NCBI GenBank assembly: GCA_030726725.1
Contig: JANRDC010000004.1
Location: 186,001-250,000, forward strand
DNA: 64,000 bases
Source: Flavobacteriaceae bacterium
Lineage (GTDB): Bacteria; Bacteroidota; Bacteroidia; Flavobacteriales; Flavobacteriaceae
Reading direction: 5' to 3'
Shown: piece by piece, positions 1 to 64,000 of the stretch
How the letters are laid out: each line of letters opens with the position of its first letter
Position numbering within the stretch: position 1 is the first letter of the stretch
Program-made: the position numbers and the translations under genes
The notes under the pieces: generated by a model
The model's input: the letters and a program-made list of their open reading frames with translations, nothing else
What the model was told of the DNA's origin: nothing
Databases searched by the model: none

Positions 1-524
1 TGTGTGCTCAAATGCCCCACAGGTCCTTCTAGGTTAGTATTCGGCTCCCAGGCCAACTTTTGCTCCCCTAAAAAAAAATGATTGATTTCAGCAAAATCGT
101 GGTCCTCGGTGGCCATCCAGTACACAGGTACAATGTGTTGATCTGGGTATTGAGCGCTCAATGACTGAGCGAGATTAATCGTAGAGATCAATTTGTACAC
201 CACATACAACGGCCCAGTAAATAGATTCAACTGATGTCCAGTGGTTACCGTAAAACAATTCGACTGCGTCCAATGTTCTATGTGTTGCTGTACCAGTGCT
301 CGATGCGGAAGTTGTGCATACTGGTCTCTAAGTCGCGATTGAATTACCGCTCTGGTGTTCGAGGGAAATTCACCTCTTAAATTCATTTGTGCCCGGAGTC
401 CTTCAAGCGTAGGCCAATGTCCGACAAACGGCTCAATGGATGACTTTTTTTCCAAATAATCCCTAACCAGACTACCCGGGGCATACATGTTGGAGAGCGG
501 AATGCGAACTTGATGGTAAGCCAT
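1..524 (-). CDS. bshC: Bacillithiol biosynthesis cysteine-adding enzyme BshC, 5' part only
   Basis: The reading frame is open from an ATG at 524-522 to the left window edge, giving the first 174 residues of a protein that is normally about 530 long. BshC is thought to add cysteine to GlcN-malate in the last step of bacillithiol synthesis. Diagnostic stretches are TGHQLNLFTGPLY (residues about 95-107) and WMATEDHDF (about 136-144), matching the nucleotide-binding-like core of the family. It is transcribed away from the gene at 681, with 156 bases between them. A BstA/YfiT-like protein at 53959 supports use of bacillithiol in this organism. The C-terminal coiled coil lies outside the window. 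Confidence 0.9.
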   Translation of the reverse strand, partial: MAYHQVRIPLSNMYAPGSLVRDYLEKKSSIEPFVGHWPTLEGLRAQMNLRGEFPSNTRAVIQSRLRDQYAQLPHRALVQQHIEHWTQSNCFTVTTGHQLNLFTGPLYVVYKLISTINLAQSLSAQYPDQHIVPVYWMATEDHDFAEINHFFLGEQKLAWEPNTNLEGPVGHLST

Positions 525-680
525 ATGAATATTTGCCTGGTAAATATACGTGAAGTCTTTTTGACAGATTTGATTTTTAGAAAAACTTCGGGACTTTTTA
601 ACATTAATCCAAAGCGATTATCCCGGTCATATTGTACATTTATTGCAGTCAACAAGCCCAGCTAACTCAAAACGACAGCC

Positions 681-1976
681 ATGAAAAACGCAACAAAATC
701 AATGAGCTTCAACTGGAGTACATTCATTCTTTTTTGGGTGATATCCTTGGTGTTTTTCCACACTCATGCACAGACAAATACTTTCAGAGAAGTATCGGGA
801 AGGATTGTCGATCAGAAAACTAAGGAGCCGCTGGCATTAGCCTCAGTAACACTCATTCCCCATCAAGGTTCTACTGTCACCAATAAGGAGGGACGATTTA
901 GCATCAAAGTACCCTTCAATGCCCCCCCTCAAGAATTGTCCGTTTCTTATATGGGATATGAATCGGCTCGATTGGCCATAGGCAAGGCTGAAGAACCGCT
1001 GATTATTTCGCTCGTGCCCAGCGCAATGATACTCCGAGAAGTTACCGTATCTGTACCTCAAGACCCTGGTGTATTGGTGGATGAAATGCTGCAAAATCGC
1101 GACCGTCAAGGCTTACAGCAAAAAGGTGTGTTGCTCACATTTTTTAGAGAAGCTGTTCGTAAAAAGAACAAAAACCTTTCTCTTGCAGAGGCCATTATTC
1201 AAATCGATAAACAACCGAACAGTGTCGATAAGAGCGACGTAGCGCGCATGATCCAATTTAGAAAAAGCACTAATTATAAGCCCAATGACACCCTAGCCGT
1301 TAAACTACAAGGGGGTCCTTACAACACCCTGTTTTTAGACATCGCAAAATATCCAACCATAGTTTTTGACCAAGAGGCCATAAAAGCATATCAGTTTACC
1401 CATATGGGCTTTACTCAGATCGACCAAAAACTGGTGCACATCGTGCATTTTGAACAAAAGAAAAATGTGATCACACCGCTATACCGGGGTGAGTTATACA
1501 TCACTACCGAAGGGAAACACTTGGCAAAAGCAATTTTTGACATGAACGTGACTGATCAAGATGCTGCCGCCGCACTGTTTGTACGCAAAAAACCAGCACG
1601 CGTCAAGCTTTGGCCTACCTCTGTAAAGTACCAAGTACAATACAGCCCCCAAAGCGATCAATGGAATTTTCAGTACAGCAAAATGGAAATGACCTTCAAA
1701 GCCCATTGGAAAAATCGTTTGTTCAATGCGCAATATCAAATTTCTGCTGAAATGGCAGTAACTGATGTAGGGCTTCCTGAATTGCTGAATTCGGCTAGGA
1801 TCTCAGAGGAAATTAAGCCTTCTGTAGTGCTTAGCGAATCAACTAAAGGCTTTGGGGATCCTGATTTTTGGGGAGAATACACCGTAATTGAGCCTGACCA
1901 ATCTATCGAAGAGGCCATCGACCGCATCGTAAAACAAATGAACAGATGGCAAAAAAAATCATCGCAGCATGAGTAA
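681..1976 (+). CDS. Exported carboxypeptidase-regulatory-like domain protein
   Basis: A 431-residue protein with an N-terminal signal peptide (hydrophobic core about residues 12-27, then HAQ). It is followed by a carboxypeptidase D regulatory-like beta-sandwich (about 37-110, with GRIVDQKTKEPLALASV and GRFSI). The remaining about 300 residues resemble the soluble part of Bacteroidota surface proteins that carry this domain, but there is no TonB plug or beta-barrel, so it is not a SusC-type receptor. It probably acts in the periplasm or on the outer membrane; substrate unknown. Its last 8 bases overlap the LD-carboxypeptidase start, suggesting co-transcription. A TACATTTA sequence just upstream is one base off the TAnnTTTG promoter element. 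Confidence 0.75.
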   Translation: MKNATKSMSFNWSTFILFWVISLVFFHTHAQTNTFREVSGRIVDQKTKEPLALASVTLIPHQGSTVTNKEGRFSIKVPFNAPPQELSVSYMGYESARLAIGKAEEPLIISLVPSAMILREVTVSVPQDPGVLVDEMLQNRDRQGLQQKGVLLTFFREAVRKKNKNLSLAEAIIQIDKQPNSVDKSDVARMIQFRKSTNYKPNDTLAVKLQGGPYNTLFLDIAKYPTIVFDQEAIKAYQFTHMGFTQIDQKLVHIVHFEQKKNVITPLYRGELYITTEGKHLAKAIFDMNVTDQDAAAALFVRKKPARVKLWPTSVKYQVQYSPQSDQWNFQYSKMEMTFKAHWKNRLFNAQYQISAEMAVTDVGLPELLNSARISEEIKPSVVLSESTKGFGDPDFWGEYTVIEPDQSIEEAIDRIVKQMNRWQKKSSQHE

Positions 1977-3030
1977 ACGAAGAGACTTTATAGGACGATT
2001 TATCGCTTTGACTTTTACAGGACTTTGGTCAACTAACCTATTGAGCAATACCAAACAACCCTTAGCTGTGCTCGGGACAAAAAAACCAAAAAAACCGAGT
2101 AAAGAAGGGATCATTGCCTTAATCGCACCTGCATTTTTCACCTCGAAGGAAAAAATAGATCGCGCTGAAAAAGATTTGACAGCTATGGGATATCAAGTGG
2201 TTCGCAGCCAGTATCTGTCAGACAAATACGGGTACTTTAGTCAAACAGATGAATTGCGCGCTAAAGACTTAATGCGCGCTTTTATGGATCCAAAGATAGA
2301 AGCTATTGTCTGTGTGCGCGGTGGATATGGAACTACCCGGATTTTGGATTTATTGGACTACAACGCCATAGCCAATCATCCTAAACCACTGATTGGATTT
2401 AGCGATATCACAGCACTGCTCCAAGCTATTCACAAAAAAACTGGACTGATCGGTTTTCATGGCCCAGTGGGCAGTGCCCTTGATCAACCCTACACTCGAG
2501 CGATGTGGACTAATCTTTGGAGGGATGGAGGTCCAGGGTTTTTGATGAATTCTGTAGACCGAGACCAAATTGAAGATCAGAAAAAAAATGAGTACCAGAG
2601 AATCACGCTGAATCCTGGCCGCGCAAAAGGAAAACTAGTCGGTGGTAGCTTGACACTCATCAACGCCCTAATCGGCACTGAATATGAAATTGATTTCACG
2701 GATAAAATCGTCATCATTGAAGAGGTGGGCGAAAAACCATATCGGGTAGACAGAATGCTGACGCAATTACTGATGACCGATACTTTTAAAAAAGCTAAGG
2801 GATTTGCCTTGGGTGTTTGGGTAGATTGCGACCAGCCCGAAGGCAGCACAGATGGTTTTAGCCTGATTCAAGTACTTGAAGATCGGTTGACTCCCACAGG
2901 AATTCCTTGTTGTTACGGCATGTCTTTTGGTCATACCCCATGGAATATGACGCTCCCCATTGGCGCAGAGGTGAGTTTTGACGCTGATCTTGGAAATTTA
3001 ACGCTGGAGGAGTCGATTTGGTCGTCCTAG
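1969..3030 (+). CDS. LD-carboxypeptidase (peptidase S66, LdcA-like) with Tat-type signal
   Basis: S66 family serine peptidase of 353 residues; family members cut the L,D bond before the terminal D-Ala of murein tetrapeptides. The expected Ser-Glu-His triad is visible: Ser145 in GFSDIT, Glu251/252 in IIEEVGEKPYR, and His322 in SFGHTPWN. The N-terminus reads KRRDFIGRF followed by a hydrophobic run to about residue 25. That is a twin-arginine-like signal, whereas E. coli LdcA is cytoplasmic, so this one may act in the periplasm. tatC lies 4.4 kb downstream. It overlaps the preceding gene by 8 bases and ends 9 bases before convergent recQ. Confidence 0.88.
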   Translation: MSKRRDFIGRFIALTFTGLWSTNLLSNTKQPLAVLGTKKPKKPSKEGIIALIAPAFFTSKEKIDRAEKDLTAMGYQVVRSQYLSDKYGYFSQTDELRAKDLMRAFMDPKIEAIVCVRGGYGTTRILDLLDYNAIANHPKPLIGFSDITALLQAIHKKTGLIGFHGPVGSALDQPYTRAMWTNLWRDGGPGFLMNSVDRDQIEDQKKNEYQRITLNPGRAKGKLVGGSLTLINALIGTEYEIDFTDKIVIIEEVGEKPYRVDRMLTQLLMTDTFKKAKGFALGVWVDCDQPEGSTDGFSLIQVLEDRLTPTGIPCCYGMSFGHTPWNMTLPIGAEVSFDADLGNLTLEESIWSS

Positions 3031-3039
3031 CTGAGCATT

Positions 3040-5235
3040 TTAATTAGCCACCTCACTAATAAATTTTATGCGGTACAAACGAAGTTCTTCATCTTCATAA
3101 TCACCGTTAAAATGTACACTGGCCTGGCTGATATCCTCTGTTTGCGCTTCAATAAAATAATCGTGTAATTCAGATTGCTGATCTTCATCCAGCAAATCTT
3201 CCAGCCAATAATCGATATTCAAACGGGTTCCACTAAACACTATTTGCTCCATTTCTTTGAGCAGATCATCCATGCTGATTCCTTTAGAGCGCGCAATATC
3301 ATCTAGTGCCAATTTGCGATCTACGCTTTGAATCACAAACAGCTTAAGCGCAGACTTTGCCCCAGTGCTTTTCACGATTAAATCATCTGGGCGAATGATG
3401 TCATTTTCTTTGACGTACTCGGCGATCATACTGATAAATGGGGCGCCAAATTTTTTGGCTTTGCCCTCACCTACTCCATAAACCTGGGATAACTCCTTTA
3501 ATGTCATCGGATATTTCAAAGCCATGTCCTCCAGAGAGGGATCTTGAAAAACCACATAGGTCGGAACACCGTGTTTCTTGGCTTCCTTTTTTCTCAAATC
3601 TTGCAAGATGGAAAACAATTGCTCATCGGCTGCAGAACTGCCTTGATTTGACTTTTCCACCACCTCAGTATCCGCATCCATATAACTGTGGTCTACCGTC
3701 ATCATAAATGATTTGGGCGTTTTCATAAATGCTCTTCCCAAGTCTGTAAGGTGTACTACTCCGTATTGTTCAATTTCTTTGTGCAACAATCCTGCAACTA
3801 TGGTTTGACGCAGCAATGCCATCCAAAACTCTTTGCTTTGGTCTGAACCGCTTCCGAAAAATGGCTTTAAATGAATTTTATGCGCAACAATTAATGCGTT
3901 GGGTTTCCCCATCAACACCTTGACCAGCTCTTTAGACTTAAATTTTTCTGCAGTTTGCACCACAATATCCAACAATTTAAGCACAGCATCTTGGGCTTCA
4001 ACCTTGGGTTTGGGGTTGGTTGCATTATCGTCCATATCCGCGCCAGCACCGTTGATCTCATCAAAGGATTCACCAAAGTAATGGAGCATAAACTTTCTGC
4101 GAGACATCGAAGTCTCCGCATAGGCGATTACCTCTTGTAACAAAGCCATACCAATCTCTTGTTCAGCGACAGGCTTACCCGACAAAAACTTTTCTAATTT
4201 TTCCATGTCCTTAGGAGCATAGAAAGCCAAACAATGACCCTTACCCCCATCTCTTCCTGCCCGGCCAGTCTCCTGATAATAACTTTCAATACTTTTGGGC
4301 ATGTCGTAATGGATCACGTATCTGACATCAGGCTTGTCAATACCCATACCAAAAGCTATGGTCGCCACCACCACTTCTGCTTCCTCCATCAGAAACATAT
4401 CTTGGTACTTAGACCTGGTTTTCGCGTCAAAGCCAGCGTGATAAGGAACTGCATTAACTCCGTTCACTTGAAGCACTTGTGCTAGTTCTTCCACTTTTTT
4501 TCGGCTCAAACAATAAACAATACCCGACTGACCTGCGTGTTGCTTCACAAAACGGATGACATCCGCCTCCACTTGGGGGGTTTTGGGGCGTACCTCGTAG
4601 TATAAATTAGGCCGATTAAACGAAGACTTAAACACTGTGGCATCTGACATACCCAGATTTTTCATGATGTCTTCTTGGACTTTGGGCGTAGCGGTGGCCG
4701 TAAGTCCAATAACCGGAATTCCTGGATCTAATCGATCGATGATCGACTTTAAATTTCTGTATTCTGGCCTAAAATCATGTCCCCATTCGGAGATACAGTG
4801 CGCCTCATCAATAGCGACAAAGGACAGGGTAACCGATTGAAGAAACTCAACATATTCGTCTTTTGTCAATGACTCCGGAGCTACGTATAGCAGTTTTGTC
4901 ACGCCCTGCACCACATCGTCCATGACTTGTTTGATCTCTGATTTTGTCAGGGATGAATTGAGTACATGTGCCACCCCATCACAATCAGAAACACCGCGTA
5001 TGGCATCCACTTGATTTTTCATCAAGGCGATCAAAGGAGATACAACAATGGCTGTGCCTGGAAGCATTAAAGCGGGGAGCTGATAGCAAAGGGACTTGCC
5101 ACCACCGGTGGGCATGATCACAAAAGCGTTCTTTTTGTCGAGCAGGTGAAGAATCACTTCTTCCTGTCTTCCTTTAAAATGCGCAAAACCAAAATACTTT
5201 TGCAACTGCGCACTCAATTCCTCCTTAGTAGTCAT
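3040..5235 (-). CDS. recQ: ATP-dependent DNA helicase RecQ
   Basis: A 3'-5' superfamily 2 helicase used in recombination and fork repair. Visible in order: Walker A (MPTGGGKSLCYQLP, about residue 42 on), the DEAH box (AIDEAHCISEWGHD), helicase motif VI (QETGRAGRDG), then RQC and HRDC-like regions in the C-terminal half (KELSQVYGVGEGKAKKFG). I choose the ATG at 5235, which gives 731 residues; a TTG at 5265 would add ten residues that family members do not usually have. The length is typical of the longer Bacteroidota RecQ form. It is divergent from kdsD and convergent with the LD-carboxypeptidase gene. Confidence 0.95.
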   Translation of the reverse strand: MTTKEELSAQLQKYFGFAHFKGRQEEVILHLLDKKNAFVIMPTGGGKSLCYQLPALMLPGTAIVVSPLIALMKNQVDAIRGVSDCDGVAHVLNSSLTKSEIKQVMDDVVQGVTKLLYVAPESLTKDEYVEFLQSVTLSFVAIDEAHCISEWGHDFRPEYRNLKSIIDRLDPGIPVIGLTATATPKVQEDIMKNLGMSDATVFKSSFNRPNLYYEVRPKTPQVEADVIRFVKQHAGQSGIVYCLSRKKVEELAQVLQVNGVNAVPYHAGFDAKTRSKYQDMFLMEEAEVVVATIAFGMGIDKPDVRYVIHYDMPKSIESYYQETGRAGRDGGKGHCLAFYAPKDMEKLEKFLSGKPVAEQEIGMALLQEVIAYAETSMSRRKFMLHYFGESFDEINGAGADMDDNATNPKPKVEAQDAVLKLLDIVVQTAEKFKSKELVKVLMGKPNALIVAHKIHLKPFFGSGSDQSKEFWMALLRQTIVAGLLHKEIEQYGVVHLTDLGRAFMKTPKSFMMTVDHSYMDADTEVVEKSNQGSSAADEQLFSILQDLRKKEAKKHGVPTYVVFQDPSLEDMALKYPMTLKELSQVYGVGEGKAKKFGAPFISMIAEYVKENDIIRPDDLIVKSTGAKSALKLFVIQSVDRKLALDDIARSKGISMDDLLKEMEQIVFSGTRLNIDYWLEDLLDEDQQSELHDYFIEAQTEDISQASVHFNGDYEDEELRLYRIKFISEVAN

Positions 5236-5300
5236 ATGGGTTACTTGATCTTGTTGGGTGGTCAAACATCCCTTAAATTAAGCATTTTATGGCAATGATT

Positions 5301-5336
5301 ACCTCCTTTTAAAATAAAACACGGAAAAAAGGAGGT
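5301..5336. repeat. Perfect 10-bp inverted repeat in the recQ-kdsD divergent region
   Basis: ACCTCCTTTT at 5301-5310 is the exact reverse complement of AAAAGGAGGT at 5327-5336, with a 16-base A-rich spacer. It lies 15 bases upstream of the kdsD promoter element and about 65 bases upstream of recQ. It could be an operator or a hairpin in the recQ leader. The GGAGGT arm also looks like a Shine-Dalgarno site but is too far from any usable start to act as one. Confidence 0.55.
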
Positions 5337-5350
5337 TTGTTTTATTTGAT

Positions 5351-5358
5351 TAATTTTG
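5351..5358 (+). promoter_or_regulatory. Predicted -7 element (TAATTTTG) for kdsD
   Basis: Exact match to the Bacteroidota TAnnTTTG element. No good TTG lies at the usual 17-23 base distance upstream. Transcription from it would begin a few bases after 5358, which argues against the GTG at 5360 as the kdsD start. Confidence 0.5.
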
Positions 5359-5413
5359 TGTGACCCAAAAATACATTCGTTTTCTTGGGCATCCAATCAA
5401 AATCAATGCAAAA

Positions 5414-6385
5414 TTGAGCGATTTCCAAGCCATACTAAACAGTGCCCGCAGAACACTTGAACTCGAAAGTCAAGCTTTGTTGGGGCTAATCCCTTTGCTT
5501 AGCGATGAATTTGCCCAGGCGGTTCAGCACATACACGCTGCTCAATCCAGGGTTGTCGTCACTGGGATAGGCAAAAGCGCTGCCATTGGAAGCAAAATCG
5601 TAGCTACCTTGAATTCAACGGGTACACCCGCTTTATTTATGCATGCTGCGGACGCTATTCACGGAGATTTAGGATCGATTCAAGATGGAGACACCATCAT
5701 TTGTATTTCAAAAAGCGGGGACACTCCTGAGATCAAGGTCTTGGTTCCTTTGTTAAAAAGAGGAAACAATAAGCTGATTGCCATCACCGGTAACCCCCAA
5801 TCTTTTTTAGGGCAACAGTCCGATTTTGTGCTAAACACTTATGTGCCCAAAGAAGCCTGCCCCAACAACTTAGCCCCAACCACAAGTACTACAGCGCAAT
5901 TGGCCATAGGCGATGCTTTGGCAGTATGTTTACTGGAACAAAAGGGTTTTAACGCCGAGGATTTTGCAAAATTCCATCCCGGAGGGGCATTGGGAAAAAA
6001 ATTATACCTCAGTGTTCGAGACATTATCGTTCAAAACCAGAAACCAGCCATTCAGGGCCACAGCCGAGTTAAGGAGGCCATCGTGGAAATCTCACAAAAA
6101 ATGTTGGGGGTAACCGCTGTTTTGGATGGTGAAAAATTGATCGGTGTTGTCACCGATGGCGATATACGAAGAATGCTGGCACAACACGACAATATCGGCG
6201 GTTTGTCCGCCAGAGACATCATGTCAAAAAATCCGAAAACTATTGATGTGGATGCCTTGGCTGTTGATGCTTTATCTCTGATGCAGGCCAATAGCATTAC
6301 GCAACTAATCGCAGTAAATAAGGCTGGGGGTTATCAAGGTATCGTGCACTTGCACAATCTAATTCAGGAAGGAATCGCCTCATGA
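5414..6385 (+). CDS. kdsD: D-arabinose 5-phosphate isomerase (KpsF/GutQ family)
   Basis: Converts ribulose 5-phosphate to arabinose 5-phosphate, the first step towards Kdo of lipopolysaccharide. A SIS domain fills the first half (VVVTGIGKSAAIGSK, HGDLGSIQDGD, CISKSGDTPEIK, HPGGALGKKL) and two CBS domains follow. I choose the TTG at 5414, giving 323 residues: the protein then begins about where family members begin, and the upstream GTG at 5360 abuts the predicted promoter. No in-frame ATG exists at the N-terminus. The stop overlaps tatC by 4 bases. With lptB downstream, the chain is partly devoted to lipopolysaccharide. Confidence 0.9.
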   Translation: MSDFQAILNSARRTLELESQALLGLIPLLSDEFAQAVQHIHAAQSRVVVTGIGKSAAIGSKIVATLNSTGTPALFMHAADAIHGDLGSIQDGDTIICISKSGDTPEIKVLVPLLKRGNNKLIAITGNPQSFLGQQSDFVLNTYVPKEACPNNLAPTTSTTAQLAIGDALAVCLLEQKGFNAEDFAKFHPGGALGKKLYLSVRDIIVQNQKPAIQGHSRVKEAIVEISQKMLGVTAVLDGEKLIGVVTDGDIRRMLAQHDNIGGLSARDIMSKNPKTIDVDALAVDALSLMQANSITQLIAVNKAGGYQGIVHLHNLIQEGIAS

Positions 6386-7218
6386 GGGAAAAAAAACCAG
6401 TCAATGAAATGTCCTTTTTGGACCATCTAGAAGAATTGAGGTGGCACCTGATTCGCGCGACGGCAGCCGTGGTTATTCTGGGTTTTGCAGCCTTTTTGAT
6501 GAAGGATTTCATCTTTAACACATTGCTTTTCGGCCCCAAACAACCGGACTTTCCCACTTATCAATTCTTTTGCTTTTTGTCTCAAAAATTAGGTTTTGAA
6601 GGTGCTTTCTGCAGTACAGAGCCCTTGTTTATCCTCCAGAGCCGTGAGATGGCCGGACAGTTTTCTGCGCATATATGGACCTCCATCTGGGCTGGTTTCA
6701 TCATCGGTTTCCCCTATGTTTTATGGGAGCTATGGCGTTTTATAGGCCCTGGATTATATGAAAATGAAAGAAATAACGCCCGAGGGTTTATTTTTATCGC
6801 CTCTTTCCTATTCTTCTTAGGGGTTTTATTCGGTTACTACGTAGTGGCGCCACTCTCCATTAATTTCTTGGGCAGCTATACTGTGAGCGAGGAGGTTACC
6901 AACCAAATTGACTTGTCTTCCTATATCGCCATTGTTCGCTCTTCAGTCATTGCCTGTGGCCTAATATTTGAATTGCCCATATTGATTTATTTCTTAACCC
7001 GTATTGGATTGGTTACTCCAGAGTTTCTTAAAAAGTACCGAAAAATTGCATCGGTACTTGTATTAATTGTCTCTGCAGTAATTACCCCTCCGGATGTGGC
7101 CAGTCAAATCATTGTTTCCATACCGATTCTAATCTTATACGAAGTAAGTATTCATATATCGCGATTTGTACTTAGGGGCGAACGAAAAAAAGCAGCAAAA
7201 CATGGAAAATCCAGTTGA
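6382..7218 (+). CDS. tatC: Sec-independent protein translocase TatC
   Basis: Six-helix inner-membrane receptor for twin-arginine signal peptides. The conserved N-terminal cytoplasmic motif is present (EMSFLDHLEELRWHLIR, residues about 8-24). So are the periplasmic-to-helix segment FIIGFPYVLWELWRFIGPGLYENER and the later PILIYFLTRIGLVTPEFLKKYR. Length 278 is typical of Bacteroidota TatC, which carries an insert in the first periplasmic loop. It overlaps kdsD by 4 bases (ATGA). No tatA or tatB gene is in the window. Confidence 0.95.
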   Translation: MREKKPVNEMSFLDHLEELRWHLIRATAAVVILGFAAFLMKDFIFNTLLFGPKQPDFPTYQFFCFLSQKLGFEGAFCSTEPLFILQSREMAGQFSAHIWTSIWAGFIIGFPYVLWELWRFIGPGLYENERNNARGFIFIASFLFFLGVLFGYYVVAPLSINFLGSYTVSEEVTNQIDLSSYIAIVRSSVIACGLIFELPILIYFLTRIGLVTPEFLKKYRKIASVLVLIVSAVITPPDVASQIIVSIPILILYEVSIHISRFVLRGERKKAAKHGKSS

Positions 7219-7555
7219 ATCATTTAATGAATACCGTTCGAAAATGAACGAAAAGCTGCTGAGCGATCCGCAGAGCAAGCTGATTAAACGCATTTTTAAC
7301 CTAGACACCAACGCATACAGCGCTGGGGCTTTGGATGTAAAGACTAAAGAGTTGCTCGGCTTGGTAGCTTCCGCTGTTTTGCGCTGTGACGATTGTGTAA
7401 AATACCACCTGGAACACGCCAAAAAAGCAGGTGCACAACACGAGGAAATTATGGAAACCTTGGGTATCGCCACCCTAGTAGGTGGGACCATTGTTGTACC
7501 TCACCTGAGAAGAGCCTATGAATATTGGGAAGCATTAGAAAACCAACAATCATGA
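7202..7555 (+). CDS. Carboxymuconolactone decarboxylase (CMD/AhpD-like) family protein
   Basis: A 117-residue all-helical CMD-domain protein with the AhpD-type Cys pair in [18 protein letters not shown] and the following [14 protein letters not shown] helix. Members with this CxxC-plus-His arrangement are often thiol peroxidases or alkylhydroperoxidase partners, so a redox role is more likely than decarboxylation. I start it at the ATG at 7202; an upstream in-frame start at 7166 would run further into tatC. It overlaps tatC by 17 bases and lptB by 4 bases, so all four genes of the chain appear translationally coupled. Confidence 0.85.
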
Positions 7556-8283
7556 AACTCAGGGCAGAAGAAATCACCAAATCCTATCGAGGTAGAAAAG
7601 TTGTCAAAGGCATCTCTTTAGAGGTTAACCAAGGTGAGATTGTAGGCCTTTTGGGTCCCAATGGAGCAGGAAAAACCACCTCTTTTTACATGATTGTAGG
7701 GCTGATTAAACCCAATTCAGGACATATTTACCTGGACGACAAGGACATCACTACTTTTCCCATGTATCGACGCGCCCAAAACGGGATCGGTTATCTCGCC
7801 CAAGAAGCCTCTGTATTCCGAAAAATGTCTGTAGAAGACAATATTTTGAGTGTGCTGGAACTAACTTCTTGGAGCAAACAAGAGCAAGAAGCCAAAATGG
7901 AAGCGCTCATTGAAGAGTTTGGTTTGGGACACATCCGAAAAAACAGAGGTGATTTATTGTCTGGCGGTGAACGAAGAAGAACAGAGATTGCGCGTGCTTT
8001 GGCTACTGACCCTAAATTCATTTTATTGGATGAGCCATTTGCCGGTGTTGATCCTGTGGCTGTTGAGGACATCCAAAAAATCATCGACCAACTGCGCAAC
8101 AAAAACATAGGTATTTTGATTACCGACCACAATGTCCAAGAAACATTGGCCATTACGGAGCGCTCTTATTTGATGTTTGAAGGTGGAATTCTCAAATCGG
8201 GCACGCCAGAGGAACTCGCCCAGGACGAAATGGTGCGCAAGGTGTATCTGGGGCAAAACTTTGAACTCCGCGCTAAAAAATAA
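7552..8283 (+). CDS. lptB: LPS export ABC transporter ATP-binding protein LptB
   Basis: ATPase of the LptB2FGC complex that extracts lipopolysaccharide from the inner membrane. It shows Walker A ([17 protein letters not shown]), a Q-loop ([18 protein letters not shown]), the signature [15 protein letters not shown] and Walker B ([13 protein letters not shown]). That combination, including [10 protein letters not shown], is characteristic of LptB rather than other ABC proteins. Starting at the ATG at 7552 gives 243 residues, the normal length. The stop codon directly abuts the stop of convergent pssA with no base between. Confidence 0.95.
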
Positions 8284-9024
8284 TTACTTTTTGAGTGTGG
8301 ATAAACCACCTACTACCAAGTAACTGACTACCCAAAAGAAGGGTGCAGCCCAACCCAAAATCGGAGTCAACACCAATCCAATCAACAGTAAAATATACTG
8401 CTGCGGATACTGTTTGGGCGAAAGACTGGTCATTTTAAACGACGGTAACTCTATCGTAGAGGTCATCGCCCAGGCGGAGAAAATGGATACTCCCATCAGA
8501 AATCTTGGATCCTCGGCCCACTGAGCAAGGAATCCTTGAGGGTCATAATGGGTGGCCAAAGGGATGGACATAATCAACCACGCATTGGCTGGGGTGGGCA
8601 GCCCGATGAATTTATCGGTTTGCCTTTGGTCTGTGTTAAAAGTAGCGAGTCGATACGCAGCTGCCAAAACAACCAAAATAGGCAATCCCAAAGAAGGTTT
8701 ATTGAATACAGCGTCTAAGACTGAATCTGCATCGTTTGTAAACACACAAAAGCATGTTTTTTTTAACGCAAACAACAACCAAATGGCGGGAGCCAGACCA
8801 AAACTGACCAAATCAGCCAATGAATCTAACTGCTTCCCAAGTTCACCGGTAACCCCCAACAACCGAGCGGCAAACCCATCAAAAAAATCAAGCAACATCG
8901 CTACCAACAAAAACGAAACAGCCCATAATGGACGATCGTCAAATAGGGCCAAAATGGACAAAACACCCAGGGCTAAATTGCCCAAGGTAAGGGCATTTGG
9001 CAAGAAAGTTAAGTACTGCTTCAT
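8284..9024 (-). CDS. pssA: CDP-diacylglycerol-serine O-phosphatidyltransferase
   Basis: Makes phosphatidylserine from CDP-diacylglycerol and serine, the precursor of phosphatidylethanolamine. The CDP-alcohol phosphotransferase signature is complete: DFFDGFAARLLG, then GKQLDSLADLVSFGLAPA, fitting D-G-A-R-8x-G-3x-D-3x-D. Several membrane helices follow. The ATG at 9024 gives 246 residues starting MKQYLTFLPNALTLGN, which fits the family. A TTG at 9072 would add an atypical tail. A TATATTTA sequence just upstream on the minus strand is one base off the promoter element. Confidence 0.92.
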   Translation of the reverse strand: MKQYLTFLPNALTLGNLALGVLSILALFDDRPLWAVSFLLVAMLLDFFDGFAARLLGVTGELGKQLDSLADLVSFGLAPAIWLLFALKKTCFCVFTNDADSVLDAVFNKPSLGLPILVVLAAAYRLATFNTDQRQTDKFIGLPTPANAWLIMSIPLATHYDPQGFLAQWAEDPRFLMGVSIFSAWAMTSTIELPSFKMTSLSPKQYPQQYILLLIGLVLTPILGWAAPFFWVVSYLVVGGLSTLKK

Positions 9025-9093
9025 GGGGTAAATATAGCGTTTTATACACTTAAATTCTGAGGTAATTGCCAAAGAAATGTCGATATTAGCCGC

Positions 9094-10254
9094 GTGAAAA
9101 AACAGATTTTTGCCACCTTATTCTTTTGGTTGATCTGCTTTACACTGAGCGCTCAAAACCCTCAGTCAAGCAGTAAATCACCATCGCTTCAAGTGAGCTT
9201 AATCACCTGTGGACCAGGTGAAGAACTGTATTCAAAATTTGGACACTCCGCACTGAGAATTAGAGATGTATCCCAGGGTTTTGATGTGATCTACAATTAC
9301 GGACTGTTTGACTTTAACGCCCCTAACTTTTATCTCAACTTTGTCAAGGGAAAACTGCGCTATTTTTTGGGCAAACACGACACGGAAAGTTTTATCGCTT
9401 CTTTTGTCCGTGAAGATCGCTGGGTGAGAGAACAAGTCCTCGACATAGATGAAAAAGCAGCACTGGAACTGCTCCAAAGATTGGAAGAAAATTACCGCCC
9501 AGAAAACAGATATTACCTGTACGACTTTTTCTATGCCAATTGCGCCACCAAAATAAGGGATTTATTACTCGAGGTGAGCGAAGGATCGCTGACTTACCCA
9601 TATGGACAAGCCTACTCAAACAAGAGTTACCGGGATCTTATCGCTGAAAATCTACCCGTCAATGATTGGGGGGGCTGGGGTATTGACCTGGCGTTAGGGT
9701 CTTTGATCGATACACCAACCAGCAATTTTCAAGCTCAATTCTTACCAGAATACACAGCGGATCAACTCTCCACTGCACAGTGGAACGGCAGATCTGCCGT
9801 GCGCAAAGACCACTATTTATCGGATAAAACCCAAACGGATCTCGCACCCTTGTCCTTCAATCCTTGGGGGCCCCTCACCGGTGGGATGGTGTTGATGCTG
9901 TTGGTTTGGTTGACCAGAACCAACAAAAAATACAGATTGATGACCCATGGATTTTTAAATCTGATCAGCGGTGTCATAGGTGTTGTATTGGTCTTGCTCT
10001 GGACAGCGACAGACCACCAAACCACAGCCTGGAACGCCCATTTGTTTTGGGCGCAACCCTGGTTGATACTGGCTCCATGGTTGATCAGTTCAAAGAATAA
10101 TTCACACAGAATCTCCAGACTACTTGTGCTTTCGGGCATCGGTGTCTGTCTGGTCATGTGGGTACTCAATATCCAATCTTTTCACTGGATGATGTTACCT
10201 ATTTGGGGAGCAATCATCATGTCCCACATGTTCACCTTCAAAACAAAACCATGA
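9094..10254 (+). CDS. Lnb-like (DUF4105) periplasmic and membrane protein, candidate lipoprotein N-acyltransferase
   Basis: A 386-residue protein: signal peptide (residues 1-20), a periplasmic domain (about 30-240), and a C-terminal part with about four membrane helices (from 250). The periplasmic domain has KFGHSALRI (His51) and YANCATKIRDLL (Cys150), the conserved His and Cys expected for a thiol acyltransferase or peptidase fold. This is the architecture of the Lnb N-terminal periplasmic family, proposed to N-acylate lipoproteins in Bacteroides. The start is a GTG; no earlier ATG is available. It overlaps the ABC-F gene by 4 bases. Family assignment is firm, the reaction is inferred. Confidence 0.75.
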   Translation: MKKQIFATLFFWLICFTLSAQNPQSSSKSPSLQVSLITCGPGEELYSKFGHSALRIRDVSQGFDVIYNYGLFDFNAPNFYLNFVKGKLRYFLGKHDTESFIASFVREDRWVREQVLDIDEKAALELLQRLEENYRPENRYYLYDFFYANCATKIRDLLLEVSEGSLTYPYGQAYSNKSYRDLIAENLPVNDWGGWGIDLALGSLIDTPTSNFQAQFLPEYTADQLSTAQWNGRSAVRKDHYLSDKTQTDLAPLSFNPWGPLTGGMVLMLLVWLTRTNKKYRLMTHGFLNLISGVIGVVLVLLWTATDHQTTAWNAHLFWAQPWLILAPWLISSKNNSHRISRLLVLSGIGVCLVMWVLNIQSFHWMMLPIWGAIIMSHMFTFKTKP

Positions 10255-12110
10255 ATTTAATCAGCGTTGAACAAGTCGCTCGCTCATTTGGCGAGCGTAT
10301 TTTATTTAAAGACATTTCTTTTGGCATCAACAAAGGACAGAAGATCGGTTTAATCGCTGAGAATGGATCTGGCAAATCTTCTCTTTTGGACATCATCGCA
10401 GGCAAGGCACTTCCGGATCAAGGTCAAGTCAACTACAGAAAAGACATGAAACTTGCCTTTCTCGCACAAGAGCCTGACCTCAATGACGCCTGGACCATTG
10501 AAGAAACCTTGACTCGAGCAGATCATCCCATGATGAGAATCATCACGGCCTACGAACATGCGCTGCTGCATCCAGAAGATGAAAAAAGCTATCAGGTCGC
10601 TTTTGAGGCCATGGAAAGATCTAGCGCCTGGGATTTTGAATTTCAATACCAACAAATTCTCTCCCGCTTAAAGCTCGATGACTTAACCCTTCAGGTGGCC
10701 AACATGTCGGGGGGGCAAAAGAAACGACTAGCACTTGCCCTAGCACTGCTTGAAACTCCTGATGTTCTGTTGTTAGACGAACCTACCAACCACCTCGATC
10801 TAGAAATGATTGAGTGGCTTGAAGCTTATTTCGCCAAGGAAAAAATGACACTGTTTATGGTTACCCATGATCGTTATTTTTTGGAACGCGTCTGCGATCA
10901 AATCATCGAACTAGATCGCGGTGAGCTTTACAACTATTCGGGTAACTACAGTTATTTTCTCGAAAAAAGACAGGAACGATTAGCCCTGGAAGCACTGATG
11001 CAACACAAAAACGATCAGGTTTTTAAATCTGAGCTGGATTGGATCAGGAGACAACCCAAAGCGAGAACCACCAAATCCAAATCGCGGATCGATGATTTTG
11101 CAGCCATCGAGGCCAAAACCAAGCAGCGAAGACAAGAACACAAGATCCAATTGGAAATCAATATGAATCGATTGGGTGCAAAAATCATAGAGTGTCACAA
11201 AGTACAACACGCCTTTGGGCAAAAAGTGATTCTAGATGGTTTCTCCTATCATTTTCAACCCGCCGAGCGACTGGGCATTGTGGGCAAAAACGGAACTGGA
11301 AAATCGACGTTTTTAAATTTAATCAGTGGGAAAATTGAACCGCAAGGAGGAAAAATCGTTGTGGGAGAAACCGTACAGATGGGTTATTACACCCAAGCAG
11401 GTATTGAGGTCAAACCAGGTCAAAAAGTGATCGAGGTAATTCAAGAATTCGGGGAATACATTCCGCTGAAACACGGTCGTCAGCTCAGTGCCTCGCAGTT
11501 GCTAGAACGTTTTTTATTCGACAGAAAAAAACAGTACGACTTTGTTGAAAAACTAAGTGGCGGAGAGAGAAAACGCTTGTACTTGTGTACGGTGTTGATT
11601 CAAAATCCAAATTTTCTCATACTCGATGAACCGACCAATGATCTAGATGTAGTCACCTTAGGGGTGCTCGAATCCTTTTTACTCGATTTTCCAGGGTGCT
11701 TGGTCGTTGTCTCTCACGACAGGTATTTTATGGATAAAATCGTGGACCATCTTTTGGTCTTTGAAGGTCAAGGTGCGTTTACTGATTTTCCTGGAAACTA
11801 CTCTGATTATCGCGCCTATACTCAGGACAGTCCCAAGTCTGCAAACACTGAGATATCGCCCACAAAATCAGCATCCATTAAATCAAAGTCTCCACAACAA
11901 AATCAGCAGTTCAAAAAGGAAATACAAAAAATTGAAGGACAGATTGCTGCCCTTGAATCAGAAAAACTGGAGATTGAATCCGCTTTTTTGAATCCCGAAC
12001 TAAGTCCAGAGGAAATTGCCGCACTTTCTATTAAACTGGCAAAAATCAACGATGATATAGACGAAAAGACCATAATTTGGATGGAGTACAGCGATGAAAT
12101 GGGTCAGTAA
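10251..12110 (+). CDS. ABC-F family ATPase (Uup-like)
   Basis: Soluble twin-cassette ABC protein of 619 residues; ABC-F proteins act on the ribosome. Both cassettes are intact: AENGSGKSSLLDI and MSGGQKKRLALALALLE with DEPTNHLDLE, then KNGTGKSTFLNLISG and LSGGERKRLYLCTVL with DEPTNDLDVV. A charged linker with RRQPKARTTKSKSRIDD lies between them. A C-terminal coiled coil (about 540-619) resembles the DNA/RNA-binding tail of Uup. The ATG at 10251 overlaps the Lnb-like stop; an upstream start at 10158 would add 31 residues unlike the family. It overlaps the next gene by 17 bases. Confidence 0.9.
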   Translation: MNLISVEQVARSFGERILFKDISFGINKGQKIGLIAENGSGKSSLLDIIAGKALPDQGQVNYRKDMKLAFLAQEPDLNDAWTIEETLTRADHPMMRIITAYEHALLHPEDEKSYQVAFEAMERSSAWDFEFQYQQILSRLKLDDLTLQVANMSGGQKKRLALALALLETPDVLLLDEPTNHLDLEMIEWLEAYFAKEKMTLFMVTHDRYFLERVCDQIIELDRGELYNYSGNYSYFLEKRQERLALEALMQHKNDQVFKSELDWIRRQPKARTTKSKSRIDDFAAIEAKTKQRRQEHKIQLEINMNRLGAKIIECHKVQHAFGQKVILDGFSYHFQPAERLGIVGKNGTGKSTFLNLISGKIEPQGGKIVVGETVQMGYYTQAGIEVKPGQKVIEVIQEFGEYIPLKHGRQLSASQLLERFLFDRKKQYDFVEKLSGGERKRLYLCTVLIQNPNFLILDEPTNDLDVVTLGVLESFLLDFPGCLVVVSHDRYFMDKIVDHLLVFEGQGAFTDFPGNYSDYRAYTQDSPKSANTEISPTKSASIKSKSPQQNQQFKKEIQKIEGQIAALESEKLEIESAFLNPELSPEEIAALSIKLAKINDDIDEKTIIWMEYSDEMGQ

Positions 12111-12534
12111 TACATGGTGGCGCCTAAATGTTTGGATTCAGTATTACGTGAATTCATTTCATCTACACGGTATCCACTCCCCTTTTGTTTTTGAATTTCA
12201 TGAGTCGTTTTGGAAGAAAAATAGTCGCAATAATCCCGGGTGGGAAGATGCTTTGAAATCTTGGTTTGAAAAAGGACTACAAGCCCAGGGAAAAAAAAGT
12301 ATATTTGCCGTGGCTTACGCCTATAAAATCACTGATGATCAGTGGAATAGACTTCAAGAGATGGCCCCTTTAGATGGTGGCACGGTATTGATCAAAGGCA
12401 TCAGAAATAACCGTAACGCTTGGCAAAAATGGAACATGCTAAGCGACTTGTTTACCTGTTCAATCGATACAGGAAGAGATGGAATTCTGGTGGCAAAACG
12501 AGGACAGGAAAAAGAATATTTTTGGCTAAAATAA
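12094..12534 (+). CDS. Shortened relative of a class I methyltransferase, SAM-binding core missing
   Basis: 146 residues. The N-terminus has HGIHSPFVFEF (about 25-35). The C-terminus, from GGTVLIKGIRNNRNAW (about 95-110) to SIDTGRDGILVAKRGQEKEY, resembles the two ends of a Bacteroidota SAM-dependent methyltransferase family that is usually about 220-260 residues. The middle, where the glycine-rich SAM loop and acidic motifs should lie, is reduced to about 50 residues with none of them. It is an intact frame, coupled to the ABC-F gene by a 17-base overlap, so it is not simply a frameshifted pseudogene. It is unlikely to bind SAM. The homology is my reading from recalled motifs. Confidence 0.55.
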   Translation: MKWVSNTWWRLNVWIQYYVNSFHLHGIHSPFVFEFHESFWKKNSRNNPGWEDALKSWFEKGLQAQGKKSIFAVAYAYKITDDQWNRLQEMAPLDGGTVLIKGIRNNRNAWQKWNMLSDLFTCSIDTGRDGILVAKRGQEKEYFWLK

Positions 12535-12539
12535 TTCAG

Positions 12540-13091
12540 ATGAAGATCTATACTAAAACCGGAGATCGAGGAAAAACAATGTTGCTGGATGGCAATGTTG
12601 TCGACAAAAACGATGCGCGCATTGAAGTTAATGGATGTTTGGATGAACTAAACACCCGAATAGGGCTCTTGAGGGATTCTGATATGGATCCAGAAATCAA
12701 TTTGGAGTTTATCGCCCTGCAAAAAGCTATTTTTGAAATTAGCGCTACGCTGGCCGTAGATAGAAGTGGTGAATCAGCCCGCTTTGACGCTGCTCAATGG
12801 GACATTTTGGTAGAAGCTATGGAAAATCGCATCGATCAATGGACAGAAGTGCTTCCTCCTTTGACACATTTTATCATACCTGGTGGTCATCCAAAAGTCG
12901 GACTGGTGCACTTGGCAAGAACTTGTTGTCGCACTGCAGAAAGACGATTAGTTGGATTGGATCAACTGGCCGAAATCCCCTGGCAAACTGTTGTTTTTAT
13001 CAACCGTTTATCCGATTATTTGTTTGTTTGGGCCCGCATGGTGAGCTTGCGTGAAGGAGCTGATGAAACCCTTTGGATATCAAATCCTTAG
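12540..13091 (+). CDS. Cob(I)yrinic acid a,c-diamide adenosyltransferase (PduO type)
   Basis: Transfers the adenosyl group of ATP to cob(I)alamin. The N-terminal ATP-binding segment KIYTKTGDRGKTMLLDG is in place, followed by the conserved DELNTRIGLLR helix and the C-terminal RTCCRTAERR and INRLSDYLFVWAR motifs that line the corrin site. Length 183 is normal. I use the ATG at 12540, since any earlier start would lie inside the preceding gene. Nothing else for cobalamin synthesis is visible in the window, so it probably serves imported cobamides. Confidence 0.92.
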   Translation: MKIYTKTGDRGKTMLLDGNVVDKNDARIEVNGCLDELNTRIGLLRDSDMDPEINLEFIALQKAIFEISATLAVDRSGESARFDAAQWDILVEAMENRIDQWTEVLPPLTHFIIPGGHPKVGLVHLARTCCRTAERRLVGLDQLAEIPWQTVVFINRLSDYLFVWARMVSLREGADETLWISNP

Positions 13092-13118
13092 ACCACAATT
13101 ATTTAAAGTTTTTTTAAC

Positions 13119-13148
13119 TTGCACGGACGGGATTAAAAATTATTTTTG
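13119..13148 (+). promoter_or_regulatory. Promoter, TTG-N19-TATTTTTG
   Basis: TTG at 13119-13121 and TATTTTTG at 13141-13148 are separated by 19 bases, a full match to the flavobacterial consensus (TTG, 17-23 bases, TAnnTTTG). The DUF2795 start lies 28 bases downstream. Confidence 0.7.
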
Positions 13149-13176
13149 CAAAAATCTAATTTAACCCCAAACCGAT

Positions 13177-13401
13177 ATGTACTGGACTTTAGAATTGGCT
13201 TCATATTTAAGCGATGCGCCTTGGCCAGCAACCAAAGACGAATTAATTGATTACGCCATCAGAACAGGGGCCCCATTAGAAGTCGTAGAGAACCTACAAT
13301 CTATGGAAGAAGAAGGTGGAGAAATCTACGAAAGTATCGATGAAATCTGGCCGGATTACCCTTCAGACGAAGACTATCTTTGGAACGAAGACGAGTATTA
13401 A
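13177..13401 (+). CDS. DUF2795 domain protein
   Basis: A 74-residue acidic protein beginning MYWTLELASYLSDAPWPATK, with a DELIDYAIRTGAPLEVVENL core and an Asp/Glu-rich tail ending WNEDEY. It fits the small DUF2795 family that is strongly conserved in Flavobacteriia; function unknown. It has its own promoter and its own terminator, so it is expressed as a single-gene unit between the cobalamin gene and secA. The helical core and acidic tail suggest a protein-binding rather than catalytic role, which is inference only. Confidence 0.85.
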   Translation: MYWTLELASYLSDAPWPATKDELIDYAIRTGAPLEVVENLQSMEEEGGEIYESIDEIWPDYPSDEDYLWNEDEY

Positions 13402-13422
13402 ACCTGTAGACAAACAAACCTA

Positions 13423-13446
13423 AAAAAGCCTCTGTGGAGGCTTTTT
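13423..13446 (+). terminator. Rho-independent terminator after the DUF2795 gene
   Basis: Stem AAAAAGCCTC / GAGGCTTTTT with loop TGTG, followed by more T residues to about 13450. It insulates secA from the upstream unit. Confidence 0.85.
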
Positions 13447-13453
13447 TTTTACG

Positions 13454-13461
13454 TATTTTTG
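13454..13461 (+). promoter_or_regulatory. Predicted -7 element (TATTTTTG) for secA
   Basis: Exact TAnnTTTG match between the preceding terminator and secA, 49 bases before the ATG. No TTG is at the expected spacing because that stretch is the terminator stem. Confidence 0.45.
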
Positions 13462-13510
13462 AAAGGTTTTGCCAGACAAATCAGGCAAAACATAGTATTT
13501 TATTGAACAG

Positions 13511-16500
13511 ATGAGTTTTATCAACCAAATTCTAAAAGTGTTTGTGGGCGACAAGGCCCGAAAAGATGTTCAAGCACTTCAGCCTTTACTGCAAAAAACA
13601 AAACAACACGAACAAGCGCTTTCCGCATTAAGCGCTGACGAACTACGTGGAAAAACACATGCGTTTAAGGCGTATATCACCTCCCAGACAGCGACCCTAG
13701 ACCAAGAGATAGACGCATTAAAAGCGGAGAGTTTAACCCAAAAGGATATCGATGCCAATGAGGCGATATACGCCCAAATAGATCAATTGTTGGCCCAGCG
13801 CAAAAAAACCATTGATGCGGCACTGGACCACTTATTGCCTGAGGCTTTTGCGGTGGTGCGCGAAACAGCCAAAAGATTTGCCCACAACGAATCAATTTCT
13901 GTGATAGCCACAGAACAAGACCGTTTATTCTCAGCCGACAAAGATTATGTCGTTTTAGATGGCGATCACGCTGTATGGAATACGAGCTGGAACGCTGCAG
14001 GAAAACCGGTTCGTTGGGACATGGTGCATTACGATGTTCAGTTGATCGGCGGAATGGTGTTACACCAAGGCAAAGTAGCAGAAATGCAAACTGGGGAAGG
14101 AAAAACCTTGGTAGCTACACTACCTGTATACCTGAATGCCCTCAGTGGATTAGGGGTACACTTGGTCACCGTAAACGATTATTTGGCCAAAAGGGACAGC
14201 GCTTGGATGGCACCAATTTTTGAATTTCACGGGCTCACTGTCGATTGCATCGACAACCACCAACCCAATTCTCTTGGACGAAGAAAAGCTTATTTAGCGG
14301 ACATTACCTACGGGACTAACAATGAATTTGGTTTTGATTACCTCAGGGACAATATGGCCCATCAACCTGGCGAATTAGTACAAAGACCACACCACTACGC
14401 CATTGTTGATGAGGTAGATTCTGTGTTAATCGACGATGCTCGAACTCCACTCATCATTTCTGGACCAGTGCCAGAAGGTGACCGTCATGAGTTTAACGAA
14501 TTAAAACCTCAAGTAGAGCGTTTAGTCAATGCTCAACGCAATTACCTCACTGGAGTTTTGGTGGAGGCCAAGAAAAAAATTGCTGAAGGTGATCTAAAAG
14601 AAGGTGGCTTCCAATTGCTTAGGGTATACCGAGGTCTGCCAAAAAACAAAGCTTTGATCAAATTTCTCAGCGAGGAAGGCATCAAGCAGTTGCTTCAAAA
14701 AACAGAACGCCAGTACATGCAGGACAACAACCGGGAAATGCACCGGGTGGATGAAACACTGCTTTTTGTCATCGATGAAAAAAACAACCAGATAGAGCTG
14801 ACCAACAATGGGATTAAAGAGCTTTCGACCGAGGAAAACTCCGATTTCTTCATACTGCCGGACATCGGTACCGAAATGGCCAAAATTGAACAGAAAGGTT
14901 TAGAACCCGCTGTTCAAGCTGCTGAAAAAGAACAATTATTCAGGGATTTTTCGATAAAAAGCGAGCGAATTCACACCTTAAATCAATTGCTAAAAGCCTA
15001 TACCTTGTTTGAAAAAGATGTTGCCTATGTGGTGATGGACAACAAGGTGATGATCGTAGATGAGCAAACGGGGCGGATCATGGATGGAAGGAGGTATTCC
15101 GATGGTTTACACCAGGCGATTGAAGCCAAAGAAAATGTGCGCATAGAGGCATTGACCCAGACATTTGCCACGGTTACCTTGCAAAACTACTTCCGTATGT
15201 ACTACAAACTTTCCGGTATGACAGGAACTGCGGTGACTGAGGCTGGGGAGCTTTGGGAAATATACCAACTGGATGTGGTGGAAATTCCCACCAACAGACC
15301 CATTGCTAGAAAAGACAAGGAGGATCTGATCTACAAGACCAAAAGAGAAAAATACAACGCAATTATCGAAGAAGTGGTTGGTTTGTCTGCTCAAGGGAGA
15401 CCTGTGCTTATCGGAACCACCTCCGTTGAAATTTCAGAATTGCTCTCCCGCATGCTTGATTTGCGCAAAGTCCCCCACAATGTGCTCAACGCAAAACTCC
15501 ACAAAAAAGAAGCGGATATTGTTGCTGAAGCTGGAAAACCTGGGGTGGTCACCATCGCGACCAATATGGCTGGACGTGGTACAGATATCAAACTCAGCGA
15601 AGAAGTAAAAAATTCTGGAGGATTGGCCATCATCGGAACTGAAAGACACGACTCTAGACGGGTAGACCGTCAGTTAAGGGGCCGTTCTGGTCGTCAAGGA
15701 GACCCAGGAAGTTCTCAGTTTTATGTGTCTTTAGAAGACAACCTGATGCGCCTTTTCGGATCTGACCGTGTGGCTAAATTGATGGACCGAATGGGCCTTG
15801 AAGAAGGTGAAGTCATCCAACACAGTATGATGACTAAGTCTATCGAACGGGCTCAGAAAAAAGTAGAGGAAAATAACTTCGGAATACGAAAACGCCTTTT
15901 GGAATATGACGATGTCATGAATGCCCAAAGGGAGGTGATCTACAAGAGACGAAGACACGCCTTAAACGGTGAGCGTTTGCAACTCGACATCGCCAACATG
16001 ATGTTTGACACCTGTGAAATTATCTCCGAGCAAAACAAACTGGCTGGTGATTTCAAAAATTTCAACTATGAAGTGATTACCTATTTCGGAGTTGAGCCAG
16101 GACTTGATGAAACCACTTGGAGCAAGATGAATGTGGGCCAATGCGCGCAACACCTGTACCAAATGGTCCGCGACCGCTACACCGAAAAAATGGACCGAGC
16201 TGCCCAATCTGCCTTTGGCGTCATCGAAAAGGTTTACAATGACCCAAACAGCCACTTCGAGCGGATATCCGTACCGTTTACCGATGGTATTAAATCGCTG
16301 AATGTGGTAACCCATCTTGAAAAAGCTTACCAGACTGAAGGCAAACAATTGGTCGCAGACTTTGAAAAAAACATCAACTTAGCGCTTATTGATGAGGCTT
16401 GGAAGACCCATTTGCGCAAAATGGATGAACTGAAGCAATCGGTTCAACTAGCGGTTCACGAGCAGAAAGATCCTTTGTTGATCTACAAATTTGAAGCATT

Positions 16501-16870
16501 TGAGCTGTTCAAATCCATGATTGACCGAGTCAATAAAGAGATTATCTCATTCTTGTTTAAAGCGCATTTGCCTGAAGGACCACAAGCGCCTTCGGTTCGT
16601 GAAGCCCAAGTGATTCGCCCTAAAGAAAAACTGGCATTATCCAAAGAAGAGATTCCCAACAGCGATGAAAGAGCAGCTCAAGCTAGGAATGCCGGAGCAT
16701 CAGCATCTAGACCCGCTCCTGTTGAAACTGTGATCAGACAAGCGCCTAAAGTGGGCAGGAATGACAAAGTGGTATTGAAAAACATACTCAATGGGGAACA
16801 AAAAGAAATGAAATACAAACAAGCAGAACCCTTGCTTAAACAAGGAACTTGGGTGCTGGTAAACAATTAA
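13511..16870 (+). CDS. secA: Preprotein translocase ATPase SecA
   Basis: Motor of the Sec pathway, 1119 residues against about 900 in E. coli. Visible: Walker A MQTGEGKTLVATLP (about 192-205), Walker B IVDEVDSVLIDDARTPL (about 297-313), ITYGTNNEFGFDYLRDN, TNMAGRGTDIKL and GRSGRQGDPGSSQFY. The extra length comes mainly from an insert of about 100 residues in the first nucleotide-binding domain (about 335-450) and a longer C-terminal part. The tail ends KQGTWVLVNN with no CxCxSGKKYKxC zinc motif, as I recall for other Flavobacteriia. An amidohydrolase gene starts 5 bases after the stop. Confidence 0.97.
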   Translation: MSFINQILKVFVGDKARKDVQALQPLLQKTKQHEQALSALSADELRGKTHAFKAYITSQTATLDQEIDALKAESLTQKDIDANEAIYAQIDQLLAQRKKTIDAALDHLLPEAFAVVRETAKRFAHNESISVIATEQDRLFSADKDYVVLDGDHAVWNTSWNAAGKPVRWDMVHYDVQLIGGMVLHQGKVAEMQTGEGKTLVATLPVYLNALSGLGVHLVTVNDYLAKRDSAWMAPIFEFHGLTVDCIDNHQPNSLGRRKAYLADITYGTNNEFGFDYLRDNMAHQPGELVQRPHHYAIVDEVDSVLIDDARTPLIISGPVPEGDRHEFNELKPQVERLVNAQRNYLTGVLVEAKKKIAEGDLKEGGFQLLRVYRGLPKNKALIKFLSEEGIKQLLQKTERQYMQDNNREMHRVDETLLFVIDEKNNQIELTNNGIKELSTEENSDFFILPDIGTEMAKIEQKGLEPAVQAAEKEQLFRDFSIKSERIHTLNQLLKAYTLFEKDVAYVVMDNKVMIVDEQTGRIMDGRRYSDGLHQAIEAKENVRIEALTQTFATVTLQNYFRMYYKLSGMTGTAVTEAGELWEIYQLDVVEIPTNRPIARKDKEDLIYKTKREKYNAIIEEVVGLSAQGRPVLIGTTSVEISELLSRMLDLRKVPHNVLNAKLHKKEADIVAEAGKPGVVTIATNMAGRGTDIKLSEEVKNSGGLAIIGTERHDSRRVDRQLRGRSGRQGDPGSSQFYVSLEDNLMRLFGSDRVAKLMDRMGLEEGEVIQHSMMTKSIERAQKKVEENNFGIRKRLLEYDDVMNAQREVIYKRRRHALNGERLQLDIANMMFDTCEIISEQNKLAGDFKNFNYEVITYFGVEPGLDETTWSKMNVGQCAQHLYQMVRDRYTEKMDRAAQSAFGVIEKVYNDPNSHFERISVPFTDGIKSLNVVTHLEKAYQTEGKQLVADFEKNINLALIDEAWKTHLRKMDELKQSVQLAVHEQKDPLLIYKFEAFELFKSMIDRVNKEIISFLFKAHLPEGPQAPSVREAQVIRPKEKLALSKEEIPNSDERAAQARNAGASASRPAPVETVIRQAPKVGRNDKVVLKNILNGEQKEMKYKQAEPLLKQGTWVLVNN

Positions 16871-16875
16871 AAGCG

Positions 16876-18435
16876 ATGCGCAACACATTTTTATGCTTTT
16901 TGACCTTGGCCTGGAGTATCTCTTGGGCACAACAGCCGCTGAGTGAGGGGCCATTTGACCAGTTAATTATCAGAGGAGTTACTTTAATCAACGGTACTGG
17001 TGCGCCTCCTCAGGGACCAGTCGATGTGGTAGTAGAAAACAACAAAATCACACAAGTGCGTGTAGTGGGGTATCCCAATGTTCCGATCAACCCCAAAAGC
17101 AGGCCAGCACTAAAACCAGGCGGTAAAGAAATCGACGCCACTGGAATGTATCTTTTACCTGGTTTTGTCGACATGCATGGACACATCGGTGGAGATGCCC
17201 AAGGCACCTCTGCGGATTATGTTTTTAAACTTTGGATGGCCCACGGAGTAACCACTGTCCGCGAGCCCAGTGGAAGAGGTCTTGATATTACGCTAGCCCT
17301 TAAAAACAACAGTGAAAAAAACAGCATTATCGCTCCGCGCATTTTTGCCTACACCGGTTTTGGAGAAGGGCAAAAGGGAGGAATTAACACCCCTGAACAG
17401 GCCAGACAATGGGTGCGAGACAACGCCAAAAAAGGAGCCGATGGAATTAAGTTCTTTGGCGCTGAACCCGCTATCATGGAAGCTGCCTTACAAGAAAACA
17501 AAGCGCTTGGATTGCGGTCTGCTTGCCACCACGCACAACTCAATGTAGCTCGATGGAATGTCTTGCATTCGGCACGCGCTGGACTGACCTCTATGGAGCA
17601 CTGGTACGGCCTTCCCGAAGCGCTTTTTGAAGGACAAACCGTTCAGCAATACTCATTGGACTACAACTACAACAACGAACAAAACAGGTTTGAAGAAGCG
17701 GGGAAACTTTGGGCACAAGCCGCTCAACCGGGTAGTGCAAAATGGAATGCGGTCATGGATGAATTATTGGCCCTGGACTTTACCATTGACCCCACTTTCA
17801 ATATCTACGAAGCCAATAGAGATCTTCAAGCTGCGAGAAGAGCGGAGTGGCATGAACTGTATACCCTACCCTCTCTTTGGCGTTTCTATCAACCCAGCAT
17901 GATTTCTCATGGTTCTTATTGGCACGATTGGGGCACCGAACAAGAGGTGGCTTGGAAGAAAAATTACCAGCTTTGGATGCAATTTGTCAATGAATTCAAA
18001 AACAAGGGAGGCCGTGTAACTACCGGTTCTGACTCTGGATATATTTTTCAACTGTACGGATTTGCCTACATACGGGAATTAGAATTGTTGCGTGAAGCTG
18101 GATTCCATCCCTTGGAAGTGATTCAGTCCGCAACGCTAAAAGGAGCGGAAGCCTTAGGTATGGCGGATCAAATCGGCAGCATCGCTGTTGGAAAAAAAGC
18201 GGATATGGTGTTGGTCGGTGAAAATCCGCTGCAGAACTTTAAAGTACTCTATGGTACAGGAGCCATTCGTCTCAACCAGGACAACGAAGTAGTAAGGGTG
18301 GGCGGTGTCATTTACACGATAAAAGACGGGATTGTTTACGATGCCAAAGCGTTGTTGGCAGACGTCCGAAAACAAGTCGCTGATGCCAAAAAAGCAGAGA
18401 ATTTCGAAATCAAACAACCTGGAGTTTATGAATAA
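16876..18435 (+). CDS. Exported amidohydrolase family protein
   Basis: 519 residues with a signal peptide (residues 1-17, ending SWAQQ). It has the metal-dependent hydrolase fold: VTLINGTGAPPQGPVDV at the start, the HxH metal motif in PGFVDMHGHIGGD, a buried HH in SACHHAQ, and TTGSDSGYIF giving the late Asp. The C-terminal IGSIAVGKKADMVLV strand completes the small beta domain. The substrate cannot be told; imidazolonepropionase- and prolidase-like periplasmic enzymes look similar. It follows secA by 5 bases and overlaps msrA by 8 bases. Confidence 0.85.
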   Translation: MRNTFLCFLTLAWSISWAQQPLSEGPFDQLIIRGVTLINGTGAPPQGPVDVVVENNKITQVRVVGYPNVPINPKSRPALKPGGKEIDATGMYLLPGFVDMHGHIGGDAQGTSADYVFKLWMAHGVTTVREPSGRGLDITLALKNNSEKNSIIAPRIFAYTGFGEGQKGGINTPEQARQWVRDNAKKGADGIKFFGAEPAIMEAALQENKALGLRSACHHAQLNVARWNVLHSARAGLTSMEHWYGLPEALFEGQTVQQYSLDYNYNNEQNRFEEAGKLWAQAAQPGSAKWNAVMDELLALDFTIDPTFNIYEANRDLQAARRAEWHELYTLPSLWRFYQPSMISHGSYWHDWGTEQEVAWKKNYQLWMQFVNEFKNKGGRVTTGSDSGYIFQLYGFAYIRELELLREAGFHPLEVIQSATLKGAEALGMADQIGSIAVGKKADMVLVGENPLQNFKVLYGTGAIRLNQDNEVVRVGGVIYTIKDGIVYDAKALLADVRKQVADAKKAENFEIKQPGVYE

Positions 18436-19030
18436 GTCCCTGTGGATGTTGTTTTTGGTGGTGGGTATGGCTTATGGCCAAACCCAAAAACCAACCTTGA
18501 AAAAAGCTTATTTTGCTGGGGGATGTTTTTGGTGTGTAGAAGCTGTTTTTGAATCTCTTAAGGGTGTAGAAGAGGCCGTTTCGGGATATGCTGGAGGAAA
18601 CTACAAAAATCCGACCTATGAATTAGTGGTTCAAGGAAGAACAGGACACGCTGAAGCGGTTGAAGTGATCTACAATCCCCAATTGATTTCTTTCAAAACA
18701 CTGGTCACTGCATTTTTTGAGTCTCATGACCCGACAACCCTCAATCAACAAGGACCGGACCGGGGTACACAATATCGCTCTATTGCCTTTTACAGCAACG
18801 CTCAAGAACGCAAAGACATTGAAACTGTGATGGCACAACAAGCGGGTAAGTACCGAAAACCTATAGTGACGGAAATTCAACCCATGACCTTGTTTTACGC
18901 AGCTGAAGGGTACCACCAAGATTTCGAAAAAAAGAACCCCAACAACCCCTATATCAGAGCCGTTTCCATTCCACGGTTTGAGGCATTTAAAGCAAAGAGA
19001 CCAGATTTGCTCAAAAAAGACAGCCACTGA
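18428..19030 (+). CDS. msrA: Exported peptide-methionine (S)-S-oxide reductase MsrA
   Basis: Repairs methionine-S-sulfoxide. The catalytic motif AGGCFWCVEAVF is intact, with EAVSGYAGG, GHAEAVEV and EGYHQDF typical of MsrA. An N-terminal hydrophobic segment ending AYGQ (about residues 1-18) indicates export, so it likely protects envelope proteins. The ATG at 18428 overlaps the amidohydrolase stop; the upstream in-frame start at 18332 would lie well inside that gene. The stop shares one base with the aldose epimerase start. Length is 200 residues. Confidence 0.92.
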   Translation: MNKSLWMLFLVVGMAYGQTQKPTLKKAYFAGGCFWCVEAVFESLKGVEEAVSGYAGGNYKNPTYELVVQGRTGHAEAVEVIYNPQLISFKTLVTAFFESHDPTTLNQQGPDRGTQYRSIAFYSNAQERKDIETVMAQQAGKYRKPIVTEIQPMTLFYAAEGYHQDFEKKNPNNPYIRAVSIPRFEAFKAKRPDLLKKDSH

Positions 19031-19932
19031 TGAACCTCCTCAAGGAACGATCCATCACACTTAATCACGGAGATTTATCGATAACCGTATTGAGTTTAGG
19101 TGCCATTTTACACCGATTTACCTACAAGGGTAAGGACATGGTGATCAGTCTTGAGGATGAATCTGCTTACCGAAACGACCCTTGGCATACCGGAGCTGTG
19201 ATCGGAAGACACGCGGGGAGAATCATGAAAAATGGCGCTTTAGCAGGTAAGCCTGTTTGCTTGGAAAGCGATGATTATTACCAATTACACGGCGGACCCT
19301 CAGGATTTTCCAAGAAGAATTGGACCTTTAGCGAGATGGGCAGTACCCCCTACCCCTATGTAACTTTATCCTTGTTGAGTCCAGATGGAGAGGGAGGTTA
19401 TCCCGGAAACCTCCAGGTTGCGGTTACCTATACCTTGAAGCAAAATGAACTTGAACTGAAATACCAGGCCTCAACTGACCAAACTACCTGGGTAAACTTG
19501 ACCAACCACACCTATTTTCAGTGGCATAACGCTCCTTTCCTCGACCAGCTGATCTTTGAAATTCCTGCCCATGGGGTGTTGGCTACTGACGATCAACTTT
19601 TGCCCACTGGATGGATCATACCCATGGATCAAAGCGAAATAAACTTCAATCAACCCCGCGCGTTGGGAACTCAAAGACTTGACCATGTTTATATGCTGCA
19701 AGACCCCAAATTATTGCCGCTTAAGGTACTTGACCCAGTGGCAGGTATCGGAATAGAAATGCACACAGACCAACCCAGTGTGGTTGTGTTTACCCCTGAA
19801 CCCAGAAATTCATTTTGTTTGGAAGCACAAATGCCTCCAAATGCCCCTAATTGTCCAAACTTTGGATCAATTGTACTACATCCATCATCCCCATACACCC
19901 AACAGACGAGTTACCGAGTCTTTGATTTATAG
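19030..19932 (+). CDS. Aldose 1-epimerase family protein (galactose mutarotase)
   Basis: Interconverts alpha and beta anomers of aldoses. Conserved pieces: IGRHAGRI near the N-terminus, YQLHGGPSGF (catalytic His), NLTNHTYFQ, LLPTGWIIPM, LDHVYML, and FCLEAQMPPNAPN (catalytic Glu). Length 300 is on the short side but normal for cytoplasmic members; there is no signal peptide, unlike the two genes before it. It starts on the last base of the msrA stop codon. The sugar substrate is not determined by the sequence. Confidence 0.88.
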   Translation: MNLLKERSITLNHGDLSITVLSLGAILHRFTYKGKDMVISLEDESAYRNDPWHTGAVIGRHAGRIMKNGALAGKPVCLESDDYYQLHGGPSGFSKKNWTFSEMGSTPYPYVTLSLLSPDGEGGYPGNLQVAVTYTLKQNELELKYQASTDQTTWVNLTNHTYFQWHNAPFLDQLIFEIPAHGVLATDDQLLPTGWIIPMDQSEINFNQPRALGTQRLDHVYMLQDPKLLPLKVLDPVAGIGIEMHTDQPSVVVFTPEPRNSFCLEAQMPPNAPNCPNFGSIVLHPSSPYTQQTSYRVFDL

Positions 19933-19948
19933 ACCGGGAATATTTGCC

Positions 19949-19956
19949 TATTTTTG
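19949..19956 (+). promoter_or_regulatory. Predicted -7 element (TATTTTTG) for the GT2 gene
   Basis: Exact TAnnTTTG match 18 bases before the ATG at 19975. A TTTG at 19921-19924 gives a slightly long 24-base spacer. Confidence 0.5.
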
Positions 19957-19974
19957 TATCCTAATCACCCCATT

Positions 19975-20931
19975 ATGCACCCGGTAACCTCAGAATTGCT
20001 TTCTATTGTTGTCCCTTTGTACAACGAACAAGACAATGTTGTCTTGCTCACCCAAAAAATACACGAGGCGCTTCAGGGCTACCAATACGAGATCATCTAC
20101 GTGGATGATTTTTCTACCGATGACACCAAGAAACGGATCGACGAAATGAAGGATTCGTCCGTGTTGTTGATTCATTTGAAAAAAAATTATGGGCAAAGTT
20201 TAGCGCTTGCAGCGGGGATTGATGTGGCTCAAGGCCGCTATATCATTACCATGGACGGTGACCTGCAGAACGACCCATCAGATATTCCAATGATGTTGGA
20301 ACAAGCCGTAAATCACGGTTTTGATTTAGTAACGGGTATCCGTCAAAAAAGGCAGGATAGCTGGCTAAAAACAATTCCTTCAAAAATTGCTAATTTCTTG
20401 GTGCGCAGGGTGACCAAACTGGATATCAAAGACAATGGTTGTGCGTTAAAGGTGTTTGATAAAGACATTGCTAAAGACCTGAATTTATACGGCGAAATGC
20501 ACCGATTTATCACGCTATTGGCTTTCTTGGAAGGGGCGCAAATCAAACAAGTTCCGGTAAAGCACCACGCCCGTCATGCTGGAACCTCAAAATACGGTCT
20601 TGAAAGAGTATTTAAGGTCATTGCAGACATGATGCTTTTGCTATTTATTCGCAAATACTTCCAAAGACCCATCCACCTATTTGGCATTATAGGCGTTCTG
20701 CTGATGATCTTGGGTGGTGTGGCTAATGTTTATTTATTGGCCCTGAAACTATCCGGTGAAGAAATCGGAGATCGACCATTACTCACTTTAGCCATGATGA
20801 TGATACTCGCTGGTATTCAGCTTTTTACCATCGGAATTGTCATGGAGCTACTGATTCGCACTTATTACGAATCTCAACAAAAAAGACCTTACCGCATTAA
20901 AAAGATCAGCAAAGGTGGTCAAGTACAATAA
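19975..20931 (+). CDS. Membrane-anchored glycosyltransferase family 2 (polyprenyl-phosphate sugar synthase-like)
   Basis: 318 residues. A GT-A catalytic domain (LLSIVVPLYNEQDNV, IIYVDDFSTDD, TMDGDLQNDPSDIP) resembles DPM1, ArnC and GtrB enzymes that charge undecaprenyl phosphate with a sugar. Two C-terminal membrane helices (about 235-300) match the GtrB/ArnC layout. The ATG at 19975 is preferred to a TTG at 19954 because the latter overlaps the predicted -7 element. It overlaps the flippase-like gene by 17 bases. The sugar donor cannot be told from sequence. Confidence 0.85.
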   Translation: MHPVTSELLSIVVPLYNEQDNVVLLTQKIHEALQGYQYEIIYVDDFSTDDTKKRIDEMKDSSVLLIHLKKNYGQSLALAAGIDVAQGRYIITMDGDLQNDPSDIPMMLEQAVNHGFDLVTGIRQKRQDSWLKTIPSKIANFLVRRVTKLDIKDNGCALKVFDKDIAKDLNLYGEMHRFITLLAFLEGAQIKQVPVKHHARHAGTSKYGLERVFKVIADMMLLLFIRKYFQRPIHLFGIIGVLLMILGGVANVYLLALKLSGEEIGDRPLLTLAMMMILAGIQLFTIGIVMELLIRTYYESQQKRPYRIKKISKGGQVQ

Positions 20932-21823
20932 AAACCTAGCCACTGTATTAAAAATCTTATTCAGCGGATTTTTGCTGTTTCTGCTTTTCACCAAAGTTCC
21001 GCTTAGGGATATATGGGTGTTGTGGGCAGCGTCTAATCCCCTATGGCTTGTGTGTGCCTTATTGCTTTTTGTCGTTTCAAAATGGATCTCCCTACTGAGA
21101 CTTCACCAACTGATGAATTATATAGGCCTAGGATGGGCATTGACAAAACAAGCAAAATTATACTTGATGGGTATGTTCTACAACCTCTTTTTGCCCGGGG
21201 GAATTGGTGGAGACGGATACAAAGCATACATCTATCAAAAAACATCTGAGGTCAGTTTGAAAAAAGGGGTGTCCGCCCTGTTATTGGACCGAATTTCAGG
21301 AGTTTGGGCTTTGGCATTGTGGGCCCTTGTTCTGGGGATTTTTGTGTCTGGAATGCCTTTTTCAGATCAACCTTTGTTGTATTTAATCGCAGGGATACTG
21401 GGGACTACTGCCTATGGTGTCTTGGTGTATACCGCTTTTAATAACACTTGGGGAAATTTCTGGCGCGGTAGTATACTATCCCTATTGGTCCAAGGGGCTC
21501 AATTGTTGTCGGCTCTATTTTTGCTTTGGTCTCTGGATGCAACACAAGATATCTCTGGATACTTGGTGGTGTTTTTAATCTCTTCTGTCGCTGCAGTTTT
21601 GCCACTTACCATCGGAGGTATGGGCAGTAGAGAAATTACTTTCTATTACGGATCCCAATGGTTGGGGTTGGATCAAACCATTTCTCTAGGCGTCAGTCTT
21701 CTCTTCTTTGGAATTACTGCCCTGGTGTCATTGACAGGAATTTACTTCCATATCCGAAAACCCTCATGGGAGATTAGCGATCCGCAGACAACCAGATCAA
21801 ATAGCGATAAGACAGCTGATTAG
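20915..21823 (+). CDS. Flippase-like polytopic protein (lysylphosphatidylglycerol synthase TM domain family)
   Basis: 302 residues with about eight membrane helices and the family motif NLFLPGGIGGDGYKAYIY (about 85-102), then LLLDRISG and IGGMGSREITF. This is the MprF-type flippase-domain family (UPF0104/AglD-like), often found beside polyprenyl-phosphate glycosyltransferases. The start is a GTG inside the preceding gene, consistent with coupling. Its likely role is moving the lipid-linked sugar across the membrane. The last 50 bases overlap the 3' end of the convergent GT39 gene. Confidence 0.8.
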   Translation: MVKYNKNLATVLKILFSGFLLFLLFTKVPLRDIWVLWAASNPLWLVCALLLFVVSKWISLLRLHQLMNYIGLGWALTKQAKLYLMGMFYNLFLPGGIGGDGYKAYIYQKTSEVSLKKGVSALLLDRISGVWALALWALVLGIFVSGMPFSDQPLLYLIAGILGTTAYGVLVYTAFNNTWGNFWRGSILSLLVQGAQLLSALFLLWSLDATQDISGYLVVFLISSVAAVLPLTIGGMGSREITFYYGSQWLGLDQTISLGVSLLFFGITALVSLTGIYFHIRKPSWEISDPQTTRSNSDKTAD

Positions 21824-23393
21824 TTCGGGTCTGGGGATTCAAAAAAGACCAATTTAACCGGGTAATCCTAAAATGGGGTGATTTTTCCACCAGGGTCCAA
21901 TTTCTGTTGGTGTCCTTGAGCAAAATATTGGGGTCTATCTCTGTGTACAGCCAACCCTGAGAAATGGTCGAAATCTGGGTGGAATCAATCAATACCAATG
22001 GTTGGTGGGTGTAAAAATCCAAAGACCAGGTGAATTGATCTGATAATTTATAAATAGGCGCTTCTTTTCCAGTAGCTCGGTCTTTATGCCAAGCTTTGGC
22101 CAAACTAACGCCCGATTGATAGGCCAATAGGTTGGGGTAAAAAAACAAATGCATCATCAGATAAAGGCCACCAAAAATGAGCGCGGTATAACGCCATATC
22201 ATTCCTGTGGAAGAGCGCCAGAGTCTGGGTAGGGCTACCACGGCGACCAAAGCCACCCAAACACCAAGTTCACTTCCTGTACCAAAAGCCCAAACCAATA
22301 CTCCACTGCAAATCAACACGGCAGTCAACAGTGTTTTCTGCGCGATGACCCAAGGTTTTTTTGAGGACAGCACCGACAGATAAGGCGCGGACAACACCGC
22401 CCAAATCGGGAGCGTACCATTGAGGTAATGAGGTAATTTAAACTGTGCAAAACTGATCAATACCATGATGGCAGTGACCCCGATAAAGGTCATGGACTCG
22501 GGAAAACTTCGGGCTGAACTTATTTGCCTCCAACGATCAACCCATGCGTAAACACCCACTAGGGTCCAGGGCAAAAACACCCATAGAAACGTGTGGAAAA
22601 AAAACAGATAATCAGGGCTATTACTCCCCATACCTGTTCCGCTCATCCGTTCAAAACTCTGTTCCCAAAGAATAAAAAAAACACCACTGCGCTGATCGAT
22701 TCCTCTGATGACCAACTCTGGATGAAGATCAAATTGAAGGTAATAAGCGTAAAGCACTGGACTAATTCCTAGGGCAAATACGCCCAAACCTAACAATGCG
22801 GGCCAACGAAATAACAAATACCACTTTCGGGTATGCCATAACTGGGCCAATACAGGTAAGCCTACCAGAACTACGCCAAGCTGGCCTTTGGCTGAAAATG
22901 CCATAGCTGTTGCTAAAGCTCCCCACACCAAATTTCTCCATCGTTCACGGACCAAGTAGTCCGAAAACTGCCACAATGCCCAAGCCACCGAGGCAGTCAG
23001 CACTGCATCAGTGCGCACGTCCATAGAAGCCAAAACCACACTGTATACAGATAAAAAAATAAGTGCTGCCCACCTGGCAATATGTTTGGGTTGCGCGAGT
23101 AACGACCATCGGTATACACTGTATCCCCCAAACCAAAGCGCGGCCAAGGAGGGTAATCTATAGGCCCAATCGGTGAGTCCAAACAACTTCATCGACCATG
23201 CAGATAACCAAAAATGCAGGTGAGGTTTATCCAAATAGGGCGCTGTTCCTTTGTACAAAGACCAAAAATCATGGGTCAAAATCATGCGTTGAGACATCAC
23301 AGCAAATTGGGCTGCATCGTTCTCCATCAAGGGAACCGATAGCCCAAAAGCCATAGCTAAGGCAAATAATACAAAGAGGATTCGATCTGTCAT
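21774..23393 (-). CDS. Glycosyltransferase family 39 (ArnT-like) membrane protein
   Basis: 539 residues, about 11-12 membrane helices, with an early acidic periplasmic loop (PLMENDAAQFAVMSQRM) and DKPHLHFWLSAWSMKLFG. Both match ArnT and protein O-mannosyltransferases, which take a sugar from a polyprenyl phosphate. ArnT moves aminoarabinose to lipid A; relatives glycosylate proteins. Here the acceptor is unknown. It overlaps the PAP2 gene by 4 bases and is convergent with the flippase-like gene, with which it shares 50 bases of antisense coding sequence. Confidence 0.82.
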   Translation of the reverse strand: MTDRILFVLFALAMAFGLSVPLMENDAAQFAVMSQRMILTHDFWSLYKGTAPYLDKPHLHFWLSAWSMKLFGLTDWAYRLPSLAALWFGGYSVYRWSLLAQPKHIARWAALIFLSVYSVVLASMDVRTDAVLTASVAWALWQFSDYLVRERWRNLVWGALATAMAFSAKGQLGVVLVGLPVLAQLWHTRKWYLLFRWPALLGLGVFALGISPVLYAYYLQFDLHPELVIRGIDQRSGVFFILWEQSFERMSGTGMGSNSPDYLFFFHTFLWVFLPWTLVGVYAWVDRWRQISSARSFPESMTFIGVTAIMVLISFAQFKLPHYLNGTLPIWAVLSAPYLSVLSSKKPWVIAQKTLLTAVLICSGVLVWAFGTGSELGVWVALVAVVALPRLWRSSTGMIWRYTALIFGGLYLMMHLFFYPNLLAYQSGVSLAKAWHKDRATGKEAPIYKLSDQFTWSLDFYTHQPLVLIDSTQISTISQGWLYTEIDPNILLKDTNRNWTLVEKSPHFRITRLNWSFLNPQTRTNQLSYRYLIWLSADR

Positions 23394-23971
23394 GAAGCGC
23401 TAGTGCTGAACCACTTCAGCGTTAACCTATATACCAACCATCCGTAAAACAAACCAACCAACATACCAAAAAGCACATCAGATGGGTAGTGTACACCGAT
23501 GACCACTCTAGAAAGCGATACCAATGCTGCCCAAAACAGCAAACTCACTCTTCCCATCAATACCCAATTATTCTTGGGCGCAAAAACACCCATGAGCAGA
23601 TAAAAAAAGAAAAATAACCCAAAACTATTGGAAGCATGTGCAGAAAAGAAACCGTAATTACCTCCGCAACTATCTTTGAGCAATTGAAGCGTGCCTTCCA
23701 GTTCCGGTTCATGACAAGGCCTCAAACGCCCCACGCCATACTTAAAAAACTGAGAGGTTTGGTCGCTGAGCAAAATTAAAAACCCAACCATGGCCATGAT
23801 CTGAGCTCTTTTTCTGGCATTAAACTGGATCCAGATCCAAAGGAGCAACACCGAGTAAATCGGAAAACTCCACGGCGTGTAGGAAACACCCACCCAAAAG
23901 CCATCCCAATGAGGGCTTCCCCATCCATTGATGACCCAAAGCAGTTGCTTGTCCCAATACCAAAGATCCAT
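23390..23971 (-). CDS. PAP2 family phosphatase
   Basis: 193 residues, about five helices, with the three phosphatase motifs: KYGVGRLRPCH, SAHASNSFG (the PSGH-like motif) and SRVVIGVHYPSDV. Such enzymes dephosphorylate undecaprenyl pyrophosphate, phosphatidylglycerol phosphate or lipid A. Sitting directly upstream of and overlapping the GT39 gene suggests a role in lipid A or lipid-carrier metabolism. The three motifs are complete, so it should be active. Confidence 0.88.
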   Translation of the reverse strand: MDLWYWDKQLLWVINGWGSPHWDGFWVGVSYTPWSFPIYSVLLLWIWIQFNARKRAQIMAMVGFLILLSDQTSQFFKYGVGRLRPCHEPELEGTLQLLKDSCGGNYGFFSAHASNSFGLFFFFYLLMGVFAPKNNWVLMGRVSLLFWAALVSLSRVVIGVHYPSDVLFGMLVGLFYGWLVYRLTLKWFSTSAS

Positions 23972-23974
23972 AGT

Positions 23975-24220
23975 CTAGTCCTCCTGCTCGTCTTCTTCGT
24001 CGTACCGGTCTATTTCGCGGTCGTAAAACGCGGTAGCCTCTTCAATCAATTTAAGGGTTTCTGTCTCAAGTTGCTCCTCATCTTCAGGGTCAAATTCCTC
24101 TAACCACTCTATTTCATCGTCGGCTAGATTCATAATAAATCGAGGATACTCTGTGTGTACCACATAAATAGCTTCTGGAAAATCTGTGTTGTCTCCTAAA
24201 ATAAACTTGGGTAGTTCCAT
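23975..24220 (-). CDS. Conserved small acidic hypothetical protein
   Basis: 81 residues beginning MELPKFILGDNTDFPEAIYV, followed by HTEYPRFIMNLADDEIEW and a very acidic C-terminal helix with many Asp and Glu. I recognise it as a conserved flavobacterial hypothetical family but know no function. It is 3 bases upstream of the PAP2 gene and 10 bases downstream of the MATE gene, so probably part of the same transcript. Confidence 0.75.
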   Translation of the reverse strand: MELPKFILGDNTDFPEAIYVVHTEYPRFIMNLADDEIEWLEEFDPEDEEQLETETLKLIEEATAFYDREIDRYDEEDEQED

Positions 24221-24230
24221 ATTTGATGTT

Positions 24231-25604
24231 TTAGTGATGATTGATGATTAGTTTTTTAGTTAAGTATTGAAATCTGAGGTATAACATTCCTGCAGATGCG
24301 GTTAGACCTGCCAAGAGCCCGATCCAAATACCTGTAGAGCCCAAATCGGTGCGCAACCCCAAATAAAAACAGAGCGGAAATCCGATGGCCCAGTAAGCAA
24401 TAGCCGTGATGATTGTGGGCACAACCACATCTTGTAAACCCCTAAGTGCACCCAAAACCACCACCTGCAACCCATCGGAAATTTGAAAAAATGCTGCGAC
24501 CAACAACAACTGAGCTGCAATGCTGATCACCTCAGCATTATCAACCGCATTCTTGAGATCCTCCACATTGAGATAAATAGTCGGAAAAAGGTGTCTACCC
24601 AACATGAATAGCGCCGCAAATAAAATTTCCAACAGCAAGGTCAACAGAAAAATGGATTGGGCGATTCGCCTCAGGTTGATATAATCCTTAAGCCCTTTTT
24701 GGTTGCCCACACGAATCATGGCTGCTACTCCTAGCCCCATACCCACCATAAAAGTCATGCTGGACAAATTCAGCGCGATTTGGTTGGCGGCTTGTGCATT
24801 CTTGCCCAATACCCCACTGAGCCAAATGGCAGCCGTGAATAGTGCGACTTCAAAAAACATTTGCATCGCAGAAGGGAAACCTAAAAAAACGATTTTTTTA
24901 AGCTTGCTCCATTCGATGATTCGCCAATTAAATTTTAAAACGTAATAGTTCATGGACTTATTCTGGGCCAATAGATACCACAACAAAGCAACCATCACCA
25001 CTCTGGAAACCAAGGTGCCCACTGCAGCGCCTACAATACCCCAAGCAGGAGCACCAAACTTCCCGAAAATAAAAAGATAGTTGAGCACTATGTTGACGAT
25101 GTTGCCAACAACGGTAGCGTACATTGGGTATTTGGTGCGCGACATTCCATCAGAGAATTGTTTAAACGCTTGAAAAATAACCAAGGGAACTAGCGAAAAA
25201 GCGACCAAATCCAAGTACGGCAAGGCCAGAGCCACCACCTCTTCGGGCTGTTCCATTTGGTACATCAATGGTTTTGCCCATAAGATCATACCGAATAAAC
25301 TGACGCCTAAAGCAGTGCATAAAATCAAACCGTGTTTTAAGGCGGATTTGCCTGAGGCGCTGTCCTGGGCTCCATCAGCCTCTGCTACCAACGGGGTAAT
25401 GGCCGTTGAAAATCCGATGCCCAAAGACATCGCGATAAAAACAAAACTATTGCCTAGAGAAACCGCTGCCAACTCCGCAGTTCCCAGTTGACCTACCATG
25501 ATATTATCGGCAAATGCGACAAATGTATGCCCCAACAATCCCAAAATGACGGGAAAAGAAAGCTTCAAATTATAGGCGAATTCTTTGGTGTAGTTGGTCA
25601 ACAA
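24231..25604 (-). CDS. MATE family efflux transporter
   Basis: 457 residues, twelve predicted helices, with the MATE signatures DNIMVGQLGTAELAAVSLGN in the first helices and a pseudo-repeat in the second half (RVGNQKGLKDY, SDGLQVVVLGALRGLQD). MATE proteins export cationic drugs or metabolites using Na+ or H+. The start must be a TTG (25604 or 25601): no ATG occurs before residue 36, and the protein needs LTNYTKEFAYNLKLSFP to align with the family. No regulator is adjacent. Confidence 0.92.
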   Translation of the reverse strand: MLTNYTKEFAYNLKLSFPVILGLLGHTFVAFADNIMVGQLGTAELAAVSLGNSFVFIAMSLGIGFSTAITPLVAEADGAQDSASGKSALKHGLILCTALGVSLFGMILWAKPLMYQMEQPEEVVALALPYLDLVAFSLVPLVIFQAFKQFSDGMSRTKYPMYATVVGNIVNIVLNYLFIFGKFGAPAWGIVGAAVGTLVSRVVMVALLWYLLAQNKSMNYYVLKFNWRIIEWSKLKKIVFLGFPSAMQMFFEVALFTAAIWLSGVLGKNAQAANQIALNLSSMTFMVGMGLGVAAMIRVGNQKGLKDYINLRRIAQSIFLLTLLLEILFAALFMLGRHLFPTIYLNVEDLKNAVDNAEVISIAAQLLLVAAFFQISDGLQVVVLGALRGLQDVVVPTIITAIAYWAIGFPLCFYLGLRTDLGSTGIWIGLLAGLTASAGMLYLRFQYLTKKLIINHH

Positions 25605-25656
25605 ATCGGCTGAATTTAAAGTGCTAAGATAATGGAATAGATGTGTCTCGTGTCAA

Positions 25657-26424
25657 TTATTTGGCTTGCTGCCACAAAGACTCCAGTTCCTCTAGTGTGT
25701 ACGAGGACCATGTTCTTTGTTGTGCGCTCATCGAGTCCTCCATGTGGGCAAATCGGCGTATGAACTTTTTGTTGGTCCGCTCCAATGAACTTTCAGGGTC
25801 AATACCTTGAAATCTAGCAAAATTGATCAATGAAAAAAGAACATCCCCAAACTCCTCCTCAGCTTTTGCTTGGTCCTTGCGTTTCACCTCAATCAAAAAC
25901 TCCGCCAACTCTTCCTCCACTTTGGCCCATACCTGGTCAGCATTCGGCCAGTCAAAACCGACTCCAGCTGCTTTTTCTTGAATTCTAGTGGCTTTTACCA
26001 AGGCTGGCAGTCCTTTGGGAACACCGGATAAGACGCCTTTGTTACCCTCCTTTAATTTCAATTGTTCCCAATTCCGCTTAACTTCTTGCTCATCAGCAAC
26101 GATTACGTCTCCGTAAATATGGGGGTGTCGGTGGATCAATTTCTCGCACAATTGATTGATCACGTCTGCCACATCAAACTGCTGTTTTTCGCTACCTATT
26201 TTGGCATAAAAAACCAAATGCAGCATCAAGTCCCCTACTTCTTTAGCGATTTCCTGGGGATCCCCTTCCAAAATGGCATCAGCCAGCTCATAGGTCTCCT
26301 CAATAGTCAGCGGACGCAAGGTCTCAAAAGTTTGTTTTTGGTCCCAGGGACATTGAGCCCTGAGTTCATCCATGATGGTCAACAAGCGATCAAACGCCTG
26401 GAGCTGATTCGATCTCGGGTTCAT
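25657..26424 (-). CDS. mazG: Nucleoside triphosphate pyrophosphohydrolase MazG
   Basis: Hydrolyses (d)NTPs to monophosphates and lowers ppGpp or removes damaged nucleotides. Two MazG repeats are visible. The first has CPWDQKQTFETL and EETYELADAILEGD with EVGDLMLHLVFYAKI; the second has KVEEELAEFLIEVK and EEFGDVLFSLINFAR. Both keep the ExxE and ExxD metal ligands. The ATG at 26424 gives 255 residues, the usual length. It overlaps the DUF5606 gene by 35 bases. Confidence 0.93.
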   Translation of the reverse strand: MNPRSNQLQAFDRLLTIMDELRAQCPWDQKQTFETLRPLTIEETYELADAILEGDPQEIAKEVGDLMLHLVFYAKIGSEKQQFDVADVINQLCEKLIHRHPHIYGDVIVADEQEVKRNWEQLKLKEGNKGVLSGVPKGLPALVKATRIQEKAAGVGFDWPNADQVWAKVEEELAEFLIEVKRKDQAKAEEEFGDVLFSLINFARFQGIDPESSLERTNKKFIRRFAHMEDSMSAQQRTWSSYTLEELESLWQQAK

Positions 26425-26824
26425 CTTTTTGGGTTTGCGCAGGTGCGAGGAGGTTTTTTTCCAGCAGCATATTATACCACTGTAGCACTTTCTTGATGTC
26501 GCTCGGATACACGCGGTCCTCGTCAAAATTAGGGAGGACTTCGAAGAAATAGGCCTCTAGCGCATCTTTATCCGCTTTGTGAGATACAGAAGTAGCTGAT
26601 CCGTTTTCTTTGTCCCAGATTTTTTGAAATACCTCCTTGAGTGGCACTTCTTCATCTAGGGTATAAATAGCGATTTCATTTAAAACACTGATGTTGTTTT
26701 TAAAAGCAATGCTGATTTTCTTTCCATCTACCAAAGACTGTGCGACAAATCCAGCACGAGTTTGGGTGATGATTTCAAAAAGACCAGGTTTACCTGGAAT
26801 AGATACAATTTTGTCGAGTTGCAT
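26390..26824 (-). CDS. DUF5606 domain protein
   Basis: 144 residues beginning MQLDKIVSIPGKPGLFEI. The first about 60 residues look like a small SH3-like beta domain (VAQSLVDGKKISI), followed by helices with DALEAYFFEVLPNFDEDRVYPSDIKK. It matches the DUF5606 family found almost only in Bacteroidota; function unknown. It lies 42 bases downstream of def and overlaps mazG, an arrangement of housekeeping genes that suggests a core cellular role. Confidence 0.82.
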   Translation of the reverse strand: MQLDKIVSIPGKPGLFEIITQTRAGFVAQSLVDGKKISIAFKNNISVLNEIAIYTLDEEVPLKEVFQKIWDKENGSATSVSHKADKDALEAYFFEVLPNFDEDRVYPSDIKKVLQWYNMLLEKNLLAPAQTQKDEPEIESAPGV

Positions 26825-26866
26825 AAATTGAAAATGAATGGATAATAGGCTGTAGACCGTTTTTAA

Positions 26867-27457
26867 TTATTTTTTGGATTTCAAACTTGGAAACTTCATG
26901 CGATAACTAGGACTCGCTTTACCTTGGGTGATGTCCGTGAGTTTTCGCTTCAATAGACGCTTCTTTAAGGGAGATAATTTATCGATAAAAAGGACACCCT
27001 CAATATGGTCGTACTCATGCTGAATAACACGGGCAATCAATCCGGTAAACGGTTGTTCGTGAATGGCAAACTGCGCGTCTTGGTAGCGCAAAACGATATT
27101 GGGTTTTCTGGACACCTCTTCATGGATATCAGGGATGCTGAGGCATCCTTCGTTGAATGACCAGGGTTCACCGTCTTCTTCAATCAGGACAGGATTGATC
27201 AAAACCTTTTTGAATGCAGCGAGCTCAGATTGCTCCTCGGCACTCAACTCCTCATCTTGAGAAAATGCCTGGGTATCCACTACGAAAAGGCGAATATTCA
27301 AACCGACTTGTGGGGCCGCCAAACCGACGCCACTAGCGTGGTACATGGTGGCAAACATATTTTCAATCAATGCATCTAGCGCTGGATAATCCGGCGTGAT
27401 GTCAATACATTTTTGGCGCAATACAGGATCGCCATAGGCAACTATGGGAAGTATCAT
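26867..27457 (-). CDS. def: Peptide deformylase
   Basis: Removes the formyl group from nascent proteins. All three motifs are present: GVGLAAPQVG, EGCLSIP (metal Cys) and QHEYDHIEG (two metal His and catalytic Glu). Length 196 is typical of the Bacteroidota form. It overlaps ruvX by 4 bases and shares its transcript. Confidence 0.96.
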   Translation of the reverse strand: MILPIVAYGDPVLRQKCIDITPDYPALDALIENMFATMYHASGVGLAAPQVGLNIRLFVVDTQAFSQDEELSAEEQSELAAFKKVLINPVLIEEDGEPWSFNEGCLSIPDIHEEVSRKPNIVLRYQDAQFAIHEQPFTGLIARVIQHEYDHIEGVLFIDKLSPLKKRLLKRKLTDITQGKASPSYRMKFPSLKSKK

Positions 27458-27867
27458 CTTTTCTTGGTTAAATACGATTGTAAAATTAATGTAGCGCTGA
27501 TTTGATCAACCAGGGCTTTATCTTGACGCTTAGATTTTTTTAAACCCCCATCGATCATAGCCTTTTGGGCCATCATCGAGGTAAAACGTTCATCCTGGCG
27601 CTCCAGTTGCATCTGCGGAAAAACAGACTGAAAGCGCTCTATAAATGATTGAATTTCATTTTCGATGGGCCCAGTGGTATTGTCCCACCTTCTGGGCGCA
27701 CCCAAAACAACACAGATCACAGATTCCTGAGCTATATACTGCTTTAGGAAAGGCAACAACTCAGGAGTATCTACCGTGCACAACCCAGAAGCAATAATCT
27801 GCAAAGGGTCAGTTACAGCAATGCCTGTGCGTTTAGTTCCGTAGTCTAAGGCGAGTATTCTGCTCAT
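27454..27867 (-). CDS. ruvX: Putative pre-16S rRNA nuclease / Holliday junction resolvase YqgF
   Basis: RNase H-like fold of the YqgF family, implicated in 16S rRNA 5' end maturation. Visible motifs: LALDYGTKRTGIAVTD (first Asp), LGAPRRWDNTTG, QLERQDERFTSMMAQKA and the late Asp in KALVDQISATLIL. I use the ATG at 27867 (137 residues); a TTG at 27876 would add three residues. It is divergent from dapD. Confidence 0.92.
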   Translation of the reverse strand: MSRILALDYGTKRTGIAVTDPLQIIASGLCTVDTPELLPFLKQYIAQESVICVVLGAPRRWDNTTGPIENEIQSFIERFQSVFPQMQLERQDERFTSMMAQKAMIDGGLKKSKRQDKALVDQISATLILQSYLTKKR

Positions 27868-27934
27868 TTTTGACAAAATTACAGCTTAATTTGTGATTTG
27901 GAGGGATCAAAGCGTCAAATAAAATATCCTGGTT

Positions 27935-27942
27935 TATATTTG
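27935..27942 (+). promoter_or_regulatory. Predicted -7 element (TATATTTG) for dapD
   Basis: Exact TAnnTTTG match 18 bases before the dapD ATG. No TTG lies at the usual upstream distance. Confidence 0.5.
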
Positions 27943-27960
27943 CCCCTTTAATCTAAAGAC

Positions 27961-28776
27961 ATGACTGAATTTAAATCCATCATTGAAGCAGCTTGGGAAG
28001 ACCGGGCATTGCTAAAGACCGAAACCACACAAGAAGTCATCAGAAATGTGATTGAAATGGTGGATAGCGGCCAGCTCAGATGCGCTGAACCCACTGAATC
28101 GGGTTGGGTAATCAATGAATGGGTAAAAAAAGCAGTAGTCCTGTATTTTCCAATTCAACAGATGGAAACCCATGAGGTGGGTATTTTTGAGTTTCACGAC
28201 AAAATGCCTCTGAAACGCGGTTATGCAGCCAAAGGAATCAGGGTAGTTCCTCATGCTATAGCGCGACACGGTGCCTATATTGCCCCAGGAACTATATTGA
28301 TGCCCAGTTATGTCAACATTGGCGCTTATGTCGATACAGGAACCATGGTGGATACTTGGGCCACTGTAGGAAGTTGTGCTCAGATTGGAAAGAATGTACA
28401 CCTCAGCGGTGGTGTCGGTATTGGAGGTGTATTAGAACCTTTACAGGCAGCACCAGTAGTTATTGAAGACGATGTATTTGTGGGCTCAAGATGTATTGTG
28501 GTTGAAGGTATTCGCGTTGAGCGTGAGGCGGTGCTTGGGGCCAATGTGGTGCTGACAGCATCCACCAAAATTATCGATGTTACTGGCGCAGAGCCCAAAG
28601 AATACAAGGGTTATGTACCTCCTCGATCTGTGGTCATCCCTGGGAGTTATCCCAAAACATTTAATGCGGGAACCTACCAGGTGCCTTGCGCACTGATCAT
28701 CGGAACCAGAAAAGAGAGCACAGATAAAAAAACATCGCTGAACAACGCGCTACGCGAATACAACGTATCCGCTTAA
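27961..28776 (+). CDS. dapD: Tetrahydrodipicolinate N-succinyltransferase
   Basis: Succinylase branch of lysine and diaminopimelate synthesis. The left-handed beta-helix with hexapeptide repeats is obvious (IARHGAYIAPGTILMPSYVN, IGAYVDTGTMVDTWATVG, IGGVLEPLQAAPVVI), including the conserved MVDTWATVGSCAQIG. Length 271 matches the family. lysA is 13.7 kb away. It ends 2 bases before convergent glycosyltransferase 28779. Confidence 0.96.
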   Translation: MTEFKSIIEAAWEDRALLKTETTQEVIRNVIEMVDSGQLRCAEPTESGWVINEWVKKAVVLYFPIQQMETHEVGIFEFHDKMPLKRGYAAKGIRVVPHAIARHGAYIAPGTILMPSYVNIGAYVDTGTMVDTWATVGSCAQIGKNVHLSGGVGIGGVLEPLQAAPVVIEDDVFVGSRCIVVEGIRVEREAVLGANVVLTASTKIIDVTGAEPKEYKGYVPPRSVVIPGSYPKTFNAGTYQVPCALIIGTRKESTDKKTSLNNALREYNVSA

Positions 28777-28778
28777 GT

Positions 28779-29606
28779 TTATTTTTTTACAATTCCGAAG
28801 TCAGTCCAAATCGCTTTTGTTTGGGCTACCTCCCTGCGAATCCCTTTGTTTTTATCGATAGACTCCTGAGTCTTGTAGGAGCGTTTGTGGTCGAGATGAA
28901 CACAAATAGCACTGTACCTCAACTGCTTGGGTTTAATTCCCAAATGCACCAAACGCTCTCCCAGTTCCCGGTCTTGTCCTCCGTATTGCATGCGCTCGTC
29001 AAAGCCATTTACGGCCAATAAATCTTCACGCCATCCAGAAGCGTTGTGTCCATTCCAGGTCGCTTTGGTGGGCGTCCAATAGTTCAAAAACTGAGACCAA
29101 CTACCTCCAGCCCTGAGTTTGTTATTTTTAAAACTGCGCGAAAGTCCATGACTTTTTAGCCATTTAACAGAAAAACATCGCTGCTTTTCAATATCATCAG
29201 GAGTGATTGTTTCAGAAATAGACATAGGCAACATAAAATACCCTCCAGATAAAAAATATCCGACTGACTTATGTCGGTTATGCACCTCTAGAAAATCTGC
29301 TCTGGGGATACAATCCCCATCGGTCATCACAATGTAAGTTCCTTGTGCAGCCGTCAGTGCTTTATTTAAAATCCGCGACTTTTGAAAACCTTCATCTTCT
29401 TGCCATATGTGTTGAATCGGATAAAAAACGGTTGATCGCATCTGTTCGATCAAAACTGCTGTTTCAGGACCTGAGCCATCATCTGCAATCACCAACTCAA
29501 AATTTCGAAAAGTTTGCGCATTAAATCCCCACATAACTTTTTCCAACCAAGCAACGGCGTTGTAGGTGCTTAAGATGACTGAAACAGAAAATGAGGGCTC
29601 TTTCAT
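28779..29606 (-). CDS. Glycosyltransferase family 2 with C-terminal galactosyltransferase-like region
   Basis: 275 residues, soluble. The GT-A core shows SVILSTYNAVAWLEK, LVIADDGSGPET and the metal-binding MTDGDCIPR. The C-terminal part NGFDERMQYGGQDRELGERL and the following HLDHKRSYKTQ fit the glyco_transf_7C region found in chondroitin-polymerase-like enzymes. It probably adds sugars to a surface glycan. It is divergent from another glycosyltransferase at 29664, and each has its own promoter element. Confidence 0.88.
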   Translation of the reverse strand: MKEPSFSVSVILSTYNAVAWLEKVMWGFNAQTFRNFELVIADDGSGPETAVLIEQMRSTVFYPIQHIWQEDEGFQKSRILNKALTAAQGTYIVMTDGDCIPRADFLEVHNRHKSVGYFLSGGYFMLPMSISETITPDDIEKQRCFSVKWLKSHGLSRSFKNNKLRAGGSWSQFLNYWTPTKATWNGHNASGWREDLLAVNGFDERMQYGGQDRELGERLVHLGIKPKQLRYSAICVHLDHKRSYKTQESIDKNKGIRREVAQTKAIWTDFGIVKK

Positions 29607-29620
29607 GGGATTAATTTGCC

Positions 29621-29628
29621 CAAAATTA
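29621..29628 (-). promoter_or_regulatory. Predicted -7 element (TAATTTTG) for the minus-strand glycosyltransferase
   Basis: CAAAATTA on the plus strand reads TAATTTTG on the minus strand, 14 bases before the ATG at 29606. It faces away from the element at 29652-29659. Confidence 0.45.
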
Positions 29629-29651
29629 GAAAAACAATCCTTGGTTATGGT

Positions 29652-29659
29652 TATTTTTG
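29652..29659 (+). promoter_or_regulatory. Predicted -7 element (TATTTTTG) for the plus-strand glycosyltransferase
   Basis: Exact TAnnTTTG match only 4 bases before the ATG at 29664, so the transcript would be nearly leaderless. Confidence 0.4.
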
Positions 29660-29663
29660 AGGC

Positions 29664-30479
29664 ATGAAACTCAAAGAGTATCCATTATCCATATTTCACT
29701 CTGTTAGACTGTCGTTGCAAAACAAAAATCTGTGGGCTAAAGTTCCTGCAGATACCGCACCTATAGTAGTGAGCTTAACCAGTTTTGAACCCAGATTAAA
29801 GGGACTTCATCTGGTGATACGCAATATGATGGAACAAGATTTAACCCCTAGATTAATTGTTCTGTGGTTAAATAACTCACTTAAAGGCAAGATTCCAACA
29901 TCCTTAGAAAAAATGATCGGGCCTCGATTTGAGGTTCGATTTTCTGATCTAGATGGACCCCAACTCAAACTAATCGAATCCCTAAAAAGTTTTCCTAAAG
30001 ACCTAGTGGTTACCTGTGATGATGATTTGATATATCCTAAAAATTGGCTTTCAAAACTTTACAGTGCTCACATTTCCCTTCCGGAGCAAATTATTGCCCA
30101 CCATTGCCGGCTGATCAGAAGAGATTCCCATGGCCAACTCCTGCCATACACTCAATGGAACTGGGACAGAACAAAATCATATGTGGATACCGATTTGTTG
30201 GCTATCGGATCTTCTGGGGTGCTATACCCACCAAAAAGTTTCGACCAACGCGTATTTGACATGGAGCTTTTTCAAAAAATATGTCCTAAATCCGACGATT
30301 TATGGTTTAAGGCTATGGCCGTATTAAACGACACTCCAGTGAGGTGGAGCGGATATGTCTTCGAACCCATTCCCATCATGGGCAGCCAGCGGGTAAGTCT
30401 AAAAAAATCAAATGTACATCAAGATAAAAACAGAGTCCAGTGGAATCAAATTCTAGATCATTTTCCGGAGTTGACCTAA
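29664..30479 (+). CDS. Glycosyltransferase-like protein (GT-A fold, capsule type)
   Basis: 271 residues, soluble. The pattern IVVSLTSFEPRLKG, DGPQLKLIESLKSFP, VTCDDDLIYPKNWLSKL and GSSGVLYPP, then CPKSDDLWFKAMAVLN, is the one I know from capsule and LPS locus glycosyltransferases. The DDD is the metal-binding motif. Substrate unknown. It overlaps the threonylcarbamoyl-AMP synthase start by 40 bases if that gene begins at 30440. A lone pair of surface-glycan enzymes between dapD and a translation operon looks like a local insertion. Confidence 0.75.
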   Translation: MKLKEYPLSIFHSVRLSLQNKNLWAKVPADTAPIVVSLTSFEPRLKGLHLVIRNMMEQDLTPRLIVLWLNNSLKGKIPTSLEKMIGPRFEVRFSDLDGPQLKLIESLKSFPKDLVVTCDDDLIYPKNWLSKLYSAHISLPEQIIAHHCRLIRRDSHGQLLPYTQWNWDRTKSYVDTDLLAIGSSGVLYPPKSFDQRVFDMELFQKICPKSDDLWFKAMAVLNDTPVRWSGYVFEPIPIMGSQRVSLKKSNVHQDKNRVQWNQILDHFPELT

Positions 30480-31036
30480 ATGAGGTGGTTAAAAAAGCCT
30501 TTGAAGTCATTGAAGGTGGTGGTGTGATCCTATATCCCACAGACACAGTTTGGGGATTGGGTTGTGACGCTACCAACGAAAATGCTGTGCAGCGTATTTT
30601 CGACATCAAAAACAGATCTGAATTAAAATCCATGATTTGCCTGGTCGAATCAGACGCCATGCTGTCGCGATGGGTGGTTGATGTTCCAGAAGTAGGTTAC
30701 GATTTAATCGAACTCTCAGAGCACCCACTGACCCTGATCTTGGATGGTGCGCGATCAGTAGCAAAAAACTTAATGGCGGCTGATGGAAGTCTGGGCATTA
30801 GGGTTGTAAAACACCCATTTTGTCAAAGACTGATACAAAAAATGCGAAAACCACTGGTAGCTACCTCAGCCAATAAATCTGGATTCCCATTTCCAAAATC
30901 ATACACTGAAATTGCTCCTGATATTTTACAGGCTGTCGACTATATAGTACCTTTGGACCAATCGTTAACACTTGCCCGACCCTCCACTATAATTCGCTTA
31001 AAACCGAATGGAGAAGTGGCTATTATTCGCTCATGA
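30440..31036 (+). CDS. tsaC: L-threonylcarbamoyladenylate synthase (Sua5/YrdC family)
   Basis: Makes threonylcarbamoyl-AMP for the t6A37 modification of tRNAs reading ANN codons. YrdC fold motifs are clear: GGGVILYPTDTVWGLGCDA, RSELKSMICLV, LGIRVVKHPFC, PLVATSANKSGFP and the C-terminal RPSTIIRL. It is the short, single-domain form (198 residues from a GTG at 30440; a GTG at 30485 after the upstream stop is equally plausible). The stop overlaps the cca start by 4 bases. Confidence 0.9.
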   Translation: MESNSRSFSGVDLNEVVKKAFEVIEGGGVILYPTDTVWGLGCDATNENAVQRIFDIKNRSELKSMICLVESDAMLSRWVVDVPEVGYDLIELSEHPLTLILDGARSVAKNLMAADGSLGIRVVKHPFCQRLIQKMRKPLVATSANKSGFPFPKSYTEIAPDILQAVDYIVPLDQSLTLARPSTIIRLKPNGEVAIIRS

Positions 31037-32472
31037 GTCCAGGTATTTATTGCGCAGAAGCACTGCAAAATGATGTATTCAAAACTTTAAGTCAAGTGGC
31101 ACAAAAACTTGATTTAGAGTGCTATGTAATTGGTGGATATGTTCGTGATTACCTGTTAAAACGCTCGGGTTCAAAAGATATAGACATCGTTGCTGTTGGT
31201 GATGGTATCGCCTTGGCGCAAGCTTTGGCTGCGGCCCTACCCGGCTGTTCTGAAGTGAGCGTTTTTAAAAACTACGGGACAGCCATGCTCCAATATCAAG
31301 ACATGACCCTAGAATTTGTCGGTGCCCGAAAGGAGAGCTACGCACAGCACAGCAGAAATCCAAAAGTATCGCCTGGAAGTTTATCAGATGATCAGAACAG
31401 GCGTGATTTTACGATTAATGCTTTGGCCTTAAGTCTAGATCCAAATAATTGGGGCGCCTTGCTTGATCCATTTAAAGGAATGGAACACCTATCTGATCAG
31501 AAGCTCATCACCCCATTAGATCCACAGATAACATTTAGCGATGATCCCTTAAGGATGATGCGCGCTATTCGTTTTGCCACTCAGCTCGGATTTACCATTG
31601 ATGAAAAAGCTTGGCAATCGATTAAAGATCAGGCCTCAAGAATCAAAATAATAGCACCTGAGAGAATAGTTGACGAGATCAACAAGATCTTGGCTACACC
31701 AAAACCGAGTATCGGGCTCGCCTTGATGTATGAAGCTGGTTTGCTTGATATGATACTCCCAGAGCTGACTGCATTGTTAGGAGTAGAAGAAATAGAAGGT
31801 CAAAAACATAAAGATAATTTCTGGCACACCTTAGAGGTAGTGGATAACATATCTCTGACTACAGATAAACTTTGGCTGAGGTGGGCTGCACTGCTGCACG
31901 ATATAGGAAAAGCCCCTACCAAGAGATTTGATCCTAAAATTGGTTGGACATTTCACGGACATGAATTTTTAGGTGGAAAAATGGTACACAAACTCTTTAA
32001 GCGACTTCATATGCCGCTTAATGAAAAAGTGAAATACGTTCAGAAGTTAGTCGCTATGAGTTCCCGCCCAATTATTATTGCTGAGGACTTTGTGACAGAT
32101 AGCGCTGTGAGAAGATTGGTTTTTGATGCGTCTGATGACCTAGAGGATTTGATGACTTTGTGCGAGGCGGATATTACCACCAAGAATGCAAAAAAACAAA
32201 AAAGGTATTTGCAAAACTTTGCCACAGTCCGCCAAAAAATAGTGGAGGTAGAGCAACGAGATCACCTGCGCAATTTTCAACCACCGATTGATGGAGCAGA
32301 AATCATGAAAACCTTTGGTATAGGACCCTCACCATTTATCGGACAAATTAAAGAATCGATCAAAGAAGCCATTCTGGAAGGTGAAATTCCCAATGAAAAA
32401 GAAGCCGCACATGCGCTCATGATAAAAAAAGGGATTTCCCTTGGACTAACCCCAATCCACATAACCTTATGA
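31033..32472 (+). CDS. cca: CCA tRNA nucleotidyltransferase with HD domain
   Basis: Class II nucleotidyltransferase that adds or repairs the CCA end of tRNAs. It shows the head motif VIGGYVRDYLLKR, the catalytic SKDIDIVAVGDG, DDQNRRDFTINALAL, RMMRAIRFATQLGF, and an HD-domain ALLHDIGKAPTKR. Length 479 fits the Bacteroidota family. A poly(A) polymerase role cannot be strictly excluded, but the length and single-copy context favour CCA addition. It overlaps its neighbours on both sides by 4 bases. Confidence 0.93.
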   Translation: MSPGIYCAEALQNDVFKTLSQVAQKLDLECYVIGGYVRDYLLKRSGSKDIDIVAVGDGIALAQALAAALPGCSEVSVFKNYGTAMLQYQDMTLEFVGARKESYAQHSRNPKVSPGSLSDDQNRRDFTINALALSLDPNNWGALLDPFKGMEHLSDQKLITPLDPQITFSDDPLRMMRAIRFATQLGFTIDEKAWQSIKDQASRIKIIAPERIVDEINKILATPKPSIGLALMYEAGLLDMILPELTALLGVEEIEGQKHKDNFWHTLEVVDNISLTTDKLWLRWAALLHDIGKAPTKRFDPKIGWTFHGHEFLGGKMVHKLFKRLHMPLNEKVKYVQKLVAMSSRPIIIAEDFVTDSAVRRLVFDASDDLEDLMTLCEADITTKNAKKQKRYLQNFATVRQKIVEVEQRDHLRNFQPPIDGAEIMKTFGIGPSPFIGQIKESIKEAILEGEIPNEKEAAHALMIKKGISLGLTPIHITL

Positions 32473-33479
32473 AACAACAGTTTTACACTTGGGTGAAAAT
32501 ATCCCTAGTTTTGGTTTACTTGGTGGTCATTGCTGGTGCATTTGTGCGCATGACTGGAAGCGGCATGGGGTGTCCTGATTGGCCAAAATGTTTCGGCTAT
32601 TACATTCCACCCACTGAGGAATCAGTGCTTCAATGGTCGCCTGGACGATCGTTTGAAGATGGACAAGTGATCATCAAGGATGAACAACTATGGGTAGCAC
32701 AAGGCGATTTTACAACAGGCGACACATTCAATCCCGCCCACTGGACCTTGTACACCAAACACAGTTATGCAATTTTCAATCCTTACCACACTTGGGTTGA
32801 GTATCTCAATCGATTATTAGGCGCATTAGCTGGCTTATCTACGCTGTTGATGGCCCTTTTTTCCCTTTCGATGTGGACAACAAAAAAAACACATACCCTT
32901 TTGGCCTGGGGCGTGGTTTTGGGCATGGGGTTTCAAGCGTGGTTAGGCGCTACGGTGGTCTATTCTGTATTGGCCCCTTATCGCATCACCTTACACATGT
33001 TGATGGCCTTGGTCATTATAGGCGCTTTGATGGCCTTGTGGCCCAGAAAAAACATGGGATCCCTAAAAAATCCTTCTTTGATTTATTTTTCAGTGTCCGC
33101 GTTATTTTTATTGGCCATACAAGTGGTGATGGGCACCCAAGTCAGGGCTTATGTAGACCATCAATCTGAAATCACTCAAGGTCTTGCTCCTGAACTCTGG
33201 CTGCAAGATCCACCGGTGCTGTTTTACATTCATCGCTCCTTCTCGATTGCACTTTTGTTGGTACAGTGGTGGATATGGCGCATCAGCCCCATAGAACTTA
33301 AAAAAAGACACTTGATCACCCTCAGCTTAATGGTAGGTACTGCTATTTCCGGAATTGTACTTTATTATCTGGATTTCCCGTTGGGCAGTCAAACAGCACA
33401 TTTGGTACTAGCTACCTTGATTTTTGGCCTCCAATGGAAAACTATTTTGGACTTGTTTACCTCAAAACCCCCCAAATAA
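32469..33479 (+). CDS. ctaA: Heme A synthase (COX15/CtaA family)
   Basis: 336 residues, about eight helices, arranged as two four-helix halves. The heme-ligand histidines lie in HTWVEYLNRLLG, YRITLHMLMAL, FYIHRSFSIALL and GSQTAHLVLATL. The N-terminal loop has the conserved FVRMTGSGMGCPDWPKC. It converts heme O to heme A for cytochrome oxidase; no oxidase genes are in the window. It overlaps cca by 4 bases. Confidence 0.93.
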   Translation: MKQQFYTWVKISLVLVYLVVIAGAFVRMTGSGMGCPDWPKCFGYYIPPTEESVLQWSPGRSFEDGQVIIKDEQLWVAQGDFTTGDTFNPAHWTLYTKHSYAIFNPYHTWVEYLNRLLGALAGLSTLLMALFSLSMWTTKKTHTLLAWGVVLGMGFQAWLGATVVYSVLAPYRITLHMLMALVIIGALMALWPRKNMGSLKNPSLIYFSVSALFLLAIQVVMGTQVRAYVDHQSEITQGLAPELWLQDPPVLFYIHRSFSIALLLVQWWIWRISPIELKKRHLITLSLMVGTAISGIVLYYLDFPLGSQTAHLVLATLIFGLQWKTILDLFTSKPPK

Positions 33480-33483
33480 ACCC

Positions 33484-33993
33484 ATGAAATACGACAAAAT
33501 ACGCGTCATCCTCGATGATCAATCTGATGTTTTTAGAGATATCGTTATCGACCCATCAGCATCCTTAGCAGACCTGCACCAGCAGATTTACAGCAGCTTC
33601 GGATTTAATGGAAATGAAATGGCATCGTTTTATACCTGTGACAGCGAATGGGTTCAAGATCGCGAAATCTCGTTGATGGATATGGGAGAAGGCGAAAACA
33701 TGCAGGATACCACTGTGGAAGCTGCCCGTGAATTATCCCATAAAAAATTGATCTATGTGTATGACTTCATGAATCTGTGGACCTTCTTTGTGGAGTGGAT
33801 CGATCAAGTCCCCGCTTTGACAGACGGTGCAAAATCAGGGGTGATATTTTCCTTCGGCAACCTACCCGATGATGTACCCGAAAAATCATTTGATGGCGAA
33901 CAGGATGAGGAAGATCTATTTGAGGATGAATTTGGCCTCAACGATGAAGATCTTGACGATTACGGGTTTCACGATGAGGAAACCTGGAACTAA
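33484..33993 (+). CDS. Plasmid pRiA4b ORF-3-like protein
   Basis: 169 residues. The N-terminal about 110 residues (RVILDDQSDVFRDIVIDPS, ASLADLHQQIYSSFGF, ASFYTCDSEW, LIYVYDFMNLWTFFVEW) match the pRiA4b ORF-3/IS1096-passenger family, followed by a very acidic tail. Despite the name there is no transposon here: this family is a stable chromosomal gene in flavobacteria, and function is unknown. I use the ATG at 33484, 4 bases after the ctaA stop. Confidence 0.8.
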   Translation: MKYDKIRVILDDQSDVFRDIVIDPSASLADLHQQIYSSFGFNGNEMASFYTCDSEWVQDREISLMDMGEGENMQDTTVEAARELSHKKLIYVYDFMNLWTFFVEWIDQVPALTDGAKSGVIFSFGNLPDDVPEKSFDGEQDEEDLFEDEFGLNDEDLDDYGFHDEETWN

Positions 33994-34008
33994 GCATTTA
34001 TACCCATT

Positions 34009-35070
34009 ATGATTCATTTTTTCAATACTCAATTTGAAGCGCTTTCTATTCATAAAATTGGCAACCAACACAAAAATGAGGGACTATCGCTCAGCAGCGA
34101 GCCCTATGCGCTTGACGATGAGCTCAATGGACATTTAAAAGAGTTCTTCTTTAAACCCTTTAGGGAAAAAGAGGAGGTATACTACCATTTCACTCATGAG
34201 GTGGATTTGGAATTTCACCCCTTATACCAAGTTGTGGATGGTGTATTTAAAAAAACCACCACTTTACACGAAGCGAGCTGTGCTATTGCAAAACACTTGT
34301 ACGACCAATCTAAACACCCCCACATCAAAAGTGGAGAGCTCTATGTAGCTCAATTACAAGGGGTTGTATACAACAACCAAAAAGTAAATGCATTAGGTAT
34401 TTTCAAAAGTGAATTAAAGCAGGATTTCCTTCAGGTAGCTGGTACGCAATCCATACCTGAATTGCATATCAAACAAGGGATCAACCTCAACAAACTGGAT
34501 AAAGGTTGCATTGTCCTTGAACTGGAAGAGGAGATGGGATATCGAATCATGAGTATTGATACCAATCGATACGACAGCAAATATTGGCTAGAGGCATTTT
34601 TGGGGGTTTCATTGATGGAAGATGCCCATTTTTTCACCAAAAACTATTTAAAATTCTGTCAAGGATTTGCCAAAGAGGTAGTACTACCTGCTGAAGACAA
34701 ACAACAAGAGGTGTTGTTTATGAATAAAGCTGTGCATCACTTTGCCAAAAATGACCACTTCAATGAATCTGCATTTATTGAGGAAGTCATTGACAATCCT
34801 GCGTTGATTCCAGAATTTAAACACTACAAGGTAGAACGCGGACCAAAATACAGTCTTGAAGACGTCGCTGAATTTGACATCGCTAATAAAGCGGTTACAG
34901 AATCGAGGAAAAAAATTCGAAATGTCATTCAGCTCGACACCAATATCCAGATCAAACTGGATTTTATCAATCCGGAATCAGCCCAAAAATTTGTTGAAAA
35001 GGGTTGGGATGAAGAGCGTCAGATGTATTACTACCTGGTTTATTTCAACAAGGAGCAGGCGGGAAATTGA
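34009..35070 (+). CDS. Nucleoid-associated protein (NdpA/YejK family)
   Basis: 353 residues matching the 37-kDa nucleoid-associated family: IHKIGNQHKNEGLSLS, YVAQLQGVVYNNQKVNALGIFK, LEEEMGYRIMSIDTNRYDSKYW and FTKNYLKFCQGF. Family members bind DNA; the exact role is unclear. It follows the pRiA4b ORF-3-like gene by 15 bases on the same strand and is convergent with the gene at 35072. Confidence 0.85.
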   Translation: MIHFFNTQFEALSIHKIGNQHKNEGLSLSSEPYALDDELNGHLKEFFFKPFREKEEVYYHFTHEVDLEFHPLYQVVDGVFKKTTTLHEASCAIAKHLYDQSKHPHIKSGELYVAQLQGVVYNNQKVNALGIFKSELKQDFLQVAGTQSIPELHIKQGINLNKLDKGCIVLELEEEMGYRIMSIDTNRYDSKYWLEAFLGVSLMEDAHFFTKNYLKFCQGFAKEVVLPAEDKQQEVLFMNKAVHHFAKNDHFNESAFIEEVIDNPALIPEFKHYKVERGPKYSLEDVAEFDIANKAVTESRKKIRNVIQLDTNIQIKLDFINPESAQKFVEKGWDEERQMYYYLVYFNKEQAGN

Positions 35071-35071
35071 T

Positions 35072-36130
35072 CTATTTCTTAGCGGAAAAACCAGGATACA
35101 TCGATGGGTTTTGATAATTTCGTTTGACAAAATCAAGGGCAAAAGTTAGTACCTCACCCATGCTTTTAGCCTGTTTAAAGGCCATATCCATAGCTAGTTC
35201 ATAAATTTCTTTGGAGAGTTGAGCCACGTTTTCATCCGAAGATACGCGGTCTTTTCTGTACACAGACAGCAATTGTTCCAGTCTAGCCTCCCGACTGAGA
35301 ATCCGTTTGGCGGTAATCGAACGCTCCTCTATCTTGTACTGTTCCACAGAAGAAGCGGGCAGACGGTCTTTGACTAAGTTGACCATCCTATTGTTTTCTT
35401 TGAAGAATTGCGGTCTATAGATGATCAGCCTACCCTCATAGGACTGCTGGTCGAAATCAATGGCGCGTATCTTGTATTCGACGTGATCAAAATCGTGAAT
35501 GGGGATGACCACATAGTTGTACGAGCGCATATCGCCCAATAAACGAATCATACAGCGCTCATTAAACTTGACGAACTCCTTAGCGATTTGGGATTTTTCA
35601 TGTGGTTTTAAATGATCTAACATATTTTCGATAAAGACATCGCCCGGAATGCCCGAAATGTGTTCTTCAATCATGGTGTCTTCATATACCAAGAAATGAA
35701 GGTTGTACGGGGAAAGCATATGCTCTAACTCCAGCCCATAAACCCGAGAAGCATCTGCTTTTTTGACGTAGAAATAGGTGAAGTTGTCATTGATCACATT
35801 GCGCACTTTGATGCGAAAAGGTTTTGAATTTCCAAAAGTGCAGTAGTCAATAGCGTCGATACTTAAGTGGGGAATGATGGACTCTGTTCCATCTGAGTGG
35901 AGTATCGCATATATTTTTTTTAGGCCGTAATCGATTTCATCACGCTCGTGATCGGCAAAATAAACGCGTATCCACAGCGTATCTTCTTGGTTTTGGTCAT
36001 AAACCACCACTGAACCAACAAACCTCAATAAATCCTGATAAAGTATCGGAAGTTTCGTGTATCTGCTGTAATTTGTCAGGTAAGTTGCCAGCCGTTTCCC
36101 AATGGGATAAGCAGGTTTTTTTTTCGACAT
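35072..36130 (-). CDS. Conserved protein of unknown function with kinase-like motifs
   Basis: 352 residues from the ATG at 36130 (357 if the ATG at 36145 is used). I know it only as a conserved hypothetical of Flavobacteriia and give it no name. Read in order, it has the pattern of a kinase or aminoglycoside phosphotransferase fold (numbering from 36145). There is FTYFYVKKAD (Lys128/129), a helix with GLELEHML (Glu139/141), a hinge-like MIEEHISGIPGD, then LLGDMRSYNYVVIP (Asp205 with Asn210 five residues later) and RAIDFDQQ (Asp230/232). The catalytic Asp-Asn spacing equals that of GDLHPGN loops. Kinase activity is inference. It is divergent from an ABC transporter pair. Confidence 0.7.
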   Translation of the reverse strand: MSKKKPAYPIGKRLATYLTNYSRYTKLPILYQDLLRFVGSVVVYDQNQEDTLWIRVYFADHERDEIDYGLKKIYAILHSDGTESIIPHLSIDAIDYCTFGNSKPFRIKVRNVINDNFTYFYVKKADASRVYGLELEHMLSPYNLHFLVYEDTMIEEHISGIPGDVFIENMLDHLKPHEKSQIAKEFVKFNERCMIRLLGDMRSYNYVVIPIHDFDHVEYKIRAIDFDQQSYEGRLIIYRPQFFKENNRMVNLVKDRLPASSVEQYKIEERSITAKRILSREARLEQLLSVYRKDRVSSDENVAQLSKEIYELAMDMAFKQAKSMGEVLTFALDFVKRNYQNPSMYPGFSAKK

Positions 36131-36193
36131 GATCGGTTGGGCCATCGATTAATTTATTTGTAACAAAATACGCATTTGTTCGTCAATAGCACA

Positions 36194-37117
36194 ATGACAC
36201 AGACTGACCCCCCTATTTTACTCAGCGTTCACCAACTGTGCAAACGCTACGGAAAACGACAAGCGGTACACCCGCTTACTTTTGACATCAAAAAAGGATA
36301 CGTATACGGATTGCTGGGCCCCAACGGAAGTGGAAAATCCACAACACTAGGCATGGTACTTCAGGTGGTCAACCCTACCTCGGGCAATTTCTCTTGGTTT
36401 CAAGGCCAATGCACCCCCAATGAAGCCCTCAAAAAAATTGGCGCCATTATTGAAAGACCTAATTTCTATCCTTATTTAAGCGCTTATAAAAATTTAGAGA
36501 TTGTGTGTTTAATCAAAGGCGTCCCTTTAAGCGCCATTGATCACAAACTTGAATTAGTCGGATTGTTGGGAAGAAAACACGACAGCTTTGAACAGTATTC
36601 ATTGGGCATGAAACAAAGACTGGCAATTGCCTCTGCCCTGCTCAACGATCCAGAAGTATTGATTTTGGATGAGCCCACCAATGGACTAGATCCTGAGGGA
36701 ATACATCAGATCAGGGGCATTATAAAAAAAGTTGCTGCTCTGGGCACGACCATAGTACTGGCCTCCCACTTGCTAGATGAAGTGGAAAAGGTATGTGATC
36801 GCGTGCTCGTATTACAAGAAGGCCATATGATTTTCGAGGGGGCTGTGGCGGATTTACTGCATGAACAACCCGTCGTCTATCTGGAAAGCCCACAGGATAA
36901 AGCCTTGGCCTCTTGGATAGAAAACCATCCCGGGATCACCCATGTTACCCCTCAGGGACTTGGCTATTTGGTGCAACTAGCACAAGAGGTTGCCACTGAT
37001 CAAATCAATAAAGAACTCTCAGAAAACGGAATATTTTTGAGCGTTCTTCAGAAACAAAAAACCAGCCTGGAAGATCGCTTCTTGGCCATGACCCATAAAA
37101 CGAATACCCATGATTAG
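36194..37117 (+). CDS. ABC transporter ATP-binding protein
   Basis: 307 residues with one cassette: GLLGPNGSGKSTTLGMVLQV, the Q-loop region ERPNFYPYLSAYKNLEI, signature YSLGMKQRLAIASALL and Walker B ILDEPTNGLDPEG. The C-terminal about 90 residues resemble the regulatory tail of CcmA/Nod-type exporters. The ATG at 36194 is preferred to a TTG at 36176. It overlaps its permease gene by 8 bases. The substrate is not evident. Confidence 0.9.
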   Translation: MTQTDPPILLSVHQLCKRYGKRQAVHPLTFDIKKGYVYGLLGPNGSGKSTTLGMVLQVVNPTSGNFSWFQGQCTPNEALKKIGAIIERPNFYPYLSAYKNLEIVCLIKGVPLSAIDHKLELVGLLGRKHDSFEQYSLGMKQRLAIASALLNDPEVLILDEPTNGLDPEGIHQIRGIIKKVAALGTTIVLASHLLDEVEKVCDRVLVLQEGHMIFEGAVADLLHEQPVVYLESPQDKALASWIENHPGITHVTPQGLGYLVQLAQEVATDQINKELSENGIFLSVLQKQKTSLEDRFLAMTHKTNTHD

Positions 37118-37964
37118 ATTGTTGCACATCGAATGGATCAAATTGTGGCATAATCGCTGGAGCAAGCTCCTGCTTTTTGGTTACTTGTTCTTGCTGACCA
37201 GCATCGCGTTAATCGCTGCTATAAGATTTGACATAGGGCCCGTAAAATTTCACCTAGCAGATCAGGGGATCTTTAATTTTCCCTATATCTGGCACTTTAA
37301 CACGTTTATCGCCGCTTGGATGAAGTTGTTTTTGGCCATCATCATTGTATCCATGACGGCCAATGAGTACAGCTATAAAACCATCAAACAAAACCTAATC
37401 GATGGACTGTCACACGCGGATTTTTTAAAAACCAAAGTCCTGATGGTGTTGGCGTTAGCCCTGGCCTCTACCCTTTTAATCGCCTTGATGTCAGGTATTT
37501 TGGGCGGAGTATTTTCAGACTACACCACGCCTTCGCTTGTTTTTCAGGATATTTCCTTCTTAGCGGCTTACTACTTAAAATTGGTTGCCTTTTTTAGTTT
37601 CTGTCTGTTTGCTGGGGTATTGGTGAAGCGTTCAGCATTTGCCTTGGGATTTATTGTGATCTGGCAAATATTTGAGGGAATACTCACCGGACTGTTGTAT
37701 TGGAAAGCCTTTAAAAACGATTCCGCCATTGTTTCGGCCGAAACCGCTGAACAAATCACCAGTTTTTTCCCCTTGGTGAGTATGTATTCCTTGATCAAAC
37801 AACCGTTTACCCGACTTAATGGAATACAAACAGTGGCCAAACAGGTGGGAGAAACTTTTGAAAATGCCTACCAAACCACGGCCATGGAATATCTGATCGC
37901 TGTATTTTGGACTGCACTTTTCATCTGGGGCACGCACCAACTGCTTAAAAGAAGGGATTTATAG
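37110..37964 (+). CDS. ABC-2 type transporter permease
   Basis: 284 residues with six predicted helices: one at about 15-37 and the rest from 65 on (LFLAIIIVSMTANEYSYK after the second). This is the usual layout of the ABC-2 permeases paired with single ATPases. It overlaps the ATPase gene by 8 bases, and the two probably form a homodimer-based exporter of an unknown substrate. Confidence 0.87.
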   Translation: MIRLLHIEWIKLWHNRWSKLLLFGYLFLLTSIALIAAIRFDIGPVKFHLADQGIFNFPYIWHFNTFIAAWMKLFLAIIIVSMTANEYSYKTIKQNLIDGLSHADFLKTKVLMVLALALASTLLIALMSGILGGVFSDYTTPSLVFQDISFLAAYYLKLVAFFSFCLFAGVLVKRSAFALGFIVIWQIFEGILTGLLYWKAFKNDSAIVSAETAEQITSFFPLVSMYSLIKQPFTRLNGIQTVAKQVGETFENAYQTTAMEYLIAVFWTALFIWGTHQLLKRRDL

Positions 37965-38018
37965 GATTCACTGAGCAGAATCGCTGAGAACCTCAAGCTG
38001 CTTTCGTATTTTTACGGC

Positions 38019-40019
38019 ATGAAGTTCCAGGTCGTAGCCCCATTTGTACCCACTGGTGATCAACCACAAGCCATAGATCAACTGGTCGACGGGCTGAACA
38101 ACGGCGAAGCACACCAAACACTGCTCGGTGTTACAGGATCGGGAAAAACCTTTACCATTGCTCAGGTGATTGACCGGGTTCAGCGACCCACCCTGGTTTT
38201 GGCCCACAACAAAACTCTAGCCGCCCAGCTGTACGCTGAATTCAAACAATTCTTTCCCAACAACGCAGTAGAATATTTTGTGTCCTACTACGATTACTAC
38301 CAGCCTGAGGCCTACATACCCACCACGGGTGTCTACATAGAAAAGGACTTGTCGATCAATGAAGACATCGAAAAAATGCGCTTAAGCACCACTTCTTCTT
38401 TGCTCTCAGGGCGCAGAGATGTATTGGTAGTCGCCTCGGTTTCCTGTTTATACGGAATTGGAAACCCGCACGAGTTCAAGAAAAATTTGATTGAACTTGA
38501 AAAAGGACAACGGATCTCCAGAACTGCCCTGATGCACCGAATGGTACAAAGTCTTTATGCCCGGACCACTGAAGGACTCACCCATGGACATTTTCGAATC
38601 CAAGGAGATGTATTGGATGTATTTCCCTCCTATACTGATCACGCATTTCGGATCCATTTTTTTGGTGATGAAATCGATGCATTAGAAGTAATCGATCCAC
38701 TGCACCAAACTATTCTCTCGCAAGAAGAGCAACTTCGGCTTTATCCCGCCAACCTTTTTGTCACCTCACCAGAGATATTACAAAATGCCATACACCAAAT
38801 CCAAGAGGATATGGTAAAACAAGTAGCCTATTTCAATGAGATCGGTAGACCACTGGAGGCAAAAAGGATCCATGAACGCACAGAGTTTGATCTGGAAATG
38901 ATCCGTGAACTCGGGTATTGTTCTGGAATAGAAAATTACTCTAGGTATTTAGATGGAAGAAACCCAGGAACCAGACCATTCTGCTTGTTGGACTACTTCC
39001 CGGATGATTTTCTGACGATTATCGATGAGAGTCACGTTACCTTGCCCCAAGTTCACGCTATGTATGGAGGGGATAGATCGCGCAAAGAGAACCTGGTAGA
39101 ATACGGATTTAGGCTACCTGCAGCTCTGGACAATCGCCCTCTAAAATTTGAAGAGTTTGAAGCCTTGCAAAATCAAATCATCTATGTCAGTGCTACTCCG
39201 GCTGACTATGAACTTCAGCAATCCCAAGGCGTATATGTAGAACAGATCATTCGCCCCACTGGATTGTTAGACCCTGTGATTGAGGTAAGGCCCTCTGCCG
39301 GGCAAATCGATGATTTGATGGAAGAAATCCAACTCAGGGTAGAAAAGGATGAACGCACTTTGGTCACTACCTTGACCAAAAGAATGGCGGAAGAACTCAC
39401 CAAATACCTCACCAGATTTTCTATTCGCTGTAGGTATATCCACAGTGATGTAGACACTTTAGAACGAGTTGAAATCATGCAGGACTTGCGCAAGGGTATC
39501 TTTGATGTACTGATCGGCGTCAACCTGCTTCGGGAAGGTCTGGATTTGCCTGAGGTATCCTTAGTAGCCATCATCGATGCGGACAAAGAAGGATTTTTGC
39601 GCTCAGATCGCTCTCTAATTCAGACTGTTGGTCGTGCGGCGAGAAACCTCAACGGCAAGGCCATTATGTACGCTGACAAAATAACGGGGAGCATGCAGCG
39701 CACCATAGATCAAACACAATACCGCAGAGCCAAGCAACACCAGTATAATGTAGACCACGGGATCACCCCCACTTCGCTAAACAAGGGACTAAACCACACT
39801 TTGGCCAAAAATTCTGTATCTACCTACCATTTTGAAAAAAAATCAATCCGCGCCCAAGAGCCTGAAGGGGCATTTGTCACCAAAGCTCATTTGGAAAAAA
39901 AAATAAAAGAAACGCGAAAAGCCATGGAAAAAGCGGCAAAAAACCTAGACTTTATTGAAGCTGCAGCTTACCGCGATGAAATTGAACAACTTAAAGAACT
40001 GATAAAAAACAGAGGATGA
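38019..40019 (+). CDS. uvrB: Excinuclease ABC subunit UvrB
   Basis: Damage-verifying helicase-like subunit of nucleotide excision repair, 666 residues, normal length. Visible: VTGSGKTFTIAQVID, the beta-hairpin region YYDYYQPEAYIPTTGVYIEK, DESHVTLPQVHAMYGGD, GVNLLREGLDLPEVSLV, the SLIQTVGRAARN motif VI and a C-terminal UVR motif (about 628-663). The ATG at 38019 follows a TATTTTTA that is one base off the promoter element. It overlaps the DUF1456 gene by 4 bases. Confidence 0.97.
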   Translation: MKFQVVAPFVPTGDQPQAIDQLVDGLNNGEAHQTLLGVTGSGKTFTIAQVIDRVQRPTLVLAHNKTLAAQLYAEFKQFFPNNAVEYFVSYYDYYQPEAYIPTTGVYIEKDLSINEDIEKMRLSTTSSLLSGRRDVLVVASVSCLYGIGNPHEFKKNLIELEKGQRISRTALMHRMVQSLYARTTEGLTHGHFRIQGDVLDVFPSYTDHAFRIHFFGDEIDALEVIDPLHQTILSQEEQLRLYPANLFVTSPEILQNAIHQIQEDMVKQVAYFNEIGRPLEAKRIHERTEFDLEMIRELGYCSGIENYSRYLDGRNPGTRPFCLLDYFPDDFLTIIDESHVTLPQVHAMYGGDRSRKENLVEYGFRLPAALDNRPLKFEEFEALQNQIIYVSATPADYELQQSQGVYVEQIIRPTGLLDPVIEVRPSAGQIDDLMEEIQLRVEKDERTLVTTLTKRMAEELTKYLTRFSIRCRYIHSDVDTLERVEIMQDLRKGIFDVLIGVNLLREGLDLPEVSLVAIIDADKEGFLRSDRSLIQTVGRAARNLNGKAIMYADKITGSMQRTIDQTQYRRAKQHQYNVDHGITPTSLNKGLNHTLAKNSVSTYHFEKKSIRAQEPEGAFVTKAHLEKKIKETRKAMEKAAKNLDFIEAAAYRDEIEQLKELIKNRG

Positions 40020-40303
40020 ACAACAACGACATATTTAAAAAACTGAGGGTAGCCCTAAAGCTCAAAGATGAGGACATTGTTGAAATCCTCAAGATGGCAG
40101 AATTTAATGTAACCAAGAGCGAACTTGGTGCCCTGTTTCGGCAGGAGGATCATCCCAAATATGTTGAATGCGGAGATCAAATACTGAGAAATTTTCTCAA
40201 TGGTCTAGTCATATACCTCAGGGGAACTAAAGAACAACCCAAAGAACCATGGCAGGCACTTCAAGTAAAGCCGGAGGCCCAAAACAAAAAATCCGCCTCT
40301 TAG
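40016..40303 (+). CDS. DUF1456 family protein, single-repeat form
   Basis: 95 residues: NNDIFKKLRVALKLKDEDIV, KSELGALFRQEDHPKYVECG and QILRNFLNGLVIYLRG. E. coli YehS-type members have two such repeats in about 150 residues; this has one, as I recall for other flavobacteria. Function unknown. It is translationally coupled to uvrB. Its last four codons and stop lie inside the terminator hairpin at 40289-40311. Confidence 0.82.
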   Translation: MNNNDIFKKLRVALKLKDEDIVEILKMAEFNVTKSELGALFRQEDHPKYVECGDQILRNFLNGLVIYLRGTKEQPKEPWQALQVKPEAQNKKSAS

Positions 40304-40311
40304 GCGGATTT
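40289..40311. terminator. Bidirectional terminator containing the DUF1456 stop codon
   Basis: Stem AAATCCGCC / GGCGGATTT, loop TCTTA. It has T-runs in the plus direction and an A-run on the other side (40282-40291), so it can also serve sucC on the minus strand. The TAG stop at 40301-40303 spans the loop and the first base of the stem. Confidence 0.8.
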
Positions 40312-40330
40312 TTATTGGATAAATAATTGA

Positions 40331-41527
40331 TTACGCTTGCAATACTTCTTTCACTTTGTCCGCTGCTTCTTGAAACTGAACAGCCGCGTGTACCGCTAAT
40401 CCTGATGCATCCAAAAGGGCTTTTGCCTCAACAGCATTAGTTCCTTGTAGTCGAACGATGATGGGCACATTGATAGAGTCCCCCATGTTTTTATAAGCAT
40501 CAACAACACCTTGCGCTACACGGTCGCAACGCACGATACCTCCAAAAATATTGATCAAAATCGCCTTGACTTGCTCGTCTTTTAGGATGATTCTAAATGC
40601 TTGCTCTACGCGTTTTGCATCAGCTGTACCTCCAACATCCAGGAAGTTTGCTGGTGCTCCACCGGCCATCTTAATCAAATCCATGGTAGCCATGGCTAGA
40701 CCAGCACCGTTGACCATACAACCCACATTTCCCTCTAAAGTCACATAGTTTAACCCAACAGCTTTGGCCTCAACTTCAGTGGGATCTTCCTCACGTTCAT
40801 CTCTCCAAGAGGCGTACTCTGCTCTTCGAAACAACGCATTGTCATCCAAAGTCACTTTTGCGTCAACGGCAATAATCTTGTCGTCAGATGTTTTTAATAC
40901 TGGGTTAATTTCAAACAAGCTAGAATCACTCTCGACAAAGGCGCGATAAAGTTTGGTGATAAACTGAGTCATTTCCTTAAAGGCCGTACCAGACAGCCCT
41001 AGGTTAAACGCGATTTTTCTAGCCTGGAAGGGCATAAGACCGACACTGGGATCTATTTCTTCTGTAAAAATCAAGTGAGGTGTGTGTTCTGCTACAGTCT
41101 CAATATCCATACCGCCTTCAGTAGAATACATAATCATGTTGCGGCCTGTAGCCCTATTCAACAATACCGATACGTAAAATTCTGCTGTTTCGCTGGCTCC
41201 AGGGTAGTATACATCTTCAGCGACCAAAACTTGGTGCACCTTCTTTCCGGCTGCAGAAGTTTGTGGAGTAACTAAATTCATACCGATAATTTCACCGGCA
41301 ATGCGTTTTACATCCTCTAGGTTTTTGGCCAACTTAACGCCTCCACCCTTACCGCGTCCACCTGCATGAACTTGGGCTTTAATCACATGCCAACCTGTTC
41401 CTGTATCTTCAGTGAGCTTCTTTGCAGCAGCTACAGCTTCCTCAGGGGTCTGAGCTACTATGCCTCTTTGAATGCCTACGCCAAAACTGGCCAATATGGT
41501 TTTTCCTTGATATTCGTGCAGATTCAT
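40331..41527 (-). CDS. sucC: Succinyl-CoA ligase [ADP-forming] subunit beta
   Basis: TCA-cycle enzyme that makes ATP from succinyl-CoA with the SucD subunit. It has the ATP-grasp start MNLHEYQGKTILASFGV, VKAQVHAGGRGKGGGVKLA, FEINPVLKT and the C-terminal INIFGGIVRCDRVAQGVV with LQGTNAVEAKALL. Length 398 is typical. sucD is not adjacent, as is common in Bacteroidota. A promoter element lies 22 bases upstream. Confidence 0.97.
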   Translation of the reverse strand: MNLHEYQGKTILASFGVGIQRGIVAQTPEEAVAAAKKLTEDTGTGWHVIKAQVHAGGRGKGGGVKLAKNLEDVKRIAGEIIGMNLVTPQTSAAGKKVHQVLVAEDVYYPGASETAEFYVSVLLNRATGRNMIMYSTEGGMDIETVAEHTPHLIFTEEIDPSVGLMPFQARKIAFNLGLSGTAFKEMTQFITKLYRAFVESDSSLFEINPVLKTSDDKIIAVDAKVTLDDNALFRRAEYASWRDEREEDPTEVEAKAVGLNYVTLEGNVGCMVNGAGLAMATMDLIKMAGGAPANFLDVGGTADAKRVEQAFRIILKDEQVKAILINIFGGIVRCDRVAQGVVDAYKNMGDSINVPIIVRLQGTNAVEAKALLDASGLAVHAAVQFQEAADKVKEVLQA

Positions 41528-41548
41528 GGGTTCATTTTAGATTACGTG

Positions 41549-41556
41549 CAAAAATA
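41549..41556 (-). promoter_or_regulatory. Predicted -7 element (TATTTTTG) for sucC
   Basis: CAAAAATA on the plus strand reads TATTTTTG on the minus strand, 21 bases before the sucC ATG. No TTG is at the expected spacing. Confidence 0.45.
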
Positions 41557-41615
41557 AGAAAACCACCTGAAATGAGGGGAGAAAATAACAGGATTTGCCC
41601 TGGACATTAACGCAT

Positions 41616-41644
41616 AATTGTTGCATATAAAACAAATTGTTGCA
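41616..41644. repeat. Tandem 10-bp direct repeat (AATTGTTGCA) upstream of lysA
   Basis: Two exact copies at 41616-41625 and 41635-41644, 19 bases apart start to start, in the 185-base sucC-lysA intergenic region. The second copy ends 24 bases before the lysA -33 element. The spacing of nearly two helical turns would suit two subunits of a regulator binding one DNA face. Confidence 0.5.
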
Positions 41645-41668
41645 AAATTAAAAATAACCTTTGCCTTC

Positions 41669-41699
41669 TTGCCCAAATCAAGTAGTGTCGCTACATTTG
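41669..41699 (+). promoter_or_regulatory. Promoter for lysA, TTG-N20-TACATTTG
   Basis: TTG at 41669-41671 and TACATTTG at 41692-41699 with a 20-base spacer, a full match to the flavobacterial consensus. The lysA ATG lies 13 bases downstream. Confidence 0.7.
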
Positions 41700-41712
41700 A
41701 CAAATTTTCTAT

Positions 41713-42945
41713 ATGAACCACTCCGATCTTTTATCTGTAGCTGCTGAATTTGGCGCACCCGTTTACGTATACGACGCAGAAAAAATTACTGCTCAGTACA
41801 ACCGACTGAGTCATGCATTTCGTCAGGTTCCCTCAGTGAGGTTAAACTATGCAGTGAAAGCCTTAAACAATATCAGCATACTGAGGTTGATGAATCATCT
41901 GGGGTCAGGCCTAGACACCGTGTCTATTCAAGAAGTTCAACTAGGACTGGCCGCTGGTTTTGATCCAAAAAACATCATATTTACGCCGAATGGAGTTTCT
42001 TTAGAAGAACTGGAGTCCGCTGCAGCATTGGGTGTGCAAATCAATATTGACAACCTATCTCTATTGGAGCAATTTGGCAGCAAACACCCTAATATTCCAG
42101 TTTGTGTGCGCATCAATCCACATGTGTTGGCTGGTGGTAACGCCAATATTTCCGTAGGCCATATCGATTCAAAATTCGGTATCAGTATCCACCAAATACC
42201 TCATATTTTGCGCATTGTTGAACTTACCGGAATGCACATCAACGGTATTCACATGCACACCGGAAGCGATATTTTGGACATCGATGTATTCTTATACGCT
42301 TCGGAGATTTTATTCAACACCGCCAAACATTTTAAACAATTAGATTTTGTTGATTTTGGCAGTGGATTTAAAGTACCTTATAAGGCAGGAGATATCGAAA
42401 CCAACGTCGAAGAGCTGGGTCAAAAACTGAGCACAAGATTCAATGAATTCTGCGAGGAATACGGCAGACCTTTGACATTGGCCTTTGAGCCTGGAAAGTT
42501 TCTGGTCAGCGAGGCTGGAAAATTTTTAGCGAAAGTCAATGTCGTTAAACAGACCACCTCAACGGTTTTTGCCAGTGTAGACAGTGGATTTAACCATTTG
42601 ATCAGACCGATGCTCTACGGGGCCAAACACCACATCACCAACATCTCCAATCCTCAGGGCAGAGAGCGCTACTACTCAGTGGTAGGCTATATCTGTGAGA
42701 CAGATACATTTGCCTCCAACAAACAAATCGCTGAAATCACTGAGGGTGATATTTTGTGCTTTGACAACGCGGGTGCTTATTGTTTTACCATGGCCAGCAA
42801 CTATAACTCAAGACTGAGACCTGCAGAAGTGCTTTGGTATGAAGGACAAGCCCACTTGATTAGGGCACACGAAACCTTTGAAGATTTGGTGCGCAACCAG
42901 GTAGAGCTCAAGGATTCTTTTTTTCAAACAGAAGTTACTGCGTAA
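41713..42945 (+). CDS. lysA: Diaminopimelate decarboxylase
   Basis: PLP enzyme for the last step of lysine synthesis, with an alanine-racemase-like barrel. LNYAVKALNN holds the PLP lysine (Lys49). NGIHMHTGSDI, VDFGSGFKVPY, the FEPGKFLVSEAG region and the C-terminal LCFDNAGAYCFTMASNYN follow the family pattern. Length 410 is normal. It shares the diaminopimelate pathway with dapD in this window but is expressed from its own promoter. Confidence 0.95.
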   Translation: MNHSDLLSVAAEFGAPVYVYDAEKITAQYNRLSHAFRQVPSVRLNYAVKALNNISILRLMNHLGSGLDTVSIQEVQLGLAAGFDPKNIIFTPNGVSLEELESAAALGVQINIDNLSLLEQFGSKHPNIPVCVRINPHVLAGGNANISVGHIDSKFGISIHQIPHILRIVELTGMHINGIHMHTGSDILDIDVFLYASEILFNTAKHFKQLDFVDFGSGFKVPYKAGDIETNVEELGQKLSTRFNEFCEEYGRPLTLAFEPGKFLVSEAGKFLAKVNVVKQTTSTVFASVDSGFNHLIRPMLYGAKHHITNISNPQGRERYYSVVGYICETDTFASNKQIAEITEGDILCFDNAGAYCFTMASNYNSRLRPAEVLWYEGQAHLIRAHETFEDLVRNQVELKDSFFQTEVTA

Positions 42946-42972
42946 ACCTTTGTATCTTTATACAAACTGTTG

Positions 42973-43488
42973 ATGATGAGACTGCTTGTCGCGTTTATTG
43001 CACTGATTTACAGCGGGCACATCCAGGCCCAGGACATCCAATGGATGAGTTTTGAGGCGGCTATTGAAATGCAGGCCAAAGCTTCGCAACCCAAGAAAAT
43101 ATTTATTGATGTCTATACGGACTGGTGTGGATGGTGCAAAAAAATGGATGCTGAAACCTTTAATAATCCAGAGGTAGCCGCCTATATGCAAGCGCATTTT
43201 TATATGGTAAAACTCGACGGAGAAGGAAAAAAACCAATCGTGTTTCGCGGAAAAACATTTTCCTATGTGCCCAGTGGTCGCAACGGATACCACGAGCTAG
43301 CTGCTGGTTTAATGCAGGGACAACTATCCTACCCCACGGTGGTTTTTCTCAATGAACAAGCCGAACTGCTCTCTCCCGTACCCGGATATCACCCACCTAA
43401 ATCCTTTATACCGATCGCTCGATTTTTTGGAGATAACCACTACAAGACTTCCTCCTGGGAAGATTACAATAAAAAAGGCGGCCGTTAG
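42973..43488 (+). CDS. Exported thioredoxin-fold protein (DUF255-like)
   Basis: About 171 residues. A short signal peptide (to about residue 17, HIQAQ) precedes a thioredoxin fold with the active-site motif DWCGWCKKMDAETF and the cis-Pro region SYPTVVFLNE. It most resembles periplasmic thioredoxin_7/DUF255 domains, which reduce or isomerise disulfides. Two adjacent ATG codons (42973, 42976) could start it. The stop codon lies in the loop of the terminator hairpin that follows. Confidence 0.85.
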   Translation: MMRLLVAFIALIYSGHIQAQDIQWMSFEAAIEMQAKASQPKKIFIDVYTDWCGWCKKMDAETFNNPEVAAYMQAHFYMVKLDGEGKKPIVFRGKTFSYVPSGRNGYHELAAGLMQGQLSYPTVVFLNEQAELLSPVPGYHPPKSFIPIARFFGDNHYKTSSWEDYNKKGGR

Positions 43489-43500
43489 GCCGCCTTTTTT
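43471..43500. terminator. Bidirectional terminator containing the stop codon of the thioredoxin-fold gene
   Basis: Perfect 13-bp stem AAAAAAGGCGGCC / GGCCGCCTTTTTT with loop GTTA. It ends one base before the guaB stop on the other strand, and A/T runs on both sides let it work both ways. The TAG stop at 43486-43488 spans the loop and stem. Confidence 0.9.
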
Positions 43501-43501
43501 A

Positions 43502-44974
43502 TTATCTGCTGTAGTTGGGAGATTCCTTTGTAATGGTCACATCGTGTGGGTGACTTTCATTGATCCCACTAGCGGTGATTTTAACAAATCGAGCTGTGTT
43601 CTGTAGGGTTTCGATATCTTGGGCACCGCAGTATCCCATACCCGCCCTAAGTCCACCAACAAACTGATGAATGCTTTCGTAGAGTTCACCTTTGTAGGGA
43701 ACACGACCTTCTATGCCCTCAGGTACCAATTTTTTGATATCGTCTTCTACATCTTGGAAATATCGATCCTTGGAACCTTGTTTCATGGCCTCCACAGAAC
43801 CCATTCCGCGGTATGATTTAAACTTTCTACCCTCATAAATGATGGTTTCTCCGGGGGACTCTTTGGTTCCGGCTAGTAAAGACCCCAACATCACTGTAGC
43901 TGCTCCAGCACCAATCGCTTTGGGAATATCACCTGTATAGCGAATTCCACCATCAGCAATCACTGGAACCCCACTGCCTTTAATAGCGGCGGCTACTTCT
44001 AGGACCGCAGAAAACTGTGGAAAACCAACCCCTGCAACCACTCGGGTGGTGCATATTGATCCTGGGCCAATACCCACTTTAATGGCATCAGCACCTGCTT
44101 CTACCAAATATCTAGCAGCTTCTCCTGTGGCGATATTACCCACAACCACATCCAGTTGGGGAAATGCAGCTTTGACTGACTTCAATACCGAAACCACCCC
44201 TTTGGTATGTCCATGAGCAGTATCAATGATCACAGCATCCACTCCTGCATCGACCAAAGCCTGAGCTCTTTCCACAGCATCAGCGGTAACTCCAAGGGCT
44301 GCAGCTACACGCAATCTGCCGTATTGATCCTTATTGGCAATGGGTTTTTGGGTGAGTTTGGTAATGTCCCTAAATGTGATCAGTCCCACTAGTTTATTGT
44401 CCTGACTGACCACAGGAAGTTTTTCGATTTTATTTTTTTGCAAGATCGCCTCTGCTTGAATCAAACTGGTGCCTTCACTCACGGTCACCAAAGGCATAGA
44501 AGTCATGACTTCTGAAATCGGTCTGGACTTTTCTTTCTCAAAGCGCAAATCTCTGTTGGTCACAATACCGAGCAAAATCCCGCGATCATCGACCACCGGA
44601 ATCCCGCCAATACCGTACTCCGCCATGACCGCATGGGCATCGCCCACAACAGCGGACAAGGGCAAAGTAACCGGATCTATAATCATCCCGCTCTCCGCGC
44701 GTTTGACTTTGCGCACCATGGCCGCTTGTTGGGCGATCGTCATGTTTTTGTGGAGCACACCGATACCGCCTTCTCGCGCAATGGCGATGGCCATACTCGA
44801 TTCAGTCACTGTATCCATAGCAGCGGACACAATGGGAATGTTGATCGTGATGTTTCTGGTGAATTTAGTCTTGATGGAGACTTCTCTGGGAAGAACTTCA
44901 GAATAAGCAGGGATTAACAATACGTCGTCGTAGGTAAGTCCCTCTCCGGCAATTTTCTCTAGATGCGCTTGCAT
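43502..44974 (-). CDS. guaB: Inosine-5'-monophosphate dehydrogenase
   Basis: First committed step of GMP synthesis. It shows [18 protein letters not shown] at the N-terminus, a CBS pair (about 100-215), the catalytic Cys loop [31 protein letters not shown] and the flap [11 protein letters not shown] use the ATG at 44974, giving 490 residues; the longer frame to 45019 runs through the predicted promoter element at 44997-45004. Confidence 0.96.
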
Positions 44975-44996
44975 GGCTTCGTGGATTAATTGCGTG

Positions 44997-45004
44997 CAAA
45001 TATA
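44997..45004 (-). promoter_or_regulatory. Predicted -7 element (TATATTTG) for guaB
   Basis: CAAATATA on the plus strand reads TATATTTG on the minus strand, 22 bases before the chosen guaB ATG. Confidence 0.5.
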
Positions 45005-45034
45005 CGCATAAAAAACCAATAAACCCCGAAATAC

Positions 45035-45904
45035 CTAGGCATACTGAGTAAATAGCTCAGTAGCTTTATTGTGGGCGGCCTCAAAAGCCATCCATGAAAC
45101 CCCAGTTTCTATTTTTTGCGCCGTAAAATGGGACAACATTTTTTCGGTGGGCATATTACCCGTCAGCGCATCCATAGCCATGGGACACCCCCCAAAACCC
45201 TGAATGGCTCCGTCAAATCGCCTACAACCGCCCCGAAGCGCAGCGGTCAGCTTCTCGTGCCAATGTTTGGGATGTGTGTGCAAATGCGCCCCAAAAACCA
45301 CCTGGGGATACTGTGGAATCAATGTGGCAAATGCACCTTCCACAGATTCAATACGGGCAGTGCCTACGGTATCAGAGAGTGAAATGATTCCTATGCCCAT
45401 ATCGACTAATTGTCCTACCCAATGAGCGACCAGTTCGGGGCTCCAAGGATCTCCATAAGGATTGCCAAAACCCATAGAGAGGTAGGCGACTACTTCTTGA
45501 CCAGAAGTTTTGGCCAGGGCACAGATATCCTGTAATATCTGCACCGAATCCGCCATGGTCTGGTGGGTATTGCGCATTTGAAAATTCTCAGAGATCGAAA
45601 ACGGGTAACCTAGATACTTGATTTGCTGGTGTTGGGCTGCTTGTTCCGCTCCCCTAAGATTAGCCACAATGGCCAATAGTTCCGTTTTGGTACGGGAAAG
45701 ATCCAAACCAGCCAACACTTCGGCAGTATCAGCCATCTGAGGTATCGCCTTGGGCGATACAAAAGATCCAAAATCTAAGGTGTGAAATCCACAGTTGAGC
45801 AGGGATTGCAAATACAAGATTTTCCTGGGGGTGGGAATCCAGGTTTTAATGCCTTGCATGGCATCTCTAGGGCATTCTACCAATTGTACCTCTGGGATTT
45901 GCAT
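45035..45904 (-). CDS. Hydroxymethylglutaryl-CoA lyase
   Basis: TIM-barrel enzyme that splits HMG-CoA into acetyl-CoA and acetoacetate in leucine breakdown. The N-terminus has VQLVECPRDAMQGI, where the family usually has E-x-RDG. LSMGFGNPYGDPW, SLSDTVGTARIE, GAHLHTHPKHW (metal histidines) and GFGGCPMA (catalytic Cys) follow. The ATG at 45904 gives 289 residues. It lies 2 bases downstream of the LysE-family gene. The PRDAMQ variant is slightly unusual for the family. Confidence 0.88.
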   Translation of the reverse strand: MQIPEVQLVECPRDAMQGIKTWIPTPRKILYLQSLLNCGFHTLDFGSFVSPKAIPQMADTAEVLAGLDLSRTKTELLAIVANLRGAEQAAQHQQIKYLGYPFSISENFQMRNTHQTMADSVQILQDICALAKTSGQEVVAYLSMGFGNPYGDPWSPELVAHWVGQLVDMGIGIISLSDTVGTARIESVEGAFATLIPQYPQVVFGAHLHTHPKHWHEKLTAALRGGCRRFDGAIQGFGGCPMAMDALTGNMPTEKMLSHFTAQKIETGVSWMAFEAAHNKATELFTQYA

Positions 45905-45906
45905 CC

Positions 45907-46539
45907 TTAAAAATAAGCAATATCCAGAGAATAGAGGAGAAAGACCCCCAAAAGCAGCAGTACAATAGCTTGTATACGGTTGATCCAAAGCCCTGCAGCA
46001 GGCAACTGGGTCAAGACTTTTTGCAGTCTGTATCCCGCAAAAGCCACTGCGCTAAACACGATTAAGGTGACACCAGAAAAAATCAAGCCCAGGACAGTCA
46101 TTTGCCACCAAACAGGGGTGGACGGCGCATAGAGAAACCCGGGGAAAAACGCCATAAAAAACAAAGCTACCTTGGGGTTTAATGCATTCATCAAGAAGCC
46201 TTGGCCGTACAAGGCCAGTCCGCTTTTGTCTTGGGCGTCACTCCATGTCAAAGCACTTACAGTTTTGGCGCGATAAGACTGAATTGCCAAATAAAAAAAA
46301 TAGATCGCTCCAAAAATCAACAGCAAATTTTTAGACCAGGGCAACTGGAACAACAAGGTAGACACCCCTGCACTGACCAGCAAAGTGTGCCAAAGACAGC
46401 CTGTCACTAGTCCGAATACCACAGCCATCGCTTTTTTGGGGTGATATACCATGGATTGGACAGCCACATATAAGATGTCCGGTCCAGGCATCAATGCCAA
46501 GATCACTGATTGCAATAAAAACAACCAGAGCAATTCCAT
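45907..46539 (-). CDS. LysE/RhtB family amino-acid exporter
   Basis: 210 residues with six helices. The N-terminal ALMPGPDILYVAVQSM and FLMNALNPKVALFFMAFFPGF are the LysE-family motifs. It exports amino acids or similar small metabolites; which one is unknown. It lies between pyrD and HMG-CoA lyase with 2-3 base gaps, so it is co-transcribed with both. Confidence 0.9.
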   Translation of the reverse strand: MELLWLFLLQSVILALMPGPDILYVAVQSMVYHPKKAMAVVFGLVTGCLWHTLLVSAGVSTLLFQLPWSKNLLLIFGAIYFFYLAIQSYRAKTVSALTWSDAQDKSGLALYGQGFLMNALNPKVALFFMAFFPGFLYAPSTPVWWQMTVLGLIFSGVTLIVFSAVAFAGYRLQKVLTQLPAAGLWINRIQAIVLLLLGVFLLYSLDIAYF

Positions 46540-46542
46540 GAC

Positions 46543-47598
46543 TTAAATCTGTGGTGTTTTTTGAGCCTGTTCAATGAGGGCTTTATTGATGGCGTGAATT
46601 AAGGCTGGTCCTTCATAGACAAATCCTGTGTACAGCTGAACCAAAGAAGCTCCTGCCGCTAATTTATCCAGCGCATCCTGAGCTGTATGAATCCCACCAA
46701 CGCCGATGATGGGGAAAGATCCCCCGCTGTGTTGGTGTAAAAATCGGATGACTTCAGTACTTCTTTGCGCCAGTGGTTTACCGCTCAAACCGCCTGTTTC
46801 TTCAACAAGCGATGGATCACTGATCAAACCAGAACGGCCAATGGTAGTATTGGTCGCAATAACTCCATCTGTTTGGGTTTGCTGTACGATATCGACAATA
46901 TCCATCAATTGTTCGTCAGTTAAGTCTGGAGCAATTTTTAACAATATAGGTTTTTCAACAACCCCGTGTAAGGATGCTAGATCAGCGCCCTTCTTTTTAA
47001 GCGCTGCCAGCATGGACATCAATGGTTCCTTATCTTGAAGTGCGCGAAGTCCCGGGGTGTTGGGCGAGCTGACATTGACCACAAAATAATCAACTACAGT
47101 GTAGAGCGAGGTCAAACAGATCAAATAGTCACTGAGTGCCTCCTCGTTTTCAGTTGCTTTGTTTTTTCCGATGTTTCCACCCACCAAAACAGATTTGTTG
47201 TGCCGAAGTCTTTGAACAGCCGCGGCCACACCTTGGTTATTAAACCCCATTCTGTTGATGATGGCCTGGTCCTTGGGCAATCTAAAAAGTCTTTTCTTGG
47301 GATTACCGGGTTGTGGTTTAGGGGTAACAGTACCTATTTCGATAAATCCAAATCCCAAATCGGAAAGCCCTTGCACACAAAGCGCATCTTTGTCAAAACC
47401 AGCTGCTAAACCCACTGGATTTTTAAAGCGCAGACCGAATACTGTGCGTTCTAATGCTGGGTGGTCCTTGGTGAAGACTTTATTGTACAAACGGAGCAAT
47501 CCTAAGGAAGAAAACCACCGTAACCAGGTAAACACCTGGTGGTGTACCCACTCCGGGTCGCATCGAAACAACAGCGGTTTGACGATTCTTTGATACAT
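46543..47598 (-). CDS. pyrD: Dihydroorotate dehydrogenase (quinone), class 2
   Basis: Membrane-associated flavoenzyme of pyrimidine synthesis. The N-terminal helix [16 protein letters not shown] is the class 2 membrane tunnel. [56 protein letters not shown] (catalytic Ser) and [12 protein letters not shown] follow. I use the ATG at 47598 (351 residues). It begins 18 bases after the yajC terminator stem and heads the pyrD-lysE-HMG-CoA lyase unit. Confidence 0.95.
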
Positions 47599-47615
47599 AG
47601 CTAAAGGATACAAAA

Positions 47616-47636
47616 AAGGCCGCCTTCGGCGGCCTT
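47616..47636 (-). terminator. Terminator after yajC
   Basis: 9-bp stem AAGGCCGCC / GGCGGCCTT with a 3-base loop. The T-run lies on the minus-strand 3' side (A-run at 47612-47617), so it ends the nusB-DUF1573-yajC transcript before pyrD. Confidence 0.85.
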
Positions 47637-47652
47637 AAGACTTCAACAAAAC

Positions 47653-47931
47653 TTATTTAACCTTGTTGGCACTTTGACTCATTTCCATAGAGATGGCCGT
47701 GCGGTCAAATTTGATTTTACCTGCCATGGTCTCCACGACACAAGTTCCATCATCGTTTAATTCAACTATTTTACCATGCATGCCGCTTTTGGTGACAATT
47801 TTGTCTCCTTTTGACATTGCATTGACAAATTCTTTTTCTTGTTTTTGACGTTTCATCTGTGGGCGAATCATAAAAAAATACGCAACCACCATGATCATCA
47901 ATAAGGGCAAAAACTGGTTAAGTGCCTCCAT
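47653..47931 (-). CDS. yajC: Preprotein translocase subunit YajC
   Basis: 92 residues: one N-terminal membrane helix (LLMIMVVAYFFMI), the RPQMKRQKQEKEFVNAM linker and the small cytoplasmic domain with GDKIVTKSGMHGKIVEL. It is an accessory subunit of the SecDF-YajC complex. It lies 3 bases downstream of the DUF1573 lipoprotein gene and ends at a strong terminator. Confidence 0.94.
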   Translation of the reverse strand: MEALNQFLPLLMIMVVAYFFMIRPQMKRQKQEKEFVNAMSKGDKIVTKSGMHGKIVELNDDGTCVVETMAGKIKFDRTAISMEMSQSANKVK

Positions 47932-47934
47932 ATA

Positions 47935-48381
47935 TTAGTTATTCGCTTCGATAAAAGCTTCGATTTTAATATTTTCAAACCCACTAGCTGTATTGGCCTC
48001 CACGCGGATGGTTTTGGTCACTTTATTCATTCCAGTCCCATTGAAGTTTACAGTCAATTGCCCGCTGTCTCCAGGAGCAATTGGGGTGTTTTTGGGATAA
48101 TCAGGCACAGTACAGCCACAGCTAGACGTTGCATTGGTGATGATAAGCGGTGCTGAACCCGTGTTGGTAAAGGTAAATACTGTTTGTTGTGCTTCACCTT
48201 CTTTGATGGTTCCAAAATCGTGGGTTGTTTTTTCAAACGCCATCACAGGCAACTGAGTGCTGGGTGTTTGAGCAGTGCTTTCCACGGTAGTTTCAGCAGC
48301 AGTTTCTATGGTTTCCACAGCTTTGTCTTTACAAGAAGTCAGCGCCAGTGCGAGTACCAAAACAGAAGTAATAGTTTTCAT
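47935..48381 (-). CDS. DUF1573 lipoprotein
   Basis: 148 residues from the ATG at 48381. It has a lipoprotein signal with lipobox ALTSCKDK (Cys at about 17) and a Thr/Glu-rich linker. Then comes an immunoglobulin-like DUF1573 domain (FEKTTHDFGTIKEGEAQQTVF, FTNTGSAPLIITNATSSCGC, PIAPGDSGQLTVNFN). DUF1573 domains are related to ASPM/SPD-2/Hydin-type modules. Function unknown, likely periplasmic structural or binding. It lies between nusB and yajC on one transcript. Confidence 0.87.
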   Translation of the reverse strand: MKTITSVLVLALALTSCKDKAVETIETAAETTVESTAQTPSTQLPVMAFEKTTHDFGTIKEGEAQQTVFTFTNTGSAPLIITNATSSCGCTVPDYPKNTPIAPGDSGQLTVNFNGTGMNKVTKTIRVEANTASGFENIKIEAFIEANN

Positions 48382-48422
48382 GTGCATAGTAATGAATTTA
48401 TTAAAGGCCTAAATTAAAACAT

Positions 48423-49367
48423 TTAGAGTAATCCCCTACCCTTTTTTTGCAGTCTTTGGCTCGCCACAAATTCCTTGGTGAGCACATCTAAAATACCATT
48501 GATAAAGATGCTGCTTTTCGGAGAAGAATACTCTTTGGCAATCTCCAAATACTCGTTTAGGGTAACTCTTTCTGGGATTTCAGAAAAAAACAGCAACTCA
48601 CAAATCGCCATCTTGAGCAAAAGCGCATCTACCTCGGCAATCCGCTCTTTATCCCACTGAGGAGTTTTTGCGATAAACTCATCTTCCAGGAGTTGGTTGT
48701 TTTCATGGGTCTTTTGGAGTAATTCTCGGGCAAAAATCAAATCATCCTCTGCAATTTTCCAGTCGGGAAGTGCGGTTCCAGAAGACTGAGCAGTCCACTT
48801 TTTTAACTCTTTAAGCAAATATGTGTTGACCGTTGGAATATCATCGACCCAGGTGATTTGATCGTCTTCCAAAAGGTCGTACAAGCGTTCGTTGGGTGCA
48901 ATTACCTCTTTAAACAGAGAAATAAGCACTTTTTGATCGATGACCCATCCTTCCTGTTCGCTGAGCATGTAGTTTTGGTACCACTTGCTCGCTACAATAT
49001 CTTGGTGAATCATTTTTACGTATTCCGGATGCAGGTACCAAATATTCATTTTTTTGGCGGCCAATGCTTCCCTGAGCGGTCCATCGTTTTTTAGACGCAA
49101 CAACAAAGCGTTTTGCGCCCACTTATTGGGGTTAGGGAATGGAGAGGGATCTCCTTTGATGTATTTTTTCTCGGAGTGGGCACACTGTTCCTCGGCGTAT
49201 TGTTGCAGTTCGATAAACAAAGAAAGCATGGACAAGTAGAGTGCATTCATTTGGTTCATGCTTTTTTGCACAAAAACCCACTGCTCTGTCACGGGGGTTT
49301 GAGGGCTGTGATGTAGCGAATACAAACCTTGCATGACTTTGATTCTGATGTGCCTTCTGGTGAGCAT
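48423..49367 (-). CDS. nusB: Transcription antitermination factor NusB, long form
   Basis: 314 residues. It opens with the NusB-like LTRRHIRIKVMQGLYSL, and the C-terminal third holds the usual core (DKERIAEVDALLLKMAICELLFF, PERVTLNEYLEIAKEYSSPKS, FINGILDVL). Between them lie about 170 extra residues compared with E. coli NusB (139). The long form is normal in Bacteroidota. NusB binds boxA RNA with NusE for rRNA transcription. It is divergent from the MsbA-like gene. Confidence 0.9.
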   Translation of the reverse strand: MLTRRHIRIKVMQGLYSLHHSPQTPVTEQWVFVQKSMNQMNALYLSMLSLFIELQQYAEEQCAHSEKKYIKGDPSPFPNPNKWAQNALLLRLKNDGPLREALAAKKMNIWYLHPEYVKMIHQDIVASKWYQNYMLSEQEGWVIDQKVLISLFKEVIAPNERLYDLLEDDQITWVDDIPTVNTYLLKELKKWTAQSSGTALPDWKIAEDDLIFARELLQKTHENNQLLEDEFIAKTPQWDKERIAEVDALLLKMAICELLFFSEIPERVTLNEYLEIAKEYSSPKSSIFINGILDVLTKEFVASQRLQKKGRGLL

Positions 49368-49395
49368 AAAAAAGAACTTTACTGCGTTAGCGGTG

Positions 49396-49403
49396 CAAAA
49401 CTA
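49396..49403 (-). promoter_or_regulatory. Predicted -7 element (TAGTTTTG) for nusB
   Basis: CAAAACTA on the plus strand reads TAGTTTTG on the minus strand, 28 bases before the nusB start. No TTG at the expected distance. Confidence 0.4.
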
Positions 49404-49483
49404 CAACTTATTTCGCGACCATTCTATGGGATTTAGCCCAAAATTGTTTCCCGACACATGAGGGAAAAGCGTGGGAAACAGGC

Positions 49484-49491
49484 TATATTTG
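49484..49491 (+). promoter_or_regulatory. Predicted -7 element (TATATTTG) for the MsbA-like exporter
   Basis: Exact TAnnTTTG match. Transcription from here supports the ATG at 49521 as start rather than the ATG at 49458, which lies upstream of this element. Confidence 0.5.
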
Positions 49492-49520
49492 CCTGGGGTT
49501 TTTTCCACCCCATACGCTTG

Positions 49521-51281
49521 ATGAAGGCCTTACAACACCTCAATAAATACTTTGCAAAATACCGATTTAAGCTGTTGATCGGCGTATTGATCACGGTCAT
49601 TGCGCGGGTGTTTTCTTTGGTCATGCCTCCTTATGTCAACAAGTCTATTCAGGCGGTTGAGCAGTATGTACAACAGCCTGTCGGCAGCGAATCAGATATT
49701 CAATGGGTGTTGCTGCAGTATATCGGCATCATTGTAGGGGCTGCATTGATGTCCGGATTCTTCACTTTTTTAATGCGCCAAACCATCATCAACGTCTCGA
49801 GATATATCGAGGGCGACTTAAAAAATGAAGTGTTTAAGCATTATATGCGGTTGCATCAAAGCTTTTACAAAAACAACCGCACCGGTGATTTGATGAGCCG
49901 CATCAGCGAGGATGTTTCCGAAGTGAGAATGTATGTGGGGCCTGCCATCATGTACGGAATACAAACCCTGACGCTATTTGCCTGCTTGGTGCCGTTGATG
50001 TTTCTCAAAGACGCTAAACTGGCTACTTACACCCTACTACCGCTTCCAGTCCTCTCTGTTTTGATCTATTTCATCAGCCGCGTGATTCACAAACGCTCAG
50101 CCCAAGTCCAACAATTCTTAGCGGCACTCTCCACCTTTACCCAAGAGACTTTTTCTGGCATTTCAGTGATTAAAGCCTACGGTATAGAAAAATCAGTACG
50201 TCAAGAATTATCGGATTTAGCAGAGGAAGGCAAAGAAAAAAGTATGGCACTCGCTAAAGTAAATGCTTGGTTTTTCCCCATGATGCTGTTGTTGATCGGG
50301 GTGAGCAATCTTTTTGTGGTTTACATCGGTGGACGTCAATACATACAAGGAGAGATCGAGTCTATTGGAATCATACTGGAGTTTATCATCTATGTCAATA
50401 TGTTGACTTGGCCTGTGGCTACAGTGGGCTGGTTGACCTCGATCATACAAAGAGCCGAGGCTTCTCAGCAAAGGATCAACGACTTTTTACACACAGAGCC
50501 GGCGATTGTGAATCAAGCCAAGCATACTGCGCCAATTAGCGGTGCAATTTCGTTTAAAAATGTTTCGTTTACCTATCCTGAGACGGGGATCAAAGCGATT
50601 GACAACTTGTCCTTTGAGGTAACTCCGGGTATGTCACTGGCCATCATCGGAAAAACAGGCTCAGGCAAATCCACCCTGATTGAACTCATCACCCGAATGT
50701 ACGATGTAGACAGCGGCGTTATTGAAATCGATGGGATTCCGATCCAAGAACACGATTTAACTTCGCTGAGACGCTCCATGGGTGTTGTCCCCCAGGATTC
50801 ATTTCTATTCTCAGACACCATCTACAACAACATCGCCTTTGGGGCTGATAACCCAACTGAAGAAACAGTTGTTCAAGCCGCAAAGTGGGCCGCAGTTCAC
50901 CAGAATATTGAAGGTTTTCAAAAAGGATACGATACACTGCTCGGCGAGCGAGGGATCACACTAAGCGGAGGTCAAAAACAAAGGGTATCTATAGCCAGAG
51001 CATTGGTGAAATCCCCACAAATCTACTTGCTCGACGATTGCTTATCCGCAGTAGATACAGAAACAGAGGAGAAAATCCTCCAAAACCTGCAAGAAGTAGC
51101 CCAAAACAAAACCAGCATCATCGTATCGCATAGAGCCTCTGCGGCTCAAGGTGCTGATCTTATTTTGGTGATCGATCACGGCAGATGTGTACAACAAGGC
51201 ACACATGAATCTCTGCTTCAAGAGGAAGGATTTTACAAAAGCCTCTACGAAGGTCAACTACAGAAAAAAGAATTGGACTAA
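49521..51281 (+). CDS. ABC exporter with fused membrane and ATPase domains (MsbA-like)
   Basis: 586 residues from the ATG at 49521. Six helices (to about 320, with KNNRTGDLMSRISEDVSEVR at the coupling helix) precede one ATPase domain: IIGKTGSGKSTLIELITRMYD, VPQDSFLFSDTIYNNIAFG, LSGGQKQRVSIARALVK and LLDDCLSAVDTETEE. Homodimeric exporters of this type flip lipid A or export drugs and peptides. No known MsbA-specific feature decides between them. Confidence 0.9.
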   Translation: MKALQHLNKYFAKYRFKLLIGVLITVIARVFSLVMPPYVNKSIQAVEQYVQQPVGSESDIQWVLLQYIGIIVGAALMSGFFTFLMRQTIINVSRYIEGDLKNEVFKHYMRLHQSFYKNNRTGDLMSRISEDVSEVRMYVGPAIMYGIQTLTLFACLVPLMFLKDAKLATYTLLPLPVLSVLIYFISRVIHKRSAQVQQFLAALSTFTQETFSGISVIKAYGIEKSVRQELSDLAEEGKEKSMALAKVNAWFFPMMLLLIGVSNLFVVYIGGRQYIQGEIESIGIILEFIIYVNMLTWPVATVGWLTSIIQRAEASQQRINDFLHTEPAIVNQAKHTAPISGAISFKNVSFTYPETGIKAIDNLSFEVTPGMSLAIIGKTGSGKSTLIELITRMYDVDSGVIEIDGIPIQEHDLTSLRRSMGVVPQDSFLFSDTIYNNIAFGADNPTEETVVQAAKWAAVHQNIEGFQKGYDTLLGERGITLSGGQKQRVSIARALVKSPQIYLLDDCLSAVDTETEEKILQNLQEVAQNKTSIIVSHRASAAQGADLILVIDHGRCVQQGTHESLLQEEGFYKSLYEGQLQKKELD

Positions 51282-51347
51282 TCTGTTGTTCACCTCAGGT
51301 TTTTTTTTCAAATTTGGTGCTCATGGACACCTAATCCCATGAAGTGT

Positions 51348-51686
51348 ATGGAACAAGAAGAGATCTACTCAAAAGTATTAAGAGCAGGAAGAAGGACTTA
51401 CTTTTTTGACGTCCGAGAAACCAAAGCAGGAGATTATTACCTCACCATTACAGAAAGCAAAAAATTCACCCAAGAAGACGGTTCGTTTCACTACAAGAAA
51501 CACAAAATCTACTTGTACAAAGAAGATTTTGAGGCTTTTAAGGAAACCATGATCGATATGATGGACTACGTTTTTGAGCAAAAAGGCGACCAGATTATCT
51601 CTGATTTCAAAGGCTACGACAACGACGAACAGGAACCAAAATCGACTGGTGGTTCCTTTACGGATGTGACCTTCGACGATATTTAA
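51348..51686 (+). CDS. DUF3276 (PUR-alpha-like) nucleic-acid-binding protein
   Basis: 112 residues from the ATG at 51348 (115 from 51339). The core EEIYSKVLRAGRRTYFFDVR, YYLTITESKKF and HKIYLYKEDFEAF is the single PUR repeat found across Bacteroidota. The structurally characterised members bind single-stranded DNA and RNA. The C-terminal tail is acidic. It stands alone between the exporter and a convergent PlsC-like gene. Confidence 0.87.
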   Translation: MEQEEIYSKVLRAGRRTYFFDVRETKAGDYYLTITESKKFTQEDGSFHYKKHKIYLYKEDFEAFKETMIDMMDYVFEQKGDQIISDFKGYDNDEQEPKSTGGSFTDVTFDDI

Positions 51687-51688
51687 AC

Positions 51689-52720
51689 TTATTTTTTTTT
51701 GATCCACCAAAGTGTGGCCAGGGCGTGAACACCCAGTATTGTGGTGATCCACCAAGAAACACCCATGACTACACCGATGATCGCGATCGCAAAATAGCTG
51801 ACCAACGCGGCCAGAACCGACCAAGTAAGCCGAAAAGTGCTGAGCATCTCTGGCTCTATACTTTTGGCAGGGAAAATCTTAGGCCACAACCACAGAATCG
51901 GCCACCAAATCAACTTGATGAACCCAGGTGTTTTCCGGGTACTGGATATTTGTTGCTGCCCCGCTGAAACAGGGGTTGGGTATTTTTTTAAATAGTCATT
52001 TACTTCAGGAGCACGGGTAATATCTATGCCTTGGGCCAGCACTTGATCCACCCATAAGTCGTGTTTTTCCAAATCTTCAATATGTACAGTACAGGTACAT
52101 ATAGAAGCAAAAACAGCTTGTTTTAAGGCCGTTTGCTCTTCTTGCCCCATCTGCCAGTAATCTTTTACCCTAATGGCTGGAGCTATGTACAAGCGCACGC
52201 GATCGGGAAACTCTGTAAGCTGGGTATAATTTACCCCCATGGGCTGAATCCAAATATCCAGGTCGGGATCTTGGGCTAGCGTTTTGCTCAAAATATGAAT
52301 AAATCCATTTTTGAGCGGTCTTACTTTTCGTTTCCGACCATGGCCTCCCTCTGGAAAGAGCAACAAAGTGTTGCTTTCTTGGATCAACTGTGCGCATCTG
52401 CTGTATATAGCTTCATTTCTCTGCGCAAAATCACGTCCATCGCGCAAACGATAGATCGGCATCATCCGAATATACCGGAGCAAGCGGTGGATCAGGGCGT
52501 TGTTAAACACATCAGCCCTGGCTAAGTAATAAGGATAAAGACCGCTGTAAGTGCCAATCACCAAAGGATCGATCAATCCGTTCTGGTGGTTGGCCAATAC
52601 CATCAGAGGTTTGTCCTTTCTCAAGTGCTCTTTTCCGTGTACTTGAATTTCTTTGTAGTAAACCCAAAGCGCTGAGCGCACAAAAGCGCGTATACACGCA
52701 TTAAATAAATTTTGTATCAT
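51689..52720 (-). CDS. 1-acyl-sn-glycerol-3-phosphate acyltransferase-like protein
   Basis: 343 residues with a PlsC-type domain: the catalytic LANHQNGLIDPLV (His and Asp), then LLFPEGGHGRKRKVRPLKNG as the phosphate-binding FPEG motif. Membrane helices lie at the C-terminus. It acylates lysophosphatidic acid or a related lipid. The charged KRK loop and extra C-terminal length suggest a substrate other than the main PlsC reaction. It overlaps the bile-acid-type symporter gene by 4 bases. Confidence 0.85.
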   Translation of the reverse strand: MIQNLFNACIRAFVRSALWVYYKEIQVHGKEHLRKDKPLMVLANHQNGLIDPLVIGTYSGLYPYYLARADVFNNALIHRLLRYIRMMPIYRLRDGRDFAQRNEAIYSRCAQLIQESNTLLLFPEGGHGRKRKVRPLKNGFIHILSKTLAQDPDLDIWIQPMGVNYTQLTEFPDRVRLYIAPAIRVKDYWQMGQEEQTALKQAVFASICTCTVHIEDLEKHDLWVDQVLAQGIDITRAPEVNDYLKKYPTPVSAGQQQISSTRKTPGFIKLIWWPILWLWPKIFPAKSIEPEMLSTFRLTWSVLAALVSYFAIAIIGVVMGVSWWITTILGVHALATLWWIKKK

Positions 52721-53631
52721 ACCTTATGATTCATCGTATTCCTCATGATCAGGCCCATCAGTAAACCAGATATCAAATGCCAGATTCCCCAGAACGCAGC
52801 GATCAATGCCATAGATCCCAAACCGTTAAAAAAAGTAAAAATCAACATCAATCCCAAGCCTGAATTTTGAATCCCCGTCTCTATGATTAGGGTTTTCTGG
52901 TTGCTGACACCCAACCCAAAAAGTCGGCTCATCCCATAACCTGTTGCCATGGCCAATCCTTGATGTATGAAAACATACCCAAAAAGCAAACCGGAATAAG
53001 CTTCAATCTGGGCTTTATTCTGCAGTAATGCAGCGATGATCAATCCCAAAAAAAACAACAAAGCCCCGCGATTGATCCAAATAGCCAACTTTTTTGCACG
53101 TGTCGGTTGGCTGTGACGCATCCACAAACCCATGCCCAATGGAAATCCCAGCAAAAGGCCCACCAAAACAGCCATAGACCAAACATCCACAGATACGTTT
53201 TGCATGAAAGAAGACCCCGGAGTCCATAAACTAGCGTAAAGCGTAAAATTTAATGGAGTCATCAACACAGCAACTGCGGTGGCCAATGCCGTTAATGAAA
53301 TAGACAGCGCCGTATTGCCTTTAGCGAGTTGGGTGATGAAATTGGATACATTTCCACCGGGGCAAGCAGCCACCATAATCATCCCCAAGCCTACCCCAGC
53401 GGGCGGATTAAACCAGGTAACCAAAAAGAAAGTAACTAGAGGCAGCGCGATAAACTGACTGATCAATCCGGCAATTATAGGTTTTGGCGCCAGCCATAGC
53501 TGCTTAAAATCCCGAGCAGTCAAGTTTAAAGCGATACCAAACATCACCAATCCCAAGGCGATATTCATCACCCATAATGAACCCTCATCAAAATGAATTT
53601 GGGCTTGATCTAAAACTGAAGATTGATTCAT
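52717..53631 (-). CDS. Bile acid:sodium symporter family protein
   Basis: 304 residues, about ten helices. It has the SBF family segments NIALGLVMFGIALNL, MIMVAACPGGNVSNFITQLAKGN (the conserved crossover region) and IETGIQNSGLGLMLI. Bacterial members often carry pantoate, keto acids or other organic anions rather than bile salts. It overlaps csaA and the PlsC-like gene by 4 bases on either side. Confidence 0.9.
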   Translation of the reverse strand: MNQSSVLDQAQIHFDEGSLWVMNIALGLVMFGIALNLTARDFKQLWLAPKPIIAGLISQFIALPLVTFFLVTWFNPPAGVGLGMIMVAACPGGNVSNFITQLAKGNTALSISLTALATAVAVLMTPLNFTLYASLWTPGSSFMQNVSVDVWSMAVLVGLLLGFPLGMGLWMRHSQPTRAKKLAIWINRGALLFFLGLIIAALLQNKAQIEAYSGLLFGYVFIHQGLAMATGYGMSRLFGLGVSNQKTLIIETGIQNSGLGLMLIFTFFNGLGSMALIAAFWGIWHLISGLLMGLIMRNTMNHKV

Positions 53632-53969
53632 GCTATAGGTAACCCATTGGCTACGGTTTGTTGGGGTTGCAGCAATACCACTTGTTGGTCTGACACACTA
53701 CCCAGCACCAAGCACTCACTCATAAAAGAACCGATTTGTTTGGGTGGAAAATTAATCACCGCAATCACTTGTTGACCGATTAACTCATCTGGCGTGTAGC
53801 AAGCAGTGATTTGGGCTGAGCTCTTTTTTTGGCCCAATGGTCCAAAATCAATCCACAGCTGATAAGCTGGATTTCTTGCTCCCTCAAATACCTGGGCTTT
53901 GACCACAGTACCTACCCTGAGGTCAAGGGCGGTAAATTCAGCGTAACTACACAAAGGTTTATTGTCCAT
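53628..53969 (-). CDS. csaA: tRNA-binding protein CsaA
   Basis: 113 residues, an EMAP/Trbp111-type OB fold: FTALDLRVGTVVKAQVFEGA, YQLWIDFGPLG, ITACYTPDELIGQQVIAVINFPPKQIG and MSECLVLGSV. It binds the outside of tRNA as a homodimer and has chaperone-like effects on export. A GTG at 53972 is an alternative start one codon upstream. It overlaps both neighbours, so it belongs to the four-gene operon. Confidence 0.93.
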   Translation of the reverse strand: MDNKPLCSYAEFTALDLRVGTVVKAQVFEGARNPAYQLWIDFGPLGQKKSSAQITACYTPDELIGQQVIAVINFPPKQIGSFMSECLVLGSVSDQQVVLLQPQQTVANGLPIA

Positions 53970-54492
53970 CACTCAAGCGTATTCCTTGTTCTATCTGTGC
54001 GAGGTGGTGGTCCCCATGCCAGGCGTATAGGCCTGCTGTCCAAGCCAATGTTCGCTCTTGCATGCCGTCCGGGTGAACATATCGACGCTTCCACTGTTCA
54101 GCAGTCATCCCCTTCATCAGCAGCAACCATTTGGCGTGTAATGCTTTTACCAAAGCCACCGCATCTTCCATAGGTCCTTGTGCATCGGACTGCAAAGCCC
54201 AAGCGTTCTCGTCATAGGCCTTGATCAGGGGATTATCCTCTGTAAGTGCCCACTTAAACCTGATCATGGCATTCATGTGCGAATCTGCAAGGTGGTGCAC
54301 CAACTGAACATAAGTCCAAGCCCCAGGTCTATATGGACGACTCCAATCCATTTGAGGATGTTGTTCCAATACCGCAACGAGTCGCGCACCAAAGATTCCG
54401 ATTCGCTCCATCCAAGCAATAAGGTCGCTTTCACTGATCTCAGCTGGTGGTTCAAATCGGCCAATAGGGTATACTAAATAATTGTTTTGCAT
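53959..54492 (-). CDS. DinB-like putative metal-dependent hydrolase (YfiT/BstA, bacillithiol transferase-like)
   Basis: 177-residue four-helix DinB fold: YLVYPIGRFEPPAEIS, RPGAWTYVQLVHHLADSHMNA (first metal His) and YAWHGDHHLAQIEQG (second and third). This matches the YfiT/BstA subgroup whose members transfer bacillithiol to electrophiles such as fosfomycin or monochlorobimane. Together with bshC at 1-524, it supports a bacillithiol detoxification role. It is the first gene of the four-gene minus-strand operon. Confidence 0.85.
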   Translation of the reverse strand: MQNNYLVYPIGRFEPPAEISESDLIAWMERIGIFGARLVAVLEQHPQMDWSRPYRPGAWTYVQLVHHLADSHMNAMIRFKWALTEDNPLIKAYDENAWALQSDAQGPMEDAVALVKALHAKWLLLMKGMTAEQWKRRYVHPDGMQERTLAWTAGLYAWHGDHHLAQIEQGIRLSDGQ

Positions 54493-54577
54493 AGATCAAT
54501 GAATGAATTTATCGGTTGATAAAATTAATTTATAAAAGATAACTGATTGAAATCAAATTAATTCGATTATTTAAGTA

Positions 54578-54585
54578 TACCTTTG
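54578..54585 (+). promoter_or_regulatory. Predicted -7 element (TACCTTTG) for the cold shock gene
   Basis: Exact TAnnTTTG match in the very AT-rich 123-base region before the cold shock gene, leaving a leader of about 25 bases of A and T. No TTG lies at a good distance. Confidence 0.45.
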
Positions 54586-54615
54586 GCCATTATTTAATTT
54601 TTTTAATTTTTTCTA

Positions 54616-54807
54616 ATGAACACAGGAACAGTAAAGTTCTTCAATGACACCAAAGGTTTTGGTTTTATTAAAGAAGACGGAACAGACAAAGAACACTTTG
54701 TACACATTTCAGGTTTGATCGACGAGATCCGCGAAGGTGATGAAGTAGAATTTGAACTGGAACAAGGTAAAAAAGGTTTGAACGCAGTGAACGTCAAAGT
54801 GATCTAA
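54616..54807 (+). CDS. Cold shock domain protein
   Basis: 63 residues, a single OB-fold cold shock domain. It has both nucleic-acid-binding motifs: KFFNDTKGFGFIKEDG (RNP1) and HFVHISGLID (RNP2). CspA-type proteins melt RNA structure or bind single-stranded nucleic acid. It has its own predicted promoter and terminator. Confidence 0.95.
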   Translation: MNTGTVKFFNDTKGFGFIKEDGTDKEHFVHISGLIDEIREGDEVEFELEQGKKGLNAVNVKVI

Positions 54808-54830
54808 TCTCTATATCTGTACAAAAAGTA

Positions 54831-54856
54831 AAAAGCCTGTCTTGCGACAGGCTTTT
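54831..54856. terminator. Terminator between the cold shock gene and the convergent PPIase gene
   Basis: 11-bp stem AAAAGCCTGTC / GACAGGCTTTT, loop TTGC, with T-rich sequence to 54863. The A-run on the other side lets it serve both strands. Confidence 0.88.
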
Positions 54857-54861
54857 CTTTT

Positions 54862-55794
54862 TTAGCGCACATCCATCAGTTGTACATCAAATACCAGAAT
54901 CGCATTGGGTGGAATGACACCACCAGCACCAGCACTTCCATAACCTAAATCGGAGGGAATCACAAAGCGCGCCTTATCACCCACTTGAAGCAATAAAATT
55001 CCTTCGTCCCATCCAGCAATCACTTGCCCTACGCCCACGACAAATTCAATGGGTTCTTTGCGTTTGTAGGAAGAATCAAACACCTGACCATTGGCCAAAG
55101 ATCCTTCGTAATGCACGCTGACTTTTTTTCCTTTTTGGGCCTGAACTCCACTTCCTTTTTCAATAATTTGGTAGCGCAATCCGCTAGCGGTTTCTTGAAA
55201 ACCTGTAGACAATTGATCCAATTCAGCCTGTTGTGCTGCTTTAGCCTCAGCGATGCGCTTTAATCGAGAACCCTCAAAAGTGCGGAATGCCTCTACTGAA
55301 TTCCACGATTCAGCTTCAGCACCGATGCGCTCGATGACCACTGAGGACAATGCATCTCCTTGAGCCACTGCGTCGACAACTTCTTGTCCCGCTACGACAT
55401 GACCAAAAACTGTGTGTTTACCATCCAACCAAGGAGTAGCCACATGGGTGATAAAAAATTGTGTTCCGTTAGTTCCTGGTCCAGCATTGGCCATAGACAA
55501 CACACCAGGAGCATTGTGTTTTAACTCTGGATGAAACTCGTCGTCAAACTTGTATCCGCCATCTCCGGTTCCAGTGCCCAAGGGACATCCACCTTGAATC
55601 ATAAAGTCAGGGATCACTCTGTGAAACTTTAAACCGTCGTAATAGGGAGTTCCTTGAGGTTTTGCCGTGTTTTCTAGTTGTCCTTCGGCTAGTGCCACGA
55701 AGTTACCCACAGTTCCTGGGGTTTTGTCGTGGGTGAGTTTAACCCTAATCTTTCCTTTTGGGGTGGAAAAAACCGCATAAATTCCTTCTTGCAT
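54862..55794 (-). CDS. Peptidyl-prolyl isomerase, cyclophilin-FKBP fusion
   Basis: 310 residues. A cyclophilin domain (about 5-165: TPGTVGNFVALAEG, YYDGLKFHRVIPDFMIQGG, SMANAGPGTNGTQFFITHV, LDGKHTVFGHVV) is joined to a C-terminal FKBP domain by a helical linker (KRIAEAKAAQQAELDQL). The FKBP part has KVSVHYEGSLANGQVFDSSY, VIAGWDEGILLLQVGDKARF and GVIPPNAILVFDVQL. No signal peptide, so it is cytoplasmic. The ATG at 55806 would add four residues. The fusion is typical of flavobacteria. Confidence 0.9.
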   Translation of the reverse strand: MQEGIYAVFSTPKGKIRVKLTHDKTPGTVGNFVALAEGQLENTAKPQGTPYYDGLKFHRVIPDFMIQGGCPLGTGTGDGGYKFDDEFHPELKHNAPGVLSMANAGPGTNGTQFFITHVATPWLDGKHTVFGHVVAGQEVVDAVAQGDALSSVVIERIGAEAESWNSVEAFRTFEGSRLKRIAEAKAAQQAELDQLSTGFQETASGLRYQIIEKGSGVQAQKGKKVSVHYEGSLANGQVFDSSYKRKEPIEFVVGVGQVIAGWDEGILLLQVGDKARFVIPSDLGYGSAGAGGVIPPNAILVFDVQLMDVR

Positions 55795-55816
55795 GGATAA
55801 TTTCATTTAATGGGGG

Positions 55817-55824
55817 CAAAGATA
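55817..55824 (-). promoter_or_regulatory. Predicted -7 element (TATCTTTG) for the PPIase gene
   Basis: CAAAGATA on the plus strand reads TATCTTTG on the minus strand, 22 bases before the chosen ATG. No TTG at the usual distance. Confidence 0.45.
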
Positions 55825-55839
55825 CAAAAACATGAATGC

Positions 55840-57258
55840 CTAGGGTTGAACCCCGTGCTGATCAAACAAATAAATTAAACTGGCCATGGCAGCGGTGCCC
55901 AAATCCAGCTCTCTTTTGTTGATGTGCTCAAAAGTGTCGTTGGCCGCGTGGTGGTGCACAAAATAGCGCTGACTATCCGGACTGAGTCCAGCCAACACCA
56001 TATTGGGGTAATGAGGGGCCAATGGGCCTATATCTGCGCCGCCGCCCCCTCGTTTAAACGAATCGATCATATAGGGTGTAAATAGCGTAGACCAAGCATC
56101 GATCTGCGCCCACTGGCGGTCACTGGCCGTAAAACCAAAACCTCTTGGCGTAAAGCCTCCAGCATCGCTTTCCAGTGCCATCACGTGTTTCTCTCCTTTT
56201 TTCACTGCCTGAGCTGCGTATTCCAATCCTCCCCTCAAGCCGTTTTCTTCATTCATAAACATCACCACGCGAATGGTTCTTTTGGGTCGGTAACCCAAAT
56301 CCTTAAACAAGGCCAATACCCCCAAACTCTGAACACATCCAGCACCGTCATCATGGGCACCTGCACCTAAATCCCAAGAATCTAAGTGACCACCAACCGT
56401 AATTATTTCGTCGGGGAACTCACTGCCTTTAATTTCACCAATCACATTGTGAGACAAGACATCTCCTTTATTCTCAGAACTCTGTTTTAGATAAAATTGA
56501 GTGTTGGGATTGAGTTGTATGACACTGCTCAACAGTTCTGCGGCATTAGTACTGATCGCAGCTGCAGGAATCCATTGTTTTTTGGGAAGATCTCCATACT
56601 GAGTCACTCCTGTATGTGGAAAGTCGTCGAGTGCCAAATTAAGCGAACGAACGATGACAGCAACAGCGCCTTTGCGCGCAGCAGCAGCTGGTCCCGAGGT
56701 GCGCTGACTTCCCGCTTTGCCATAGGCAGAGAAAGTCGCAATCAGTTTAGGGTCCATGGGTTCGTTAAAGAAGACGATTTTACCGCGAACCTGTTCGGCT
56801 GACAAAGCTTCAAGACCCGCTAATCCCTTTACCTCGATCACAGTTGCCTTAACCCCTAATCCAGGAGTAGCCACAGATCCGCCTAGTGCACATACAGGCA
56901 CACTGGTCGTCTTTCCCGTCTCGGTTTCAAAATATGCGTATTCTTTAGGACCCCTTACCCACTTAGGCACCATGACAGGTTGTTTTTCAACGCGATCCAA
57001 TCCCATGGACCTCAACTGATCATAGGTGTAAGAAACGGCTTGTTCAGCTTGGACAGAACCGGATAAACGCCCCCCTATATTTTGGGTCAGATAACGCAAC
57101 CATTCATAGGCTTTGTCATCGGTGAGCGATTGATCAAAAATGCGCTGGATCATTTCTTGATCTCGTTCATTGGATTGAGCGACCACAGAGGTGGAGACGA
57201 GCAGCAAGACAGACCAAGCTATAACAGATTGTACACTTAAATGGAGAACTCTATTCAT
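55840..57258 (-). CDS. Exported M28-type zinc metallopeptidase
   Basis: 472 residues. A signal peptide (to about residue 27, SVVAQS) is followed by a protease-associated-like insert (about 115-250) and the M28 catalytic domain. Zinc ligands and catalytic residues are visible: VGGHLDSWD, GAHDDGAGCV, MNEENGLRGG, LESDAGG and the final VHHHANDTFEHI. It likely cleaves peptides or dipeptides in the periplasm. It lies 1 base downstream of the sigma-54 activator gene. Confidence 0.9.
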   Translation of the reverse strand: MNRVLHLSVQSVIAWSVLLLVSTSVVAQSNERDQEMIQRIFDQSLTDDKAYEWLRYLTQNIGGRLSGSVQAEQAVSYTYDQLRSMGLDRVEKQPVMVPKWVRGPKEYAYFETETGKTTSVPVCALGGSVATPGLGVKATVIEVKGLAGLEALSAEQVRGKIVFFNEPMDPKLIATFSAYGKAGSQRTSGPAAAARKGAVAVIVRSLNLALDDFPHTGVTQYGDLPKKQWIPAAAISTNAAELLSSVIQLNPNTQFYLKQSSENKGDVLSHNVIGEIKGSEFPDEIITVGGHLDSWDLGAGAHDDGAGCVQSLGVLALFKDLGYRPKRTIRVVMFMNEENGLRGGLEYAAQAVKKGEKHVMALESDAGGFTPRGFGFTASDRQWAQIDAWSTLFTPYMIDSFKRGGGGADIGPLAPHYPNMVLAGLSPDSQRYFVHHHAANDTFEHINKRELDLGTAAMASLIYLFDQHGVQP

Positions 57259-57259
57259 A

Positions 57260-58435
57260 TCAAATAATTTTTCTTACCAAACGATCCACATCCTTCACTT
57301 GGATGGGATCACTACCCAAAATGATCAGACGTTCAACGGCGTTGCTCAACTCCCGCACATTACCTGGCCAAGGGTGTTTCGCTAGTTGTGACAAGGCGTC
57401 TTGATGCCAAATCCTGGTTGGTATGCCTTGATCACGGCATACCTTTTGGGTAAAATACTCGACCAATACTGGCAAGTCCGACAATCTTTCTGACAGTGGA
57501 GGGACCTCGAGTACAATCACCGATAACCTGTGGTATAAATCTTCGCGGAATCGGCCTTGTGCGATTTCTTGGGATAAATCCTTGTTGGTCGCCGCAATAA
57601 AGCGGACGTCAACAGGTATGGTTTTATCACCACCAACCCGCTGTATTCCAGATTCTTGCAGCGCTCTAAGCACTTTTGCTTGGGCGGAAAGGGACATATC
57701 CCCTATCTCATCGAGGAAAAGTGTGCCCAGGTGGGCTTGTTCAAACGTGCCGACTTTATCCTTAACCGCTGAAGTAAACGCGCCTTTTACATGTCCAAAC
57801 AATTCACTTTCAATAAGCTCAGTCGGTATAGCTGCGCAATTCACAGCGATGAAAGGGCGATGTTTCCTACTGCTGTTTTGGTGAATGGCCTGAGCGACCA
57901 ACTCTTTGCCGCTGCCATTAGGGCCTGTGATTAAAACCCTGGCTTGTGTCGGGGCTACTTGCGCGATGGTACTCTTTAATTCGGTCATGCGCGGACTTTC
58001 ACCGAGCATTCCCTCAAAGGACACTTTTTTTGGAGAAAGTACCCGAGCCGGTTCAGCCATAGGAGTCTCTATCGGTGTCAAGGCGTTCCGCAAAGCATCG
58101 AGCAAACGATTTAAATCTGGGGGTTTGGCGATATAATCTCTAGCGCCCATGCGCATACAGGACACAGCGGTGTCTAAATCACCATGTCCCGAAATCATGA
58201 TTACCGAAACATTGGGTTGATGTTCACGCACCCATTGAAGCACTTCCAATCCATCCTTTTTGGGCATCTTAATGTCGCACAACAACACCTGACACGGGTG
58301 TGCCATCAACTGTTCAATAGCGTGAGCCCCATCAAAAGCTTCCATGAGCTGAACACCTTCAAAAGCTTCTTGAATAATCTTGATCAACACCCTGCGGATC
58401 GCGGGTTCATCCTCGGCAATTAATACGCTATACAT
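57260..58435 (-). CDS. Sigma-54-dependent response regulator without DNA-binding domain
   Basis: 391 residues. A receiver domain (about 1-120, phospho-acceptor Asp54 in LLCDIKMPKKDG) is followed by an AAA+ domain: ITGPNGSGKELVAQAIH, ELFGHVKGAFTSAVKD with the sigma-54-contacting GAFTSA, FLDEIGDMSLSAQAKVLRAL, and PWPGNVRELSNAVERL. The protein stops about 20 residues after this motif, so there is no Fis-type helix-turn-helix. I recall this form as common in flavobacteria. No partner histidine kinase is adjacent. It overlaps mscS by 8 bases. Confidence 0.9.
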   Translation of the reverse strand: MYSVLIAEDEPAIRRVLIKIIQEAFEGVQLMEAFDGAHAIEQLMAHPCQVLLCDIKMPKKDGLEVLQWVREHQPNVSVIMISGHGDLDTAVSCMRMGARDYIAKPPDLNRLLDALRNALTPIETPMAEPARVLSPKKVSFEGMLGESPRMTELKSTIAQVAPTQARVLITGPNGSGKELVAQAIHQNSSRKHRPFIAVNCAAIPTELIESELFGHVKGAFTSAVKDKVGTFEQAHLGTLFLDEIGDMSLSAQAKVLRALQESGIQRVGGDKTIPVDVRFIAATNKDLSQEIAQGRFREDLYHRLSVIVLEVPPLSERLSDLPVLVEYFTQKVCRDQGIPTRIWHQDALSQLAKHPWPGNVRELSNAVERLIILGSDPIQVKDVDRLVRKII

Positions 58436-59297
58436 CAGTGTTCAAAAGATTGGGGTGCGCCAAATGCACGGTGCGTTGTGGGAATGGAATCACGATGTTG
58501 CTTTGTTGGAAAGCTTCATAAATGCGGTACCTCAACTCGCTTTTGATTCGGTTATCTGTAAAACTATCCATGGTGGTATAAACCACGGAAAAGATCAAGG
58601 CAGAATCGCCAAAATTATCAAAAAGCACCACCGGTTTTTGCTTCTTGTTGATGCCTTTCTGACTGCACACAATATCGAGCAACAATTTGGAAACCAGGTG
58701 AACATCGGAACCATAGGCTACGCCAACGGTCACTTTTTCTAAGGTAGTATTGTGATTCTGGGTGTGGTTATAAATGGTTTCTATCAAAAATTTGTGGTTG
58801 GGAATCACCAAAACTTTATCGTCTCTGGTGACCGCCCTGGTTGTCCTGAGATTAATTTCAGTCACCTTGCCCACCTTGCCCTCAATTTCAACAACATCAC
58901 CGACGTGTAAAGACTGATCCAGAATGATCAAAATACCGGATATAATGTCTTGAAATAAATACTGAAGGGCAAATCCCAAACCGACAAACAAGGCGGCTGA
59001 GGCGGTTAAAAAAACAGTTAGATTAAGCCCAGAAGCGTGAAGTATGGTAATGATCGCCAAGATGTAAAACAAATACCTGGCAAATCCAAAAATGCTGACA
59101 AACTTGTTTTTATCTTCCTCAGCTAATCTGCTGTTGACTACTTTTTTGATGATTTTCAGCAGCACATTGATCGCTGCGATCACCACCACAATGGTAATCA
59201 GCGTGCCTACCGTCAGGTGTACGGTGTCAGATTCGTAGATGGGTTTGGTGAGAAAACCGATAATCGCTTCCCAAAAATTGCGCAAGGTTTTTATCAT
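58428..59297 (-). CDS. MscS-type mechanosensitive ion channel
   Basis: 289 residues: three to four N-terminal helices (about 25-140) and the MscS beta domain with FVGLGFALQYLFQDIISGILIILDQSLHVGD and EINLRTTRAVTRDDKVLVIPNH. It releases solutes on hypo-osmotic shock. It is co-transcribed with the sigma-54 activator through an 8-base overlap. Confidence 0.93.
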   Translation of the reverse strand: MIKTLRNFWEAIIGFLTKPIYESDTVHLTVGTLITIVVVIAAINVLLKIIKKVVNSRLAEEDKNKFVSIFGFARYLFYILAIITILHASGLNLTVFLTASAALFVGLGFALQYLFQDIISGILIILDQSLHVGDVVEIEGKVGKVTEINLRTTRAVTRDDKVLVIPNHKFLIETIYNHTQNHNTTLEKVTVGVAYGSDVHLVSKLLLDIVCSQKGINKKQKPVVLFDNFGDSALIFSVVYTTMDSFTDNRIKSELRYRIYEAFQQSNIVIPFPQRTVHLAHPNLLNTDV

Positions 59298-59346
59298 CTT
59301 CAGCCGATATGGAATGCCTTAAATGTACTACATCTAAGGCATTCTT

Positions 59347-60462
59347 CTAGGCAAACATGTCCTTAACTTTATCAAAAAATGATTTGTCAGACTTTTCTGG
59401 TTTGGGCACAAAGTGTTCGTGATCTGCCATCTTTTCAAAAAACTGACGTTGCTCTTTGTTGATTTCTTTGGGTGTCCACACATTGATGTGCACCAGCAAA
59501 TCTCCAGCTCCATAACCGTTGATATTGCGCACACCTTTGCCTTTAAGTCGCAAAATCTTGCCGGACTGAATTCCTGGATCTAGCTTGATTCTCGCTTTTC
59601 CACCCACCGTATCGATCTCTTTGGAAGCGCCGAGCACCGCCTCAGAAATACTGATGTATAAATCGTAGTGCAGGTTGTCTCCCTCCCTTTTGAGTGTTTC
59701 GTGTTCTTGTGTTTCCACCAAAACGATTAAGTCTCCTGGGATTCCTTGGCCTGGTGCGTCATTACCTTTGCCAGAAACTTTAAGCTGCATCCCTTCTTCT
59801 ACTCCAGCAGGTATTTGAATAGAAACTGTTTCCTCCCGCACCACCATGCCTTGGGCATCTGCCTGATCGGGTTTGGATTCAATGATTTGTCCCACTCCAC
59901 CACAAGTACTGCAGGTGGTCGCCGATTGCATGCGGCCCAAAATAGTGTTGGTGATTTTCATTTGTTGTCCAGAACCTCCACAAGTTGTGCAGTTTTTATA
60001 CTGGACGCCTTCAGCCATCACCTTGCGGCGCACCTTGATTTTCTTTTCCACGCCTTGGGCGATTTCTTCCAGGTTAAGCTTGACGCGAATGCGCAAGTTG
60101 CTGCCTTTGACCCTTCGGGTTCCTGAACCGCCAAATCCTGAAAATCCGCCAAATCCACCACCGCCAAATGCAGACCCAAAAATATCGCCAAACTGACTGA
60201 ATATGTCGTCCATATTCATTCCACCTCCACCGAATCCTCCTTCAAAGGCAGCATGTCCATACTGGTCGTATTTCGCTTTCTTGTCAGGGTCGCTTAAAAT
60301 CTCATAAGCCTCAGCTGCTTTTTTAAACAGTTCTTCAGCTTTTGCGTCTCCGGGGTTCTTATCAGGGTGGTATTCAATGGCTTTCTTGCGGTACGCTTTT
60401 TTGATGTCCGCAGCACTAGCGCTTTTGTCGATGCCAAGTATGGCGTAAAAATCTTCCTTCAT
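59347..60462 (-). CDS. dnaJ: Chaperone DnaJ with reduced zinc finger
   Basis: 371 residues. A J domain (1-67, with EYHPDKNPGD) is followed by a Gly/Phe-rich linker (about 75-117) and only two CxxCGGxG motifs (NCTTCGGSG and TCSTCGGVG) where E. coli DnaJ has four. The substrate-binding C-terminal beta domains (GDLIVLVETQEHETLKREG, ISEAVLGASKEI) complete it. One zinc site is left. As I recall this is normal for Flavobacteriia. grpE is 4 bases upstream. Confidence 0.95.
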   Translation of the reverse strand: MKEDFYAILGIDKSASAADIKKAYRKKAIEYHPDKNPGDAKAEELFKKAAEAYEILSDPDKKAKYDQYGHAAFEGGFGGGGMNMDDIFSQFGDIFGSAFGGGGFGGFSGFGGSGTRRVKGSNLRIRVKLNLEEIAQGVEKKIKVRRKVMAEGVQYKNCTTCGGSGQQMKITNTILGRMQSATTCSTCGGVGQIIESKPDQADAQGMVVREETVSIQIPAGVEEGMQLKVSGKGNDAPGQGIPGDLIVLVETQEHETLKREGDNLHYDLYISISEAVLGASKEIDTVGGKARIKLDPGIQSGKILRLKGKGVRNINGYGAGDLLVHINVWTPKEINKEQRQFFEKMADHEHFVPKPEKSDKSFFDKVKDMFA

Positions 60463-60466
60463 GATG

Positions 60467-61021
60467 TTATTGTCCTACGACCACTTTAGGGTGGCGGATC
60501 ATACGGTCTCCTAATTTGTATCCTTTCTCTACCACATCGACCACTTTTCCTTTGAGGGAGGGGTCTGGTGCGGGAATCTGGGTAATGGCCTCGTGAATGT
60601 CCGCATCAAAATCTGCTCCTGGAGCTACCTCAACCAGTTCCAATCCTTTGCTTTGAAGCACTTGAGACAATTTTTGACTGATCAATTCAACACCGACAAA
60701 CAGTTCTTTTTCATCTGATTTGGCGATCTCTTTAAGGGCGCGTTCAAAATCATCTACAACTGGCAGCAAAGCAGTGATCACTTCTTGTCCAGCAGTTTTG
60801 AATAAATCCATGCGTTCCTTAACCGTGCGTTTTTTATAATTTTCAAACTCGGCAAACAGCCTTAGAAACTTGTCCTTCTCCTCTGCCAGGGCTTGCTGCA
60901 ACTCAGCTTGTTTGTCTTTCTTCAATTTTTTCTCGTTTTTAGGGGCGGCTGGCTCTGGGGATACCGAAGTTTCATTTTCGATATTTTGCGGGGCTTCAGT
61001 TGGGTTCAAATCTTCGCTCAT
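60467..61021 (-). CDS. grpE: Nucleotide exchange factor GrpE
   Basis: 184 residues: an acidic N-terminus, a long coiled coil (FLRLFAEFENYKKRTVKER) and the beta-wing part (GADFDADIHEAITQIPAPD, VVEKGYKLGDRMIRHPKVVV). It releases ADP from DnaK; dnaJ follows by 4 bases. No HrcA or CIRCE element is seen upstream. Confidence 0.95.
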   Translation of the reverse strand: MSEDLNPTEAPQNIENETSVSPEPAAPKNEKKLKKDKQAELQQALAEEKDKFLRLFAEFENYKKRTVKERMDLFKTAGQEVITALLPVVDDFERALKEIAKSDEKELFVGVELISQKLSQVLQSKGLELVEVAPGADFDADIHEAITQIPAPDPSLKGKVVDVVEKGYKLGDRMIRHPKVVVGQ

Positions 61022-61086
61022 GTGATGAAATAATTTGGCTATCTATTGGCAAATCTAGGGCCAATCCCAGGATAAATGTCAAATTG

Positions 61087-62001
61087 TCACCTCTTCGGGG
61101 TCAATAAATCTGACAGCGCATCGGAAACTTCAGAAAATTCAAACACAAAACCCGCATCCAATATTTTTTGCGCGCTGACGCGCTGACTCGACAGCACCAA
61201 TGCTGATCGCTCCCCCAAAATTACCCTCAGTACCCATGATGGAACTGGGGGTGCCCAAAAAGGCTTGCGCAAAATTCGGGCTATTGTTTTGGCCAGCTCT
61301 ATTTGCCTGAGGGGTTTAGGAGCGACTGCGTTATACACACCTGCGGGCCCTTGAGCAGCACACCAAATCAACAATTGGGTCAAATCTTTTAGGTGTATCC
61401 AGGATTGCCACTGTTGTCCGTGACCTAGGGCAGATCCTAAGCCCCACCGCACTGGCCCCACCATCGCAGGGAGACTCCCTGACGTAGTTGAAAAAACCAG
61501 ACCAAATCGGCACTTCACTACCTCAATGCCTAATTCACTCCATCGATCTGCCGCTGTCTCCCATTGTTGGACCACCTGCCCGAGAAAGTCTTGAGCGACC
61601 TCTGTATGACTTTCAGCGTACACCTGTTCCAGATCGCTGGGGTAAATCCCGGTCGCAGAGGCGGTCACCAATTTTTTAACCGGAAACTTACCCCCCTCAA
61701 TCGCCTGTGCCAAAACCGCCAAGCCTTGAACCCTGCTGTCCAAAATCTCTTTTTTATACGCTTTTGTCCAAGGTTTTGCGATAGAAGCCCCAGCCAAATG
61801 AATCACCGTTGAAACCCCCTCAAGCGCCTCGGTGTCTATAGTTCCTTGTATGGGGTCCCAACGAAATCCGCGGGCACCTGGAAATGCGGCGTTCTGAGGA
61901 ACTCGAGTGGTTAGGTAATGAACTCCTATACCGCTTTGAAGCAAGGCGTTGACCAAAGAGGTTCCTACCAATCCTGTAGCTCCGGTGACTAAATACTTCA
62001 T
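61087..62001 (-). CDS. TIGR01777 family NAD(P)-dependent oxidoreductase
   Basis: 304 residues from the ATG at 62001. A Rossmann fold with VTGATGLVGTSLVNALLQ (6-23) is followed by HLAGASIAKPWTKAYKK and KCRFGLVFSTTSGSL, then the PVRWGLGSALGHGQQWQSWI and YNAVAPKPLRQIELAKTIA segments that mark this extended-SDR subgroup. The reaction is unknown. It overlaps the methyltransferase gene by 4 bases. Confidence 0.88.
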   Translation of the reverse strand: MKYLVTGATGLVGTSLVNALLQSGIGVHYLTTRVPQNAAFPGARGFRWDPIQGTIDTEALEGVSTVIHLAGASIAKPWTKAYKKEILDSRVQGLAVLAQAIEGGKFPVKKLVTASATGIYPSDLEQVYAESHTEVAQDFLGQVVQQWETAADRWSELGIEVVKCRFGLVFSTTSGSLPAMVGPVRWGLGSALGHGQQWQSWIHLKDLTQLLIWCAAQGPAGVYNAVAPKPLRQIELAKTIARILRKPFWAPPVPSWVLRVILGERSALVLSSQRVSAQKILDAGFVFEFSEVSDALSDLLTPKR

Positions 62002-62609
62002 AATTTTTCTAGATTTAACCGGACAACATGGGCTGTACCGCAGTGACACGTTCCTTCCAAAAGTTCTATTTCCTGGGTTTCTGCCATCCAGGGACGACAT
62101 TGATCAAAGTCAGCCAACAAGTCTGCAACATCGTACAATTGATCTAGTCCTTTTGGCCCACCTACTGATGGGTTTAGGGCTTGGTACTCTGGATGTTTTT
62201 TAGAAAAACCTTCCAAAATCAGTCTGCCTTGAGGTTTTAACCAAGACTGAAGCAGGCGCATTTGTTGTTGACGCACAGGATCGGGATAGTGGACGTAAAT
62301 CAAAGCCACTACATCAAAAAAATCTGGGCGCAAGGGCAGCTCATCCAAAGAGCCCAATTGGTAATCAATCGACACTCCGTGTACCGCGGCAAAATTCAAT
62401 GCCTTGTCCCGGGCTACTTCACTCCAGTCATAAGCCCACACTTGCCAACCTTGCTGTGCCGCATAGACTGCATTTCGTCCTTCGCCCTCAGCGGGCAGCA
62501 ATATTCGCCCTGGGGTTAAGGTATCGATTTGCGCTTTAAAAAAAGCATTAGGCGCATCCCCATAAGCCATCGCTTCTTGGGCGTATCGTTGGTTCCAAAA
62601 TTCTTTCAT
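61998..62609 (-). CDS. Class I SAM-dependent methyltransferase (TehB-like)
   Basis: 203 residues beginning FWNQRYAQEAMAYGDAPNAFF, then LLPAEGEGRNAVYAAQQGW as the SAM loop, VWAYDWSEVARDKA as motif II and FDVVALIYVHYP as the catalytic loop. This pattern fits tellurite-resistance and thiopurine-like methyltransferases. The C-terminal CHCGTAHVVRL could bind a metal. Substrate unknown. It lies between the TIGR01777 gene and mnmD on the minus strand. Confidence 0.85.
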   Translation of the reverse strand: MKEFWNQRYAQEAMAYGDAPNAFFKAQIDTLTPGRILLPAEGEGRNAVYAAQQGWQVWAYDWSEVARDKALNFAAVHGVSIDYQLGSLDELPLRPDFFDVVALIYVHYPDPVRQQQMRLLQSWLKPQGRLILEGFSKKHPEYQALNPSVGGPKGLDQLYDVADLLADFDQCRPWMAETQEIELLEGTCHCGTAHVVRLNLEKL

Positions 62610-62618
62610 CGGATAGAT

Positions 62619-63293
62619 TTATATAGGTTTAACAGCCCTGAGCATTTCCCTTTTCCCCGGGGGGCCAGGCAAACGCTCGACCAAAAATCCAACTTCGATC
62701 ATGGCGCGACGCACACTGCCTTTAGCTGCATAGGTCACCAATACGCCTCCAGCTGCTAAAGCGGAAAACATCTGGGCAAAAATGGGTTGTTCCCAAAGCC
62801 AAGGCTGAACACGGGCACCAAAAGCATCGAAATACACCAAATCAAATTGGGAGGTAAACCGGATATCCTCGAAAAGCATCTCCTTCTTTTCCAAAGTGAA
62901 CCAGGGGTCTAACTCGTGGCTTTCACCCCAAGTAACCCGGTGCATCTGTTCAAAAAAATCAGCAGCACCCGGAGTTTCCACCCATTGAGGATAATCCATG
63001 GTTTGCGCTATATCCCAGGGTACTGGATAAGCTTCAATCCCTGTGTAGTGTATTTTTCGCTGTGTTTTATGCGCTTCAGACCAGGTGAGCAGGGCATTAA
63101 ATCCTGTCCCCCATCCGATCTCTAAAATGCGCAAAGGCTGCGCTTCAACAGCGTGAAACCCCGCCTCGATAAACACGTGAACCGCTTCTTGTAATGCCCC
63201 GTGTTTAGAATGGTAGGTTTCCCCCAACTCCGGCATCAACAAGGTATTTGATCCGTCTGCAGTAGGTTGAATTCGGTGTTGGCGCACATCCAT
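62619..63293 (-). CDS. mnmD: tRNA 5-methylaminomethyl-2-thiouridine methyltransferase (MnmD)
   Basis: 224 residues: the single-domain form of the MnmC methyltransferase that finishes mnm5s2U34 in some tRNAs. Visible: YHSKHGALQEAVHVFIEAGF, LRILEIGWGTGFNALLTW (SAM loop), VYFDAFGARVQPWLWEQPIF and LVTYAAKGSVRRAM. There is no FAD domain, so the oxidoreductase half of MnmC is absent here. It is divergent from ilvE with 99 bases between. Confidence 0.92.
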   Translation of the reverse strand: MDVRQHRIQPTADGSNTLLMPELGETYHSKHGALQEAVHVFIEAGFHAVEAQPLRILEIGWGTGFNALLTWSEAHKTQRKIHYTGIEAYPVPWDIAQTMDYPQWVETPGAADFFEQMHRVTWGESHELDPWFTLEKKEMLFEDIRFTSQFDLVYFDAFGARVQPWLWEQPIFAQMFSALAAGGVLVTYAAKGSVRRAMIEVGFLVERLPGPPGKREMLRAVKPI

Positions 63294-63364
63294 AAATAAA
63301 AGTCAGGTACACAAAGGTGCTGATTAAATCACAAAAATTAAAAGAAATAAGGGGAATAAATGTT

Positions 63365-63372
63365 TAATTTTG
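63365..63372 (+). promoter_or_regulatory. Predicted -7 element (TAATTTTG) for ilvE
   Basis: Exact TAnnTTTG match 20 bases before the ilvE ATG; no TTG is at the expected upstream position. Confidence 0.45.
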
Positions 63373-63392
63373 GTGGAATAAAATTTTTTGAA

Positions 63393-64000
63393 ATGCAGGA
63401 ATTTGGAACGCCCATCACCGTAGAAAAAGCCCCACAATCAAAGATTGATCAAGTCGATTTTAATCAACTTGGATTTGGGCAAATATTTACCGATCACATG
63501 ATGATCAGTGACTACAAAGACGGCGCCTGGAGTATTCCCCGAATCGTTCCTTACCAAAATATCAGCCTACCCCCATCGGCCCGAGTTTTTCACTATGGAC
63601 AAGCGGTGTTCGAGGGCATGAAAGCCTACAGAGATGACCGTGGAGATGCTTGGCTGTTTCGCCCTGAAGAAAATTTCAAACGGATCAACCGTTCCTGCGA
63701 ACGCCTGTGTATGCCCGCCTTTGACCAGGCTTACTTTATGGACGGGCTCAGCGCTTTGCTTAAACTAGAGCAAGACTGGATCAAACCGGGAGCCAACAAC
63801 TCCTTATACATCAGACCATTTGTCATCGCCACACAAGCGGGTGTAGCGGCTAATCCTGCGACCGAATACTCATTCATCATCATCTGCAGCCCGGTCAATG
63901 CTTATTTTGCTGGCGAGGTGCGCGTAAAAATAGCAGAACACTATTCAAGAGCGGCCAAAGGTGGATTTGGCTATGCCAAAGCAGCCGGAAATTACGCCGG
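63393..64000 (+). CDS. ilvE: Branched-chain amino acid aminotransferase, 5' part
   Basis: Class IV PLP aminotransferase cut by the right window edge after 202 residues of about 355. DHMMISDYKDGAWSIPRIVP, ARVFHYGQAVFEGMKAYR, FRPEENFKRINRSCERL and FVIATQAGVAANP fit the eukaryote-like long BCAT form common in Bacteroidota. The probable PLP lysine is in AKAAGNYAG (Lys196), four codons before the edge region. It is expressed divergently from mnmD. Confidence 0.93.
   Translation, partial: MQEFGTPITVEKAPQSKIDQVDFNQLGFGQIFTDHMMISDYKDGAWSIPRIVPYQNISLPPSARVFHYGQAVFEGMKAYRDDRGDAWLFRPEENFKRINRSCERLCMPAFDQAYFMDGLSALLKLEQDWIKPGANNSLYIRPFVIATQAGVAANPATEYSFIIICSPVNAYFAGEVRVKIAEHYSRAAKGGFGYAKAAGNYA

Follow-up and report, generated by a model that had tools for sequence, protein, structure and literature searches.

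Within the window, by which is meant the whole stretch of 64,000 nucleotides analysed from a marine Flavobacteriaceae bacterium, genes for two glycosyltransferases, a flippase-like membrane protein and a phosphatase lie side by side. The original prediction treated all four as a single lipid-linked sugar module. The arrangement raises the question of whether these genes are inherited together, and, if they are, which sugar they would handle and where they would place it.

Organization of the locus

Gene calls and Pfam matches confirm that the four genes occupy two convergent transcripts at the predicted positions. On the forward strand, GT2A (19975–20931; 318 amino acids from an ATG; PF00535, E=6e-30) is an ArnC/GtrB-like polyprenyl-phosphate sugar synthase, and FLIP (20915–21823; 302 amino acids from a GTG start; PF03706, E=4e-28, and TIGR00374) is a stand-alone MprF-type flippase-like membrane protein. 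On the reverse strand, the PAP2 phosphatase (23390–23971; 193 amino acids; PF01569, E=4e-24) is a core gene and a candidate lipid A 4'-phosphatase, and GTA (21774–23393; 539 amino acids; PF13231 or PMT_2, E=2e-14) is an ArnT-like GT-C transferase. All four Pfam matches exceed their gathering scores. GT2A and FLIP share 17 bp and PAP2 and GTA share 4 bp (ATGA), and where the two transcripts converge their 3' ends run 50 bp into each other; the 17-bp and 4-bp overlaps resemble those of translationally coupled genes. A GT2/flippase overlap of 17 or 20 bp is present in 67 of 76 other loci, and the ATGA overlap joining the PAP2 stop to the transferase start is found in 72 of 76.

In comparisons with the nearest relative, the genes of the window are under purifying constraint (dN/dS 0.02–0.09, with synonymous sites near saturation). 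The same adjacent, convergent layout is seen in relatives whose flippase and transferase are only 40–47% identical to those of the window. Because the layout recurs and the genes are constrained, the grouping is more than chance.

The group is bounded in the window by an aldose 1-epimerase-like gene (19030–19932, forward strand; PF01263) and, on the PAP2 side, by two core neighbours on the reverse strand: a gene for an acidic protein of 81 amino acids (23975–24220), conserved in the gene maps, and a MATE transporter gene (24231–25604; PF01554 and gene maps), which serves as a marker of the boundary. The acidic protein gave no matches in a Pfam search, and is kept beside MATE and PAP2 throughout the family.

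Co-occurrence of the genes in the Flavobacteriaceae

Co-occurrence was examined in 100 Flavobacteriaceae genomes, one per genus and including that of the window. FLIP was matched in 12 and GTA in 14; both were present in 11 genomes, the flippase only in one, the transferase only in three and neither in 85 (Fisher p=3e-11). GT2A adjoins the flippase and transferase genes in the cassette-bearing genomes, and two genomes (G067 and G092) carry divergent versions located elsewhere. PAP2 behaves differently, with matches in 99 of the 100 genomes, including those that lack the other three genes. Since PAP2 is a core gene and is kept where the others are absent, what is inherited as a unit is a cassette of three genes (cassette A) located next to a resident phosphatase. 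PAP2 is an older core gene outside that unit, and its membership in a four-gene module, as originally predicted, can be set aside both on this distribution and on the empty sites in two genus relatives described below. Co-occurrence as such thus holds for GT2A, FLIP and GTA, and does not extend to PAP2.

Eighty loci, the best of at least 559 confirmed stretches, were named individually. The exact order PAP2>GTA><FLIP<GT2A is present in 69 of these best 80; the others include several cut by contig ends, some with extra small ORFs and one, L229, with two inserted genes. Within this set of the 80 best loci, genera in which cassette A is common are Maribacter, Robiginitalea, Eudoraea, Muricauda/Flagellimonas, Croceivirga and Cellulophaga, with the genomes of C. 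tyrosinoxydans (L151) and C. baltica (L156) both containing it. In the genus of the window, GTA is present in 8 of 12 genomes; an apparently split transferase in one relative is merely a run of N (an assembly gap or masking), and no break is shown. Relatives do not separate the three cassette genes, save in two cases. At L152 the genes are unlinked yet present in the same genome, with GT2A–FLIP at L241, and in G001 (L039) GT2A and GTA are directly adjacent and the cassette flippase is missing, with one other PF03706 gene in the genome. The latter amounts to a natural loss of the flippase.

Membranihabitans marinus (L197), a species outside the Flavobacteriaceae, also carries the three genes of the cassette; its GT2 is about 79% identical, and no PAP2 adjoins them. 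The occurrence of so similar a cassette there, with no PAP2 beside it, suggests acquisition by horizontal transfer. Elsewhere in the genome of the window there are two more PMT_2 proteins and one more PF03706 protein (G000:C26:2106-2588, G000:C6:51233-51694 and G000:C29:4952-5830).

Alternative cassettes at the same site

The usual neighbors of PAP2 are a MATE gene and a gene of 75–81 amino acids, with MeaB, DUF2911, SecA or an aldose epimerase on the opposite side. The slot between them was surveyed with a simple longest-ORF caller followed by BLAST and HMMER, with loci at contig ends counted as "other". Excluding the window, 95 PAP2 loci comprised nine with a full cassette A, one with cassette A lacking the flippase, 31 with a full and 11 with a partial cassette B, 12 with an empty slot and 31 others. 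Outside these 95 are L079 and L087 (PAP2 missed by the BLAST step), L134 (added later) and G081, which has no PAP2 match. In two genus relatives, PAP2 directly adjoins the epimerase, leaving an empty slot in an otherwise preserved gene order.

Cassette B combines a short GT2 with a membrane protein of the LAB_N family (PF07578) and a PMT_2 enzyme that is ArnT-like (E=2e-23 against the ArnT model); one further gene is often present. It resembles cassette A in its site and in its three-part logic, and differs in its LAB_N membrane protein (with weak SemiSWEET similarity), its shorter GT2, its different transferase group and its opposite gene direction relative to PAP2. Many further genera of the family have cassette B at this site, for instance at L043, L044, L045 and L047. 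In an 82-row MATE tree, the distribution of cassette A requires 4 changes, compared with 10.3 when labels are shuffled, and 11 of 11 cassette-A rows fall within one 15-row group (support 87, not starred).

A speculative reading, and one rather unlikely to hold in full, is that this MATE/PAP2–meaB slot acts as a coding site for lipid A, in which a core 4'-phosphatase would bare the 4' position and the resident cassette would pick the sugar, an empty slot leaving a bare hydroxyl. MprF-type and LAB_N proteins would then both be undecaprenyl-phosphate-sugar flippases. If so, cassette A would provide mannose in Cellulophaga and cassette B another sugar, two unrelated translocases would both flip undecaprenyl-phosphate-linked single sugars, and stand-alone PF03706 and LAB_N proteins would gain a function as flippases of lipid-linked single sugars. 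The two cassettes at one site also constitute a natural experiment, in which genomes carrying A, those carrying B and those with no cassette would be expected to differ at a single lipid A position.

Relationship of the encoded proteins to characterized families

The solved proteins nearest to GT2A are three ArnC sequences (about 1e-43; best 9hwj, E=5.5e-44, query residues 3–312), followed by GtrB (5eke, E=2e-33) and then DPM synthase (5mlz, E=1e-20). The alignment with 9hwj spans the full length of GT2A, including the C-terminal membrane part, and GT2A carries a DGDL metal motif; the protein is 73–81% identical across ten other cassette loci. It falls short of the cut-off of the ArnC equivalog for the Ara4FN donor (175 bits versus 529). 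The prediction of a GtrB/ArnC-like GT2 therefore stands, with ArnC closest and GtrB second among solved structures.

FLIP scores well over the curated cut-offs of PF03706 (99.2 versus 33.4) and TIGR00374 (71.1 versus 43.2), and a predicted model (pLDDT 85.5) has MprF as all six of its best PDB folds (TM-score 0.61–0.66), in keeping with the MprF-type flippase-like protein that was predicted. A FLIP profile gave no matches to PDB sequences, so that the link to MprF comes from the fold comparison. FLIP shares the membrane flippase fold of the lysyl-phosphatidylglycerol flippase/synthetase MprF and differs from it in missing the synthetase domain; its 302 residues compare with 841 positions in the model.

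The only PDB sequence matched by GTA is the ArnT of Cupriavidus (5ezm; E=1.3e-13 as a single sequence and 4.2e-18 as a profile). The top folds for its predicted model (pLDDT 81) are likewise ArnT (5f15 and 5ezm, TM-score 0.71 and 0.68), with Alg9/Alg12, oligosaccharyltransferases and Pmt well behind; the best Pmt structure appears at rank 31 with a TM-score of 0.40, and the others score 0.26–0.30. An ArnT/PMT-like GT39 enzyme had been predicted; comparison by both profile and fold places ArnT nearest and upholds the first half of that description at the expense of the second, and a role as a protein mannosyltransferase is weakened by the same ranking. Residues D26, K56 and D125 of GTA align with ArnT positions and are invariant across 28 sequences. 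They align with D55, K85 and D158 of ArnT, which are its catalytic Asp, its loop Lys and a second Asp. The available text of PMC5377068 describes the role of the loop Lys in ArnT. The DExRY motif of ArnT is replaced by DAxQF in the GTA of the window, and GTA does not reach the NCBI ArnT equivalog cut-off (25.8 bits versus 567).

All three catalytic motifs are present in PAP2, so it may work like LpxF. Model matches are weak and conflict: the LpxF cut-off is missed (21.4 bits versus 400), solved LpxE gives a weak match (E=4e-4), and scores against the undecaprenyl-diphosphatase NCBIfam models are weak and no worse than that for LpxF. BacA was found in the genome of the window, and a search of 31 genomes detected it in 28.

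Proposed function and alternatives

The conserved three-gene unit is consistent with the predicted sequence of charging, flipping and transfer, and somewhat better than even chances can be given to a scheme in which its products charge a membrane lipid with a sugar, bring the sugar to the outer side and place it on lipid A. The analysis itself establishes the protein families and folds, the conservation of the unit, the overlapping PAP2 and GTA reading frames and the existence of different cassettes at one site; the flipping step, the acceptor, the position, the sugar and the phosphatase substrate are those parts of the scheme that we infer. On the cytoplasmic side, GT2A would charge undecaprenyl phosphate with a sugar taken from a nucleotide sugar, and FLIP, an MprF-type domain minus the synthetase half, would carry the undecaprenyl-phosphate-sugar to the periplasmic side. 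GTA, as an ArnT-like GT-C enzyme, would hand the sugar on to lipid A, most probably at the 4' position, from which PAP2 would beforehand have removed the phosphate, freeing it for GTA. Lipid A is the best guess for the acceptor, and a slightly favored one.

To place a sugar at a dephosphorylated 4' position, a phosphatase has to act first and an ArnT-like transferase after it. In Cellulophaga lipid A, D-mannose at 4' replaces the phosphate, according to the accessible part of a 2024 study (PMC11065906), which fits PAP2 as a 4'-phosphatase and the cassette as the adder of mannose. Capnocytophaga canimorsus lipid A is likewise described as lacking the 4'-phosphate, with lpxF unassigned in the portion of the report available (PMC3342949). 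Several observations count against the scheme. A review (PMC4052302) gives the lipid A of Arenibacter certesii phosphate at both C1 and C4', which would speak against replacement at 4' should that species carry cassette A. The Membranihabitans cassette with no adjacent PAP2, the scores far below the ArnC, ArnT and LpxF equivalog cut-offs, the weak LpxE match, the presence of BacA and the patchy GDP-mannose supply described below also weigh against it.

Known systems offer partial parallels. Cassette A has in common with the ArnC/ArnT aminoarabinose pathway an ArnC-like polyprenyl-phosphate synthase and an ArnT-like GT-C transferase, and is unlike it in using an MprF-type protein in the flippase role, in its scores below the equivalog cut-offs and in its DAxQF motif. 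As far as the available descriptions go (PMC8036547, PMC7663294), the rhizobial LpxF/RgtE/RgtD system places galacturonic acid at the lipid A 4' position much as proposed here, with a phosphatase freeing 4', a GT2 charging the polyprenyl carrier and a PMT_2-type enzyme performing the transfer; it is found in a different phylum, and those descriptions mention no flippase neighbor.

The synthase, flippase and GT-C enzyme of the cassette also follow the logic of three-component Gtr-type systems (GtrA, GtrB and Gtr, as in a Citrobacter pentofuranose system), although in the accessible part of that account (PMC11127046) the acceptor is an O-polysaccharide and the flippases are GtrA-like or MATE, not PF03706. 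A periplasmic decoration of O-antigen, capsule or exopolysaccharide, as in Gtr seroconversion systems, with PAP2 an unrelated housekeeping enzyme, would agree with the independence of the core PAP2 from the cassette and with the absence of a clear donor clue from the genome in TIGR01479 and PF00483 searches. This is nonetheless fairly unlikely, given that the transferase is nearest to ArnT by sequence and fold, that its overlap with PAP2 is so widely kept, and that the chromosomal site is fixed, with no polysaccharide gene clusters among the mapped neighbors. Still less probable is a PMT-like protein O-glycosyltransferase acting on secreted proteins. The name of PF13231 invites this, as does Bacteroidota O-glycosylation, for which the available text of PMC12871550 identifies no core flippase or transferase; that modification is, however, widespread in the phylum by the same account, while the cassette is confined to one genus group, and Pmt structures rank far below ArnT.

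An alternative that touches only the phosphatase deserves more weight, although it too is not the favored one: PAP2 may recycle undecaprenyl pyrophosphate or phosphate, its operon with GTA being coincidental. Its undecaprenyl-diphosphatase scores, weak as they are, rival the one for LpxF, and it is present with or without the cassette; against this, the distribution of BacA leaves no obvious need for another enzyme of this kind, and the overlap with GTA is conserved. If attachment to lipid A is correct, the cassette supplies candidate genes for each step of sugar addition, such as that of 4' D-mannose in Cellulophaga. Sugars that replace lipid A phosphates alter the charge of the surface and are associated with weak endotoxin activity.

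Identity of the sugar

A simple hexose had been suggested, and this is possible. Mannose, suggested by the Cellulophaga lipid A, is a good guess for the sugar that the cassette would add in that genus; in C. pacifica, D-mannose is the only lipid A sugar besides glucosamine in the available part of PMC11065906. The words glycosyltransferase and ArnT are absent from that text, and an open-access phrase search for lipid A mannosylation gave nothing relevant, although the gene may still be in print.

The supply of GDP-mannose is less uniform. Of 25 cassette-A genomes tested, 17 have a GDP-mannose pyrophosphorylase (TIGR01479). The other eight, in which none was found convincingly, are that of the window, G064 and those of six relatives in the same genus as the window; one of the six has a marginal match (E=3e-4). 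Six of these eight genomes are 61–90% complete; those of the window and G064 are 98–99% complete. In the genome of the window there are just two PF00483 proteins, the first of which is adjoined by a dTDP-glucose dehydratase gene and is probably RmlA. A search for UDP-glucose supply with PF01704 gave no matches, and likewise none in 14 control genomes.

GT2A is 76.7–93.7% identical to that of the window in six of the seven other genomes lacking TIGR01479 (in the seventh, the contig ends before GT2A) and 73–82% identical in those that have it. In a 24-row alignment, 171 of 319 columns are invariant, and only 2 of 319 have no residue common to both groups. With GT2A conserved between genomes with and without TIGR01479, no change of donor is visible. 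Either the small genomes have another route to GDP-mannose, or the donor differs and the mannose of Cellulophaga has another source. As the usual GDP-mannose pyrophosphorylase is missing from the genome of the window, mannose is only one candidate there.

It is only a little short of an even chance that the sugar is not mannose and is instead one present in every cassette genome, such as that of a UDP-N-acetylhexosamine or UDP-hexose. ArnC and GtrB, to which GT2A is nearer than to DPM synthase, are users of UDP-sugars, and the ManC-type enzyme is missing from 8 of 25 genomes in which GT2A is nevertheless conserved. The C. pacifica composition (PMC11065906, accessible text) tells against a sugar other than mannose, as does the incompleteness of most of the lacking genomes, though two of them are nearly complete.

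Neighboring genes were also considered as clues. Those beside the Membranihabitans cassette seem unrelated to sugar supply, and the neighbor of the divergent locus L040 is an epimerase of unclear specificity. L259 encodes a PF00483 protein of 294 amino acids that matches no NCBIfam model at 1e-10 and is possibly an unusual sugar nucleotidyltransferase; weak PF00483 matches of similar size recur in three genus relatives.

Follow-up and report, generated by a model that had tools for sequence, protein, structure and literature searches.

A predicted kinase-fold protein family of Bacteroidota with a shape closest to PI3K/PI4K/PIKK domains

Introduction

The PI3K/PIKK fold is familiar chiefly from lipid kinases of eukaryotes and from the mTOR/ATM group. 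HipA proteins (PF07804), in turn, are bacterial kinases of the PKL superfamily that are common in Bacteroidota. In a 2007 survey of microbial kinases, PI3K was regarded as confined to eukaryotes (PMC1821047). The survey also stated that sequence searches cannot detect the kinase families that have diverged most, PI3K included, which were identified through their structures, and that many families have lost single key residues (PMC1821047).

Here, we describe a gene located in a 64,000-nucleotide stretch of a Flavobacteriaceae genome (hereafter, the window). We read its product as a compact, probably active kinase of the PKL superfamily, representing a family that is undescribed in the libraries searched and whose shape is closest to that of PI3K/PI4K/PIKK domains (probability of about 0.75). 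Such a family fits the pattern of the survey, being recognised by structure and having lost single key residues (PMC1821047).

The gene and its product

The coordinates of the gene and of the features of its product are collected in Table 1. Homologues share the N-terminus MSKKKPxYP, which reads MSKKKPAYP in the window protein, so the start assigned here is right. All of the kinase-like motifs listed in the initial annotation are present, although its residue numbers were five too high, as if counted from an in-frame ATG at 36145. In the corrected numbering, VKK contains Lys123/124, ELEHML contains Glu134 and Glu136, the hinge-like stretch runs from Glu155 to Asp164, GDMRSYN spans residues 199–205 (Asp200 and Asn205) and IDFD spans residues 224–227 (Asp225 and Asp227).

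Table 1. Window positions of the gene and of the predicted features of the encoded protein
Feature	Position	Strand	Basis and remarks
CDS, 352-aa protein of predicted kinase fold	35072..36130	-	ATG at 36130; conserved N-terminus
N-terminal part, residues 1–88 (two short helices, beta-hairpin, helix 60–78)	35867..36130	-	AF2 secondary structure
Putative phosphate-binding beta1–beta2 loop TFGNSKP, residues 98–104	35819..35839	-	AF2, conservation (Asn101 and Pro104 invariant)
beta3 Lys123, with Asp126 and Arg129 (K-x-x-D-x-x-R)	35744..35764	-	AF2, conservation (3/3 residues invariant); Lys123 predicted as the ATP-phosphate Lys
Helix alphaC, residues 127–139	35714..35752	-	AF2, conservation (Glu136 invariant); putative Lys–Glu pairing
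Hinge EEHISGIPGD, residues 155–164, after strand beta5	35639..35668	-	AF2, conservation (Glu155, His157 and Gly160 invariant)
Predicted catalytic loop GDMRSYN, residues 199–205, at the end of helix alphaE	35516..35536	-	AF2, conservation (Asp200 and Asn205 invariant)
Predicted metal-binding motif DFDQQ, residues 225–229, in place of DFG	35444..35458	-	AF2, conservation (5/5 residues invariant)
C-lobe helices that follow the metal motif, residues 235–339	35114..35428	-	AF2; possible acceptor-substrate side

Predicted fold

AlphaFold2 (AF2) predicts a bilobal full-length structure (pLDDT 86.7, pTM 0.85) from an alignment of 80 sequences, all of them close relatives, 64–71% identical to the window protein and mostly from Flavobacteriaceae. 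An additional helix-hairpin-helix unit precedes strand beta1 (residues 89–97), which is followed by beta2 (105–111), beta3 (116–124, with Lys123), alphaC (127–139, with Glu136), beta4 (146–149) and beta5 (152–157). After the hinge come alphaD (163–169), alphaE (176–200), the catalytic loop, beta7 (205–213), beta8 (216–224), the DFD motif and the C-lobe helices, so that the secondary-structure elements stand in kinase order. The core was also predicted separately (residues 86–341, 256 residues), with a pLDDT of 82.8.

All the matches listed by Foldseek against the PDB were kinases (best E 8.7e-5, probability 1.00). Kinases were likewise the only matches listed for the core model, and they made up most of those listed for a viral library. 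The best Foldseek matches were eukaryotic-type Ser/Thr kinases and JAK/TYK2 pseudokinases (probability of about 1.0), from which this family nevertheless differs in its poor superposition, in giving no PF00069 match and in having no HRD, DFG or APE motif. Since the Foldseek superpositions were poor (TM of about 0.25–0.35, rmsd 14–20 Å), the fold assignment leans on the Z scores of 9–11 obtained with VIA-align, a whole-chain alignment that ranks only candidates already found by Foldseek. For the full model, the best 50 VIA-align rows were all PI3K/PI4K/PIKK domains, with VPS34 at Z 11.3 over 268 residues and 4.5 Å. The same was true of the core, for which PI4K-III-beta reached Z 10.6 over 220 of the 256 residues at 3.8 Å, along with VPS34 (Z 10.5), SMG1 (10.5) and Mec1 (10.4). 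APH, RIO and HipA structures were absent from these best 50 rows, drawn only from the Foldseek candidates. According to the tool's own note, the best Z is typically 7–8 for models without clear relatives; values of 10–11 over most of the domain are meaningful but not overwhelming. The matches to PI3K/PIKK domains extend into residues 1–88 (VIA-align range 11–344).

The bilobal kinase fold, on which the initial annotation had made its proposal depend, is predicted by AF2, with Foldseek and VIA-align in agreement, and judging from these models it is very likely. A protein of unrelated fold that carries the motifs by chance would be consistent with the sequence comparisons, none of which with a known kinase family is significant. 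However, a kinase fold is what both AF2 models, the three library searches and the strict conservation point to, which makes such a coincidence highly improbable.

Conservation of the active-site residues

In an alignment of 137 homologues, the most divergent of them about 38% identical, 42 of the 352 positions are strictly invariant. Lys123, Glu136, Asp200, Asn205, Asp225 and Asp227 are each retained in 137/137 sequences, and further invariant positions are Asp126, Arg129, Glu155, His157, Gly160, Gly199-Asp200-Met201 and Asp225-Phe-Asp-Gln-Gln229. The initial annotation had singled out two adjacent lysines and two glutamates (its Lys128/129 and Glu139/141), of which Lys123 and Glu136 proved invariant, whereas Lys124 and Glu134 vary. 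The Asp/Asn/Asp set that it had numbered Asp205, Asn210 and Asp230 is kept throughout, as Asp200, Asn205 and Asp225. By residue type, 3/27 Lys, 2/25 Glu, 5/24 Asp and 3/16 Asn are invariant, and a rough hand estimate from these counts gives a chance of about 2 in 10,000 that five positions named beforehand should all be so. Considering that the five positions were named without an alignment and that few Lys, Glu, Asp or Asn residues are invariant, coincidence is unlikely.

The key residues of the PKL superfamily, as given in the survey, have clear counterparts: the beta3 Lys (K72) and the alphaC Glu (E91) are matched by Lys123, also in beta3, and by Glu136, in the helix that follows it, and D166, N171 and D184 by Asp200, Asn205 and Asp225 (PMC1821047). 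Two others are missing in the 137 homologues. There is no glycine-rich loop (G52), the beta1–beta2 loop TFGNSKP having a single, mostly conserved Gly, and no His precedes the catalytic Asp (H164), Leu198, two residues ahead of Asp200, being invariant. These absences do not exclude the family from the superfamily, because single key residues are missing in several PKL families (PMC1821047).

Catalytic activity is likely, as far as can be judged from the residues, because no essential one has been lost in any homologue. The initial annotation had also allowed for a pseudokinase. Such a protein, or an ATP-binding regulator that performs no phosphotransfer, might be expected to carry DFD rather than DFG and to lack both the glycine-rich loop and a His ahead of the catalytic Asp, and JAK/TYK2 pseudokinases do rank high in the Foldseek list, which follows shape similarity only. 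Yet pseudokinases usually lose at least one residue of the Lys, Glu, Asp, Asn, Asp set, and here each is kept in all 137 homologues, leaving this alternative distinctly unlikely. The predicted bilobal fold and the invariant Asp/Asn/Asp set instead support the proposal of an unrecognised kinase family.

Relation to known kinase families

The window protein has no match above chance level to any Pfam, NCBIfam, PHROG or PADLOC model, nor do 27 of its homologues have one to any Pfam or NCBIfam model. PF00454 was found neither in 27 members (hmmscan, E 10) nor in the genome of the window, where PF07804, PF01636 and PF01163 were also without a match at the position of this gene (E 0.001). A PDB sequence search with the family profile gave no matches, while the single protein retrieved JAK1 at E 0.5. 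Literature searches did not retrieve a description of the family.

Profile–profile comparisons were made with hhalign against Bacteroidota sets of APH, HipA and ePK sequences, one RIO protein, and a PI3K profile of only four sequences (human VPS34, PI4KB, p110-gamma and mTOR, their letters checked against PDB chains). A search of viral contigs for PI3K relatives that might deepen this profile found none. The probability was below 3% for each target and none was significant; the kinase families did not stand clearly above twelve unrelated negatives, some of which scored as high. For PI3K, the E value was 0.02 and the probability 2%. When each target was compared with 25 column-shuffled versions of itself, the profile Z was 4.3 for PI3K, 3.9 for APH, 2.0 for RIO, 1.8 for HipA and 1.3 for ePK, and in the PI3K alignment the catalytic loop GD...N and IDF/DFD were in register. 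The signature K-x-x-[DE]-x-x-R-x3-[hydrophobic], beginning at the beta3 Lys, occurs in 132/137 family members, 2/4 PIK sequences, 0/71 other kinases and 6/1752 other ORFs, in a comparison made post hoc.

With PI3K, PI4K and PIKK domains (VPS34, PI4K-III-beta, SMG1, Mec1/ATR and mTOR), the family shares the predicted fold and its N-terminal extension (Z 10–11, 220–270 residues), the Lys-x-x-[Asp/Glu]-x-x-Arg motif at beta3/alphaC, a GDx[H/R]xxN loop and the IDF metal motif. It differs in being a stand-alone protein of 352 residues, encoded by a bacterial core gene, with GDM for GDR and DFD for DFG. The Lys-x-x-[Asp/Glu]-x-x-Arg motif recalls, post hoc, KxGDDLRQD of these kinases: the family has invariant Lys123, Asp126 (+3) and Arg129 (+6) but lacks the Asp at +4 and the QD that comes next. 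The GDRHxxN and DFG (or DLG) motifs of PF00454 are replaced by GDM[R/H]xxN and DFD throughout the family. PF00454 is not the place for this family, which lacks the profile match as well as the Arg of GDRH and the Gly of DFG.

A position near the PI3K group is plausible, with support from shape and, weakly, from sequence. It is a tentative step further, and one to which we give somewhat less than even odds, that the proteins are true, highly reduced bacterial members of the PIK lineage, homologous to PI3K/PIKK beyond a mere likeness of shape. The best VIA-align rows of two separate models, the highest profile Z over shuffled targets and the post hoc signature shared with two of the four PIK sequences all point in that direction. 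The lack of a PF00454 match, even at E 10, the altered hallmarks, with DDLRQD only partly kept, and the hhalign result with so small a PIK profile point away from it.

Alternatively, the family might be nearer to the RIO, APH and HipA kinases of bacteria, the PI3K likeness being a convergent decoration of the common fold. A Bacteroidota RIO protein (PF01163) carries GDFSTYN (GDxSxYN) and IDFPQ, which are close to GDMRSYN and IDFDQQ; the family, however, has no RIO-type nucleotide loop. With APH, second in the shuffle test, and choline kinases (PF01636), it shares the spacing of five residues between Asp and Asn and a second Asp about 20 residues later, but it has Leu198 at the position of the His of the APH HGD motif, and DFD rather than DxD. 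From HipA it differs in that no HipB-like partner gene was seen adjoining. Since none of the three models matches the protein and none of the three groups appears in the best 50 VIA-align rows, a ranking of Foldseek matches only, we consider this alternative unlikely. Of the relatives that the initial annotation had put forward, PI3K/PIKK domains are by far the nearest in shape, while APH and RIO find no support beyond the shared catalytic loop.

Proposed mechanism and significance

The reading frame, its conservation, its broad distribution and the predicted fold are shown here; ATP binding, catalysis and the role of each residue are what we infer for a compact PKL kinase of this kind. ATP would lie in the cleft between the lobes, with its adenine against the hinge (155–164). 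Mg2+ would be bound by Asn205 and Asp225, possibly together with Asp227, and Asp200 would orient or deprotonate the acceptor. The gamma phosphate would then pass to a cytosolic acceptor, which may be a protein hydroxyl, a lipid head group or a small molecule.

A Bacteroidota core gene that is nameless in the libraries searched is thereby turned into a testable enzyme. If it is active, the kinase superfamily gains a family and Bacteroidota possibly a new phosphorylation pathway, and if the PI3K likeness reflects real homology, the family bears on the origin of the PI3K, mTOR and ATM kinases. More speculatively, and with the balance of likelihood against it, these proteins could be minimal kinases of the PI3K/PIKK type, each a stand-alone core of that fold with a DFD active site and a substrate in core physiology. 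They would then make up a bacterial family, widespread and inherited vertically, that is sister to the PI3K/PIKK lineage or its bacterial root.

Distribution and genomic context

In a scan that took a single genome for each species, at least 570 loci encoding relatives were confirmed, from which the 80 close relatives, 64–71% identical and mostly from Flavobacteriaceae, were kept. Among 395 sampled Bacteroidota genomes, 100 had a match, with identities down to about 38%; two of the 100 fall short of full membership, the one in G249 being a fragment and the one in G027 unrelated. The gene is present in 37/41 sampled Flavobacteriaceae genomes and in several other orders and classes of Bacteroidota, and many lineages are without it. 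The family is thus wider than Flavobacteriia, to which the initial annotation had limited it. All but one of the 100 matching genomes have one copy, and the gene is chromosomal; no homologues were found on plasmids, phages or viral contigs. A single copy is kept in the genome of the window, which is only 1.73 Mb.

Within Flavobacteriaceae, it is a solitary gene: the gene of the NA37 nucleoid-associated protein converges with it, and an ABC transporter ATPase gene diverges from it, at a median gap of about 43 bp. In the window, this ATPase gene adjoins a membrane protein gene (37110–37964) that has no Pfam match below 1e-4 and presumably encodes the permease of the transporter; the pair is conserved across Flavobacteriaceae. 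Outside this family, it has other neighbours, namely bshA, rseC and the genes of a periplasmic binding protein, an NAD(P)H-hydrate dehydratase and a flavodoxin; none of them is conserved, and no operon partner indicates a substrate.

In several lineages outside the class of the window, the gene lies directly downstream of bshA on the same strand (loci L120, L121 and L123, and positions in genomes G003, G008, G050, G058, G155, G179, G183, G219 and G239). BshA carries out the first step of bacillithiol synthesis. Co-occurrence with bshA is uninformative, because nearly all genomes of the phylum have this gene.

A divergent second copy, about 40% identical to the window protein and with all catalytic residues kept, was detected in genome G091 (L128, 3022–4146), where it is flanked by clpP and clpX, all on one strand, at distances of 4 and 90 bp. 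The fragment in G249 (L135, C1:3158288-3158410) comprises 41 residues with an in-frame stop and is probably a decaying copy. The weak match in G027, which falls within a coiled-coil protein whose C-terminus resembles a CxxC zinc ribbon, was set aside as unrelated. Weak PF00454 matches elsewhere in Bacteroidota have no bearing on the family. Three of them (L141, L142 and L144; E 0.001–0.007) are short proteins of 262–265 aa with DRTxRNTNML-like and LIDHGA motifs, which resemble small HipA-type kinases, and the one at L144 is encoded directly after an ABC ATPase.
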